Below are positions 1-46,978 of a stretch of DNA of 46,978 bases, piece after piece. The position numbers and the translations under genes were made by a program. Location: the IMG/VR virus record IMGVR_UViG_3300044858_005787, positions 1 through 46,978 of that record, one strand, 5' to 3'. The DNA is from a virus. Every line of letters begins with the position of its first letter. The first letter of the stretch is position 1. Under the pieces are notes generated by a model. It was not told the origin of the DNA and ran no database searches. It saw only the letters and a program-made list of their open reading frames with translations.

Positions 1-3000
1 CTTTTCGTTCAACAAATTCAAGATATCAGGGTTCTGTGGTTAATAACATAATAAGGATTTCCGCTGACACATCTTTAGATACAACCTTCACAGGTGCTGC
101 TTTAAGTAGTGGGGGTTCGATACGGGCAATCGCCGTTCAACCAAATGGAAAAATATTGGTTGGCGGTTTCTTCTCAACATACAGTGGTCAACCTTATAAC
201 AATTTAGTGAGGTTAAACTCAGGAGGAACAATAGATACTACATTCCAAATAGGTTCAGGCCCCAACGGGATTGTCAATACAATTAAAGTTAGTGGTACTA
301 CTATCTATATAGGTGGAGAATTTACAACATATGATGGAAACCTAAGTACTGGCGTAGCTTCGATTAAAAATGATGGTTTTCAAGATGGACAATTTAATAA
401 CAAATACACATTTGAAAATTATTTAGGATATACTAATTTTCCCCTTAATGGTATTGTGAATGATATTCATATTGAAAGTAATCAAGATGTTTTAAAAATA
501 GTTTTGGGTGGTGTATTTGGGGGTTACTCAGGTAACACCTCACAGAGTGTTGTTAGGTTAAAAACACCAACAGAGAATAATAGTGGTGCAAGCACAGGTT
601 GTTATACGATATTAGACTATATACCACAATGTACGGACTGTATAAACAGTGGTACTACATTGAGTAGTGGTCCATTTGTTGATTGTACTGTATGTGATTT
701 GATACCTACACCAACACCAACGCCAACATTAACACCAACGCCAACATTAACACCAACACCGACAATTACAGAAAATTGTTGTTCTACTTGGAACCTACCA
801 CCTAAGACAGGAGTACTTACAGCAATTTATCAGGCGGTGCTATGTGATAATTCAGTTGATAATATTTTGGTTCAAAATGAGGCTAAATTAGTTTGTGCCA
901 AAAACGTTACTATGTTATCAGGAGGGCAAACACCCTACATTCAAGATTATTGTATATGTCCAACACCAACACCAACTAAAACGCCAACTAAAACTCAAAC
1001 GCCGACTAACACTCAAACACCAACTTTCACACCAACGCAAACTCAAACTCCAACCAATACACAAACAAACACACCAACACAAACAATTCCATCAGAATCA
1101 GTTGTTGTGTTTAGACAGTGTCAGTGTGAAGGAAATGGTGTTTATGTTGTTACTGGACTAATACTAATACCAAATCCTACAGATAGATATATATTCAGAA
1201 ATGGAAGTTGTTATACCTTTGAATCGTTTTCATCAAGTACAGTTTGGGATGAGGTAATTACAAGTTGGAATTTAATTTCAAACAATGCAAACGCTTGTCA
1301 AAGTGCTTTTTGTTGTGCTAGCCCAACACCAACAATTACACCGACACAAACTACCACACCAACTTTTACTCAGTCTCCAAGTTTCACACCTACTGTAACA
1401 CCAACACTAGTTTATCAGAAAACATTCAGAGGACAAAATTGTTGTTCTGGTGAATATCAAATATTGACATTGACAAATCTAACACAACAACAGTATAATC
1501 TTCTAACAGATGAAATTGTTGTATATTTAAATCCACCAATTGACAACTGTTATCAATTGACGGAAGTCCCCAACCAACCAGCAGATTTGGTCGCAGATGT
1601 TGGTGTTATCTACGGTAGAAATGAGTGTCTACAATGTAAAGTTAATTCTGAGCCAAACAATTGTTGTTGCCCGCCGGTCATAACCTATGTTAATATTGTT
1701 TATAGTCAAATTTTATTAACTAGTATTTGGGAGGTAGGCTTCGAAATACCTGATTGTGGTACTGATTGCTGCGATGTTAGAATACAATACTCTGTTGTCG
1801 GCTCAACAGGCCCTTGGATAACCGTTACGGACTTCAATTCTAATAGTTGTCAATCACCATATAGCGTCAACAATTTCAACTCATCTTTACCGACAACCAC
1901 ACCAAACGTATGGTTTAGAATGTCTATTTTTTGTTGTGAACCTGACCAACCACAAGGTCAAACATCATGTACAAATTGTGTGAGAGAAGAAGTTTTTGGT
2001 ACACCATATCAATATGTTGCAATTTCTCCGATACCTACTCAGACGCCAACACCAACACCAACATCTGGCATTCAAAATATTATTGATTGCGAGTTGTATG
2101 GGTATATTTACACAGACTCTTTAGACGACTCACTACCACCAAGTTATGACCAGGCTAAAGTAGACGGATTTTCAATACCTAATTTTATTGTTGTACAAAG
2201 TAATCTAACATATGAAAGTAGTGTACAATACAATCTTATAACTAATAATCATGTTTACAAAGTTGCATCTGGTAATGTTGAAATATCTACTTATTCATGG
2301 GGGAGTAACTTAGTCTTCAATCCACAAACTATTTACCCTCAATCAGATATATATTTAAATAGTTACAATTACACAGGTAACTTAAATAATGTTACTTTTT
2401 GTAGGCAAGTAAGAATAGCGCAAATCCCAAATCAAAAATTTTGGGCAATATCAACAAAAAGTAATGGTTTTGTTGTGGTAACAGTAAGAATGCAAGCCGC
2501 TAATGACGCCGTATTTTCATTTTATGAATATAATGATAGTTTTAGTTGTAATGGACCAACACTGACTTTATCGTCTAATTTTATTTGTCAAATTTCACTT
2601 GCTGGACTTCCTACCATAACTCCAGGTTGGATGGTAAATTGGACAAACCAAGTAATAAAACTTGATAATAATAAATACTTATTTACAATACCATATAATA
2701 TTGGTAGTGCATTTTCTTCGCGTATCGCTCAAATAGATAGTTCAGGTAATTTAGAGTTTACGACCTCAAGTTTTTACCCTTGCCCTAATTTATTTGTTTA
2801 TCAAGGTAATTTATATTCCATTGGTAAAGAACAATACCAAGGTTTGAATGGTAATTATAATTGGCAAAACTCTACTTGTAATGACAACAAACAAATTTCT
2901 TTATACAAAGCAGTTTGGAATGGTTTAGATTGGGACTGGGACTATCAAACTTGTATTAACATCTCATCACCAGCACAAATTGGAGATTTAGCTTTTGCAA

Positions 3001-4559
3001 GAACCAAGGGCGGGTGTTCAAAAGCATTCAATCTTGCTCAAGGGCCTATACCTTCACCAACCATAACACCAAGTAATACTGTAACACCAACAGTTACCCC
3101 AACACACCCTATTTCTCAAAATGAGATTTTGTTGTTTTTTGAAAGAGTTATCCCGTCAGAGAGTACTTACGTTTCTCCTAATGGTATTGGTATAGGTAAT
3201 ACAGTTTATTCAGTTGCAGAACAATTATTTTCTAATTGTTCCATTAATCAAGGTAGCGCTCAGTATTTTTTTGGTTCGACTGTCTATCTTTCAGACCAAT
3301 TAATGGGTTTAAAATATTATTTACTTGACCAAAATATTAAAAATGTTTTGAAAACTGATTACACCAACAATTTAGATGGGGGGTATGTTTCTTGGTTAGC
3401 ATATGGACCACACGTAATGAATAAAATGTTCTTTACTGAACGCAAAAAAACCTCATACTGTTGGCAGTGGTCACAAGCGGCATATCCTGGACAATGCAAA
3501 TTAAATCCTATGTATTTAAATGGGAATTATCAAGGACTCACATTACCGTCTGCGGTATCACCTATTGTTGAATGGGAAAACCAACCAACAAATTTTTTGT
3601 TTGACGGAACTAATTTATATGTTATTGTGACTCAAAAATATTATGATAACAATTTAACTTTTTCAAGTTTCAGACGAGGAAGATTTTTAATTAATATTAC
3701 AATATTTCCTATAGACATTGTCGGACCTACCCTCTCTAATAAAGTTCAACCACCGGGTTATCTTAATCAGGGGTATAGTGATAAGATATTAAACACAACA
3801 CAAATATGGAATTCTAATAATACAAATGAGGGTTGGTTTGTCGAGCAAGACACTAGAATGGATAATATTATGATGAACTATGGAAATTGGGACGACGGTT
3901 CTTATTACTTTTACACTATGAAAATACCGGCAAATCGATATCCTATAACTGATGAAATACCATCCCAATACTTGAGTTTATCCAATTGTGATGTAAAAAT
4001 TGAATCATGTATTAGATACAATTATTTTGCTAAATTTGGAGTTTATCGACAACCATTCAGCGCGGGATGTGGTAGCCAAGAAACACTTTTATTTACAATA
4101 GAACAAAATGTTGTAAGTTCATTACCTTTTGACAATCCTTTCATATATGAAATAATACAATCATTTAAAACTACAACAAACAAAATAATTTTCTTAGTTA
4201 GTATAATGTCAGGAATACCAACAACTACAACTGAAGATGTTAGAATAGAAAGAGGCATGAGACTTATACAATTTGACCTTAGTGGTAATTTGGAATATTT
4301 GTTACCTATCGAATGTCCATTCCAAGTATTTTTTTATAATAATAACATTTATGGAAGATATGCTCCGTCTTCAGTTAGCTCTTCTTATAATTCTATAGAA
4401 ATCTATATATTAAATTATTCAGTTATAAATGGATGGTCGTGGATATTAGATATCAACGACACTACAAATACAACTCAAAGTGGGTGGAACCAACAAGCAA
4501 ATTTTACAAAGCAGGCTAACAACACAACAGACCTTTGTCAAATTTGTGGATGTTGTTAA
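1..4559 (+). CDS. Giant Cys-rich adhesin / tail-fibre-like protein (5' partial)
   Basis: The frame is open from the window edge (first full codon at base 3), so the gene begins upstream; the GTG at 36 is only the first start-like codon inside the window. The visible N-terminus has delta-60-type beta-propeller repeats (AIAVQPNGKILVGG at about residues 31-44, and a second IYIGGEF copy). Next come several Cys-rich modules (CCSTW, CQCEG, NCCSGEY, NCCCPP) separated by Pro/Thr linkers of the PTPTPT type near residues 224-245, 308-348, 429-455, 665-677 and 1007-1024. Two large C-terminal domains, about 680-1005 and 1030-1490, share a SGNLE ... Y ... N(L/I)Y ... W.W pattern and look like a duplication. 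The protein ends in a Cys cluster. This layout suits a surface-exposed virion fibre that binds a receptor. No enzyme motif is visible. The virion role is inferred from architecture and phage context. Confidence 0.75.
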   Translation, partial: FRSTNSRYQGSVVNNIIRISADTSLDTTFTGAALSSGGSIRAIAVQPNGKILVGGFFSTYSGQPYNNLVRLNSGGTIDTTFQIGSGPNGIVNTIKVSGTTIYIGGEFTTYDGNLSTGVASIKNDGFQDGQFNNKYTFENYLGYTNFPLNGIVNDIHIESNQDVLKIVLGGVFGGYSGNTSQSVVRLKTPTENNSGASTGCYTILDYIPQCTDCINSGTTLSSGPFVDCTVCDLIPTPTPTPTLTPTPTLTPTPTITENCCSTWNLPPKTGVLTAIYQAVLCDNSVDNILVQNEAKLVCAKNVTMLSGGQTPYIQDYCICPTPTPTKTPTKTQTPTNTQTPTFTPTQTQTPTNTQTNTPTQTIPSESVVVFRQCQCEGNGVYVVTGLILIPNPTDRYIFRNGSCYTFESFSSSTVWDEVITSWNLISNNANACQSAFCCASPTPTITPTQTTTPTFTQSPSFTPTVTPTLVYQKTFRGQNCCSGEYQILTLTNLTQQQYNLLTDEIVVYLNPPIDNCYQLTEVPNQPADLVADVGVIYGRNECLQCKVNSEPNNCCCPPVITYVNIVYSQILLTSIWEVGFEIPDCGTDCCDVRIQYSVVGSTGPWITVTDFNSNSCQSPYSVNNFNSSLPTTTPNVWFRMSIFCCEPDQPQGQTSCTNCVREEVFGTPYQYVAISPIPTQTPTPTPTSGIQNIIDCELYGYIYTDSLDDSLPPSYDQAKVDGFSIPNFIVVQSNLTYESSVQYNLITNNHVYKVASGNVEISTYSWGSNLVFNPQTIYPQSDIYLNSYNYTGNLNNVTFCRQVRIAQIPNQKFWAISTKSNGFVVVTVRMQAANDAVFSFYEYNDSFSCNGPTLTLSSNFICQISLAGLPTITPGWMVNWTNQVIKLDNNKYLFTIPYNIGSAFSSRIAQIDSSGNLEFTTSSFYPCPNLFVYQGNLYSIGKEQYQGLNGNYNWQNSTCNDNKQISLYKAVWNGLDWDWDYQTCINISSPAQIGDLAFARTKGGCSKAFNLAQGPIPSPTITPSNTVTPTVTPTHPISQNEILLFFERVIPSESTYVSPNGIGIGNTVYSVAEQLFSNCSINQGSAQYFFGSTVYLSDQLMGLKYYLLDQNIKNVLKTDYTNNLDGGYVSWLAYGPHVMNKMFFTERKKTSYCWQWSQAAYPGQCKLNPMYLNGNYQGLTLPSAVSPIVEWENQPTNFLFDGTNLYVIVTQKYYDNNLTFSSFRRGRFLINITIFPIDIVGPTLSNKVQPPGYLNQGYSDKILNTTQIWNSNNTNEGWFVEQDTRMDNIMMNYGNWDDGSYYFYTMKIPANRYPITDEIPSQYLSLSNCDVKIESCIRYNYFAKFGVYRQPFSAGCGSQETLLFTIEQNVVSSLPFDNPFIYEIIQSFKTTTNKIIFLVSIMSGIPTTTTEDVRIERGMRLIQFDLSGNLEYLLPIECPFQVFFYNNNIYGRYAPSSVSSSYNSIEIYILNYSVINGWSWILDINDTTNTTQSGWNQQANFTKQANNTTDLCQICGCC
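704..768 (+). repeat. Pro/Thr linker repeat with an 18-bp tandem unit
   Basis: Two exact 18-bp copies (714-731 and 732-749) and flanking partial copies encode alternating Thr-Pro. They form the first inter-domain linker of the adhesin. In-frame repeats like this can change length by slippage without disrupting the gene. Confidence 0.8.
959..1090 (+). repeat. Long Pro/Thr/Gln linker repeat in the adhesin gene
   Basis: A degenerate hexamer-style repeat (ACNCCAAC / ACTCAAAC variants) encodes about 44 residues made almost only of Thr, Pro, Gln, Asn and Lys between two Cys-rich modules. It is the longest of at least five such linkers in this gene, and similar sequence recurs in the virion-type gene at 13729-14598. 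Confidence 0.8.
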
Positions 4560-4565
4560 TGTTTC

Positions 4566-4572
4566 TATTTAT
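4566..4572 (+). promoter_or_regulatory. TATTTAT promoter-like motif before the glycan cassette
   Basis: TATTTAT lies in the 52-bp gap between the adhesin stop and the first glycosyltransferase, 39 nt before its ATG. The same sense-oriented motif precedes about a dozen other unit starts here. It could drive the whole co-oriented cassette, because no further copy was noticed in the short junctions between the cassette genes. Promoter function is inferred. Confidence 0.45.
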
Positions 4573-4611
4573 ATTGAGTTATTATTTCATATTTTTTTAT
4601 CAAAAAATCAT

Positions 4612-5862
4612 ATGAAAATTTTTATACAAATAGCATCTTACAGAGACCCAGAGTTAGAAAAAACAATTAAATCAGCAATTGAAAACGCAAAAAAACCAAA
4701 GAATTTAGTTTTTGGTATTGCTCGTCAATATCACCCTGATGATAAGTTTGACACCTTAGAAGAGTACAGAAAGGATAAGAGATTTAGAATATTGGATATT
4801 CCATATTTAGAATCAAACGGAGCGTGTTGGGCAAGAAATCAAATCCAACAATTATATAAAGGAGAAGAATATACATTACAAATTGATTCCCATATGAGGT
4901 TTGCACCAAATTGGGATGATGAAATGATTAAGATGGTTAAATGGCTCCAGAAGAAAGGGTATAAAAAACCACTTCTTACAGGTTATGTTTCATCATTCAA
5001 TCCTGAAAATGACCCCCAAGAAAGAATTCCTGAACCTTGGAGAATGGTATTTGATAGATTTATTCCCGAAGGTGCAGTTTTCTTTTTACCTGAAACAATC
5101 CCTGGTTGGCAAGACCTTACAGAACCTGTAACGGCAAGATTTTATTCGGCGCACTACGGTTTTACATTAGGTCAGTTTTCACAAGAAGTACAACACGACC
5201 CCGATTATTATTTCCACGGAGAGGAAATTTCAATTGCTGCAAGAGCATACACACATGGATATGACTTATTTCATCCCCATAAAGTATTAATTTGGCACGA
5301 ATATACAAGAAAAGGAAGAACAAAGCAGTGGGATGACGATAAAGATTGGGTTTCAAAAAACAACACTTGTCATCTAAAAAATAGAAAATTATTTTCTATG
5401 GATGGTGAAACATATAATCCTGATGAATTTGGAATTTATGGTTTTGGAACGGAAAGAACGTTAAGAGACTACGAAAAATATTCAGGTTTGTTATTTGAAA
5501 AAAGAGCGATTCAACAAGAAACTATTGATAAAAAATATCCACCAAACACATATAATTTCGAAAACGAGGAAGATTGGAAAAATAGTTTCGCAACAATTTT
5601 TAAACATTGTATTGATATTGGATACGCACAAGTTCCTGAAACGGATTATGAGTTTTGGGTAGTTGCTTTCCACGATGAAAAAGATGAAACAATTTTTAGA
5701 AAAGATGCTGACCCATCAGAAATACAAAGAATGATGAATGACCCTGATGGTTATTGTAAAGTATGGAGAGAGTTTCAAACATCTCACAAACCAAAGTATT
5801 GGGTGGTATGGCCATACTCAACATCTAAGGGATGGTGTGAGAGAATTACAGGAAACCTTTAA
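4612..5862 (+). CDS. GlcNAc-type glycosyltransferase (PF11397-like)
   Basis: A 416-residue protein that opens with FIQIASYRDPELEKTI, a pattern typical of the GlcNAc glycosyltransferase family (Pfam Glyco_transf_GlcNAc), in which Skp1-type enzymes transfer GlcNAc to hydroxyl groups. A DSH metal-binding triad in QIDSHMRFAPNWD (about residues 88-100) matches the family's DxD-like site. The ATG at 4612 is preferred over the in-frame start at 4480, because 4480 lies inside the adhesin gene and the family homology begins exactly at MKIFIQ. First gene of a seven-gene run; its stop overlaps the next start as TAATG. It is cytosolic by appearance, with no signal or membrane segment. Acceptor unknown. 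Confidence 0.8.
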   Translation: MKIFIQIASYRDPELEKTIKSAIENAKKPKNLVFGIARQYHPDDKFDTLEEYRKDKRFRILDIPYLESNGACWARNQIQQLYKGEEYTLQIDSHMRFAPNWDDEMIKMVKWLQKKGYKKPLLTGYVSSFNPENDPQERIPEPWRMVFDRFIPEGAVFFLPETIPGWQDLTEPVTARFYSAHYGFTLGQFSQEVQHDPDYYFHGEEISIAARAYTHGYDLFHPHKVLIWHEYTRKGRTKQWDDDKDWVSKNNTCHLKNRKLFSMDGETYNPDEFGIYGFGTERTLRDYEKYSGLLFEKRAIQQETIDKKYPPNTYNFENEEDWKNSFATIFKHCIDIGYAQVPETDYEFWVVAFHDEKDETIFRKDADPSEIQRMMNDPDGYCKVWREFQTSHKPKYWVVWPYSTSKGWCERITGNL

Positions 5863-6743
5863 TGAAAAAAATAATTTTTAGTTATCTACATTATATGGGG
5901 TGGGGTGACTCCCTAATAAGTTTATTTGACATAATTAATTGTGCCGAATATATTAAAACAAATCATAGTGATATTGAAATAACTTTAGTAGTTAATGATT
6001 GCTCGTCAAAAAATATAAGTGACATTTTTCCTCAAGTATTTGACATTAATTTTTTCAATTCTTTTTTTGATAAATTTATAATACAAGAAAAACAATTCCA
6101 TCAATTTACAACAAATAATAAGTGTGAGTTAGATAATATTAGTTATAATAGAGTGTATTCAGGTAGAAATTACGATATGACACCAAATGTTCCTGGAATA
6201 TTTGATGTTTTCGTAAACGATGACTTCAATGAAGAATTCAAAACTTTAGACATCCCATTTACAAAATTTACATTTAACGACGACGGGTCATCAATAATTA
6301 AAGATTTCCCAATTTTTAATAAAAATGTATTGGATATTGTTGATGAATATATTAATAAAGAATTGGTAAATGGATTTAAGTCAATACATTATAGAATATC
6401 GGACACACCATCACCCAATAACTTTGAAAAGTTACAGGAAATTAAAAAAATACTTAAAGATAAATTATCTCAAGAGGATACTCATTTTCTATTAACTAAT
6501 CATGGTATACCTAAGAAAGAATTGATGTCTGTAATACCAAATCATAAAGATGAAATGATTAATGGTTATAATATGAGTAACAGAACTGTCATAAGTGACC
6601 CTGTAATATCTATGGTTGAATTATTAATAATTAGTAGAGGTGACTACATTTATACTTATGGAGACTATCCTTGGATAAGTTATTTTACTTTTTATGCTAG
6701 AAACGTAAAAAGAGTAAAACATAAATTTATTGAAGGATTATAA
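5862..6743 (+). CDS. Putative GT-B-like glycosyltransferase
   Basis: 293 residues, start overlapping the previous stop (TAATG). The N-terminus has a GWGDSL turn after a hydrophobic beta strand (about residues 13-18), as seen in heptosyltransferase-like GT-B folds. The C-terminal third reads LLTNHG ... VISDPVISMVELLIISRG ... YPWISYFTFYA, resembling the sugar-nucleotide-binding half of O-fucosyltransferase/NodZ-like enzymes (an acidic residue before a helix, then a Ser/Ala-rich end). I do not recognise a specific family. The assignment rests on these weak similarities and on its place between clear glycosyltransferases, so a non-enzymatic role is possible. Confidence 0.45.
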   Translation: MKKIIFSYLHYMGWGDSLISLFDIINCAEYIKTNHSDIEITLVVNDCSSKNISDIFPQVFDINFFNSFFDKFIIQEKQFHQFTTNNKCELDNISYNRVYSGRNYDMTPNVPGIFDVFVNDDFNEEFKTLDIPFTKFTFNDDGSSIIKDFPIFNKNVLDIVDEYINKELVNGFKSIHYRISDTPSPNNFEKLQEIKKILKDKLSQEDTHFLLTNHGIPKKELMSVIPNHKDEMINGYNMSNRTVISDPVISMVELLIISRGDYIYTYGDYPWISYFTFYARNVKRVKHKFIEGL

Positions 6744-6746
6744 AAT

Positions 6747-7412
6747 ATGAAAATATTATATGTTATATTATCCTGTGATAAATATGTTAATTCTAGATGT
6801 ATTTCCAGTGAAGAAACATGGGTAAAAAACATTAATAGTGAATCTGATTATGTGATATTATCTGCTAATCCAATTAGAGATAAAGTTATTGGATATATGA
6901 CTGCTGATGACTATTGGTCACTACCAATAAAGATGTTCAATTTGTTTACTAAATTTGACTTCAAAGAATTTGAATGGGTTTTAATATTGGATGACGACGC
7001 ATTTTGTTTTCCAAACAGAATTGAAGATTATATTAATAGTAATAAATTTAATCACAATGAAAAAATTTGTATCGGTAACAGAAACTGTGAATTTATGGAG
7101 ATGGGAGATGTTATTTTTTGTGGTGGAAGCGGAACATTATTGTCAATTGGAACCGTAAACGCTCTGAAAGAGTCCTTATTAAAAGATGAAAACCATATCA
7201 AGTACCGATGTGGAGATTGCTCTTTATTTGATTGGTTAAAAAAAACAGATTCGATTTTAATAAACGCCAACCCAAATGGAAGTCCAAATGGACTTATGAT
7301 TCCTGAAAATTTTAAAACACAAAACAATGAAGATGTGATGGGTAAAGCATTAACATTTCATTATTGTAATGATGATGATAAACACTTTTTATTTAAAAAA
7401 TACTTTATATGA
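6747..7412 (+). CDS. Fringe/galactosyltransferase-like glycosyltransferase
   Basis: 221 residues. It starts with a Rossmann-like strand (MKILYVILSCDKY) and a WVKNI segment, then carries ILDDDAFCFPNRIEDYI at about residues 81-97. This hydrophobic-DDD pattern and its context match the GT31/Fringe-type GT-A fold, where DDD binds the metal and nucleotide sugar. A Gly-rich FCGGSGTLLS segment near residue 128 corresponds to the family's GGAG-like acceptor loop, and CGDCSLFDWL near 155 to the downstream catalytic acidic region. At 221 residues it is a minimal catalytic domain. It overlaps the next gene by 4 nt. Sugar and acceptor unknown. Confidence 0.65.
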   Translation: MKILYVILSCDKYVNSRCISSEETWVKNINSESDYVILSANPIRDKVIGYMTADDYWSLPIKMFNLFTKFDFKEFEWVLILDDDAFCFPNRIEDYINSNKFNHNEKICIGNRNCEFMEMGDVIFCGGSGTLLSIGTVNALKESLLKDENHIKYRCGDCSLFDWLKKTDSILINANPNGSPNGLMIPENFKTQNNEDVMGKALTFHYCNDDDKHFLFKKYFI

Positions 7413-8272
7413 AAACAAAATACGAAGTAACGTATCAAAAACCTCATGGTAGTAGATGGTCAGTTCATAATGTATTTGATAGGTACTATGAAATATTCTC
7501 AAAAAAATATAATACAGAATATATTACACCGGTCAATACAAGTGAACCTGCAGGACCACACTCACCACATTTAATGACGATAAGAAATATCGATACAAGA
7601 AAATATGTTGTAGTTTCTTATTGGGATAGGGCTAATGAATTATTGATACCTGCGTTGGGTTGGGATACAGAAAATTTAGTTACTATAATAACCTCTGCTG
7701 GCGTTCACACACCTAACGAAATATTTACTCCTTTTAGTTATGGATGTTATACCACCGAGTTTGACGATTTGCATCTGAACAGAAAAAAAGTAAAAGACAA
7801 ACAAAATAGTAATTTGGAATTTAGGGGTTACTTATATGCCGAAAGACATAGTTTGGCGGAAACAGGTAAACTAAACATTTTATCTCAGAAAATTCATCCT
7901 AACACAGAATATTATGAAAGTTTGAATAATAATAAAATATGTTTGTCTTTAAATGGCGCAGGTGAAATCTGCAACAGGGACATAGAAATTTTATCTTCAG
8001 GTTCGGTTTTATTTAGACCTGAATTAAAACAAAAATTTCATAACGAGTTGATACCTGATTATCACTATTTGACATTCGATACTCACAGTGACCCAAACAC
8101 ACAAGCAGATATTATTTTAGATAAATTTGAAAGCATTAAAAATAATAAACGACTACTTAATAAAATTTCTAATAATGGTTATGAGTGGTTCAAAAAAAAT
8201 GGTACAGTAAGTTCAAATGTAAATTTACTGAAAAAAATAATAAACAAAGAATTATTGGAAAAATTAAAATGA
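7409..8272 (+). CDS. Putative glycosyltransferase (CgeB/GT90-like C-terminus)
   Basis: 287 residues, overlapping the preceding and following genes by 4 nt each (ATGA type). The C-terminal half contains KICLSLNGAGEICNRDIEIL, then SGSVLFRPEL, a Tyr-His-Tyr segment, and a closing helix with GYEWFKKNG. This order (Gly-rich loop, Arg, Glu, small-residue turn, strand, then a terminal helix) resembles the donor-binding half of CgeB or CAP10/GT90 glycosyltransferases. The N-terminal half has no motif I recognise. Function is inferred from this pattern and from the cassette; the family is uncertain. Confidence 0.45.
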   Translation: MKTKYEVTYQKPHGSRWSVHNVFDRYYEIFSKKYNTEYITPVNTSEPAGPHSPHLMTIRNIDTRKYVVVSYWDRANELLIPALGWDTENLVTIITSAGVHTPNEIFTPFSYGCYTTEFDDLHLNRKKVKDKQNSNLEFRGYLYAERHSLAETGKLNILSQKIHPNTEYYESLNNNKICLSLNGAGEICNRDIEILSSGSVLFRPELKQKFHNELIPDYHYLTFDTHSDPNTQADIILDKFESIKNNKRLLNKISNNGYEWFKKNGTVSSNVNLLKKIINKELLEKLK

Positions 8273-9078
8273 AAAAAATTTATTTCACAACACTCAGTTT
8301 AGGTGAAAATTATACAAGAGATTATACTTGTAATTTAATTGATGATGTCTTAACAAAAACAAATCATTATTTCGCGGTCACCACAGATTGTCCAAAAATC
8401 ATAACTGAAAGATTTGGTAAAAATAAAAGAATATTAATTGACAAGATTGATAGGTCAAAATTAAAAGTTAGACTCCCAATAGGACCACCAAAGTTAGCAA
8501 GTGATTTTAACTTCAACATGAGATACCTTTGTCTTAGACAACTCTTGGAATTGGAAGATTCAATTGTTATTTGGACAGATTGCGACAATTCTTTAGAATG
8601 GTGGGATGAAAAAGAGGTAAGAGATTTCTTTGATTCTATGGTTTCACAAGGTAAAAATTTTTTGGGACCTAGAAACGAATATAGATGGGGCGGATTCTTA
8701 AATGATTATTTTACTAAAAACAATAAAGAACATGGTATTTTTTGGCATAAAATATACAATTACGATTTGGAGGATAATCCATATAATGGATGGGATGACG
8801 CACCACTACCCGCCGAATATCTTTTAGTGTTTTTGGAAACAGGTGAAAAGATGAAAAAGTTTTACGAACAATTTAAATGGTTTCATGATTATTTAGCGAA
8901 TAAAGATTGGACAAACGGAACTTGGGCTGAAGGTTTTGAATTAGGAGTATCTTCTTACGTTGCGGGATATACACCATATGATATTGGTTGGCACCATCCT
9001 ATTTTAGCAAGAGCAATAAAGGCTAACGGTCATAAATCACCAGAAGGTAAACCTAAACACGGAACAGAATTCCAATAA
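8269..9078 (+). CDS. Putative GT-A glycosyltransferase
   Basis: 269 residues. The ATG at 8269 overlaps the upstream stop (ATGA) and is preferred to the in-frame start at 8185, which lies inside the upstream gene. The N-terminus MKKIYFTTLSLGENY is a Rossmann-like strand. IVIWTDCDNSLEWWD near residues 99-113 gives a hydrophobic strand ending in a D-x-D pair, as in metal-dependent GT-A enzymes. A later WAEGFELG ... WHHP segment may be the acceptor and metal-coordinating C-terminal part. No membrane segment. It belongs to the same transcriptional run as its neighbours. Confidence 0.55.
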   Translation: MKKIYFTTLSLGENYTRDYTCNLIDDVLTKTNHYFAVTTDCPKIITERFGKNKRILIDKIDRSKLKVRLPIGPPKLASDFNFNMRYLCLRQLLELEDSIVIWTDCDNSLEWWDEKEVRDFFDSMVSQGKNFLGPRNEYRWGGFLNDYFTKNNKEHGIFWHKIYNYDLEDNPYNGWDDAPLPAEYLLVFLETGEKMKKFYEQFKWFHDYLANKDWTNGTWAEGFELGVSSYVAGYTPYDIGWHHPILARAIKANGHKSPEGKPKHGTEFQ

Positions 9079-9079
9079 G

Positions 9080-10573
9080 ATGAAAGAAATTTATAAGTTT
9101 TTAGCAAAGTTTAAATTAGATAAAAAGTTTTGGACACACACCAATTTATCAAGTGAAGATTATGGTAATAGGAGTAAACCGGCACCATATATAAAAGCAA
9201 CTGTACAAATTGCAAAAATGTTAGGTCTTAAAACCTTTGTTGAAATAGGTTCAACAAGATATGCGGTTTCTCCTAAATGTGTTGATTATTATAATAAAGA
9301 AAACGAACCATTTAATTCACCACCTTGTTGTACTGACGGGCACTGTGGATTTTTCTTTGCGGATGCTGGATTTGAAGTTAATACAGTGGATATTGATTTG
9401 AATTGTATGACGCAAATAATATGGTCATATAATAACTTAGGAAAAACCTTTCCTGAAAATGTTAAAATGCACATACCAAAAGATGGTATTGAATTCCTCA
9501 GAGAATTTCAAGGAAAGATAGACATTCTTTTTTTAGATGGTTGGGATGTAGGAACTCCTGATTATGCTGAAAAACATTTAGAAGCGTTTTTGGTAGCAGA
9601 AGAAAAACTTTCTGATGTACATTTAATATTAATTGATGATACTGATTTCATTTTACCAAACGCAGGAAAAGATTCTAAATTAACTCCTTATCTGATTGAT
9701 AAAGGGTATATACAACTATTCAACGGTAGACAAACATTATATATTAACACTGATAAAGTTGAGATAAAAAACACAGAATTAGATTTGCAGTATAGTGATT
9801 ATATCTTAGGTGAGAATCCTAAAGTAATAATTTCACTATCAACAACACCTAATAGATTGTCCGAAACAAGAGAAGGTTGGGGAGTAAAACCATGTATTGA
9901 AAACTTACTTTCATTTTCCTATCCTAATTATGAAGTTCATTTTAATGTACCTCAATTTTTCCACAAAACAGGATTACAGTACGAATTACCGGAATGGTTA
10001 CTTGAAAAAATCCAACAAAATGAAAAATTAAAAGTATTTCGTTTCAACGATTTTGGTTCAGTAACTAAAATTGTACCAACACTACAAAGAACAACTGACC
10101 CCAAAACTGTAATAATAACTGTTGATGATGATATTATTTATCAAGATGGGTTTATAGAATATCATTTAGAGAAAATCAAAAAACATCCAAAATCAGTATT
10201 AGGATTTGCAGGGATTGGTGCGAGAAATGGCAGTTGTCATTTATGTACAACAGTAAAAGAGGATACAGAGGTTAGAGTCATTGAAGGATATAAAACGGTG
10301 TCATATTTAAGAAATTTCTTTAAGGACGATTTTTATACAGAATTTGTTGGTAAATCTTGGAGTGATGATATTGTAATTTCCGCTTATTTAGGTAAACATA
10401 AAATTCCTAGAATTGTAATTAACTACGACAAAGACGAAGATTTCAGAGCAAGAGTAGAATCCTTTCCAATTTTGAAAACAATACCAAATGAAACATCGGG
10501 TTGTAATTTATATAGGTCCGAACAAGTTTCCGATAATTATGATTATTTTGATAAACAAGGTTATTTCCGATAA
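9080..10573 (+). CDS. Methyltransferase-glycosyltransferase fusion
   Basis: 497 residues in two parts. Residues about 50-235 look like a class I SAM-dependent methyltransferase: FVEIGSTRYAV (53-63) as the SAM loop, VDIDLN as the acidic motif II, and DILFLDGWD / LILIDDTDF strands. Residues about 245-497 form a GT-A domain: VIISLSTTPNRL, then IITVDDDIIYQDGFIEYH near 343-360, whose DDD triad should bind metal and nucleotide sugar. A Cys/His-rich stretch (CCTDGHC) near 89-95 could bind metal. The start lies one base after the upstream stop. The fusion suggests coupled sugar transfer and methylation, but the acceptor is unknown. Confidence 0.65.
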   Translation: MKEIYKFLAKFKLDKKFWTHTNLSSEDYGNRSKPAPYIKATVQIAKMLGLKTFVEIGSTRYAVSPKCVDYYNKENEPFNSPPCCTDGHCGFFFADAGFEVNTVDIDLNCMTQIIWSYNNLGKTFPENVKMHIPKDGIEFLREFQGKIDILFLDGWDVGTPDYAEKHLEAFLVAEEKLSDVHLILIDDTDFILPNAGKDSKLTPYLIDKGYIQLFNGRQTLYINTDKVEIKNTELDLQYSDYILGENPKVIISLSTTPNRLSETREGWGVKPCIENLLSFSYPNYEVHFNVPQFFHKTGLQYELPEWLLEKIQQNEKLKVFRFNDFGSVTKIVPTLQRTTDPKTVIITVDDDIIYQDGFIEYHLEKIKKHPKSVLGFAGIGARNGSCHLCTTVKEDTEVRVIEGYKTVSYLRNFFKDDFYTEFVGKSWSDDIVISAYLGKHKIPRIVINYDKDEDFRARVESFPILKTIPNETSGCNLYRSEQVSDNYDYFDKQGYFR

Positions 10574-10581
10574 AATTTAAT

Positions 10582-13026
10582 ATGCAAGATAGAGAAAATT
10601 TATTAAACAAAATCGTTCATTTTCATAATGAAATGATTGAAACCAACATTATAAATAAAGAACAGATTTCTACATTAGTCGATAAATTATGTGAGGTTAT
10701 TGAAAACAACATTGATGGTGATGTTGTTGAACTTGGTTGTTATGTTGGAGAATCATCCAAATACTTGACTAAAACTATTTTAGAAACACAATCAAATAAG
10801 AAACTTTTTGTTTATGACTCATTTGAAGGGTTACCTGATTTATCAGATTGGGAAATAAATTCAGGTTGGCAACCAAGAACTTTAAATACCACTGAAGAAA
10901 TACTTATTAAAAATTTTAAACAAAACAATTTACCAATACCCATAATACACAAAGATTGGTTTAAAAATATTCCTGATTATAAAATACCTGAAAAAATTTG
11001 TTTTGCGTTTTTAGATGGAGATTTCTATGATTCTATCTATGACAGTCTAACAAAAGTTTATGATAATGTTACTACTGGTGGTTACATATTTTTTCACGAT
11101 TATAAAAGACATGATTTACCCGGAGTTGAGGCTGCGGTAAAACAATTTTTGAATGAAAAAAATATTAATCAACCAATACATGAAATAACTAAAGAATTGG
11201 CTTATATCATAAAAGGTGAGAAGGGTGAATTAATAGACCAATTACCACAATTGGATAATATAATAGAAAAGAAAAACAATTCAAAGACGACAATAGTTAC
11301 AGGTTTGTGGGATATCGGAAGAAAAGATTTATCTTCAGATTGGGCAAGAGGTTTTGAACACTATATTCAGAAATTAAACCAACTTTTAGATACCCCAAAC
11401 AATTTAATTATTTTCGGAGAACAATCACTAAAAGAAATAGTTTTCAAAAAAAGGACAAGCGAAAATACTCAATTTATTGAAAGAAAAGTTGATTGGTTTA
11501 AACAAAATGAATTTTACGAAAAAATACAAAACCTGAGAAATAACCCGTTGTGGTCAAATCAAGTTGGTTGGTTAAGTGATTCAACACAGGCAAAACTCGA
11601 GATGTACAACCCTCTTGTAATGTCAAAAATGTTTTTATTAAATGATGCGGCAATTTTAGATAAATTTGATTCTGAGTATCTTTTTTGGATTGATGCTGGT
11701 ATAACCAACACGGTACATAGTGGATATTTTACACATGATATGGTTTTTGATAAAGTTCATAAACTAACAAGCAAGTTTTTATTTGTTTGTTTTCCTTATG
11801 AAACAAATACAGAAATTCATGGATTTAATTATGAAGCAATAAACAAATATTCAAATAACAAAGTCAATAGAGTTGCTAGGGGTGGTTTTTTTGGTGGAAA
11901 TAAAAATAGTATTGGTGAATTGAATTCTATATATTATCACCTATTGAAAAACACTTTGGAAAGTGGGTACATGGGTACAGAAGAATCTGTTTTTACTATA
12001 ATGACTTATCTTTATCCTGATTTGATTGACATATATAATATTGACGGTAATGGTCTAATGGGTGGGTTCTTTGAACACATTAAAAATAATGATGAGTTTA
12101 CACCCGCAGAAAATGATGTTATTAGGTTAAAACCACAATTGTCACCAATCAATCAACAATATAATTCTGATTATATTATTGATAATGTTTTGAATATTGA
12201 ACATGGTTTCACAAATAACGAAGAAACTGCACTTTATGTAATTGGATTTAACTCACCAAATCAATTCAAAACACTAATTCATTCCATGATGTTTTATGAT
12301 AAAGGTTTCATTGATAAAACAAAAAAATATTTGTTAAATAACTCAACTGATTTATCAACAACCGAACAGTATGACGCCCTTTGTAAGTCATATGGTTTTG
12401 AACATGTAAAGAAAGATAATTTGGGTATTACAGGAGGAAGACAATGGATTGCCGACCATTTTAATGAAAGTGGACATAAGTACTGTATGTTCTTTGAGGA
12501 TGATATGTTTTTCCACTCAGATAGAGTTGGATATTGCAGAAATGGTTTTAACAGATACGTTCCAAATTTATACGACAAAGTTTTGTCAATTATGAAAAAA
12601 GAAAACTTTGATTTTTTGAAGTTTAATTTTTCAGAGTTCTTTGGTGATAATGGAACACAGTGGTCTTGGTATAATGTACCCCAAGTTGTTAGAGTTGCAG
12701 AGTTTCCCGAGAAAACAAAACTTCCAACACAAGGATTGGACCCCGACGCTCCAAGAACAAACTTCAAAAATATTAGAAGTGTTGATGGATTGTCATATAT
12801 TACTGGAGACATCTATTACTCTAATTGGCCACAGATTATGTCAAAAGAAGGAAATAAAAAGTGTTTCATTGATACGAGATTCCAATTCCCATATGAACAA
12901 ACAATTATGTCCTTCATTTTTCAAGAAACAAGAAAAGGAAATATCAAACCGGGTCTTTTACTTTTGACACCAACGGAACACAATAGGTTTGAACACTATG
13001 ACGGTTCATTGAGGAAAGAGTGTTAA
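10582..13026 (+). CDS. Three-domain TylF-like methyltransferase / HtrL-YibB / glycosyltransferase
   Basis: 814 residues. (1) About 30-210: macrocin O-methyltransferase (TylF)-like, with VVELGCYVGESSKYL (48-62), VYDSFEGLPDL, AFLDGDFYDS and FFHDY. (2) About 235-520: HtrL/YibB family, recognised from TTIVTGLWDIGR, FIERKVDWF and FWIDAGITNTV (near 369); this family of unknown exact function sits in LPS/polysaccharide loci in bacteria. (3) About 547-814: a GT-A-like domain with YVIGFNSPNQF and MFFEDDMFFH near 635-644 as the acidic metal site. Last gene of the glycan cassette. Such three-part chains are unusual, and a domain-boundary search would help. The domain 1 and 2 calls are firmer than domain 3. 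Confidence 0.7.
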   Translation: MQDRENLLNKIVHFHNEMIETNIINKEQISTLVDKLCEVIENNIDGDVVELGCYVGESSKYLTKTILETQSNKKLFVYDSFEGLPDLSDWEINSGWQPRTLNTTEEILIKNFKQNNLPIPIIHKDWFKNIPDYKIPEKICFAFLDGDFYDSIYDSLTKVYDNVTTGGYIFFHDYKRHDLPGVEAAVKQFLNEKNINQPIHEITKELAYIIKGEKGELIDQLPQLDNIIEKKNNSKTTIVTGLWDIGRKDLSSDWARGFEHYIQKLNQLLDTPNNLIIFGEQSLKEIVFKKRTSENTQFIERKVDWFKQNEFYEKIQNLRNNPLWSNQVGWLSDSTQAKLEMYNPLVMSKMFLLNDAAILDKFDSEYLFWIDAGITNTVHSGYFTHDMVFDKVHKLTSKFLFVCFPYETNTEIHGFNYEAINKYSNNKVNRVARGGFFGGNKNSIGELNSIYYHLLKNTLESGYMGTEESVFTIMTYLYPDLIDIYNIDGNGLMGGFFEHIKNNDEFTPAENDVIRLKPQLSPINQQYNSDYIIDNVLNIEHGFTNNEETALYVIGFNSPNQFKTLIHSMMFYDKGFIDKTKKYLLNNSTDLSTTEQYDALCKSYGFEHVKKDNLGITGGRQWIADHFNESGHKYCMFFEDDMFFHSDRVGYCRNGFNRYVPNLYDKVLSIMKKENFDFLKFNFSEFFGDNGTQWSWYNVPQVVRVAEFPEKTKLPTQGLDPDAPRTNFKNIRSVDGLSYITGDIYYSNWPQIMSKEGNKKCFIDTRFQFPYEQTIMSFIFQETRKGNIKPGLLLLTPTEHNRFEHYDGSLRKEC

Positions 13027-13059
13027 ATTTTTTTAGATAGATTTTGTAGATTCAAAAAA

Positions 13060-13066
13060 TATTTAT
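13060..13066 (+). promoter_or_regulatory. TATTTAT promoter-like motif before the candidate RNA
   Basis: The motif lies after the stop of the three-domain gene and about 16 nt before the first base of a GC-richer foldable segment that ends in a terminator. No ORF begins between this motif and that terminator, so if it is a promoter its product is non-coding. Confidence 0.45.
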
Positions 13067-13074
13067 ATCTTTGT

Positions 13075-13200
13075 TGAAACAAAAGGTAGATACTACCGAC
13101 CGAAAGTATCCGTATTGTGTCTGGCGAAACCCGACACGGGTTTAAATACCTTTCCTACTAGGAAAAAACTAAAAAAATGGGGACTTAGGTCCCCATTTTT
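13075..13200 (+). ncRNA. Candidate stand-alone structured RNA, unknown class
   Basis: A GC-richer island in an AT-rich gap, bounded by a promoter-like motif and an intrinsic terminator, with no ORF. Fold A is a closed multibranch: P1 13082-13088 with 13147-13153 (7 bp), P2 13089-13094 with 13105-13110 (6 bp), and P3 13117-13121 with 13133-13137 plus two inner G-C pairs around a CGAAA loop. A short pseudoknot between the P2 loop GACC (13098-13101) and GGTT (13139-13142) is possible. Fold B is a chain of three perfect hairpins with 3-nt loops: 13085-13089/13093-13097, 13127-13133/13137-13143 and 13151-13156/13160-13165. A and B exclude each other. I recognise no known riboswitch, ribozyme or tRNA consensus. 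The 5' end is an estimate. Confidence 0.5.
13173..13200 (+). terminator. Intrinsic terminator
   Basis: Perfect GGGGAC / GTCCCC stem (13179-13184 with 13189-13194) around a TTAG loop, extended by A/T pairs on both sides and ending in a run of five T. It closes the candidate RNA and separates it from the next gene, whose own promoter-like motif follows at 13212. Confidence 0.85.
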
Positions 13201-13211
13201 GATGTCATAGA

Positions 13212-13218
13212 TATTTAT
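13212..13218 (+). promoter_or_regulatory. TATTTAT motif, 4 nt before a start codon
   Basis: The motif stands only 4 nt before the ATG at 13223 and 12 nt after the upstream terminator. If it acts as a -10-like element, the transcript would begin at or inside the start codon and be leaderless. Confidence 0.4.
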
Positions 13219-13222
13219 CTTT

Positions 13223-13729
13223 ATGAAATTATTGTTTTTCGTCAAAGACCTTATAATTGAGAACAGAAAACCACGTAAAGTTAGAGACTCTATTGAGTTT
13301 AATGGAAAAAAAATATTATTATTTTCGTCATACCACCAATGGTTCGATAGACACGGAGATGAAGATTATGAAACAATTAAAACCATTTACTTTGACAAAT
13401 TAACCTTAATGGATAATTACAGAGTCGGAGTTCCTGATAGGATAATAACAAAATTGTTCAGGAAAAACATTTCAAAAATTGAAAATTCATTCGAACAAGA
13501 AAAAAATGACAGAATTATTTTTGTTAAAAAAAGGACCGATAACGATGATGAAGTTGATTTTGATTTCATTGAATTTATCTTACAAAAAAAGGAGAATGGT
13601 TATGAGATAATTACTTCAGCGTACTCTGATGATGGAAGATTTTTGGTATTGGGATTTCCAGTTAGAACTACAAAAGTAATGATTGAAAACAAAATCATCA
13701 GAAAATATAAAATAGTATACTTGAGTTAA
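13223..13729 (+). CDS. Unknown small protein
   Basis: 168 residues, first gene after the terminator, followed by a TAATG overlap with the next gene. Predicted mixed alpha/beta with many charged residues and no signal or membrane segment. The C-terminal part (DFDFIEFILQ ... YEIITSAYS ... FLVLGFPVRTT) loosely recalls RelE/EndoU-like phage nuclease folds of the PBECR type, in which a strand pair ends in a Thr-Ala-Tyr turn. That resemblance is too weak for a call. Its operon partners are virion-type proteins, so a structural or injected role is equally possible. Confidence 0.6.
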   Translation: MKLLFFVKDLIIENRKPRKVRDSIEFNGKKILLFSSYHQWFDRHGDEDYETIKTIYFDKLTLMDNYRVGVPDRIITKLFRKNISKIENSFEQEKNDRIIFVKKRTDNDDEVDFDFIEFILQKKENGYEIITSAYSDDGRFLVLGFPVRTTKVMIENKIIRKYKIVYLS

Positions 13730-14598
13730 TGGAATTTAATATAAAGAAAAATGGAACATTACCACTACTAAAAATGCAAGTGGTGGATGACGGAAGGAGT
13801 GAAGAATTTGACTCTTTTATGAGTTTTATTGAGGCCTCGTCTTTATATTTTTCAATGATGGATGTAGAAACGGGTTCTTATAAAATACATTTGGAACCAG
13901 CAGGGTTTGTGGAAAAAACTCAAATCGAACCAAACGCCAAAACAGAGTATTATATTTATTATAAATTCCCAAAAAAATATACCAACAAAGTTGGAAGATA
14001 TGAGGGTGAGTTTGTATTAAAAAACACAGACGGAACACTTGTTTTACCTATTAGAGAAAAACTTAATATAAATATACTTGAAAGTATCGTCAGTGAAGAA
14101 TTTGGTGAAACATACGATTTGACTTTGGAGGCTGAGATTAGTTCAGGTTCTACGATATTTAATTATACCTTAAAATCCTCAAGTCCCGTATTTTATAATA
14201 CGACTGTAAACTTTACACATACTTTACAAACCATTACAGGAAGTAGTGTTGTTATAACTACTGGTGTTACAATCAACAGTTTACAAAAAGTTGGTTCTTT
14301 GACTATAAACTTAAGTGGTATCAACTATAATAACTTAACACAAGTCAATACATTTTCGAATGTTCTAGTTTCACCAATAGGTTTGGCGTCTTCGGTAGAT
14401 ATAACTGAAAAGGTTAAGTTTTTATATCCAGGTCCTACAACCACACCAACCCAAACTCCGACTAACACACTAACACCTACTATAACCCCAACTATAACTG
14501 AAACTACGACTAATACATTAACACCTACTATAACCCCAACTATAACTGAAACGACAACCAATACGGTAATACCAACTAATACACCAACAACAACATAA
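13729..14598 (+). CDS. Virion-type protein with Pro/Thr repeat tail
   Basis: 289 residues in three parts: an N-terminal beta-rich domain of about 118 residues starting MEFNIKKNGTLPLLKMQV; a second beta-rich domain (about 125-238) resembling an immunoglobulin-like fold; and a tail of about 47 residues made of Thr, Pro, Ile, Asn and Glu, encoded by tandem repeats. The N-terminal domain is clearly paralogous to the next gene (IKKN.TLP..K, YFSM.DVETG, YY.F.K...KKVGRY). It loosely recalls baseplate-upper-protein N-terminal domains. The Pro/Thr tail matches the linkers of the adhesin at 1-4559. Probably a tail or baseplate accessory protein; the function is inferred. Confidence 0.65.
   Translation: MEFNIKKNGTLPLLKMQVVDDGRSEEFDSFMSFIEASSLYFSMMDVETGSYKIHLEPAGFVEKTQIEPNAKTEYYIYYKFPKKYTNKVGRYEGEFVLKNTDGTLVLPIREKLNINILESIVSEEFGETYDLTLEAEISSGSTIFNYTLKSSSPVFYNTTVNFTHTLQTITGSSVVITTGVTINSLQKVGSLTINLSGINYNNLTQVNTFSNVLVSPIGLASSVDITEKVKFLYPGPTTTPTQTPTNTLTPTITPTITETTTNTLTPTITPTITETTTNTVIPTNTPTTT
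14471..14566 (+). repeat. 48-bp tandem repeat, two copies
   Basis: 14471-14518 and 14519-14566 are near-identical 48-bp units (the first 34 bases are identical) encoding a 16-residue Thr/Pro/Ile/Glu block in the tail of the upstream gene. Partial copies flank them. The unit length is a multiple of three, so copy-number change keeps the frame. Confidence 0.85.
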
Positions 14599-14604
14599 TA
14601 AAAA

Positions 14605-15015
14605 ATGGAATGGTTCATTAAGAAAAACGCAACACTACCTGTAATCAAAGTCAAACTTTCTCAAAACGGAAGAAGTGACTTTATGAAAACTATGTCAGTA
14701 TTAAGTGAATCCGAGGTTTATTTTTCTATGACTGACGTTGAAACAGGTATACCAAAAATCTCATCAGTTCAGGCGAATGTTTTAACCGGTCTAACAGAAG
14801 ACGGTCAACTAGAATATTTTACATATTATCAATTCAAAAAAAATCAAACTAAAAAAGTCGGAAGATATAGTGCTGAATTTTTGGTAACCAACTCACACGG
14901 AAATTTATATATGCCAATTACAGATTCTGTTTTTATAAATATCATTGATAGTTTTGCGATTGATGATGTAAATTTTTCATCTAACTACGAAATAGAATTT
15001 CCTTGTTGTGATTGA
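14605..15015 (+). CDS. Virion-type protein, short paralogue of the preceding gene
   Basis: 136 residues, starting 6 nt after the previous stop. It matches the N-terminal domain of the upstream protein over its whole length (MEWFIKKNATLPVIKVK, VYFSMTDVETG, YYQFKKNQTKKVGRYSAEF) and then stops with a short Cys-containing end instead of the Ig-like domain and Pro/Thr tail. The pair looks like a tandem duplication with loss or gain of the distal parts. Role inferred as virion accessory. Confidence 0.65.
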   Translation: MEWFIKKNATLPVIKVKLSQNGRSDFMKTMSVLSESEVYFSMTDVETGIPKISSVQANVLTGLTEDGQLEYFTYYQFKKNQTKKVGRYSAEFLVTNSHGNLYMPITDSVFINIIDSFAIDDVNFSSNYEIEFPCCD

Positions 15016-15036
15016 GTTTGATTTATTGTGATTTTA

Positions 15037-15043
15037 TATTTAT
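15037..15043 (+). promoter_or_regulatory. TATTTAT promoter-like motif before the DNA polymerase leader
   Basis: The motif is in the 86-bp gap between the virion-type pair and the polymerase, 58 nt before the polymerase ATG. This is the longest leader in the window. The leader contains a mini-ORF and a small TTCG/CGAA hairpin (loop GCAG) about 20-30 nt before the start codon. Confidence 0.45.
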
Positions 15044-15061
15044 GATTGAGTCATAAGGTAA

Positions 15062-15100
15062 ATGTCGACAAGTTCGGCAGCGAATAAACCAATTTTATAA
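15062..15100 (+). CDS. 12-codon leader ORF upstream of DNA polymerase
   Basis: ATG at 15062 to TAA at 15098-15100 encodes MSTSSAANKPIL, ending one base before the polymerase ATG at 15102. An AAGG stands three bases before its ATG. The stretch is GC-richer than its surroundings. Translation of this mini-ORF could couple to, or regulate, polymerase synthesis; T4 gp43 is known to control its own translation at a leader hairpin, though by RNA binding. It may equally be chance, as 12 codons is short. Confidence 0.3.
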   Translation: MSTSSAANKPIL

Positions 15101-15101
15101 T

Positions 15102-17894
15102 ATGTTATCACAAGAAGAAATTAAATCCTTTTTAGAAGGAAATGACCCCGAGCAATATATAGTTGCGGTGGAATTTGATTACGCATCAGATTCAATATTC
15201 AAAATCAAAGAAGACCCAATCAAAGGTAAAACAATTCAAAAAGAAAGTTTTGTTCCATTTGCATGGGTAGGAGACCTCAAAGACCAAAATTTCTATAAAT
15301 CATCAAAAGGTTTACAAAAAGAGGCGATGTCAAAGTATGGTATCGTTATTGAAAAATTGGAAACCAAAGGAAATGAGAGATTGGAAAAAGGATTAAAATT
15401 TTTGGTAAAATCCTTAAAGGGTTACCGTTCATTGATTCAGTTTTTCAGAGATGGTGGAATTGACCCTTGGGGAGAAAAAACAAAGGACCTTATTTTAATT
15501 TTACCACCAGTTGAGCAATATCTCATATCAAAAGAAAAAAGATTGTTCAAAGGATTTGAGGAATATAATGATATCACAAGGTTTGTATTCGACTTGGAGA
15601 CGACCTCTTTGGAACCCAAGGATGGTCGTATCTTCATGATTGGAATTAAAACAAACAAGGGATTACAAAAGGTAATTGAATGTGCAACTCCCGAGCAAGA
15701 AAGAGATGGTTTAATAGAGTTTTTTAATACCATTGACCAAATAAAACCCTCAATCATTGGTGGATATAACTCATTTAACTTCGACTGGTTTTGGATATTT
15801 GAAAGATGTAAAGTTCTTAATATTGACGTTAAAAAAACCTGTAAGACACTAAACCCCAACTATAACATTTCCCAAAAAGAGAATATGTTAAAATTGGCAA
15901 ATGAAGTTGAGAAGTATAACCAAGTTGGAATGTGGGGTTATAACATTATTGATATACTACACGCAGTAAGAAGGGCTCAAGCGATTAACTCAAACATCAA
16001 ATCTGCGGGACTTAAATACATTACACAATACATTGACGCTGAAGCCGAGGACCGAGTATATATTGACCACGATAAAATCGGTTCAATGTATGCAAAAAAA
16101 GAAGAGTTTTGGTTGAATATCAAAAATGGTAAATATAAAAGGGCGGACAACCCTGCTTTTGAAAACTTGGACACCCGTTTTCCTGGTACATACATCAAAG
16201 TTAAAGGAGATGAAATTGTTGAGAGATACCTTGACGATGACTTGGAAGAAACCCTTTTGGTGGATGATGAGTTCAACCAAGGAACATTCCTACTTGCATC
16301 AATGATTCCAACAACCTACGAAAGAGCATCTACATTAGGGACCGCTACAATTTGGAAGTTGATTATGCTTGCTTGGTCATATAAACATAAATTGGCAATT
16401 CCTGAAAAGGAAGATAAAACAAATTTTGTTGGAGGATTGTCAAGATTGTTGAAAGTCGGTTATTCAAAAGACATTTTGAAACTTGACTATTCTTCACTTT
16501 ATCCTTCAATACAACTGGTTCACGATGTTTTTCCCGATTGTGATATCATGGGTGGTATGAAGGCGATGTTAACATATTTCAGAACTGAGAGGATTAAAAA
16601 TAAAAATTTAGCCTCAGAGTGGAAGAAAAAAGACCCCAAACTTTCACAAAAATATGACAGATTGCAACTTCCGTTAAAGATATTTATCAACTCTTTATTC
16701 GGTGCCCTGTCCGCTCCACAAGTGTTTCATTGGGGTGATATGAAGCAAGGTGAAATGATTACTTGCACAGGAAGACAATATTTACGTCAGATGGTTAAGT
16801 TTTTTACCAAAAAAGGATATACCGCAACCGTATTAGATACTGACGGATGTAATTTTAGTTTACCTGAAAATGTAGAAGAAAGAGTGTATTATGGTAAAGG
16901 TATAAATCCACAGGTCAAAGGGGGTCATAAGTATGAAGGGTATGAAGCGGACGTTGCTGAGTTTAATGAGTTATTTATGAAATCCCCAATGTTTTTAGAT
17001 TGTGATGGTACTTGGAAAAGTTGTATAAATTTGAGTAGGAAAAACTATGCAACATTAGAACATAATGGTAAAATTAAACTAACGGGTAATTCGATTAAGT
17101 CAAAAAAATTACCATTATATATTGAGGATTTTCTCGACAAAGGGATAAAACTTTTGTTAGAAGGTAAAGGACATGAGTTTGTTGAATGGTACTATGAATA
17201 TTTACAACAGATTTTTGACCAAAAAATTCCACTCATGAAAATTGCTCAAAGAGCAAAAATTAAATTGTCATTGTCAGATTACGAAAAAAGATGTAATGAG
17301 AAAACAAAGGCCGGAAATGCGATGAGTCACATGGCCCATCTTGAACTGGCTATAAAACATAAAATTAAAACTAATTTGGGTGATGTTATTTATTATGTTA
17401 ATAATGGCGTTAAAGCGTCTCACGGTGACGTTCAAAAAGTAAATAAATTGAAAAGTGGATGGAGTAAAGAAGTCCTTGATTATTTATCAACCAACAATTT
17501 ACCATTACCAAATGACGATGAAAACTCTATTATTAAACTTAATTGTTATATGTTAGAACCTAAAGACATTGAAAATAACCCTGATATGACCGGTGAATAC
17601 AATGTACCAAGAGCTATTTCGGTATTCAATAAGAGAATAGAACCTCTACTTGTTGTTTTCAAACAGGAGGTGAGAGATGGTTTGTTGGTTACCGACCCTG
17701 AAAGTCGTGGTTTGTTCACCAAAGACCAGTGTGAACTAATTAATGGAGTTCCTTTTGAACCCGAGGACCAAGACACACTTGAAGACCTTCTTAAAATATC
17801 TGATGATGAACAAGTTTTTTGGAAAAACAAAGGTATCAGTTCGGAGCATATTTATAATTTAGCACAAGAGGGTTGGGAAAATTATATTTTGTAA
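15102..17894 (+). CDS. Family B DNA polymerase with 3'-5' exonuclease
   Basis: 930 residues, close to T4 gp43 (about 900). Exonuclease motifs: Exo I FDLETTS (D164, E166), Exo II GGYNSFNFDWFW near 223-234, Exo III candidate YNIID near 285. Polymerase motif A LDYSSLYPS (catalytic D462), motif B K526-x3-N530-SLFG, and motif C DTDG (D579, D581). The usual motif C is DTDS, so Ser to Gly is a variant. The C-terminal region (about 690-930) corresponds to the thumb and a clamp-binding tail. It replicates the phage genome. It sits alone among virion, nuclease and neck genes rather than in a replication cluster. Confidence 0.95.
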   Translation: MLSQEEIKSFLEGNDPEQYIVAVEFDYASDSIFKIKEDPIKGKTIQKESFVPFAWVGDLKDQNFYKSSKGLQKEAMSKYGIVIEKLETKGNERLEKGLKFLVKSLKGYRSLIQFFRDGGIDPWGEKTKDLILILPPVEQYLISKEKRLFKGFEEYNDITRFVFDLETTSLEPKDGRIFMIGIKTNKGLQKVIECATPEQERDGLIEFFNTIDQIKPSIIGGYNSFNFDWFWIFERCKVLNIDVKKTCKTLNPNYNISQKENMLKLANEVEKYNQVGMWGYNIIDILHAVRRAQAINSNIKSAGLKYITQYIDAEAEDRVYIDHDKIGSMYAKKEEFWLNIKNGKYKRADNPAFENLDTRFPGTYIKVKGDEIVERYLDDDLEETLLVDDEFNQGTFLLASMIPTTYERASTLGTATIWKLIMLAWSYKHKLAIPEKEDKTNFVGGLSRLLKVGYSKDILKLDYSSLYPSIQLVHDVFPDCDIMGGMKAMLTYFRTERIKNKNLASEWKKKDPKLSQKYDRLQLPLKIFINSLFGALSAPQVFHWGDMKQGEMITCTGRQYLRQMVKFFTKKGYTATVLDTDGCNFSLPENVEERVYYGKGINPQVKGGHKYEGYEADVAEFNELFMKSPMFLDCDGTWKSCINLSRKNYATLEHNGKIKLTGNSIKSKKLPLYIEDFLDKGIKLLLEGKGHEFVEWYYEYLQQIFDQKIPLMKIAQRAKIKLSLSDYEKRCNEKTKAGNAMSHMAHLELAIKHKIKTNLGDVIYYVNNGVKASHGDVQKVNKLKSGWSKEVLDYLSTNNLPLPNDDENSIIKLNCYMLEPKDIENNPDMTGEYNVPRAISVFNKRIEPLLVVFKQEVRDGLLVTDPESRGLFTKDQCELINGVPFEPEDQDTLEDLLKISDDEQVFWKNKGISSEHIYNLAQEGWENYIL

Positions 17895-17921
17895 AAATAC
17901 TACTTTTACTAATTTGAGAGA

Positions 17922-17928
17922 TATTTAT
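17922..17928 (+). promoter_or_regulatory. TATTTAT motif, 4 nt before a start codon
   Basis: Same arrangement as at 13212: the motif ends 4 nt before the ATG at 17933, which suggests a leaderless transcript or a non-promoter role. Confidence 0.4.
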
Positions 17929-17932
17929 AGTT

Positions 17933-18088
17933 ATGGGAAGACCAAAGAAACCGACAGAAGAAAAAAAAATAAAAGTTAGTATCAGTTTAAATAGACAACT
18001 TTATTATAAAATTAAATCGGATAATTTGAAAACTTCCCGTATTATAGAAAAATTAGTGGAAGAATATTATGGAAACAAAGATTTGTAG
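17933..18088 (+). CDS. Ribbon-helix-helix DNA-binding protein, 51 residues
   Basis: A short ORF starting MGRPKKPTEEKK, then a beta strand KVSISLN (about 14-20), helix A (RQLYYKIKS) and helix B (TSRIIEKLVEEYY). This is the order and length of a CopG/Arc-type ribbon-helix-helix dimeric repressor, with a basic N-terminal arm. It overlaps the following HNH gene by 20 nt in another frame, so the two are probably co-expressed. It may repress its own promoter just upstream. Function inferred from pattern; targets unknown. Confidence 0.65.
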   Translation: MGRPKKPTEEKKIKVSISLNRQLYYKIKSDNLKTSRIIEKLVEEYYGNKDL

Positions 18089-18668
18089 TAAGTGTAAAGA
18101 ACTAAAAACAATTGACGAATTTGGAAAAGACAAATCTAGGAAAGGAGGGTATAGTTATCTTTGTAAGATATGTCTTATAAATAAAAGTAAATTATACAAG
18201 GAAAACAATCAAGAAAAAGTTTTATCTTCTTATTCTCGTTATAGGGAAAATAACAAAGAAAAAATCAAACTTTCACGAAACGAGTATAAACTTAAAAATA
18301 AAAGTAAAATTACTGAATATAGAACGTATTATTCTAATAAAAGAAGAAAAGAATCAAACATTGTAAAACTTTCGGAAAACATAAGAAGAAGGATTAATGT
18401 TTTTTTATCGTCAAATAAAATTACAAAAAAAAATAAAACATTTGATGTTGTTGGTTGTACTCCTGAATTTCTTAAAGAATATTTGGAGAAAAAATTTTTA
18501 GAAGGTATGACTTGGGATAATTACGGTTTTTATGGTTGGCACATCGACCATATAATACCATTATGTACGGCAAAAACAGAAGAAGAGGTTTTTAAATTAT
18601 GTCATTACACTAATTTACAACCATTGTGGTCCCAAGATAATTTCAAAAAAGGAGGGAGAATAGTTTAA
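18069..18668 (+). CDS. HNH endonuclease (homing-type) with N-terminal zinc knuckle
   Basis: 199 residues. CSKC at 6-9 and CKIC at 32-35 form a likely four-Cys zinc site. A long Lys/Asn/Glu-rich helical linker follows (about 40-110). The nuclease core is GWHIDHIIPL (H158, D160, H161), with CHYTNLQPLWSQDNFKKG (H179, N182, N191), the standard HNH pattern. It cuts DNA; free-standing HNH genes beside a DNA polymerase are typical phage homing endonucleases. The start overlaps the ribbon-helix-helix gene, and the stop overlaps the convergent gene at 18665 by 3-4 nt. Confidence 0.85.
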   Translation: METKICSKCKELKTIDEFGKDKSRKGGYSYLCKICLINKSKLYKENNQEKVLSSYSRYRENNKEKIKLSRNEYKLKNKSKITEYRTYYSNKRRKESNIVKLSENIRRRINVFLSSNKITKKNKTFDVVGCTPEFLKEYLEKKFLEGMTWDNYGFYGWHIDHIIPLCTAKTEEEVFKLCHYTNLQPLWSQDNFKKGGRIV

Positions 18669-19000
18669 GATAACTTTAACCCATCACTTGATGTAATGTA
18701 CCAATGTCCTTGGGCAAAATAAAACTCAACACACGATTCGGATGTAATTGATAACTCATCATATTTTTCATCAAACATTCCAATATCAGGAATTATTAAA
18801 GTGTTTGTTAACGACTTAACCCTAACGTGGTCAGTTGCGGCATGATTTAATTTCAATTTACAAAAACTAATATCTTTTACAATTATTAATCCCTCACCAT
18901 TAGATGTATATTCAGGTTCAGATACAATAACAATTTCAGATGATTTTATAATTCTACCACCAATTACTTTTTCAGAAGGTATTGAACGAATAATTGCCAT
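18665..19000 (-). CDS. Small beta-rich virion-type protein
   Basis: 111 residues, almost entirely predicted beta strand, ending with a hydrophobic-Trp segment and a turn: CVEFYFAQGHWYITSSDGLKLS. Such strand-Trp-turn endings are common in phage structural beta-sandwich proteins. It follows the gp13-like neck gene with a TAATATG junction, so the two are probably translated together, suggesting a head-neck or decoration role. I do not recognise a family. Confidence 0.5.
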   Translation of the reverse strand: MAIIRSIPSEKVIGGRIIKSSEIVIVSEPEYTSNGEGLIIVKDISFCKLKLNHAATDHVRVKSLTNTLIIPDIGMFDEKYDELSITSESCVEFYFAQGHWYITSSDGLKLS

Positions 19001-19001
19001 A

Positions 19002-20126
19002 TTAAATTACATATATTTGTCTTGGGAATGCTCTGAATTTCATTTGTTTGTTTAGATTTTCAGCAATCAGAGCCTCCCTTTCCATAACCTTTTCAGGCTT
19101 TAACCTTGTCAATCTACCCTCGGCGCCAATTAATTCCTCAATTAATTTTGTCTTTTCATCCTTCGCTTCAGTGGCTAAAGATGTATAATCCATAGTTAAT
19201 TCAGAATCGGGTGTTTTTAAGTTACCACTATACTTTCCTCTTACTCTTGATAAGGTTTCTTTAACATATGCAATAAACCATCTACGAACCCACTGCTTAG
19301 CGGGATTATTCAAATCAATCCAAGATAATTCATCAAAAGGAACATCAGATGGTAATTTTATAATATCAGGATTACTTTTTAAACAATCATCCCTATCAGC
19401 ACCTTCAGTATCATAATACCAATACCATACTTGTCCTCTCATTAGATTAGCATTTCCGAAGTCGAATTTTCCACCTGGAGTCTGCATCAAATGAATTGCC
19501 TTTTTACCATCAGGTAATGCGGTCACACGATAAGTTAAATCTCCAGCAATAATTCTTCTTTGAATATTAACTTCTTGCATACGAAGTAACATATCAAAAG
19601 CGGGCATCATAAAGTATGAACCAACCGTGTTACCCATCTGAGCAAATCCACCAGGACCACCCAATCCTCCTGAACCAATACCTCCAAAAGACCAAGGGTC
19701 AAAGAAAATATTGTTTAGTGTTGCGGGAGTAAACCATAACAATTCATTCAATTCACGACCTGCGGGTATCTCATAAATTTGCTTTCCTCTTTCTAATTGA
19801 ATAAAATCCTTTTTCAAAACCCAATCTCCATTGGTTTGTAGTCCCACAATCTTTGAGTATGCATATGAGTATCTTGTTTCCCAATCTAAACTCTTTGTTA
19901 CAAACGCTCTTGATAAAGATTGAGTATCCAAATTTAGATTATATAAAGAAGTCCATTGAGATTCAATTAACCAATCTTGAACATACTGAGCATAATCTTG
20001 AACGGAAAACTCCAAAAGAGTATCCATTTGTTCATCAACTATTTCAATAGAACGTAAAGGTGCTCCAAGTAAATGTTTTACTTGAGTGTAAAGTTTGGTT
20101 CTTTCAGGTTCAGGAATAACAGCCAT
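19002..20126 (-). CDS. gp13: T4 gp13-like neck / head-completion protein
   Basis: 374 residues (T4 gp13 is about 309). The C-terminal third carries the feature I rely on: AKQWVRRWFIAYVKETLSRVRGKYSG (split across about 276-301), followed by an acidic Leu-rich helix with KTKLIEELIGAEGRL, as in gp13 neck proteins that join head and tail. The middle has a Gly-rich loop (FGGIGSGGLGGPGGFAQMG, about 147-165) absent from T4 gp13. It lies on the minus strand, while the other neck and tail genes (from 24681) are on the plus strand, an unusual separation. A TATTTAT motif precedes it by 13 nt. Confidence 0.7.
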   Translation of the reverse strand: MAVIPEPERTKLYTQVKHLLGAPLRSIEIVDEQMDTLLEFSVQDYAQYVQDWLIESQWTSLYNLNLDTQSLSRAFVTKSLDWETRYSYAYSKIVGLQTNGDWVLKKDFIQLERGKQIYEIPAGRELNELLWFTPATLNNIFFDPWSFGGIGSGGLGGPGGFAQMGNTVGSYFMMPAFDMLLRMQEVNIQRRIIAGDLTYRVTALPDGKKAIHLMQTPGGKFDFGNANLMRGQVWYWYYDTEGADRDDCLKSNPDIIKLPSDVPFDELSWIDLNNPAKQWVRRWFIAYVKETLSRVRGKYSGNLKTPDSELTMDYTSLATEAKDEKTKLIEELIGAEGRLTRLKPEKVMEREALIAENLNKQMKFRAFPRQIYVI

Positions 20127-20139
20127 AGTTAGTTTATAT

Positions 20140-20146
20140 ATAAATA
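20140..20146 (-). promoter_or_regulatory. TATTTAT promoter-like motif (minus) before gp13
   Basis: Reads TATTTAT on the minus strand, immediately after the stop codon of the upstream gene and 13 nt before the gp13 ATG. Its presence on this strand, in the sense of the gene, supports a real directional signal. Confidence 0.45.
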
Positions 20147-20147
20147 T

Positions 20148-21293
20148 CTAACAAACTACCTTTTCAACCTCTTTTTTAGCAACATATAATTGTTTTTTCT
20201 CTAAAATATCGGAATTTTTATTAAAAATGTATGTGTCGATTGTTTTATTTTGATAATCCGGTTTTATACGGAATCTAATAGATAATCTCAATTCATTACA
20301 TCCTCTTTGACCAACATTTGACCAATAGAAATCTATAAATTTAATGGGTACAATTGTATAATTTTCATAAACAATACCCTCCATATTATTTTTAATACTA
20401 TCAAGATATTCTTGACCCTCACCTTTTACCCACTCATAAAGACCACGAATTACTGAGTTATAAATTTCTAAATGTGAACCCTTGTATTGTTTATTTTTTG
20501 ATTGTTTAAAAATTGAAAAAAATTCTGACAAGTAACTATCTATATTAACGTCCATCTTCTTGACCTCAAAGTTAGAACCAGATGGGAATACCTCAGTTTT
20601 TTTTCCATTATCCACAACATAAAGAGGGGTTTTAGACACTATGTCTGATTTTATAACAACCTTATCACTTAAAGATGACTTAACACAATTTTTTATCTTT
20701 AAGAGTAATTTTTGAAAATCATCAGTAGAGACACTTTTGAATCTTTGTATTTTTTCCAAAAAATTATTATCAAGGTCTTCACCGCATTTATATTGTAAAG
20801 AAAGAGCAGTCCTACTTAGGTCAAAATAATCACCCTCGAATTCTTTCTCATATTTTGAATATTCTTTTTCTCTAACATTTTTTAATATATCTTCTAAATC
20901 ATCAGGAACTATGGACATATCTCTTAATTTTAATAATTGTTTTTTGGTCACATCATCATTAAATTCTTCATCATTGATGAAATCAGCAACCACCTTCAAG
21001 TCATTTATGGTTTTGTTTCTATCTATCAATGATAGTTCCAATATTTTTGGTAAAAGACCTGAATTCTTCCTATTAAAAAATTTGTATAGAGTTTCAATAC
21101 TTTTGTTCAAATCGGTTATTAATTTTTGGTCGGTTAGCGATGACCTCAAAGCCAAAAGTTTAATTGCTGAGTTGTTTTTTTTACGAGTTTTTTTATATAA
21201 AACATTTAAATAATCGTCGTCAAACATTTCATCTTGGTCTAAATATTTCTCTGTTAATCTAACTAATTGACTTTCAGATATTAAAATTTTCAT
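20148..21293 (-). CDS. Unknown protein with ISESQL N-terminus
   Basis: 381 residues. The start overlaps the stop of the superoxide dismutase-nuclease gene (ATGA), so the two are coupled. The N-terminus MKILISESQLVRLTEKYL resembles the peptide encoded at 29741-29842. Residues about 25-200 are predicted mainly helical and charged; about 200-381 are mixed alpha/beta, with a WVKGEGQEYLDSI helix and a RLSIRFRIK strand. No catalytic motif is recognised. Adjacency suggests a role with the nuclease fusion or the neck protein; neither is shown. Confidence 0.6.
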   Translation of the reverse strand: MKILISESQLVRLTEKYLDQDEMFDDDYLNVLYKKTRKKNNSAIKLLALRSSLTDQKLITDLNKSIETLYKFFNRKNSGLLPKILELSLIDRNKTINDLKVVADFINDEEFNDDVTKKQLLKLRDMSIVPDDLEDILKNVREKEYSKYEKEFEGDYFDLSRTALSLQYKCGEDLDNNFLEKIQRFKSVSTDDFQKLLLKIKNCVKSSLSDKVVIKSDIVSKTPLYVVDNGKKTEVFPSGSNFEVKKMDVNIDSYLSEFFSIFKQSKNKQYKGSHLEIYNSVIRGLYEWVKGEGQEYLDSIKNNMEGIVYENYTIVPIKFIDFYWSNVGQRGCNELRLSIRFRIKPDYQNKTIDTYIFNKNSDILEKKQLYVAKKEVEKVVC

Positions 21294-22831
21294 TTGATAA
21301 TCTCAATTAAAGATGTTGATGGTATAGTGTAATTTCCCCCCACAATCTTAGTGTTGCGATTATCGAATACAAATATACCAAATTTTTTATTATAAAATAC
21401 AATCCAATCTGTATTATATTCTTTTACGTTGGCAGTATTATATACTGTATAAGTATCTTTATCTAAATTATAACTACCAAAAGGTTTGATTTGGGCTGTT
21501 TTAGTTTCACCATCAACAATTATTTCCGCATCAATACCTTCTTTAGCGTCTTTTGAACTACCCAATTTACCCACAAGTGATACATTATCATCTCCGTATT
21601 TTTCTTTCAATTTAACAACCGTAAACTCCTCAGTCATTTTACCAAGTTGTTCGGTCTTACTTAACGTTGATATAAGATTTTCAAAAGTTTTAGATTTAGT
21701 TGAAAAGATTCTGAATTTGAATTGTTCGATTATTTGACACATTCTTTGAACTTCATTTAATTGTTCTCGGGGTGACACACCGACAAATTTTAATGGGGTT
21801 TCGTTTTTAACCCTCAATAGTTTATTAATGTCTTTTACTAAAATACAAAACCCTCTGATGTTTGTGTTTAAATAATTCAACACCGACCTTCCTTCACCTT
21901 CTAAATTATAAACACCGGCCATTTCCCCGTCTTTATACTCATTTTCCTCGTAGTATCTATCTGAAAAAACTTCTTTCAAAACAGATTGAATTGTTTTTTT
22001 ATAAATCTGTTTAACCATTGGATTCAGATTAAATATAAAACGATACGCCTCGTTTTCTTCTCTTGAACAACTTTCACTAACACCCTCCGATAATACAGAT
22101 TTTACATGTGCCGACTCATTAAGTTTATTCTTTAACTTCATGTTATACATTTTACCGACAAACTTCCAATTTATTGCTTTGAAAAAGTTTTTGATGTAAT
22201 CGTCCCTTTTGTTCTTATATCTCAAGTAATAAGCGTGTTCCCACAAATCAAGACCCAAAAGTGGATAACCCCCATTTCTTACAATATTCATAAGTGGATT
22301 ATCTTGGTTTGGAGTTGTCATAATCTTTAAAGAACCCGATTTTGTTAACACAAGCCATATCCATCCTGAACCAAAGTTTTTCTTGGCCTTTTCAGTGAAT
22401 TCTTGTTTGAATCCCAAAAAGTTATGAAAATCTTTTTTAATTCTTTCGTAAATTGTTCCTGTACATTTCTGTTCAGTTGGAGATAACATTTTCCAAAAAA
22501 GTGCGTGGTTGAACGCTCCACCCGCATTATTTCTTATGGTCTTGTTGTACTTGCTAATTGATTTAATTATTTCCTCTAACTCAACATCACCATAATCTTT
22601 TTTACTTAATGCATCATTTAATTTATCAACATAAGTTTTGTAATGTCCGTTATAGTGGTAAGACATTGTTTCAGGGTCAATGAATTGTTTTAAAGCGGAA
22701 TACGAGTAAGGTAATTTCTCAATTCCTATTTTTTTCATTTCATTTATAAATAATTTTTCATTATCCCTTGTTTCTTCTTCTTTTATTTGACTGGCTATTT
22801 TTTCTACTTTTTCTTGAAGTTTTTTCATCAT
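21290..22831 (-). CDS. Mn/Fe superoxide dismutase fused to a PD-(D/E)XK-like nuclease domain
   Basis: 513 residues. Residues 38-230 are a complete iron/manganese superoxide dismutase with all four metal ligands: H59 (TMSYHY), H109 (GGAFNHALFW), D195 and H199 (DLWEHAYY). The gateway Tyr is Y67, and Q176 in NQDNPLM is the Mn-type glutamine. The enzyme dismutates superoxide to oxygen and peroxide. A helical linker (about 231-395) follows, then a C-terminal domain with EEF near 401, GIDAEIIVDG (D434) and TAQIKP (Q447, K449), the D-x(n)-QxK pattern of PD-(D/E)XK nucleases. There is no secretion signal. First of a coupled minus-strand group, with a TATTTAT motif 20 nt upstream. The nuclease call is less certain than the dismutase call. 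Confidence 0.8.
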   Translation of the reverse strand: MMKKLQEKVEKIASQIKEEETRDNEKLFINEMKKIGIEKLPYSYSALKQFIDPETMSYHYNGHYKTYVDKLNDALSKKDYGDVELEEIIKSISKYNKTIRNNAGGAFNHALFWKMLSPTEQKCTGTIYERIKKDFHNFLGFKQEFTEKAKKNFGSGWIWLVLTKSGSLKIMTTPNQDNPLMNIVRNGGYPLLGLDLWEHAYYLRYKNKRDDYIKNFFKAINWKFVGKMYNMKLKNKLNESAHVKSVLSEGVSESCSREENEAYRFIFNLNPMVKQIYKKTIQSVLKEVFSDRYYEENEYKDGEMAGVYNLEGEGRSVLNYLNTNIRGFCILVKDINKLLRVKNETPLKFVGVSPREQLNEVQRMCQIIEQFKFRIFSTKSKTFENLISTLSKTEQLGKMTEEFTVVKLKEKYGDDNVSLVGKLGSSKDAKEGIDAEIIVDGETKTAQIKPFGSYNLDKDTYTVYNTANVKEYNTDWIVFYNKKFGIFVFDNRNTKIVGGNYTIPSTSLIEIIK

Positions 22832-22851
22832 TTAATTTCATGTTCGTATTG

Positions 22852-22858
22852 ATAAATA
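22852..22858 (-). promoter_or_regulatory. TATTTAT promoter-like motif (minus) before the superoxide dismutase fusion
   Basis: Reads TATTTAT on the minus strand in the 42-bp gap after the helicase stop, 20 nt before the ATG at 22831. It would start a transcript covering the dismutase fusion and the coupled gene after it. Confidence 0.45.
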
Positions 22859-22873
22859 TTAAGTTATTTCGAT

Positions 22874-24628
22874 TTATCCTTCCGAGTTAATTGAATTCAG
22901 TATTAGTTCAGCGGCGGAACCCCTATCTAAATTGTCACCCATCACGGTTTCAAAGATTCCTTTTTTCTTAATTAAGATGTCGTAAATCGCCCCCTCAATT
23001 GTGTTTTCAAACAAGGGATAATAAACTAATACACTATTTTTTTGTCCATATCGGTACGCTCTATCCTCGGCTTGTGAATGGTCCGACGGAACAAAAGATA
23101 AGTCATTAAAGATAACAACCTCAGCGGATGTTAAAGTAATACCAACACCCGCAGCCTTTATATTACCACAGAAAACTTTGACCTTATCATTGTCTTGGAA
23201 ATCATCCACCGCCTTTTGTCTTGCTGGTTTGGTAGAAGAACCATCCAAATAAACGGCAGATTTTCCAAAGTGTTCATAAATTCTCTTTAAAGGTTCCGTG
23301 AAGTTAGAAAATATGATAACTTTTTTTCCTTGTTCTAAAATGTTCTCAGCAAGTTCTATCGTTTGTGAAACTTTTTCATCTGCGATTACCTGTCTTACTT
23401 TCATCAGTTTTGAAAACTGAATTGTAAGTGATGAGGACTCCTCTTTATTATTTCTATACCAATCATAATACTCACCCATAAGGTTTTCATATTCTTTGGA
23501 TTTTAATCTCAAATAAACGGGGTTAATTATTTTTTCAGGTAAATCTAATACATCGGTTTTTAATCTTCTTAATATTTGTTTTGAGGTTCTATCACGAAGT
23601 TCATCCAAGTTGGATGCTCCATTAACGTTCCATACCTTTCTTTTTCCCGCTCTAAACTGGTATCCCTCACAAAAACGAATTACATACGCCATCCAATTCT
23701 GTGCAACAGGGGATTCAATTAAAGACAATAAATTAAAATAATCAATCGGACGAGATGTAATTGGGGTTCCAGTTAATAACCATAGACGATTAACGTTTTT
23801 AACAAAGTTATTAATAAGTTTTGTTCTTTGGGCTTGTGAGTTTTTGATATAATGCGCCTCATCAATTATAACCAAATCAAAATTTGCATTTAATATCTGT
23901 GAATTCTCTTTTTCTTTGATGTCGTGAAAGTTTTTTATGATATCATAATTTACAATAACAAAATCCTCATCACTTGAAAAGTTTTTACCCTCACAAATAT
24001 AAATTGATTTATCTGTGTAGTTTTCGATTTCTCTTGCCCAATTTATCTTTAAAGACGCGGGACATATAATCAAAACCTTTTTTGCCCCTGACTCTAACGC
24101 AGCGATAATAGTTGAGGTAGTTTTCCCCAAACCCATATCATCGGCTAATATAAACCTTTTACTTCCTGCTAATTTCTCAATTGCTTCTTTTTGATGAGAA
24201 AGCGGTGGTCTATGAGAATACTTTGAATAATCAATATCAACTTTTTCTACCGTATGGGTTTTAACTAAAGCGCCTTTCGGCATCCAAAAATCAATCATTT
24301 GTTCGTTCTCAAAAAATTTACCCCAAATGTGATATGATTTTTCTTTCTCAACCAATAACTTCTCAACATAAACTTTATCAGGTATTTCTCTAAATAATTT
24401 TTCATCAGCGATTTTCTTTGCAAAATAGGGGTCCAAATCAACCCACTTTTTGGCGACCTTTGGTTTATCGTTATGATAAGTTATAATGTAATCAGATTGA
24501 GTTCTTGTTGGAAAAAACTTTTTATTTAGCAATTGTTGCTGCTTTAAACGCAAAATAAAATTATTACCCCCATCATATGTGGATAAAATTTCTAAGGCCT
24601 TTTGTTCAATTGATAATAGGTTTTCCAA
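22874..24628 (-). CDS. SNF2-family DNA helicase / translocase
   Basis: 584 residues from the TTG at 24628; an in-frame TTG at 24676 would add 16 hydrophobic residues, and there is no early ATG. Motif I is ADDMGLGKT (about 162-170), motif II IDEAHYIKN (about 255-263), motif III WLLTGTPITS, and motif VI QAEDRAYRYGQ near the C-terminus. These mark the SNF2/SMARCAL1-like branch of SF2, which moves along or remodels DNA using ATP. Phages of this type use such helicases in replication fork repair or recombination, as T4 uses UvsW. It is divergent from the head-closure gene at 24681, sharing a 52-bp promoter region. Confidence 0.9.
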   Translation of the reverse strand: MENLLSIEQKALEILSTYDGGNNFILRLKQQQLLNKKFFPTRTQSDYIITYHNDKPKVAKKWVDLDPYFAKKIADEKLFREIPDKVYVEKLLVEKEKSYHIWGKFFENEQMIDFWMPKGALVKTHTVEKVDIDYSKYSHRPPLSHQKEAIEKLAGSKRFILADDMGLGKTTSTIIAALESGAKKVLIICPASLKINWAREIENYTDKSIYICEGKNFSSDEDFVIVNYDIIKNFHDIKEKENSQILNANFDLVIIDEAHYIKNSQAQRTKLINNFVKNVNRLWLLTGTPITSRPIDYFNLLSLIESPVAQNWMAYVIRFCEGYQFRAGKRKVWNVNGASNLDELRDRTSKQILRRLKTDVLDLPEKIINPVYLRLKSKEYENLMGEYYDWYRNNKEESSSLTIQFSKLMKVRQVIADEKVSQTIELAENILEQGKKVIIFSNFTEPLKRIYEHFGKSAVYLDGSSTKPARQKAVDDFQDNDKVKVFCGNIKAAGVGITLTSAEVVIFNDLSFVPSDHSQAEDRAYRYGQKNSVLVYYPLFENTIEGAIYDILIKKKGIFETVMGDNLDRGSAAELILNSINSEG

Positions 24629-24666
24629 AAAAATAGTTTTATAACTAAAAATAAGAATTAAGTAAA

Positions 24667-24673
24667 TATTTAT
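24667..24673 (+). promoter_or_regulatory. TATTTAT promoter-like motif at the divergent junction
   Basis: The motif lies 7 nt before the ATG at 24681. The core is part of AAATATTTATC; on the minus strand it reads TATTTAC, a one-base mismatch, so it could also serve the divergent helicase gene. Confidence 0.45.
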
Positions 24674-24680
24674 CAATATT

Positions 24681-25193
24681 ATGGCAAAGAAAGTCCCAAT
24701 TACAAGATTAGGTAAATTTTTTGGTGCAGAGGATTACGATTTGGATATCAACATGGGTTCTGAATGGTTGGAGGGGGACATGAACTTCACTTTGGTTTTA
24801 TATCGTGTAAACAGAATTAAAACAAAAAAGGATGATGTTTATGGTGAAACCCTAAAAGACGGAATTCAGTTTGACCCACCAATTGAATTTAAAGCATTTG
24901 TTCAAGTTATGGCTCCAACGTCTAAAAATTACGGTAACTCAAAAATTGAACAGACCGAACCAGGAAATATTAGAATATCTGTGTATATCAAACACTTACA
25001 AGAACTTGGAATTGATATTGCGTTTGGTGATTATATCGGTTATTATGAGTCAGAAACAAGAGTTAGATATTATACGGTAACTGATGATGGTCGTGTTGTG
25101 TCGGATAATAAACATAATTATGCAGGGTATAGACCTTTTTATAGAACAATCATGGCAGCCCCTGTAACGGATAACGAATTTAGAGGATTATAA
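24681..25193 (+). CDS. Head-closure / neck protein (gp14-like position)
   Basis: 170 residues, mainly beta strands. DGIQFDPPIEFKAFVQV (about 61-77) and FGDYIGYYES (about 113-122) resemble the small barrel of head-closure proteins that bridge connector and tail. The C-terminus has conserved-looking YAGYRPFYRT. First gene of the plus-strand tail module, directly followed by the gp15-like gene after 1 nt, which is the position of gp14 in T4. T4 gp14 is larger (256), so this is an assignment by position and fold guess rather than by a clear signature. Confidence 0.5.
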   Translation: MAKKVPITRLGKFFGAEDYDLDINMGSEWLEGDMNFTLVLYRVNRIKTKKDDVYGETLKDGIQFDPPIEFKAFVQVMAPTSKNYGNSKIEQTEPGNIRISVYIKHLQELGIDIAFGDYIGYYESETRVRYYTVTDDGRVVSDNKHNYAGYRPFYRTIMAAPVTDNEFRGL

Positions 25194-25194
25194 C

Positions 25195-26235
25195 ATGGCA
25201 TTTCCAAAAAAAATCAAAAAAAACATACCACTTAATTATCCGAAAACTTTATTCCCAAGAAGGGAGGAGCTAATAGACCAAATTAATAAAGATGGTACTT
25301 TCTTACCTAAATCTATTTTACATTCAGATTTAGATAGGGGATTTTTGGATTTTATTAAAAATGAATTAGAATTATCTGTTGATGGTAAAATAGTTCCTAC
25401 AGTTGATATTATAATCACGACTCAAAATTGGGCTCAATTCACCGAGACATGGAATTTTGTTGACTTAGATTTCAATGTTAAACCTCCATTTGTTACAACT
25501 GTAAGAATACCTGAAGTTAAGTTTGGAACAAATCCTGCTGTTTTATACAATATCCCAAATAGAAGACAATATTTTTATGCAACTGTACCAACATGGGATG
25601 GAAAAAAATTAGGGGCTGATGTATATAAAATACCTCAACCAATTCCTGTTGATATTACATACCAAGTAAAGGTTGTTTGTAATAGAATGAGAGAATTAAA
25701 CAGATTCAATCAGTTGGTTCTTGGAAAATTTGCATCAAGACAAGCATATGCAACAATTAAAGGACATTATATACCTATCATATGGAACAATATCTCTGAT
25801 GAATCTGTAATGGATATAGATAAAAGAAAGTATTATGTCCAAAGTTATGAATTTATTATGTTAGGTTTTCTAATTGATGAAGAAGAATTTACAGTAAGTC
25901 CTGCGGTTAATAGATTTTTACAGGTTTTTGAAAGTGATGGTAAAATTTTAACAAAGAAAACTAACGGTAGAAATGAACCTGCAGAACCAAGAAACATTGA
26001 ATTTGTATTTCCATCAGGTACTACCGAAGTTGAAAAAACATTTAATTTATTTGACACATTAACATTATTGAATACTGATAACGTTACGACTTTTGATGTT
26101 TATGTAAATGGGGACTTTTTTGGTTCAGATTTGATAACCATACAGATAAGCACGAATGATGTTGTCAAAATAATTGTAACCAAAGTTGATAACACTTTGG
26201 AATCTAAAATATCTTACGAAGGGTTTAATAATTAA
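25195..26235 (+). CDS. gp15: T4 gp15-like tail terminator / sheath stabiliser
   Basis: 346 residues (T4 gp15 is 272). The central part, IPVDITYQVKVVCNRMRELNR then FNQLVLGKF, GHYIPI and RKYYVQSYEFIMLGF (about 147-222), follows the tail-terminator pattern: a strand pair, a helix of the RMRELN type, and a final strand. gp15 caps the finished tail and binds the neck. An extra C-terminal beta domain of about 110 residues (from about 235) extends it beyond T4. Its stop overlaps the convergent small gene at 26232. It sits between head-closure and sheath genes, as expected. Confidence 0.65.
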   Translation: MAFPKKIKKNIPLNYPKTLFPRREELIDQINKDGTFLPKSILHSDLDRGFLDFIKNELELSVDGKIVPTVDIIITTQNWAQFTETWNFVDLDFNVKPPFVTTVRIPEVKFGTNPAVLYNIPNRRQYFYATVPTWDGKKLGADVYKIPQPIPVDITYQVKVVCNRMRELNRFNQLVLGKFASRQAYATIKGHYIPIIWNNISDESVMDIDKRKYYVQSYEFIMLGFLIDEEEFTVSPAVNRFLQVFESDGKILTKKTNGRNEPAEPRNIEFVFPSGTTEVEKTFNLFDTLTLLNTDNVTTFDVYVNGDFFGSDLITIQISTNDVVKIIVTKVDNTLESKISYEGFNN

Positions 26236-26396
26236 TTTTCCCCGTAAATATCTTTTTTATCTCCGCATTTTTCACGAATAAGTTGTTCTAAGAAACGATA
26301 AATTTTTATCCCTCGCTTATCACAATAAGTCTTTAGAATGTCGTGAGTCTCTTTGGAAATTTTTAAATTTTTGATTTCTGAATTGCTGGAGCTCAT
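26232..26396 (-). CDS. Small ribbon-helix-helix-like protein, 54 residues
   Basis: ORF on the minus strand in the 281-bp gap between gp15 and the sheath gene. After a short Ser-rich start it reads KNLKIS (strand), KETHDILKTYCDKRG (helix A) and KIYRFLEQLIREKC (helix B), the Arc/CopG pattern. The stop overlaps the gp15 stop by convergence. A minus-strand TATTTAT motif lies 35 nt upstream of its ATG. It is a lone antisense gene in a late tail operon, so it may be a regulator with its own promoter. Function inferred. Confidence 0.6.
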   Translation of the reverse strand: MSSSNSEIKNLKISKETHDILKTYCDKRGIKIYRFLEQLIREKCGDKKDIYGEN

Positions 26397-26431
26397 AATA
26401 GAAAAAAAGTAGAAAATAATCTACCTAAAAT

Positions 26432-26438
26432 ATAAATA
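26432..26438 (-). promoter_or_regulatory. TATTTAT promoter-like motif (minus) before the small regulator
   Basis: Reads TATTTAT on the minus strand, 35 nt before the ATG at 26396. It is back-to-back with the plus-strand copy at 26475, which serves the sheath gene. Confidence 0.45.
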
Positions 26439-26474
26439 TTTTGTTTTAAGTAAAGTTTTTGGTTTTTGAGATAA

Positions 26475-26481
26475 TATTTAT
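26475..26481 (+). promoter_or_regulatory. TATTTAT promoter-like motif before the tail sheath
   Basis: The motif is 35 nt before the sheath ATG at 26517, in an A/T-only leader with an A-rich run directly before the start codon and no Shine-Dalgarno-like sequence. Confidence 0.5.
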
Positions 26482-26516
26482 TGAGAAAATAATAAATCTT
26501 AAAAAACTCAAAAAAA

Positions 26517-29500
26517 ATGGCAAACACAAAAGTTTTCGTTTCTCCAGGGGTTTACACATCTGAGGTTGATTTGTCTTTTGTCGCTTCTAGTGTAGGTGTT
26601 ACAACATTGGGTATTGTGGGTGAGACCCTTAAAGGTCCTGCTTTTGAACCAATTTTTATATCTAACTACGACGAATTTCAAACAATTTTCGGAGGTACTT
26701 CTCCTGAAAAATTTGTGAACACACAAATTCCTAAATATGAGGCGGCATATATTGCTAAAGCATATTTACAACAATCAAATCAATTATTCGTTTCAAGAAT
26801 TCTTGGTTTATCAGGTTATGATGCGGGCCCATCATGGTCTATTAGAACAATTGCAAATGTTGACCCAAGTACTATCGCTGTTACAAATAGCGACTTGTCA
26901 ACAGGTGTTAATTTTACGGCCGATACTACTACAAATCCTTTTACAGTTACATTCAATCAAAGTCAAATACCTTCTCAAATGTTACCATTTTTGGATGTGA
27001 CTTATACAAATAATGATGGAAGTACCTCTTCTATTAGAGAGGAATTAAATTCATTAGTAATAACATTGGTTAATAATGCAACAGGTGGAACAGAAGAAAA
27101 TAATACAGAGGTATATTATTTTGGTAGTATACCAAGTGCGACATACAACACTTTATTAGGTGGTTCGGCGCCAGATGCTAACGTTCCTCTTACAGCAGAA
27201 ACTAATGTTTACAGTGTTGATAATTTATCACTTTCGGCAAATACCCTTAGTAATTCAAGTAATGATGCTTGGTATTATGCATTATTTGACAACTCTAATG
27301 GAACTTATACCGGTTACGCTTTCTATGCTTATCAACAAAACACGGTAGGTATAATTACAGGGCCTCCGGCTCTTGGAAGAATAAATATTGGTTGGGTCGA
27401 GTTCAGTGGTACTTCATTCAGTGATTACGAAAACCTTGTTGTTGCAACTTTAAGGTCAAGAGGTGCTAACCTATACGTTAATAGTTCAGGTCCTGTATAC
27501 GAAGTAAGTGCAACTACCGGTGTTACTATGGTTTGTACAGGAAGTTATTCTGGCGTAACGTCAAATCCGTTCTCAACTTTCAAAATTACAGGTACAACTA
27601 ATTCAGGTACAAACTTTGATTTCGAGACATCCATGAGTATTTCAGCAACTAACACTCTATCAAAAGTATTTGGAAATACAAACTTTGATAAACCAAAAGC
27701 TGAAGTTCCATTGTTTGTTGAAGAAGAATACACAAACCTTTTATATTGGGCTTACAACAAAGGATACATTAGAGGATTGAACTGTGATTTGATTGAGTTG
27801 AATTCGGCAAGAAGTACATCGAACATTTCAATCGGTAACTACTTGGAAAAATACCAAACTCCACAAACACCTTGGATTGTATCAGAATTAAGAGGTAACA
27901 CAGTTTACAGATTATTCAAATTTATAACAATCTCTGATGGAGATTCTGCAAATAGAGAGGTTAAGATATCAATGGCTAATATGTCTTACGTTGATAATAC
28001 GTTTGATATCTTAGTTAGAGATTTTTATGACACAGACCAAAATCCTTTTGTTATTGAAAAATATACAAAATGTTCAATGAATCCAAGCTTGAATAATTAC
28101 ATCGGTAAAAAAATAGGTTCATCTGATGGTGAATATTCATTAGTGTCTAAATTCATCATGGTTGAACTTAATGCGGACGCTCCAATTGACGCGATACCAT
28201 GTGGTTTTGAAGGATATGTAACAAGAGAGTACAGTGGTGCTACATTTACGAAATCACCATTCTTAATCTACAAAACTAAATATGACATCCCTGGTGAAAC
28301 TATTTTCGAACCACCTTTCAACACACCTGTAGGTGCGGGTTATTCATTAACTACAAATGGAGACAATTTGAGAAGAACATTCTTAGGTGTTAGTGATAAA
28401 ATAGGTATTGATATTGATTTCTTGGATTATAAAGGAGGTCAAAATGATGGTGATTTATGTGATACTGAAGATTTCCCTGATTGGAACTATAAAACAAGAG
28501 GTTTCCACATGGATAAAGAGGCAAGTGCTATTACAATCTCTAATGATTATGTAACAAGCGGTACTCCTGAATTCTATGTAGGTGCTGCAACATTCCAATC
28601 AGAACCAGAAAACCAAGACAATGCTTACTACAGAATATTTGCACGTAAATTTACTGTAGTTCCAGCAGGTGGTTTTGATGGATGGGATATTTATCGTGAG
28701 TCAAGAACAAACACTGACAGATTTATCTTAGGTGGTTCAGGTTATAAAAAAGGTGCGTGTTTTAATTCTAGATATCCATCGGCAACAGGCCAAGGAATGT
28801 TCAAAGAAATAACAATTGACCAAAACTCAGTAGATTATGCTAACACGGATTACTACGCATATTTGTTGGGAATGAAATCTATGGCTAATCCTGAGGCGGT
28901 TAATATTAACGTATTTGTTACACCAGGTATTGATTATGTAAATAACCTTTTATTAGTTAACGCAGCGATTGAAGTTGCTGAAATTGACAGAGCGGATTCT
29001 ATCTACATTACAACTACACCTGATTACAGTATGTTCGTACCATCGGCTTCAAATTCTGAAGATGCTATTTACCCACAAACTGCGGTAGATAATCTAATCG
29101 ATTCAGCAATTGATTCAAATTACACGGCAACATATTATCCTTGGGTATTAACAAGAGATACGGTTAACAACACACAACTTTATATTCCACCAACTGCTGA
29201 GGTGACAAGAAACTTGGCACTTACTGATAATATTGCATTCCCTTGGTTCGCAACCGCAGGTTACACAAGAGGTCTTGTAAATTCAGTTAAGGCGAGAAGA
29301 AAACTATCTCAAGAAGATAGAGATGTGTTATATGAAGGAAGAATTAATCCAATTGCAACATTCTCTGATGTTGGAACAGTAATTTGGGGTAATAAAACTT
29401 TACAAATCGCTCAATCTGCTCTTGATAGAATTAACGTAAGAAGATTGTTACTACAAGCTCGTAAGTTAATTTCAGCAGTTTCTGTGAGGTTACTATTCGA

Positions 29501-29735
29501 ACAAAACGACGATATCGTAAGACAACAATTCTTGGATGCGGTTAATCCAATTTTGGATTCAATCAGAAGAGATAGAGGTCTTTATGATTTCAGAGTGACT
29601 GTAAGAAACACACCTGAGGATTTGGATAATAACAGATTAGTTGGTTCAATTTACATCAAACCTACAAGAGCGTTAGAATTTATTGACATTACATTCTACA
29701 TTACTCCGACAGGTGCTTCATTTGAAAATATCTAA
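26517..29735 (+). CDS. gp18: Tail sheath protein (gp18 family), very large
   Basis: 1072 residues against 659 in T4 gp18. The N-terminus VFVSPGVYTSEVDLS and GIVGETLKGPAFEPIFI is the hallmark of contractile sheath proteins. The C-terminus has FDAVNPIL-like (FLDAVNPILDSIRRDRGLYDF) and ends in ALEFIDITFYITPTG, the conserved core strand that locks neighbouring subunits. The additional 400 or so residues fall in the middle (about 130-430, Ser/Thr/Asn-rich), where sheath proteins carry surface-exposed insertion domains. Hundreds of copies would build the contractile layer around the tube. It is preceded by its own TATTTAT motif. Confidence 0.95.
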   Translation: MANTKVFVSPGVYTSEVDLSFVASSVGVTTLGIVGETLKGPAFEPIFISNYDEFQTIFGGTSPEKFVNTQIPKYEAAYIAKAYLQQSNQLFVSRILGLSGYDAGPSWSIRTIANVDPSTIAVTNSDLSTGVNFTADTTTNPFTVTFNQSQIPSQMLPFLDVTYTNNDGSTSSIREELNSLVITLVNNATGGTEENNTEVYYFGSIPSATYNTLLGGSAPDANVPLTAETNVYSVDNLSLSANTLSNSSNDAWYYALFDNSNGTYTGYAFYAYQQNTVGIITGPPALGRINIGWVEFSGTSFSDYENLVVATLRSRGANLYVNSSGPVYEVSATTGVTMVCTGSYSGVTSNPFSTFKITGTTNSGTNFDFETSMSISATNTLSKVFGNTNFDKPKAEVPLFVEEEYTNLLYWAYNKGYIRGLNCDLIELNSARSTSNISIGNYLEKYQTPQTPWIVSELRGNTVYRLFKFITISDGDSANREVKISMANMSYVDNTFDILVRDFYDTDQNPFVIEKYTKCSMNPSLNNYIGKKIGSSDGEYSLVSKFIMVELNADAPIDAIPCGFEGYVTREYSGATFTKSPFLIYKTKYDIPGETIFEPPFNTPVGAGYSLTTNGDNLRRTFLGVSDKIGIDIDFLDYKGGQNDGDLCDTEDFPDWNYKTRGFHMDKEASAITISNDYVTSGTPEFYVGAATFQSEPENQDNAYYRIFARKFTVVPAGGFDGWDIYRESRTNTDRFILGGSGYKKGACFNSRYPSATGQGMFKEITIDQNSVDYANTDYYAYLLGMKSMANPEAVNINVFVTPGIDYVNNLLLVNAAIEVAEIDRADSIYITTTPDYSMFVPSASNSEDAIYPQTAVDNLIDSAIDSNYTATYYPWVLTRDTVNNTQLYIPPTAEVTRNLALTDNIAFPWFATAGYTRGLVNSVKARRKLSQEDRDVLYEGRINPIATFSDVGTVIWGNKTLQIAQSALDRINVRRLLLQARKLISAVSVRLLFEQNDDIVRQQFLDAVNPILDSIRRDRGLYDFRVTVRNTPEDLDNNRLVGSIYIKPTRALEFIDITFYITPTGASFENI

Positions 29736-29740
29736 AATCT

Positions 29741-29842
29741 ATGAAGAATAAAGTTGAAAAACCAAAAGAGACAAAAAAACCAAAATCAATAATGGTTACT
29801 GAATCTCAATTGGAAAGAATAATTCAAAAATTGTCAAAATGA
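29741..29842 (+). CDS. 33-residue peptide with TESQL motif
   Basis: ATG at 29741, stop overlapping the next ATG (ATGA at 29839-29842). The first half is Lys/Pro-rich and the second is MVTESQLERIIQKLSK, close to the N-terminus of the protein at 20148-21293 (ISESQLVRLTEK). Tight packing between the sheath gene and the HAD-like gene supports expression. Function unknown. Confidence 0.5.
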   Translation: MKNKVEKPKETKKPKSIMVTESQLERIIQKLSK

Positions 29843-30687
29843 TTAAAAAGGGAAGATATAAAAAACCGGTTTCCGTATCCGAAGGGATTACGGAGACCGG
29901 AACTCCCGATATGAAGTATTATGCTTTTGATTGGGACGATAATATTATGTATATGCCAACCAAAATTATTTTAAAAACCGAAGATGGTGAAGAGGTCGGA
30001 ATGTCAACCGAAGATTTCGCACATTATAGGTCAAAAATAGGTAAGGAAGATTTTAAATATGAAGGTAATATTATTGTTGGTTTCGGTGAAACACCATTCA
30101 AAAATTTTAATGTTCAAGGAGACAAAAAATTTATAATTGACTCAATTACGGCGCCAACAGGACCCGCATGGTCGGATTTTGTTGAGGCGGTAAATAACGG
30201 TTCAATTTTTGCAATTATTACCGCAAGAGGACATACACCAACAGTTTTAAGAGAGGCTTGTTACAATCTAATTGTCTCAAACAGAGATGGCATTTCATTC
30301 ACAGAACTTGTCAAAAATTTGGAAAAATACAGAGATATTGCAGGATATCAAGGAACTCAAGATAAAATTCAAATAATCAACGAATACTTAGATTTATGTA
30401 GATTTTATCCTGTGTCATATGGTGAAGGTTCAGCAACAAGTCCAGAAGAAGGAAAAATAAAGGCAATGAAAGAGTTTATATCATATATAAAAGAAATGTC
30501 AAATGAAATTGGAAAAAAGGCATTCCTTAAAAATGATGTGAGCAATAATTTTATTCCCGAACCAACTTTAGGATTTTCAGATGATGATATAAGAAATGTT
30601 GAATCAATGAAAAAACATTTTGAAAATGAACCTGAAAATATTTTACAAACTTACTCAACTGCTGGGGGAATAAAAAGAAAGTATTAA
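29839..30687 (+). CDS. HAD-superfamily-like phosphatase / nucleotidase
   Basis: 282 residues. After about 25 flexible residues comes YYAFDWDDNIMYMP, giving motif I D31-x-D33. Motif II is AIITARGHT (T128), a Lys candidate lies at K206 in EEGKIKAMK, and motif IV is GFSDDDIRNV (D248/D249). This is the motif order of HAD enzymes, which use an Asp nucleophile to remove phosphate. It sits between sheath and tube genes, where T4 has no enzyme, and is coupled to the upstream peptide. It could be a virion-associated or metabolic phosphatase. Substrate unknown. Confidence 0.65.
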   Translation: MIKKGRYKKPVSVSEGITETGTPDMKYYAFDWDDNIMYMPTKIILKTEDGEEVGMSTEDFAHYRSKIGKEDFKYEGNIIVGFGETPFKNFNVQGDKKFIIDSITAPTGPAWSDFVEAVNNGSIFAIITARGHTPTVLREACYNLIVSNRDGISFTELVKNLEKYRDIAGYQGTQDKIQIINEYLDLCRFYPVSYGEGSATSPEEGKIKAMKEFISYIKEMSNEIGKKAFLKNDVSNNFIPEPTLGFSDDDIRNVESMKKHFENEPENILQTYSTAGGIKRKY

Positions 30688-30705
30688 AAAAAATAAACTT
30701 GATAA

Positions 30706-30712
30706 TATTTAT
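30706..30712 (+). promoter_or_regulatory. TATTTAT promoter-like motif before the tail tube
   Basis: The motif lies 34 nt before the tube ATG at 30747, in a leader without G/C-rich elements. With the terminator at 31255 it would define a single-gene transcript, giving the very high expression a tube subunit needs. Confidence 0.5.
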
Positions 30713-30746
30713 CATAAAAAATAAACTAACTTAAAATTTAAATAAA

Positions 30747-31235
30747 ATGGCTGATTTACTAATGAAAATGCCCATACCGTATGAACCAAAAAGACAAAAT
30801 AGGTTTATATTAAGATTTCCATCATCTTTGGGCATCAACGAATGGTTTGTGGAGTCTACCGCAAGACCACATATTACAATTAATCCTGTTGCAATTCCTT
30901 TTTTGAATACAGAAACATACGTTGCAGGAAAATTCAATTGGAGTACCTTACCCGCTAAATTCCGTGACCCAATTGGTCCATCGGCGTCTCAGGCTCTTAT
31001 GGAGTGGGTTCGTCTTTGTGCAGAATCTGTTACAGGTCGTATGGGTTATGCTGCAGGGTACAAGAAAAATGTTGACCTTGAAATGTTAGACCCAACAGGT
31101 GTTGTTGTTGAAAAATGGATTCTTGAAGGTACATTCCTATCAGATGTGAATTTTGACTCTGTAGGTTATGGTCAAGATGGTTTAGCAACTATTTCAGCGA
31201 CCATGAGAATGGACCGTTGTATTTTGGTATACTAA
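30747..31235 (+). CDS. gp19: Tail tube protein (gp19 family)
   Basis: 162 residues, matching T4 gp19 (163). The pattern YEPKRQNRFILRFPSS at the start, the central WVRLCAESVTGRMGY helix, and the closing strand GLATISATMRMDRCILVY are typical of phage T4 gp19-family tubes (Pfam Phage_T4_gp19). It polymerises into the inner tail tube through which DNA passes. It is bracketed by its own promoter-like motif and a strong terminator. Confidence 0.92.
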   Translation: MADLLMKMPIPYEPKRQNRFILRFPSSLGINEWFVESTARPHITINPVAIPFLNTETYVAGKFNWSTLPAKFRDPIGPSASQALMEWVRLCAESVTGRMGYAAGYKKNVDLEMLDPTGVVVEKWILEGTFLSDVNFDSVGYGQDGLATISATMRMDRCILVY

Positions 31236-31254
31236 TATAATTTTTTTCATAGAA

Positions 31255-31288
31255 AAGTCCCAAGCACACAGTGTTATGGGATTTTTTT
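31255..31288 (+). terminator. Intrinsic terminator after the tube gene
   Basis: Stem TCCCA / TGGGA (31258-31262 with 31277-31281) continuing inward through A-T, G-T and CAC/GTG pairs around an ACA loop, with one bulged A, followed by seven T. It isolates the tube gene from the downstream baseplate-chaperone unit. Confidence 0.8.
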
Positions 31289-31291
31289 GTT

Positions 31292-31298
31292 TATTTAT
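31292..31298 (+). promoter_or_regulatory. TATTTAT promoter-like motif after the terminator
   Basis: The motif begins 4 nt after the T-run of the terminator and lies 36 nt before the ATG at 31335, consistent with a new transcript start. Confidence 0.5.
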
Positions 31299-31334
31299 CA
31301 AAATAGTTTTATATTTTTTTGATAAAACAAAACT

Positions 31335-32093
31335 ATGGAACAGGACATTGCGCAATATGGTCAAATGAATTTCACACTACCCCATGATATGGTAGTTTTA
31401 CCATCAGGAGGTATTTTTTACAAAAGCAAGAAAAAATCGGTAAAAGTTGGATACCTAACCGCTTCAGACGAGAATATATTAATTGGTGCCCCAAAAAATA
31501 ATACAGAAGGTGTTGTTTTATCTCTTTTGAGAAATAAGTTGTACGAGTCAGATTTAAGACCTGAAGAATTATTGACTGGTGATATTGAAGCGATTTTAAT
31601 TTTCCTCAGAAATACTGCATTTGGACCCGAATACGAAGTTAGTTTGACAGACCCCAAAACAGATAGGAGATTTCCTGTAACTATTTTATTAGATGAGTTA
31701 AATATAAAAAAGACGGAGATAAAACCGAACGAGGAAGGTACGTTTATTGTAAAACTTCCAAAAACAGGAAGTGAAGTAAAATTAAAACCAATATCATTGA
31801 TGGATAGTTTAGATTTGGAAAAAATGGCAAACGATTATCCCTCAAACAGAGTGGCTCCAAAAGTTACATGGAGATTGAACAAACAAATAATTTCAGTTGA
31901 TAATAATACTGATAGAGGTTACATTGCTAAATTTATTGAATCATTACCGATTGCTGATTCAAAATTCATAAGAAATTTTCTAAACGATAATGAACCAAGA
32001 TTAGATTTACAAAAAGAAGTAACCGCCCCATCAGGAGAAAAAGTGATAGTTGATATCACATTTGGGGTTGAGTTTTTTCGGCCTTTCTATTGA
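31335..32093 (+). CDS. T4 gp26-like baseplate hub assembly / tail chaperone
   Basis: 252 residues. LPSGGIFYKSKKKSVKVGYLTASDE (about 22-46) and ILIGAPKN match the T4_baseplate family (PF12322, T4 gp26-like), and VDITFGVEFFRPF closes the protein. In T4 gp26 is needed for hub assembly. Here the gene directly precedes the tape measure gene and overlaps an out-of-frame ORF that has no credible start, the layout of tail assembly chaperones made in short and frameshifted long forms. The short form ends at 32093. Confidence 0.7.
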   Translation: MEQDIAQYGQMNFTLPHDMVVLPSGGIFYKSKKKSVKVGYLTASDENILIGAPKNNTEGVVLSLLRNKLYESDLRPEELLTGDIEAILIFLRNTAFGPEYEVSLTDPKTDRRFPVTILLDELNIKKTEIKPNEEGTFIVKLPKTGSEVKLKPISLMDSLDLEKMANDYPSNRVAPKVTWRLNKQIISVDNNTDRGYIAKFIESLPIADSKFIRNFLNDNEPRLDLQKEVTAPSGEKVIVDITFGVEFFRPFY

Positions 32094-32235
32094 TTATAGA
32101 AAAATACTTTCTGACGAATATTATTATTGTACAAAACATCTTAACATTTCCTATACGGATTTTTTACAGTTACCAACTTATCTTAGAAAATATATGATAA
32201 ATAAGTTGATAGAAGAAAATACGCCAAAAAATTAA
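32050..32235 (+). CDS. Out-of-frame extension of the gp26-like protein (frameshift product)
   Basis: ORF in the +1 frame relative to the gp26-like gene, overlapping its last 44 nt. The only start-like codon is a TTG at 32050 inside the upstream gene, and after the upstream stop there is no ATG, GTG or TTG before its conserved-looking part (YRKILSDEYYYCTKHLNISYTDFL, split). The pattern of an aromatic-rich helix followed by SYTDFLQLP and a final helix recalls the T part of G/GT tail chaperones. Most likely expressed only as a fusion: about 248 residues of the upstream protein plus about 51 from here. It ends just before the tape measure gene. Confidence 0.6.
   Translation: MISHLGLSFFGLSIDYRKILSDEYYYCTKHLNISYTDFLQLPTYLRKYMINKLIEENTPKN
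32070..32081 (+). promoter_or_regulatory. Candidate programmed frameshift site
   Basis: In the upstream frame this reads GAG TTT TTT CGG. A +1 slip of Phe-tRNA from TTT (32076-32078) to TTC (32077-32079) while the rare Arg codon CGG waits in the A site would enter the downstream frame at GGC (32080). A -2 slip on the six T would reach the same frame. Arg is nearly always AGA in the surrounding genes, so CGG should be slow. Confidence 0.5.
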
Positions 32236-32244
32236 AATTTTTGG

Positions 32245-32251
32245 TATTTAT
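32245..32251 (+). promoter_or_regulatory. TATTTAT promoter-like motif before the tape measure gene
   Basis: The motif lies between the end of the frameshift ORF (32235) and the tape measure ATG (32267), 15 nt before the start codon. Confidence 0.45.
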
Positions 32252-32266
32252 AATTAAAATTATTTC

Positions 32267-35200
32267 ATGTTAGATGACAACACCAAAAATGAGAAAGATG
32301 ATGGTAACAACAAAAGTTACACTAAATCCTTATTAGACCAAACAAAGGAAAGTTTAAAAGGAACCGCAAAAGAAACTTTTGATGTTGGAACTACTCTCTC
32401 AACCATTGGAACTGCGGTACAGTCACTCAATAAAGAGTTAGGAGGTTCTGCAAATTTAACTGCGGTATTGGGTACTAATTTTACAGACGCAGGCCAAAAA
32501 ATATTATTAGTAAGTAAAGATGTAAGTAGTTTAGAAGAAGCGATTGCCAAATCAGGCGACTTACAGAGAGAAACTATAGAAGCGACAGGTAGAGCTTATA
32601 TGGCAACAGGAAATGAGTTGGCGGGTATATTAACTGCACAAGAAGCCTCAGGAGTACAATCAAAAGTACTATTAGAAAATTTCAAAGAACAGGGATTTGC
32701 TTTACAAGCAATACCCAAAACTATGGAGAAGGTTATTCACACTGCAAGGGAATTGGGTGTGAATGCAAATGCGGTCTCTGAAAGTGTTGTTAAAAATTTA
32801 GATAAATTAAACACATATAATTTTGCAAATGGAGTTGATGGGTTAACAAAAATGGCAGCCCAAGCAACCATGTTTGGAATTGATATGGGTAAAATATTTG
32901 CTAAGGCCGAACAATTATTTGACCCTGAACAAGCGGTTGATATGGCGGCATCTCTCCAAAGATTAGGTGTTGCCACAGGTGACTTATTGGACCCACTCAA
33001 ACTGATGGATTTAGGTCAAAATAATCCACAGGAATTGCAAAATCAAATTGTTGAAATGAGTAAGAGATTTACTTACTTCAATGAACAAAACCAAAAATTT
33101 GAAATCTTACCTGGTGCTAAAAGAGAACTAAGAGAAATAGGAAAGGTAGTAGGACTTAATGCCGACGAACTTGCAAAAATGGCAATAGGTAGTAGTACAC
33201 TAGCCGACAAAATGAGTAAAATACGTTTTCCTGAACTGGAAACAGGACCTTTAACTGAGAAACAACAAACAATGATTGCTAATCTTGCAGAAATGAGAGA
33301 TGGTAGTTATAAAATACAGTTTGAACAAACAAGAGTCGATAAGGAAACAGGGGAAAGATATACGACGGGTGAAAAGGTTGAGAAAAAGGTTTCTGAATTA
33401 ACTTCTGAGGACTTCAAAAGTTTGGAATATCAACAACAACAATCCGCAAAATCACTTGAAGAAATTGCTGCCGAGTCTATGGGTTACGATAAGAGAATCG
33501 CAAATGCCGTTGAGGCGATGGCCTCAACCGCTAGAGGAACATTATCGACATCAAGATTGGCAAATAAAGGAACTGAATTTCTTAATGAACAAATTTCGAA
33601 ATTTTTGAGTTTGAGTAAAGATGTTAAAACTGAAGAAGGAAGGGAACTCTTCGATAAAGGTATTGTACAACTAAGAGACCTTGCCGAACAATATAAAACC
33701 GCATATGAAAACGATGGTAGTATAGATGAACAAGAGAAAAAACTACTAGAGGAAAAAGGAAAGGGTATTGATGACATACTGAAAGATGCCGCAACAAAAG
33801 CGGGAAATGTAGGTACAAAAATATTAAAAATGGCCGAGGAATTTGGACCGGGATTGATAAAAACTATAGACCAAGCAACCAAAGATTCAAATGTAGGTGA
33901 AAAAAGTACAGGTGTGGAGTCTATAAAAACAAGTCAACCTGATTATAATGACCGAACTAAAAATTTAATGCAAACAATTTTAGACAATCAAAACTCAAAT
34001 TCACAACCTACCGCAACAAACACACCAACTCAAACTCAACAACCAGTCAATTCATCAAGCGTTGTTACAACAAATAACCAAAATAATAATAGTGTAACTA
34101 ATAATCAAAATACCACTAACAATCTTAATCAAACAATTAGTCAAATACAACAAGGAACTGATGCGTTACAAAATTCTATGGCGGCTGTACAACCATTTAA
34201 TTTGGATTTGAACCCACTAACTACACTACAAGAAAAACAATTATCCGCAAATGAAGGTAGTTTTTCAGAATTGAAAACTTTAAATACTAATTTGAGTAAC
34301 AATAATCAGACCTTGATTAGTCATTTATCTAAAATGTCATCGTTTAATGAAACTATAGCTCAAAATAAAGAAAATAAAAATATAACTAATGAAGTTATAA
34401 TAGACCCATCCAAATTAGTTTCGCAAAATAATCAAAATCCTACAGAAATTAAAAATAATATTGACCAAAGTGTTAATAGTCCGGTTACCAATATCAATAA
34501 CGATAACAGAAATCAGACAACAAATAATTCAAATGTAAAAAATAATAATGAATTCGTTACAAATAACACTGAAACATCACCAATAAAATTTGAACTCCCT
34601 AAAGTAGAATTTATGCCCAATTCGGACTTAACTTCATTAATTACAAATCAGGAAAAACAATTTACTTTATTCGAACAAAGACTTGAATCTATGAACAAAG
34701 GATTAATGACGAATAACTCAATTTCGGATTTGACTTTATCAATTCGTGATTTAGATAAGAAAATTAATCAGGATAAAACTATTACTCCTCCGATAGGTTC
34801 TATGGTGAACAATAACATAACAAACAATACGCAAGAGTTAACTAATGTAGATAAAAGTAATAACAGTCCTGTAACAAATATAACCAATGACAATAAAAAT
34901 TTAGCGACAAATAATACAAATTATAATAATGATAACAAATTTGTTACAAACAATACTGAAAATTTATCATTTCCTAAAATAGAAATACCAACCTTCGAAG
35001 TGCCAAAATTTGATAATTTATCATCTCTTCTTGATAAACAAGATGAAAAATTTGGTTTGATGTTAAGTAAATTTGAAAATAAAGATAAACAGTTTTTGGA
35101 TTACGATTCAAGATTATCAACGGCAATCGAAAATATGATTGCAATTGCAGAACAAAATAAAAACACGCCAACACAGACAACGACTCCAACAAATACAGAA

Positions 35201-35518
35201 TTCAAAATACCGACTTTACAAATACCTCAACCTACGAGTATACAAACACCAAACATTACAAACATATCTAATACAACTAACAATAATTTGACTGAAAATA
35301 TGCCTCAAATGGCGACTAATACCACGTCATCTATGAGTTATTCAGGTGAATTGAAATTGACAGTTGATGTAACAGCACCTCCTGGAGTTGACCCAAATAT
35401 GGTAAAAGATGCTATTCATAAAACATTACACAATATGAATGTTCAAGAATCTATTATGAAAAACGTGACAGGAGGACGTGTAGGACAGTATAATCCAACA
35501 ACAGGAATACCTGTATAG
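32267..35518 (+). CDS. Tape measure protein
   Basis: 1083 residues. The N-terminal half (about 1-560) is predicted helical, with Ala/Leu/Lys/Glu repeats, MGKIFAKAEQLFDPEQAVDMA and other long amphipathic helices, and no enzyme motif. The second half is dominated by Asn, Gln and Thr (NNQNNNSVTNNQNTTN) and contains a duplicated block of about 128 residues. The C-terminus has ELKLTVDVTAPPGVD and a short helix. Size, helicity, and position after the chaperone-like pair and before baseplate genes identify the tail-length ruler (T4 gp29 is 590). The Asn-rich half is unusual for a tape measure. Confidence 0.75.
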   Translation: MLDDNTKNEKDDGNNKSYTKSLLDQTKESLKGTAKETFDVGTTLSTIGTAVQSLNKELGGSANLTAVLGTNFTDAGQKILLVSKDVSSLEEAIAKSGDLQRETIEATGRAYMATGNELAGILTAQEASGVQSKVLLENFKEQGFALQAIPKTMEKVIHTARELGVNANAVSESVVKNLDKLNTYNFANGVDGLTKMAAQATMFGIDMGKIFAKAEQLFDPEQAVDMAASLQRLGVATGDLLDPLKLMDLGQNNPQELQNQIVEMSKRFTYFNEQNQKFEILPGAKRELREIGKVVGLNADELAKMAIGSSTLADKMSKIRFPELETGPLTEKQQTMIANLAEMRDGSYKIQFEQTRVDKETGERYTTGEKVEKKVSELTSEDFKSLEYQQQQSAKSLEEIAAESMGYDKRIANAVEAMASTARGTLSTSRLANKGTEFLNEQISKFLSLSKDVKTEEGRELFDKGIVQLRDLAEQYKTAYENDGSIDEQEKKLLEEKGKGIDDILKDAATKAGNVGTKILKMAEEFGPGLIKTIDQATKDSNVGEKSTGVESIKTSQPDYNDRTKNLMQTILDNQNSNSQPTATNTPTQTQQPVNSSSVVTTNNQNNNSVTNNQNTTNNLNQTISQIQQGTDALQNSMAAVQPFNLDLNPLTTLQEKQLSANEGSFSELKTLNTNLSNNNQTLISHLSKMSSFNETIAQNKENKNITNEVIIDPSKLVSQNNQNPTEIKNNIDQSVNSPVTNINNDNRNQTTNNSNVKNNNEFVTNNTETSPIKFELPKVEFMPNSDLTSLITNQEKQFTLFEQRLESMNKGLMTNNSISDLTLSIRDLDKKINQDKTITPPIGSMVNNNITNNTQELTNVDKSNNSPVTNITNDNKNLATNNTNYNNDNKFVTNNTENLSFPKIEIPTFEVPKFDNLSSLLDKQDEKFGLMLSKFENKDKQFLDYDSRLSTAIENMIAIAEQNKNTPTQTTTPTNTEFKIPTLQIPQPTSIQTPNITNISNTTNNNLTENMPQMATNTTSSMSYSGELKLTVDVTAPPGVDPNMVKDAIHKTLHNMNVQESIMKNVTGGRVGQYNPTTGIPV
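34479..34966 (+). repeat. Internal duplication in the Asn-rich half of the tape measure gene
   Basis: The segments at 34479-34576 and 34864-34966 encode related blocks: SPVTNI.NDN.N..TNN followed by .FVTNNTE, then a Pro/Phe-containing stretch and a helix starting near SL(I/L)..Q..F. The offset is about 385 nt (about 128 codons). Divergence at DNA level shows that the copies are old. Confidence 0.65.
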
Positions 35519-35544
35519 TTTTTTAAAAATTTTGACTTTTTATC

Positions 35545-35551
35545 TATTTAT
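35545..35551 (+). promoter_or_regulatory. TATTTAT promoter-like motif before the baseplate genes
   Basis: The motif lies in the 47-bp gap after the tape measure stop, 14 nt before the ATG at 35566. The next two genes are tightly coupled and lack their own copy, so it could serve all three. Confidence 0.45.
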
Positions 35552-35565
35552 TAAAAAAAAGTTGA

Positions 35566-38500
35566 ATGGCAACACCATCATTACTCAAAAAGGCTCAAGA
35601 CACTAATAAGTCAACACCAAGTACAGATAGTCCATTATCTTATCAGTCCTCTCAAGTGTTCAGAGAAGAACTAATAATAAAAAATTTGGTCCCTTATAAT
35701 ATTGCTGGTATAAATTCAGAACCACAAGGAACTGTTATTTACCAACAATCAGTACCTGATTTGGCGGCAACAGAGGTCCTATTCTCAATAGATGGTTTGG
35801 GATTACCGGTAGTATTCAGAAATAAAACTCCTGACCAATTAATTGTTCCATCAACTTATTTAGCTTACAGTATATTTACAAGTCCAAACCCTGTTGGTAA
35901 TAAAGGACCTTTAAGTAATGACTCTTATTTGGCAAAAATAGGTGCTCAAGTTCTGAAAAAATCTTTATTAGAAACCGATGCCTTTTTCATAGACCAATCT
36001 TTACAAAACGATAATTCAGTAAGTTTCAAAATCACAACTCCTGATGTTAATGATACGTTCATAAGTAAGTTAGCAGGAACATATGTACCAGCATCACCAA
36101 TACCAGGTGATTACTTTTTAGACGGTTTAAATAAAAGAACAACCGATACTTTAGGTGAAGTAATTAATCTTGTTGCCGGTAGAAGTACAACTGTCGGTGG
36201 TATATTTAATGGTTCTTTAACAAGGGCGATTACTCCTTCACAAATATTTTTAGAAAATACAAACGATGGTCAAAAAGGTTTGATGTTCGCAAACCTTTCT
36301 TACAACATTTTCAGACCCGCTTATGGTGATAGTACTGCATCAGGATTGTTAGGAAATATTTTAACCACTGGTGTTAATAACATATTAGATAATTTTGGAT
36401 TACAACTACCAGGTGCTTATTATGTTGGTTCAATCACATCTGAACCAAGTTTTGCTACATCACCAATTAATCAAACACCTATTGATAACTATGGTAGAGA
36501 TACTCAAGCAATAGTATTGGGTCCTGATGTGTTGGGTAAAGATTACGAAGGAAATGAAAGTCGTATTAATTTTGGTCTTAGGTCAAGTGCCCTTATTGAC
36601 CAAGGAAATATAGAAAGTGATTTAATTTGGGTTTCGCCAAAGTACAAAGCAGGAAATAGTTCATTTTATTCTACATCAATTAACTTCAAACCGGGTTCAA
36701 TTTTAGATGATACACAAAGATTAATTGATGCTGCGGATAGATTACAAGGTGAGGCAAGATTTAAACATGTCGGAAACGCGATAAACCAAGTAAGTAGAAT
36801 ATTCAATGATGGATATAGAAATATAACAAAAGGTTCTAAAGTTCAAAAAGTAACTTATGTAAATGGTAAAGCCGAAGTTGGAACAGAATACTGTAGAATT
36901 TTTACCAAAGATTCACCTTACGCAACATATGATAGGTTACAAAAATCTGATGGCATTACAAATTTCGGTAGAAGATTTTCATACTCTGTTTTGGATAACA
37001 CTTATAATTTGAACATTTATCCAACAAAAGTTGTTGAAAACGGACCTACACCATCATGGTTAGGAGAGGGAAACGTTAAAAAATATATGTTTTCTATTGA
37101 AAACTTGGCATGGAAAGATTCAAAAAAACCAGGATTCAATGTTCAAGATTTACCATTATGTGAAAGAGGACCAAATGGGGGTAGAATAATGTGGTTTCCA
37201 CCTTACGACTTAAAATTCAATGATAACTCAACAGCGAATTGGCAAGACACTACCTTTCTTGGAAGACCTGAGCCTGTGTACACATATAGAAGTACTTCAA
37301 GAAACGGTACTTTGAGTTGGAAGATTGTAGTTGACCACCCGTCCGTATTAAATTTAATTGTTGATAAAATTTTGACAAATGAATTGGATTCAAATGCTGA
37401 TAAAGTAATTGAATCGTTTTTTGCGGGATGTCAAACATATGATTTATATGATTTTGCAACAAGATTCAGTAATGTTTCATTAAATGATTTACAGTATATT
37501 CAAGAAATTTTATCGAATGCAACACCCGCAGAAGCGATAAACATTACTAATAGTATCGCAACAAATCCAACAGAATCAGAACCTGGCCCAAACGTAGTAA
37601 CACAAACGAAAACAGACACTATAACGCCAACCGCATTTCCAAAAGACGAGTTTTTAGGGTATGGTTTTTATTTTGATAATGACACCCCAAAAGAAACAGA
37701 ACCATCTAGTTTTCAATCATATTACGAAGCTTATATTGCAAAAAAATCTACATACGTTCAAAAAACTATAGAGCCGGATAAAAATAGTGTCGGTCAATTT
37801 TTTGATGACATCATCATAAACAATTACGAAAAAATTACAAATTCTAACGATGGATTTATATTGAAGATATATGATTTCTTCAATAGAAAGCAAATAAAAA
37901 ATATGACAATCAACATAAAAGGTTGTGCGTCGGCAAGTGCTAGCGTAGATTATAACAATAAATTGGCATTAAGAAGAATTAAATCAGTAAAAAAACTTTT
38001 AGAAACTTATGAAATATCAAGTGGTGATACTAAAATTTCTTTGAAGGATTTTTTACCAAAAATAACAATAAATGACGAAGCATTAGGGGAAACTGCAACC
38101 GAGGTGTCACCTAAAGGGAATTCTTCATTCAGAACCGTTGCAGCATGTACCAGTAATCCAGTTATAAATGGTAATACAATTACAGGACCTAATTCAATTT
38201 ACTTATTACCTTCTATGTCATGTAGAAGTGTTTTTATTTCAGATATTACTACGACACTTGAGGACCCTATAGAGGTACAAACAACTGTTGAAGTTACACT
38301 ACCACCTAGTAATGTACCTGAAACAAACAAACTTAAAATTTTACCAAATAAAGGTTCACAGGTTAGTGAACCCGTTTTTGAAACAATTAGACAACAAGGG
38401 CTCAGTAAAAAAATACTAAGATTATTATTGAGCGAGTGTAATTATTTTCAAGCAATTGAAGAGACTAGCCCTTTTCTTTATAGGTCTTTAAAACAAAAAC

Positions 38501-40176
38501 TTAAATTTTTTGAACCAACATTTCATTCCACAACACCTGAAGGGTTGAATTCAAGAATCACATTTTTGAATCAGTGTTTGAGACCGGGAGATACTATACC
38601 CACTATTGGTGCAGATGGAAGACCTGTTTATAACGATGCGGTAAATACGGCATTTGGACGACCGCCAGTTTTAGTTTTAAGAATTGGTGATTTTTATAAT
38701 ACCAAAATAATACCAAGAAACCTCCAATTTAGTTATGAACCTCTAATATTAGATATGAATAGAGAAGGTATAGGAATTCAACCTATGATTGCAAATGTCA
38801 CCCTTTCGTTTGATTTTATTGGAGGAAGTGGTCTTGCAAGACCTGTAGAAGATTTACAAAACGCATTATCTTTCAATTACTATGCAAATACTGAAATATA
38901 CGATGAAAGAGCGGTGGCAACTGAAGATGTTAGTAAGTTAGACGCAATTGTTGAAAAAGGATTATTGGATAAAGAAGTACCACCACCACAACCTCAAAAT
39001 AAAATACAAAATCCTGGTGGTTCTACAATCGGAGAAATATTATCTACTTCATATGATGGGGAGTTTTTTACGGGTAAAATAAGTTATAGGAAAGTCATGA
39101 AAGAATTTTTCGATGAGTTAGAAGTTTATTTTAAATCTGTAAATAGTACTTGTGAGGCGATAACTAAAAATTACAATTTCTATGTTTGGCAATATACTGA
39201 TAAAGAAAGGGAATATAAAGAAGGTGAATTTCCTAATACAGGTACTACAGAAATCTATGGCAAACCAAAAAATTTAGATAAAACATTTGACGATAGATTT
39301 AATTTTGTGATAAATCAAATAAATAAAGAAACAAATGTTTTGGTTGCTAAATTTGTAGAAAAAGGGTTTAAGGAACCTGTTATCAAACAATTAAAATCAA
39401 AAATGATTGATTTTATAAATCAAAAAATAAAATCTAATTTTGTTGCGGGAATTACACAACAACTTTTACCTCTTTATGAACAACAACAAAAAGTTATAAA
39501 TTTTATTGATAAGATGAATTTAGTTTATGGTGAAAATGATGGGCAAATAAAAACCGATGGGTCTGCTTTACCATACCAACTGTCTGGAAATTCTATGTTT
39601 GATATAAAATCGGATTTAGAAAAAGTAGCGGTAGATTTAGATGAATTTATAGTTAGTTTAGGAGATAACAAAATAATTACCCCAAGTAATAATTTCTTAC
39701 TAGTACCAGACAATAATATACCCGACCCCGATGTAGAATCTGATTTCTTCATGATTATTTCTCAAACATTCACTGATAAAAACAAATTGCAAGAATTTAG
39801 TGATTTTGTTTTTCCAAATAATATGATTGGTGGTATTGAGGTAGATAATCCGAAAAAACCTAAAAAATTCTTAAATGATATTTTAGGTTTGGATTTTGGA
39901 GACGCCTTCAACTTGGTATTCGGTAAAAGTTTTTATGATAGATATAGACAGGCAAAAAATAATTTAGATAAAATACCAACAAATTTTTTCGGAGGAAGTA
40001 ATCTACCTAGAAAATTTAAGACCTATGGTAATTTCAAACTAAGCAGTTTATCAAATGACAGAAAGGTTAATTTTACAAGTAATGTACCTAATGCTGATGA
40101 AGTTAAAGAAAAATTACTTAATTTATATAAATCAGTTCCTTCCCAAGGAGCTAAATTTAATGGAAAAATATTATAA
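35566..40176 (+). CDS. Large baseplate / tail protein with OmpA-like domain
   Basis: 1536 residues. Residues about 781-855 contain MTINIKGCASASASVDYN then KLALRRIKSVKKLL, the OmpA C-terminal pattern (strand, small-residue turn, N-x-x-L-x-x-R-R helix) used to bind peptidoglycan. Around residues 1050-1100 is LQFSYEPLILDMNREGIGIQPM followed by ANVTLSFDFIGG, a tube-like strand pair common in baseplate proteins. The remaining regions are mixed, without catalytic motifs. Position after the tape measure and before the gp53-like gene puts it in the baseplate or tail tip, where peptidoglycan contact during injection makes sense. Its stop is followed directly by the next ATG. Confidence 0.6.
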   Translation: MATPSLLKKAQDTNKSTPSTDSPLSYQSSQVFREELIIKNLVPYNIAGINSEPQGTVIYQQSVPDLAATEVLFSIDGLGLPVVFRNKTPDQLIVPSTYLAYSIFTSPNPVGNKGPLSNDSYLAKIGAQVLKKSLLETDAFFIDQSLQNDNSVSFKITTPDVNDTFISKLAGTYVPASPIPGDYFLDGLNKRTTDTLGEVINLVAGRSTTVGGIFNGSLTRAITPSQIFLENTNDGQKGLMFANLSYNIFRPAYGDSTASGLLGNILTTGVNNILDNFGLQLPGAYYVGSITSEPSFATSPINQTPIDNYGRDTQAIVLGPDVLGKDYEGNESRINFGLRSSALIDQGNIESDLIWVSPKYKAGNSSFYSTSINFKPGSILDDTQRLIDAADRLQGEARFKHVGNAINQVSRIFNDGYRNITKGSKVQKVTYVNGKAEVGTEYCRIFTKDSPYATYDRLQKSDGITNFGRRFSYSVLDNTYNLNIYPTKVVENGPTPSWLGEGNVKKYMFSIENLAWKDSKKPGFNVQDLPLCERGPNGGRIMWFPPYDLKFNDNSTANWQDTTFLGRPEPVYTYRSTSRNGTLSWKIVVDHPSVLNLIVDKILTNELDSNADKVIESFFAGCQTYDLYDFATRFSNVSLNDLQYIQEILSNATPAEAINITNSIATNPTESEPGPNVVTQTKTDTITPTAFPKDEFLGYGFYFDNDTPKETEPSSFQSYYEAYIAKKSTYVQKTIEPDKNSVGQFFDDIIINNYEKITNSNDGFILKIYDFFNRKQIKNMTINIKGCASASASVDYNNKLALRRIKSVKKLLETYEISSGDTKISLKDFLPKITINDEALGETATEVSPKGNSSFRTVAACTSNPVINGNTITGPNSIYLLPSMSCRSVFISDITTTLEDPIEVQTTVEVTLPPSNVPETNKLKILPNKGSQVSEPVFETIRQQGLSKKILRLLLSECNYFQAIEETSPFLYRSLKQKLKFFEPTFHSTTPEGLNSRITFLNQCLRPGDTIPTIGADGRPVYNDAVNTAFGRPPVLVLRIGDFYNTKIIPRNLQFSYEPLILDMNREGIGIQPMIANVTLSFDFIGGSGLARPVEDLQNALSFNYYANTEIYDERAVATEDVSKLDAIVEKGLLDKEVPPPQPQNKIQNPGGSTIGEILSTSYDGEFFTGKISYRKVMKEFFDELEVYFKSVNSTCEAITKNYNFYVWQYTDKEREYKEGEFPNTGTTEIYGKPKNLDKTFDDRFNFVINQINKETNVLVAKFVEKGFKEPVIKQLKSKMIDFINQKIKSNFVAGITQQLLPLYEQQQKVINFIDKMNLVYGENDGQIKTDGSALPYQLSGNSMFDIKSDLEKVAVDLDEFIVSLGDNKIITPSNNFLLVPDNNIPDPDVESDFFMIISQTFTDKNKLQEFSDFVFPNNMIGGIEVDNPKKPKKFLNDILGLDFGDAFNLVFGKSFYDRYRQAKNNLDKIPTNFFGGSNLPRKFKTYGNFKLSSLSNDRKVNFTSNVPNADEVKEKLLNLYKSVPSQGAKFNGKIL

Positions 40177-40500
40177 ATGGCTTTACAATATTATAATAGA
40201 TACGATGGTTTTTTGATTAACGGTAATCAAACGGTTGTTCCTTTTATTAAAGTACCAATAAAAACAACAGATAAGAAATATATCTATAAAGTCGGTATGT
40301 CTAGGTTAGATAAAGTATCTCAACAATATTATAACAGCCCATTTTTTGGTTGGTTAATCATGGCGGCAAATCCTGAGTTTGGAGGTAATGAATTTCTTAT
40401 ACCTGACGGGTCTATTTTAACAGTTCCTTTCCCTCTACTATCGTCTTTACAGGATTACAATAACGCACTTGAAACTCATTTTTATTACTATGGCAGATAA
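40177..40500 (+). CDS. gp53: gp53/LysM-like baseplate wedge protein
   Basis: 107 residues (T4 gp53 is 196). The core DKVSQQYYNSPFFGWLIMAANPEF followed by LIPDGSILTVP (split, about 46-86) is the LysM-like pattern of gp53 wedge proteins: helix, Trp-containing turn, Asn, then Pro-Gly/Asp-Gly before a final strand. It has no leader, beginning directly after the preceding stop, and overlaps the hub gene by 11 nt. It probably bridges wedge and hub in the baseplate. Confidence 0.7.
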   Translation: MALQYYNRYDGFLINGNQTVVPFIKVPIKTTDKKYIYKVGMSRLDKVSQQYYNSPFFGWLIMAANPEFGGNEFLIPDGSILTVPFPLLSSLQDYNNALETHFYYYGR

Positions 40501-43500
40501 TTCTGAAAACATTTTTGTTGAATTTGATTACCAAAACATCATAATTGTTGACCCAAACAAAATTGTAGACCAAGATGGTAAAGCGAAAGATAGATTGGTA
40601 AACCATGAAGATTTGGTAATGTATGCTAATTTGGAGTGTTCATTAATACCAAGAACAAAATTAAGTTTGGGTATTGAACAAAGTGAAATCAAGACCGTAG
40701 AAATTGCAAAAATTAATTTTTTAAAACCAGGTGACCAAAAGTATCTAAATAATAGATATACTGAGTTATTTACAGGACCAAGTGTACCTGAGGCGAATGC
40801 TCAACCCCAAAAAAATTTTAGATTTTATGAGCCAGCATCCGATACCGTAGATAAGGGAGTGATAGAAACCTCACTGTTGGGTATCACAAACATCAACTTA
40901 AACATTAATACCTCCTTCTTACCAAAAATTACAATGACGTTACAAGACGTTAGAGGAAGAGCGCTATTTGAACTTGGAGATAAGTCGCCTTATGCTGCAT
41001 TTTTTAATCTACCATATCCCTCTTTTTATTTAACATTAAAAGGGTATTACGGTAAAGCGGTAAGGTATCAATTAATGCTACAGAATTTCAACGCCAGATT
41101 CGACAACAATAGTGGGAATTTTGAAATCACCCTAACGTTTTTAACTTATAAGTTCAATGTCTTATCAGATGTTTCGATGGGATATCTATTGGCAACACCT
41201 TATATGTATCCAACAACGGTATTACAAAAACAAAATTCACAAAACCCAAATACGACAAATGTACCTGCAATACCAAAAAATTATACGTTGGGATATCAGA
41301 AAATTAGAGAGGTATATAATGAGTATAAGTCAAAAGGTATTATTGCCGATGATTTACCTGAAATTACAGTGACTCAATTACAAAAAAGATTGGACACTTT
41401 TATTAAAGATACTTTAAAAAATTGGGGTCAGGTTAATATGGAACCTCTTACCAATGTTGAGACTTATCAAAAAAATCTTCAAAAGTTAAAAACTGAAGTT
41501 TTATATGTTGAAGATTCTTGGGTAAAACAAAATTTGGACAGTAAAAATCCATTAGTTCTAAAAGGAAAAGATGCACAAAAGGTTTATTTACTGAAACCCG
41601 TATTAAGATTAGCACAACAAAAAGAACAAGAAGCAAGAGTAAAATTAATTACGATATTCCAAACATACAACAAGTTATTAGACGAGAATCCGACATTAGG
41701 ATTGAAAGGTAGTTATACGATAGGAAACAAAAAAGAAAATTCAGAGGTAAACAATAATGTTAGAGTACCAACACCACCACAAAAAGAACCCGGTAATTTA
41801 CCTGATTGGATTAGTTTTAACGTTACACCCGAAGAAGTTGATTTTGAAAAATCATATTCATTGACTTACAATAAAAACCCACAAGCACCTGAAAACGCAG
41901 CTGATTTTGCTAAGTATAGTGCAGATACAACATTAACAATAAGTTTATCACAACCACCTAAAGAAGAACCAAAACCCGACCAACCGCCATTTTATGATAA
42001 GTTCTATGCCTTTGAAAACAAAAAAAATTTTTTAGATAAAATAACACAGATGGAAAAATCTGTTAACATCAAAAAAAATGAAATTACAAAAAAACTTGGT
42101 GATGAATTAAATAAAATTATAAAAGAAGGTTCACAAGGAAAAAGTGGTTTAGGATTTACACCAACAATAAGAAATGTACTTGCAGTTTTATTTGCGAACG
42201 GTGAGGCATTTCTAAGATTAATGGATGATTGTCATAGAGAGGCATGGAATAAAAGAGATAGTGATGTTAGAAAAAAAGCGATACTTGGTGCTAAAGTATC
42301 ATCAGACTCTTCTAACGAACTTGTCTATCCTTGGCCTCAATTGATTAAAGAAAACGAAAAAGATGGTATCAAAACTTATGATGTAACATACCCTGGTGAC
42401 CCCGATGTTGTACAAGAAACTGAAGGTTATCTATTTGATGAATGGCCTGAAATTGAATTTGTAGAGGAACTCTTAGGAGGTCTTATGAAAAGAGACCCGA
42501 GCGACTCACAATTCCAACCAAATGACAAAGAAATAAATACTGTTAATCGTTTATCTTTAAACCCGATTGAATTTCCTATATCCAATGGAATTTACCAAAA
42601 CAAAGAGGAAGTAAAATTTTTTTATGAATTTTGGGAAAGGATGGGGTCAGTTTCAAATTTCTCAAGAATAAATAGAGGTAAATCTGAAAATTACTCAATC
42701 GATGAAATTGTTTCACAAACCGAAGCAACAAACATGTTAAATGCTTTGGGTACTGAAAATGTATTTCTAATTAAAAAATTAAAAGAGTATTTAATCACAC
42801 CCCAAACCATAATTCCAATTTTGAAAACAATATCAAATTTGGGTGAAGGAGAATCTTATCAGAAGTTTATAAGGGGTTATTATTCTACACCTTATATAAC
42901 TAGTTATACCAACACAGATTTCAAAGTATTTGATAACACAATTTTTGAAAAATTTTCAAGTGCCGAGCAAAACCAATTAAAAATTGAAAAGTTACAAGAT
43001 TTAGATAATTACATTAAATCAAACGAAGCCTCAAAAACGGATTTTATGGATACCTTCCCTCTGACCAATAATGGTTGGATTAAAGATTACATGGCGGAAG
43101 GAAAATTCTTTACTAACTTGGTAAATAAAACGGATAAAATTATAACATATAATGATAATATAAACACAGTCGCTAATTTCGATGTTGAAGATACGACCAC
43201 TTCAACAAAAAGACCTGTAACTTATTTCTCATATGTACAAAATGGTGAGATTAACACTTTTGATTTTCCTCCAATTAATTCTACAACACTATCAAATTTC
43301 TATACACAAAGAAATAGTCCTGATGTAGGTGCAAAAAGAACACAATTACCAACCGAAGGTTCCGTATTTTATTCATCATATAGTGGTGGACTTGTAAGTG
43401 AGCAAACCACATCAATGTTGAATACACCTTATTTCATTAATGCGATTCAAAAAGGGGTTTTTAATTATAAAACAAATAGAATATATCCATATAAAGAGGC

Positions 43501-46500
43501 TGCTTATTTGTTCATAAATAGTTTACCAATAGCCACGTTAAAAGAAAAATACAAATCGTTATCTAATAATAATGTTGAGAATTTAGATTATATTTTTGCA
43601 TCATTTAAAAAATTTGGAGGTGTTCATAAATTACCATATCCATTCATATTAAAATACGGTTCTTTGTGGCATCGTTATAAAACAAAAGTACAAACGGGAA
43701 ATGATTTTTTAGACGGTATTTGGACTGATTTTGATTATCTTGGAAATTATGACCCATCATCATCGGCGGCAACCAAAACATATGCATTTACAGGTGAGGG
43801 TGAAACAAGTGAAACTAGAATTACTTTACAAACAAGTGATACGGTTGGTAACTTAACCGCAACAAACATGAATGTTGGTTTCTATCCTAAATTGATTAAT
43901 GATTTTTCGTTTTTCTTGAACGGATATGAAATCTTCACATCAACAGTTACAGCTACCACTGGACCATATGCAGGATTTTCGGTAGGGTATTCTGATGAAG
44001 ATATACAAAATGGTATTAATTCAGGATTTAGTATAACAAGAACATCTTATAATATCGCACAACAAGGGTCCGACAAACAAAACCCTAATAGAACAATACT
44101 GTTAAATTCATATTCAACATTTGTTAGAAATAATGATGATACAAGTTTCTTCACATTACCATCAGTTGGAAATAACTTCAATCAATCGTTCAATGAATGT
44201 TTCAAAAACCTTTCAAATAATACTGCGAGTCCTGAAAAAATAATTGAACCGACGGATAATAAATCCTTATTCAATGGTTCTGTAAGAACATTTTGGATGT
44301 CACCGAATTATGGTTGGTTTGATTCTTCTCAGATACAAAAACCAGAATACAACCAATATCTAAAGAAAATTTATAACGATATTGAATCCCAAGATAACTT
44401 CACTCTAACCAAAACATCCGAATATGCATATTTTGATGAAATTACTAGTGGATTCAAAAAAGAAATATTGGATGAGATGGAAAGAATATTTTTGAATTTT
44501 TCATTATCTCGTTATGACTTTCAACCAATTGATTTTTCACAGTTACCCTCATCAGGAGTTACAGATACTGTTTTTATAACACAAAATTTCCATAAAATGT
44601 TTACGGAAATGATGAGAATAACTATCGATAAAAAAGGTTTGAGTATTTCAGAGCTACAAAAAGAACAATATAAAGTAATAAAACCAATTATTCAATCTTT
44701 TATGGAATACGATATTTTATTTAAATATGGTAATCCTGGTGAATACGATAAACAACTATTTTTATCATTCACTAATTCATCCACGAAAAAATTTGGTGTG
44801 GATAGCGTGGTAGACCCGATAAAACCTTTACCCTATTCTAATTATACACCTAACGCTCTTCCTAATAAAAACTTCACTAAACCTTTAAGTGCGGTTACTG
44901 CTCAATATCCAAATGTATGGAATAGTTTATTATTAAATGTAGGTTTCTCACAAGCTGAAGGTATGAAATATACAGATACGGGCTCAACGATTTTTGATTT
45001 CTTTATTGATAATAATATCGAATTCAGCGTTGAAAACGTAGAAACATTAGCACCTCTGATAAAAATATATGCGTCGCAAAAAGCGAATGACAGTAGTTAC
45101 AACAAAAATAAGTTTTATTCAGATATTCTTAATTTAGTAAATAAAAATAATAAGTTTCAAGATTTAGTTTTGATATCAACTTTTTCTAAACTACAAAAAA
45201 ATCTACAAAATGTATCTTTCACACCACAAAGTAATCTTTCTTCGCAGTTGATTGGCGCTCAAGGTAAAGTGGATATATGGGAATCACTTAAATCCACAAA
45301 TGATAGATGGATTGCTGGGTATGATTTGAAATACAAAACAATTTTTGAGGACTTGATGTTAATCGATAGAGCAAGTAGAGATATCGGTGATAAAGTTTTG
45401 GTTGATATTTTTGGTTTAAACAATTTACTCACAACTATTAATGCCACAAGTAATTTATTATATTACATACAGTCAGTTTTACAAATGAACAACTTTCAGG
45501 TTATGGCGTTACCCGCTTTCGTTAATTTTTATAATGTCCAAGACCCAATCAAAAATGCAATACCTAAAGTGGAAAATTCATTGGAGTTTGCAAATGATAT
45601 GTTTGGAACTCATCCTAACGTAGATTATAGAAACTCAGGACCTAAAATGGTTTGTTTTTATGCGGGGAAACCATCTGAACATCCACAAATTAACAAACCT
45701 GAATATGCTTATCAAGATGACGGAATTTATTTCCAAAAATTAGATAGAAACACTTTAATTGATAATTTGGTTAATAAAAATGATTGGGGTAAATCAAATA
45801 GGGTAGTTGGTTTTACTGTAGATATGGGGTTACAAAACCAAAATGTATTTACTAACATTTCTGTCAGTCAAGATAATGGAAAACCAACATCTGAAACATT
45901 ACAACAGTTGAATGATATGGCAAATCAAGCAGGTAATAGAAAAACATCAACGCAGAATGTTTCATTATACAACTTGTACAAAACAAGGAGTTATGGTTGT
46001 ACAATACAAATGATGGGAAATGCCATGATACAACCTATGATGTATTTTAATTTGAGACATGTACCTATGTTTGCAGGTTCTTACATGATATTAGGTGTTA
46101 ATCACACAATAACACCTGGTAATTTTACAACACAATTTGAGGGGGTTAGACAATCAATTTTCAGTTTACCTGATGTAGATAGTTATATACAAGGTGTTCT
46201 AACTAATTTAGTAAATACTGTTTTTAGTCAAGTAAAACAACCTAATTCAGCGTCTGAAGGAAATTCAACACCATCACAAAACACGGCTCAAGAAAAACAA
46301 AATCAACAAGATGCCGCTAAAAACCCACAACCATCATCCGCAGATTTATGTAAAACAAATCCTATATTTGATAAATTCCAACCAATTACAGCACCACAAA
46401 ATGTCACTTTAAGTTTCAAAGAAACAATAGATTTATTAACGGGATATACTTCGTCAATGTCAGCAATAGACAATAGAGTAAAAACAAAGATAAATTATAC

Positions 46501-46975
46501 TATGTGGTGTTTAATGTGGATAAATAACCGAACATCTACAGGTTTTGAAGGTTATGAAAGTAATTTCGTAAATTTACGATTAGATTTGAAAGTTAATAAA
46601 GTAGAAATACAATATGGACCAAGAAATAGTTTACTGACTGAAAGTTATTTCTGTGGTACACTACCTAGTAGTGATAAAGAAATGGCGTTTGCAACATTCG
46701 GTTCGCCAAACGACTTTATAAAATTTGGTATTGAATATTTTAAGGCGAAAGTGGATACAAAATTATTAAGTAAGGGTGAAATCAAAGATATTCAAGGTAA
46801 AATAAACAACTTAGACAAATTATCTGAGGAAATGGATAGATTGTTATTTACATCATGGCCTATTGAAGATAATACAACTAATTATGAAAAAGAAATTTTC
46901 CCAACCCAACAATGTAAAGATAGAATAAAAAATATAAAATCAGCAATTCAACAAGCACAGATTTTAGGTTTGTAA
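40490..46975 (+). CDS. Giant baseplate hub-like protein
   Basis: 2161 residues from the ATG at 40490, which overlaps the gp53-like gene by 11 nt; an in-frame start at 40469 is less likely because it lies deeper inside that gene. The N-terminal part has NINTSFLPKITMTLQDVRGR and SPYAAFFNLPYPSFYLTLKGYYG (about 146-195), a baseplate barrel-like pattern. Around 1832-1887 are GCTIQMMGNAMIQPMMYF and FAGSYMILGVNHTITPGNF, the closing strands typical of gp27/gpD-type hub proteins. A Ser/Gln/Asn linker follows (about 1905-1945), then a C-terminal domain of about 215 residues that faintly recalls a lysozyme-like module but shows no catalytic Glu. It ends three bases before the window edge. Confidence 0.65.
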   Translation: MADNSENIFVEFDYQNIIIVDPNKIVDQDGKAKDRLVNHEDLVMYANLECSLIPRTKLSLGIEQSEIKTVEIAKINFLKPGDQKYLNNRYTELFTGPSVPEANAQPQKNFRFYEPASDTVDKGVIETSLLGITNINLNINTSFLPKITMTLQDVRGRALFELGDKSPYAAFFNLPYPSFYLTLKGYYGKAVRYQLMLQNFNARFDNNSGNFEITLTFLTYKFNVLSDVSMGYLLATPYMYPTTVLQKQNSQNPNTTNVPAIPKNYTLGYQKIREVYNEYKSKGIIADDLPEITVTQLQKRLDTFIKDTLKNWGQVNMEPLTNVETYQKNLQKLKTEVLYVEDSWVKQNLDSKNPLVLKGKDAQKVYLLKPVLRLAQQKEQEARVKLITIFQTYNKLLDENPTLGLKGSYTIGNKKENSEVNNNVRVPTPPQKEPGNLPDWISFNVTPEEVDFEKSYSLTYNKNPQAPENAADFAKYSADTTLTISLSQPPKEEPKPDQPPFYDKFYAFENKKNFLDKITQMEKSVNIKKNEITKKLGDELNKIIKEGSQGKSGLGFTPTIRNVLAVLFANGEAFLRLMDDCHREAWNKRDSDVRKKAILGAKVSSDSSNELVYPWPQLIKENEKDGIKTYDVTYPGDPDVVQETEGYLFDEWPEIEFVEELLGGLMKRDPSDSQFQPNDKEINTVNRLSLNPIEFPISNGIYQNKEEVKFFYEFWERMGSVSNFSRINRGKSENYSIDEIVSQTEATNMLNALGTENVFLIKKLKEYLITPQTIIPILKTISNLGEGESYQKFIRGYYSTPYITSYTNTDFKVFDNTIFEKFSSAEQNQLKIEKLQDLDNYIKSNEASKTDFMDTFPLTNNGWIKDYMAEGKFFTNLVNKTDKIITYNDNINTVANFDVEDTTTSTKRPVTYFSYVQNGEINTFDFPPINSTTLSNFYTQRNSPDVGAKRTQLPTEGSVFYSSYSGGLVSEQTTSMLNTPYFINAIQKGVFNYKTNRIYPYKEAAYLFINSLPIATLKEKYKSLSNNNVENLDYIFASFKKFGGVHKLPYPFILKYGSLWHRYKTKVQTGNDFLDGIWTDFDYLGNYDPSSSAATKTYAFTGEGETSETRITLQTSDTVGNLTATNMNVGFYPKLINDFSFFLNGYEIFTSTVTATTGPYAGFSVGYSDEDIQNGINSGFSITRTSYNIAQQGSDKQNPNRTILLNSYSTFVRNNDDTSFFTLPSVGNNFNQSFNECFKNLSNNTASPEKIIEPTDNKSLFNGSVRTFWMSPNYGWFDSSQIQKPEYNQYLKKIYNDIESQDNFTLTKTSEYAYFDEITSGFKKEILDEMERIFLNFSLSRYDFQPIDFSQLPSSGVTDTVFITQNFHKMFTEMMRITIDKKGLSISELQKEQYKVIKPIIQSFMEYDILFKYGNPGEYDKQLFLSFTNSSTKKFGVDSVVDPIKPLPYSNYTPNALPNKNFTKPLSAVTAQYPNVWNSLLLNVGFSQAEGMKYTDTGSTIFDFFIDNNIEFSVENVETLAPLIKIYASQKANDSSYNKNKFYSDILNLVNKNNKFQDLVLISTFSKLQKNLQNVSFTPQSNLSSQLIGAQGKVDIWESLKSTNDRWIAGYDLKYKTIFEDLMLIDRASRDIGDKVLVDIFGLNNLLTTINATSNLLYYIQSVLQMNNFQVMALPAFVNFYNVQDPIKNAIPKVENSLEFANDMFGTHPNVDYRNSGPKMVCFYAGKPSEHPQINKPEYAYQDDGIYFQKLDRNTLIDNLVNKNDWGKSNRVVGFTVDMGLQNQNVFTNISVSQDNGKPTSETLQQLNDMANQAGNRKTSTQNVSLYNLYKTRSYGCTIQMMGNAMIQPMMYFNLRHVPMFAGSYMILGVNHTITPGNFTTQFEGVRQSIFSLPDVDSYIQGVLTNLVNTVFSQVKQPNSASEGNSTPSQNTAQEKQNQQDAAKNPQPSSADLCKTNPIFDKFQPITAPQNVTLSFKETIDLLTGYTSSMSAIDNRVKTKINYTMWCLMWINNRTSTGFEGYESNFVNLRLDLKVNKVEIQYGPRNSLLTESYFCGTLPSSDKEMAFATFGSPNDFIKFGIEYFKAKVDTKLLSKGEIKDIQGKINNLDKLSEEMDRLLFTSWPIEDNTTNYEKEIFPTQQCKDRIKNIKSAIQQAQILGL

Positions 46976-46978
46976 TTT

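Follow-up and report, generated by a model that had tools for sequence, protein, structure and literature searches.

A candidate family of small, pseudoknotted, stand-alone RNAs in phages of putative Bacteroidota-type hosts

The locus

What is encoded in an intergenic stretch of phage DNA that folds strongly and carries a terminator of its own? The question is posed by a stretch of 46,978 nucleotides (the window), a 47-kb IMG/VR record from a contractile-tailed phage (tail sheath at 26517). The interval concerned, 13027-13222, lies between the stop of a gene for 814 amino acids (10582-13026; TylF-type methyltransferase and HtrL_YibB domains), located 5' of the RNA, and the start of a gene for 168 amino acids (13223-13729, plus strand). 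To our knowledge, few non-coding RNAs of Bacteroidota phages have been described. Comparison with homologues shows 13044-13200 to be a putative gene by which phages of Bacteroidota-type hosts encode a small, stand-alone and highly structured RNA, and the RNA almost certainly represents a real family.

The original prediction had described a foldable stretch without an open reading frame, and this description holds. On the plus strand of 13027-13222 there is no frame of at least 40 codons, and the minus strand offers a single 50-codon frame with a TTG start. The minimum free energy of 13065-13205 is -43.6 kcal/mol, compared to -27.5 +/- 3.6 kcal/mol for shuffled sequences (z -4.5), and none of 200 shuffles was as low. 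The features expected of a structured non-coding RNA are found together: compensatory changes in homologues, a promoter, a terminator and the absence of a conserved reading frame. The nearest isolated relatives of the window phage, as judged by its DNA polymerase, are Salinibacter and cyanobacterial phages (about 22-26% identity). The Bacteroidota-type host is suggested by the promoter type and by one flavobacterial genome bin.

Elsewhere in the window, a series of glycosyltransferase- and methyltransferase-like genes is found at 4480-13026, of which the TylF methyltransferase-HtrL_YibB fusion is one. The minus strand at 21290-22831 encodes a protein that has iron/manganese superoxide dismutase domains at its N terminus and its C terminus (Pfam E-values of 1e-22 and 2e-37).

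Promoter and terminator

A TATTTAT motif at 13060-13066 (plus strand) had been proposed as the promoter-like element of the RNA. The motif is indeed present, but the better and conserved promoter is TTG-N19-TATCTTTG. It consists of a -33 element (TTG, 13044-13046, plus strand) of the Bacteroidota sigma-A type and a -7 element, TATCTTTG (TAnnTTTG, 13066-13073, plus strand), which fits the flavobacterial -7 consensus and is conserved in homologues. In Flavobacterium, the -7 box recognized by sigma-A is TAnnTTTG at positions -12 to -5 (PMC9723704). On the plus strand of the window no other TTG-N19/20-TAnnTTTG occurs. The same arrangement, with its spacing of 19-20 nt, lies upstream of the RNA in the close relative L131, in the L003-type contigs and in L099. 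From the position of the -7 box, transcription is predicted to start at around 13078, and in the window and these homologues the predicted start falls at, or at most about 7 nt before, the first pseudoknot stem (S1). In L176 the promoter region contains TATATTTG and lacks the TTG, and no clear TAnnTTTG box was found at the RNA of L130 or L191. The TATTTAT motif is missing upstream of the RNA in the L003-type homologues, and is hence not the promoter that the RNA family conserves. Probably it serves the phage as a promoter of its own, since it occurs 19 times on the plus strand of the window, where it precedes several other genes and about half of the copies sit 11-84 nt before a gene start.

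The strong terminator that had been predicted at 13173-13200 (plus strand) is present as AAAAATGGGGACTTAGGTCCCCATTTTT, with a 12-bp stem and a T run. The terminator search listed this hairpin on the minus strand; the plus strand, too, ends in T5. Promoter spacing and terminator together predict a transcript of about 123 nt (13078-13200, plus strand). Terminator-like hairpins also stand 3' of the RNA in L131, the L003-type contigs, L176 and L191, and no strong terminator was found directly after hairpin P4 in L099. The claim of a stand-alone, self-terminated RNA between two genes is thus upheld by its own promoter, its terminator and the compensatory changes described below.

The surroundings of the RNA differ in some homologues. 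In L099 (minus strand, about 13130-13295) it continues past P4 for about 150 nt of further foldable sequence, next to a convergent gene for 140 amino acids. In L176 (minus strand, about 2340-2560) it is flanked by two near-identical terminators, ACCCCATTCTTAATAAGTTTGGGGTTTTTT, and resembles a cassette inserted in a duplicated intergenic unit. L003 (6640-6800) and its relatives have, 3' of the RNA terminator, one more conserved hairpin unit (GGACCGTTATCCGTTAGGGTAACAAT ... GGGGGAATTCGCTACTCCCCCTTTTTTT), which may be another small RNA.

Homologues and distribution

Besides the window, members of the family were found in 20 viral contigs, the longest of 292 kb, and in one bacterial contig; together they form five sequence lineages. 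A profile of the window RNA matched all 12 viral contigs that encode relatives of the 168-amino-acid protein (E-values of 4e-5 to 8e-4), each time in the intergenic region directly downstream of that relative. Further members were recovered by pattern scans of the invariant core. These include L131, which shares the gene layout of the window, L099, L130, the distant L176 and the bacterial L191, a contig from a Flavobacteriia genome bin. Three patterns placed differently yielded no true members beyond the known set in viral contigs. The 59-nt core scores 67-90 bits across members, and the core of the window (13110-13170) scores 67.2 bits (E-value of 4.8e-16). Searches over the full length of 16 homologue records gave a single copy in each.

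The distribution is patchy. Among 50 contigs with related DNA polymerases none carries the RNA, nor does any of the isolated phages and plasmids searched. When genomes of the order (399), phylum (395) and family (240) of the L191 host were sampled, the RNA was found in that host only. There it belongs to a chromosomal island (L288/L289, CANGZT010000001.1) that also contains AbiEii and McrBC-like genes as well as a serine recombinase and a type I specificity fragment. The patchy distribution is the pattern of an accessory, mobile gene. Searches of about 400 genomes also gave weak bacterial matches to the model (E-values of 2e-4 to 0.1), which were rejected: the best ones lie inside genes or lack the motif, and the remainder are as many as chance predicts. 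L290 and the GC-rich pattern matches were likewise judged to be chance.

A conserved H-type pseudoknot

The 5' region of the RNA is predicted to form an H-type pseudoknot. Stem S1 pairs GGTA (13085-13088) with TACC (13094-13097), stem S2 pairs GATACT (13089-13094) with AGTATC (13105-13110), and GACCGAA (13098-13104) is the crossing loop, all on the plus strand. The end of S2 abuts exactly the CGTA at 13111-13114 (plus strand), which is invariant in the alignment and joins the pseudoknot to hairpin P3.

Both stems are maintained while their letters change. In S2, both sides have changed in 6/6 pairs and 42/42 cells are paired, and in S1 both sides have changed in 5/6 pairs with 89% of the cells paired over five lineages; these numbers were obtained after masking the loops with N and positioning the segments manually, and they thus lean towards the proposed stems. 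The S2 strands read GATACT/AGTATC in the window and L131, ATTGGT/ACCAAT in L003, GTTGGT/ACCAAT in L130, ATTGGA/TCCAAT in L099, GCTGGT/ACCAGT in L176 and ACCAGT/ACTGGT in L191. S1 is weaker in the window lineage, where it is 4 bp long, compared to 6 bp elsewhere (TGATTG/CAATCA, TGTTGT/ACAACA, TAGGAA/TTCCTA). A shuffle test on each homologue separately, which is less exposed to the bias of hand placement, gave an equally good pseudoknot in 0.2-1% of the shuffles (0.4% for the window). In the window, T13094 is common to both stems, so that S2 has 5 bp when S1 has 4 bp; as GATAC/GTATC, S2 can form simultaneously with S1.

The 3' module

The most conserved part of the RNA is the 3' module, the pseudoknot being less so. 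Hairpin P3 (13117-13137, plus strand) is formed by GTGTC/GACAC, a bulged T13122, GG/CC and the loop CGAAAC (13125-13130). Most members have GTGTC/GACAC as the outer stem of P3, and L176 and L191 have TCATC/GATGA, with three pairs changed on both sides. While the P3 stem varies, the loop TGGCGNAAYCC is invariant, an invariance that arises partly by selection because some search patterns prescribed the loop and part of P3. One pattern that left TGGCG and the 5' strand of P3 free recovered the same members only. P3 is followed by the conserved linker GGTTTAAATACC (13139-13150, plus strand; family consensus GGTTNAAAWYCC), in which GGTT, AAA and CC are invariant and which may resemble a T-loop (UUNRA). 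Hairpin P4 (TTTCC-TACTA-GGAAA, 13151-13165, plus strand) closes the module. In the family it is ACC/GGT with a 4-nt loop, in L099 AGC/GCT and in the window UCC/GGA, and two of its pairs have changed on both sides.

Together with a tentative P2, 97% of the cells in P3 and P4 are paired. The covariation is 0.275 versus 0.108 in shuffled alignments (0/500 as high), and controls with slid registers were 25-42% paired. P2 (TAGG with the CCTA of the P4 loop) is 90% paired with one pair changed on both sides, and it would be sterically difficult together with P4. The invariant positions (CGTA, CTGGCGNAAYCCG, the AGGTTNAAA linker, CC and the AGG of P4) are mainly loops and linkers.

One conserved fold, and no support for a conserved switch

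The original prediction saw two mutually exclusive folds, a three-way arrangement closed by a 7-bp stem and three hairpins with 3-nt loops. All of these elements are readable in the window sequence. Compensatory changes in homologues, on which that prediction had staked itself, were found in P3, P4, S1 and S2. The switch, on the other hand, finds no support when the homologues are compared. A single pseudoknot has GGTA/TACC and GATACT/AGTATC as its stems, and GGTAG-ATA-CTACC as a rival to GATACT/AGTATC is S1 versus S2, a conflict on paper only. The hairpin TTTCCT-ACT-AGGAAA (TTTCCTACTAGGAAA), assigned to the alternative fold, equals P4 and is part of the conserved fold. The closing stem AAAGGTA/TACCTTT is lost in L131, the closest homologue. 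The third hairpin, AAACCCG-ACA-CGGGTTT (AAACCCGACACGGGTTT), is favourable in the window only, where it reaches -8.2 kcal/mol compared to -7.6 kcal/mol for the competing P3. In the five homologues computed it lies at +0.8 to +1.5 kcal/mol versus -5.3 to -7.4 kcal/mol for P3, and its covariation is no higher than in shuffles. The data point to one conserved pseudoknotted structure and do not support a conserved switch; the window RNA could be bistable at P3.

Relation to known RNAs

That the RNA matches no known class had been part of the original prediction. At the gathering threshold, Rfam 15 gives no match in the window. Permissive searches with the stretches from the window, L003, L176, L099 and L191 returned matches below threshold only, many of them on the terminator hairpin. 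The RNA belongs to no family catalogued in Rfam, and in the literature on structured RNAs of phages and metagenomes, searched by title and abstract, no description of it was found.

Two resemblances to housekeeping RNAs were considered and rejected. A tRNA is suggested by the 7 bp that close a 72-nt unit in the window and by GGTTNAAAWYCC, which resembles a T arm. However, ARAGORN finds neither a tRNA nor a tmRNA, the closing stem is not conserved, and CCA and an anticodon arm are missing. A resemblance of CCGACACAGGT and CTAGGCAAAA to 23S rRNA was compared with that of E. coli: for the better members 4-13 of 200 shuffles were as good, for the window and L176 most were, and L176 and L191 lack the matching letters, which leaves chance.

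Among phage RNAs, GOLLD, ROOL and the candidate motifs of PMC2864571 are likewise intergenic, independently transcribed, covarying and of unassigned function; for the present RNA the transcription is predicted. It is much smaller than GOLLD and ROOL, has another fold and shows no sequence relation to them (the Rfam searches were empty). The abiF RNA motif (RF03085) with AbiF/Abi_2 is also a small, structured, phage-carried RNA with an adjacent protein; it binds the neighboring protein and acts in trans (PMC12373285). In this case, cmscan gives no match to RF03085 and the neighbor is not Abi_2, as it has no Pfam match. Perhaps the RNA works like the ToxI-type or abiF-type RNAs, but it was not filed with them because tandem repeats and a recognizable toxin are missing.

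The neighboring 168-amino-acid protein

The gene at 13223-13729, which has its own TATTTAT motif at 13212, was found only beside the RNA in the contigs examined. Its relatives in 12 viral contigs are 38-45% identical, and the family of 168-172 amino acids (window, L003-L014 and L131) shares invariant YHQWF(D/E)RHGD and SA(F/Y)S(D/E)DG-type motifs. The RNA adjoins the gene in all 12 of these contigs, in L131 and in the window; it lies 5' of the gene in the window and L131 and 3' of it in the L003-type contigs. None of 43 DNA-polymerase-relative contigs searched contains the gene. L099, L130, L176 and L191 carry the RNA alone, and any partner may therefore differ between members. The 140-amino-acid neighbor in L099 was considered as a relative of the 168-amino-acid protein, and the search did not demonstrate kinship. 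Since the gene lies beside the RNA in every contig in which it was found, and four contig types have the RNA without it, dependence seems to run from the gene to the RNA more than the other way round. The protein has no match in Pfam, PHROG, PADLOC or the PDB. Its structure model is of low confidence (pLDDT of 65) and matches no fold; an RNase-like fold is a tentative possibility.

Proposed function and alternatives

The RNA would probably be made by the host RNA polymerase, early or throughout infection, because its promoter resembles a housekeeping promoter of the host, beyond the phage TATTTAT. The rigid fold would then present the invariant loops (CUGGCGNAAYCCG, AGGUUNAAA) to a protein partner. 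A surface recognized by a partner is suggested because loops and linkers are invariant while the stems drift with compensation. By binding that protein the RNA may act in trans, as a decoy or in an antitoxin-like manner, against a host factor, or, where the 168-amino-acid gene is present, it may work in partnership with the product of that gene. This trans-acting, protein-binding reading is favored by the invariant surface, the association with the 168-amino-acid gene and the L191 island, and we give it a probability of about 45%, the decoy or antitoxin-like step being inferred. Equally, the partner of the invariant loop could be a small molecule or a further RNA.

A related explanation casts the RNA as the antitoxin of a protein-RNA pair, in which the 168-amino-acid protein would be the toxin (perhaps an RNase) and phages with the RNA alone would use an orphan antitoxin against a host system. 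As in the type III toxin-antitoxin RNAs (ToxI, CptI, TenpI, AntiQ), a gene for about 170 amino acids follows, in the window and L131, an H-type pseudoknot RNA that has a terminator and a promoter of its own, here of the host type. All homologues of the protein that were found adjoin the RNA, on either side, one RNA copy sits in a chromosomal island of the defence type, and phage-borne mimics of type III antitoxin RNAs are known (PMC3475682). The pseudoknot is shared with the type III RNAs, but the tandem repeats are not: each record has a single core, and there is an extra conserved 3' module, in which conservation is also strongest. Moreover, the L003-type contigs have the gene on the opposite side and four RNA-bearing contig types lack it. 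The protein, whose structure model is weak, is not recognizably ToxN-like, and neither family nor PDB searches link it to endoribonucleases of the ToxN/AbiQ/CptN/TenpN type. We regard an antitoxin role in this strict sense as unlikely. An antisense small RNA whose single-stranded loops pair with host or phage mRNAs would suit the size, promoter and terminator, which are typical of ordinary bacterial small RNAs. The conserved letters, on the contrary, lie in short structured loops that distant members keep in different genomes, and base pairing with mRNAs is rather improbable as the main role.

A riboswitch or attenuator that controls the gene downstream was also considered; its two folds would be the switch, and the terminator would represent the off state. 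A terminator does stand between the RNA and the 168-amino-acid gene in the window and in L131, and the competing 7-bp hairpin is possible in the window. Yet that hairpin is unique to the window and no conserved alternative fold was found, a new promoter-like motif follows the terminator in L176 and in the window (at 13212, as had been predicted), and the RNA lies 3' of the gene in 12 contigs. Because of this position and its own promoter and terminator, it is not the leader of the 168-amino-acid gene, in agreement with the earlier claim that it is no 5' untranslated region, and an aptamer in a leader that shares the gene's promoter was not found; such control is very unlikely. A pseudoknot and invariant loops would also suit an RNA that is catalytic or processed, such as a self-cleaving element, but the ribozyme families of Rfam give no match, and we consider catalysis highly improbable. 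Finally, AT-rich genomes with terminators often fold somewhat by chance. For this RNA such an origin is practically negligible, being refuted by the compensatory changes, with covariation in five lineages and a z of -4.5.

Significance

The trans-acting, protein-binding reading may be taken a step further. A class of phage effector RNAs can be imagined in which the host polymerase makes a pseudoknotted RNA that binds directly to a defence or shut-off protein of the host and thereby inactivates it. Such an RNA would travel among phages and chromosomal defence islands, either by itself or as a module together with a small partner protein. This is offered as a tentative idea, and on balance a doubtful one. 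The consensus from the present comparison makes the RNA family searchable. The exact pseudoknot and the invariant loops have been kept over five lineages despite changing neighbors, which argues for strong selection for a specific molecular partner. Identification of that partner would reveal either a new RNA-based way in which phages manage their hosts or a new protein-RNA pair.
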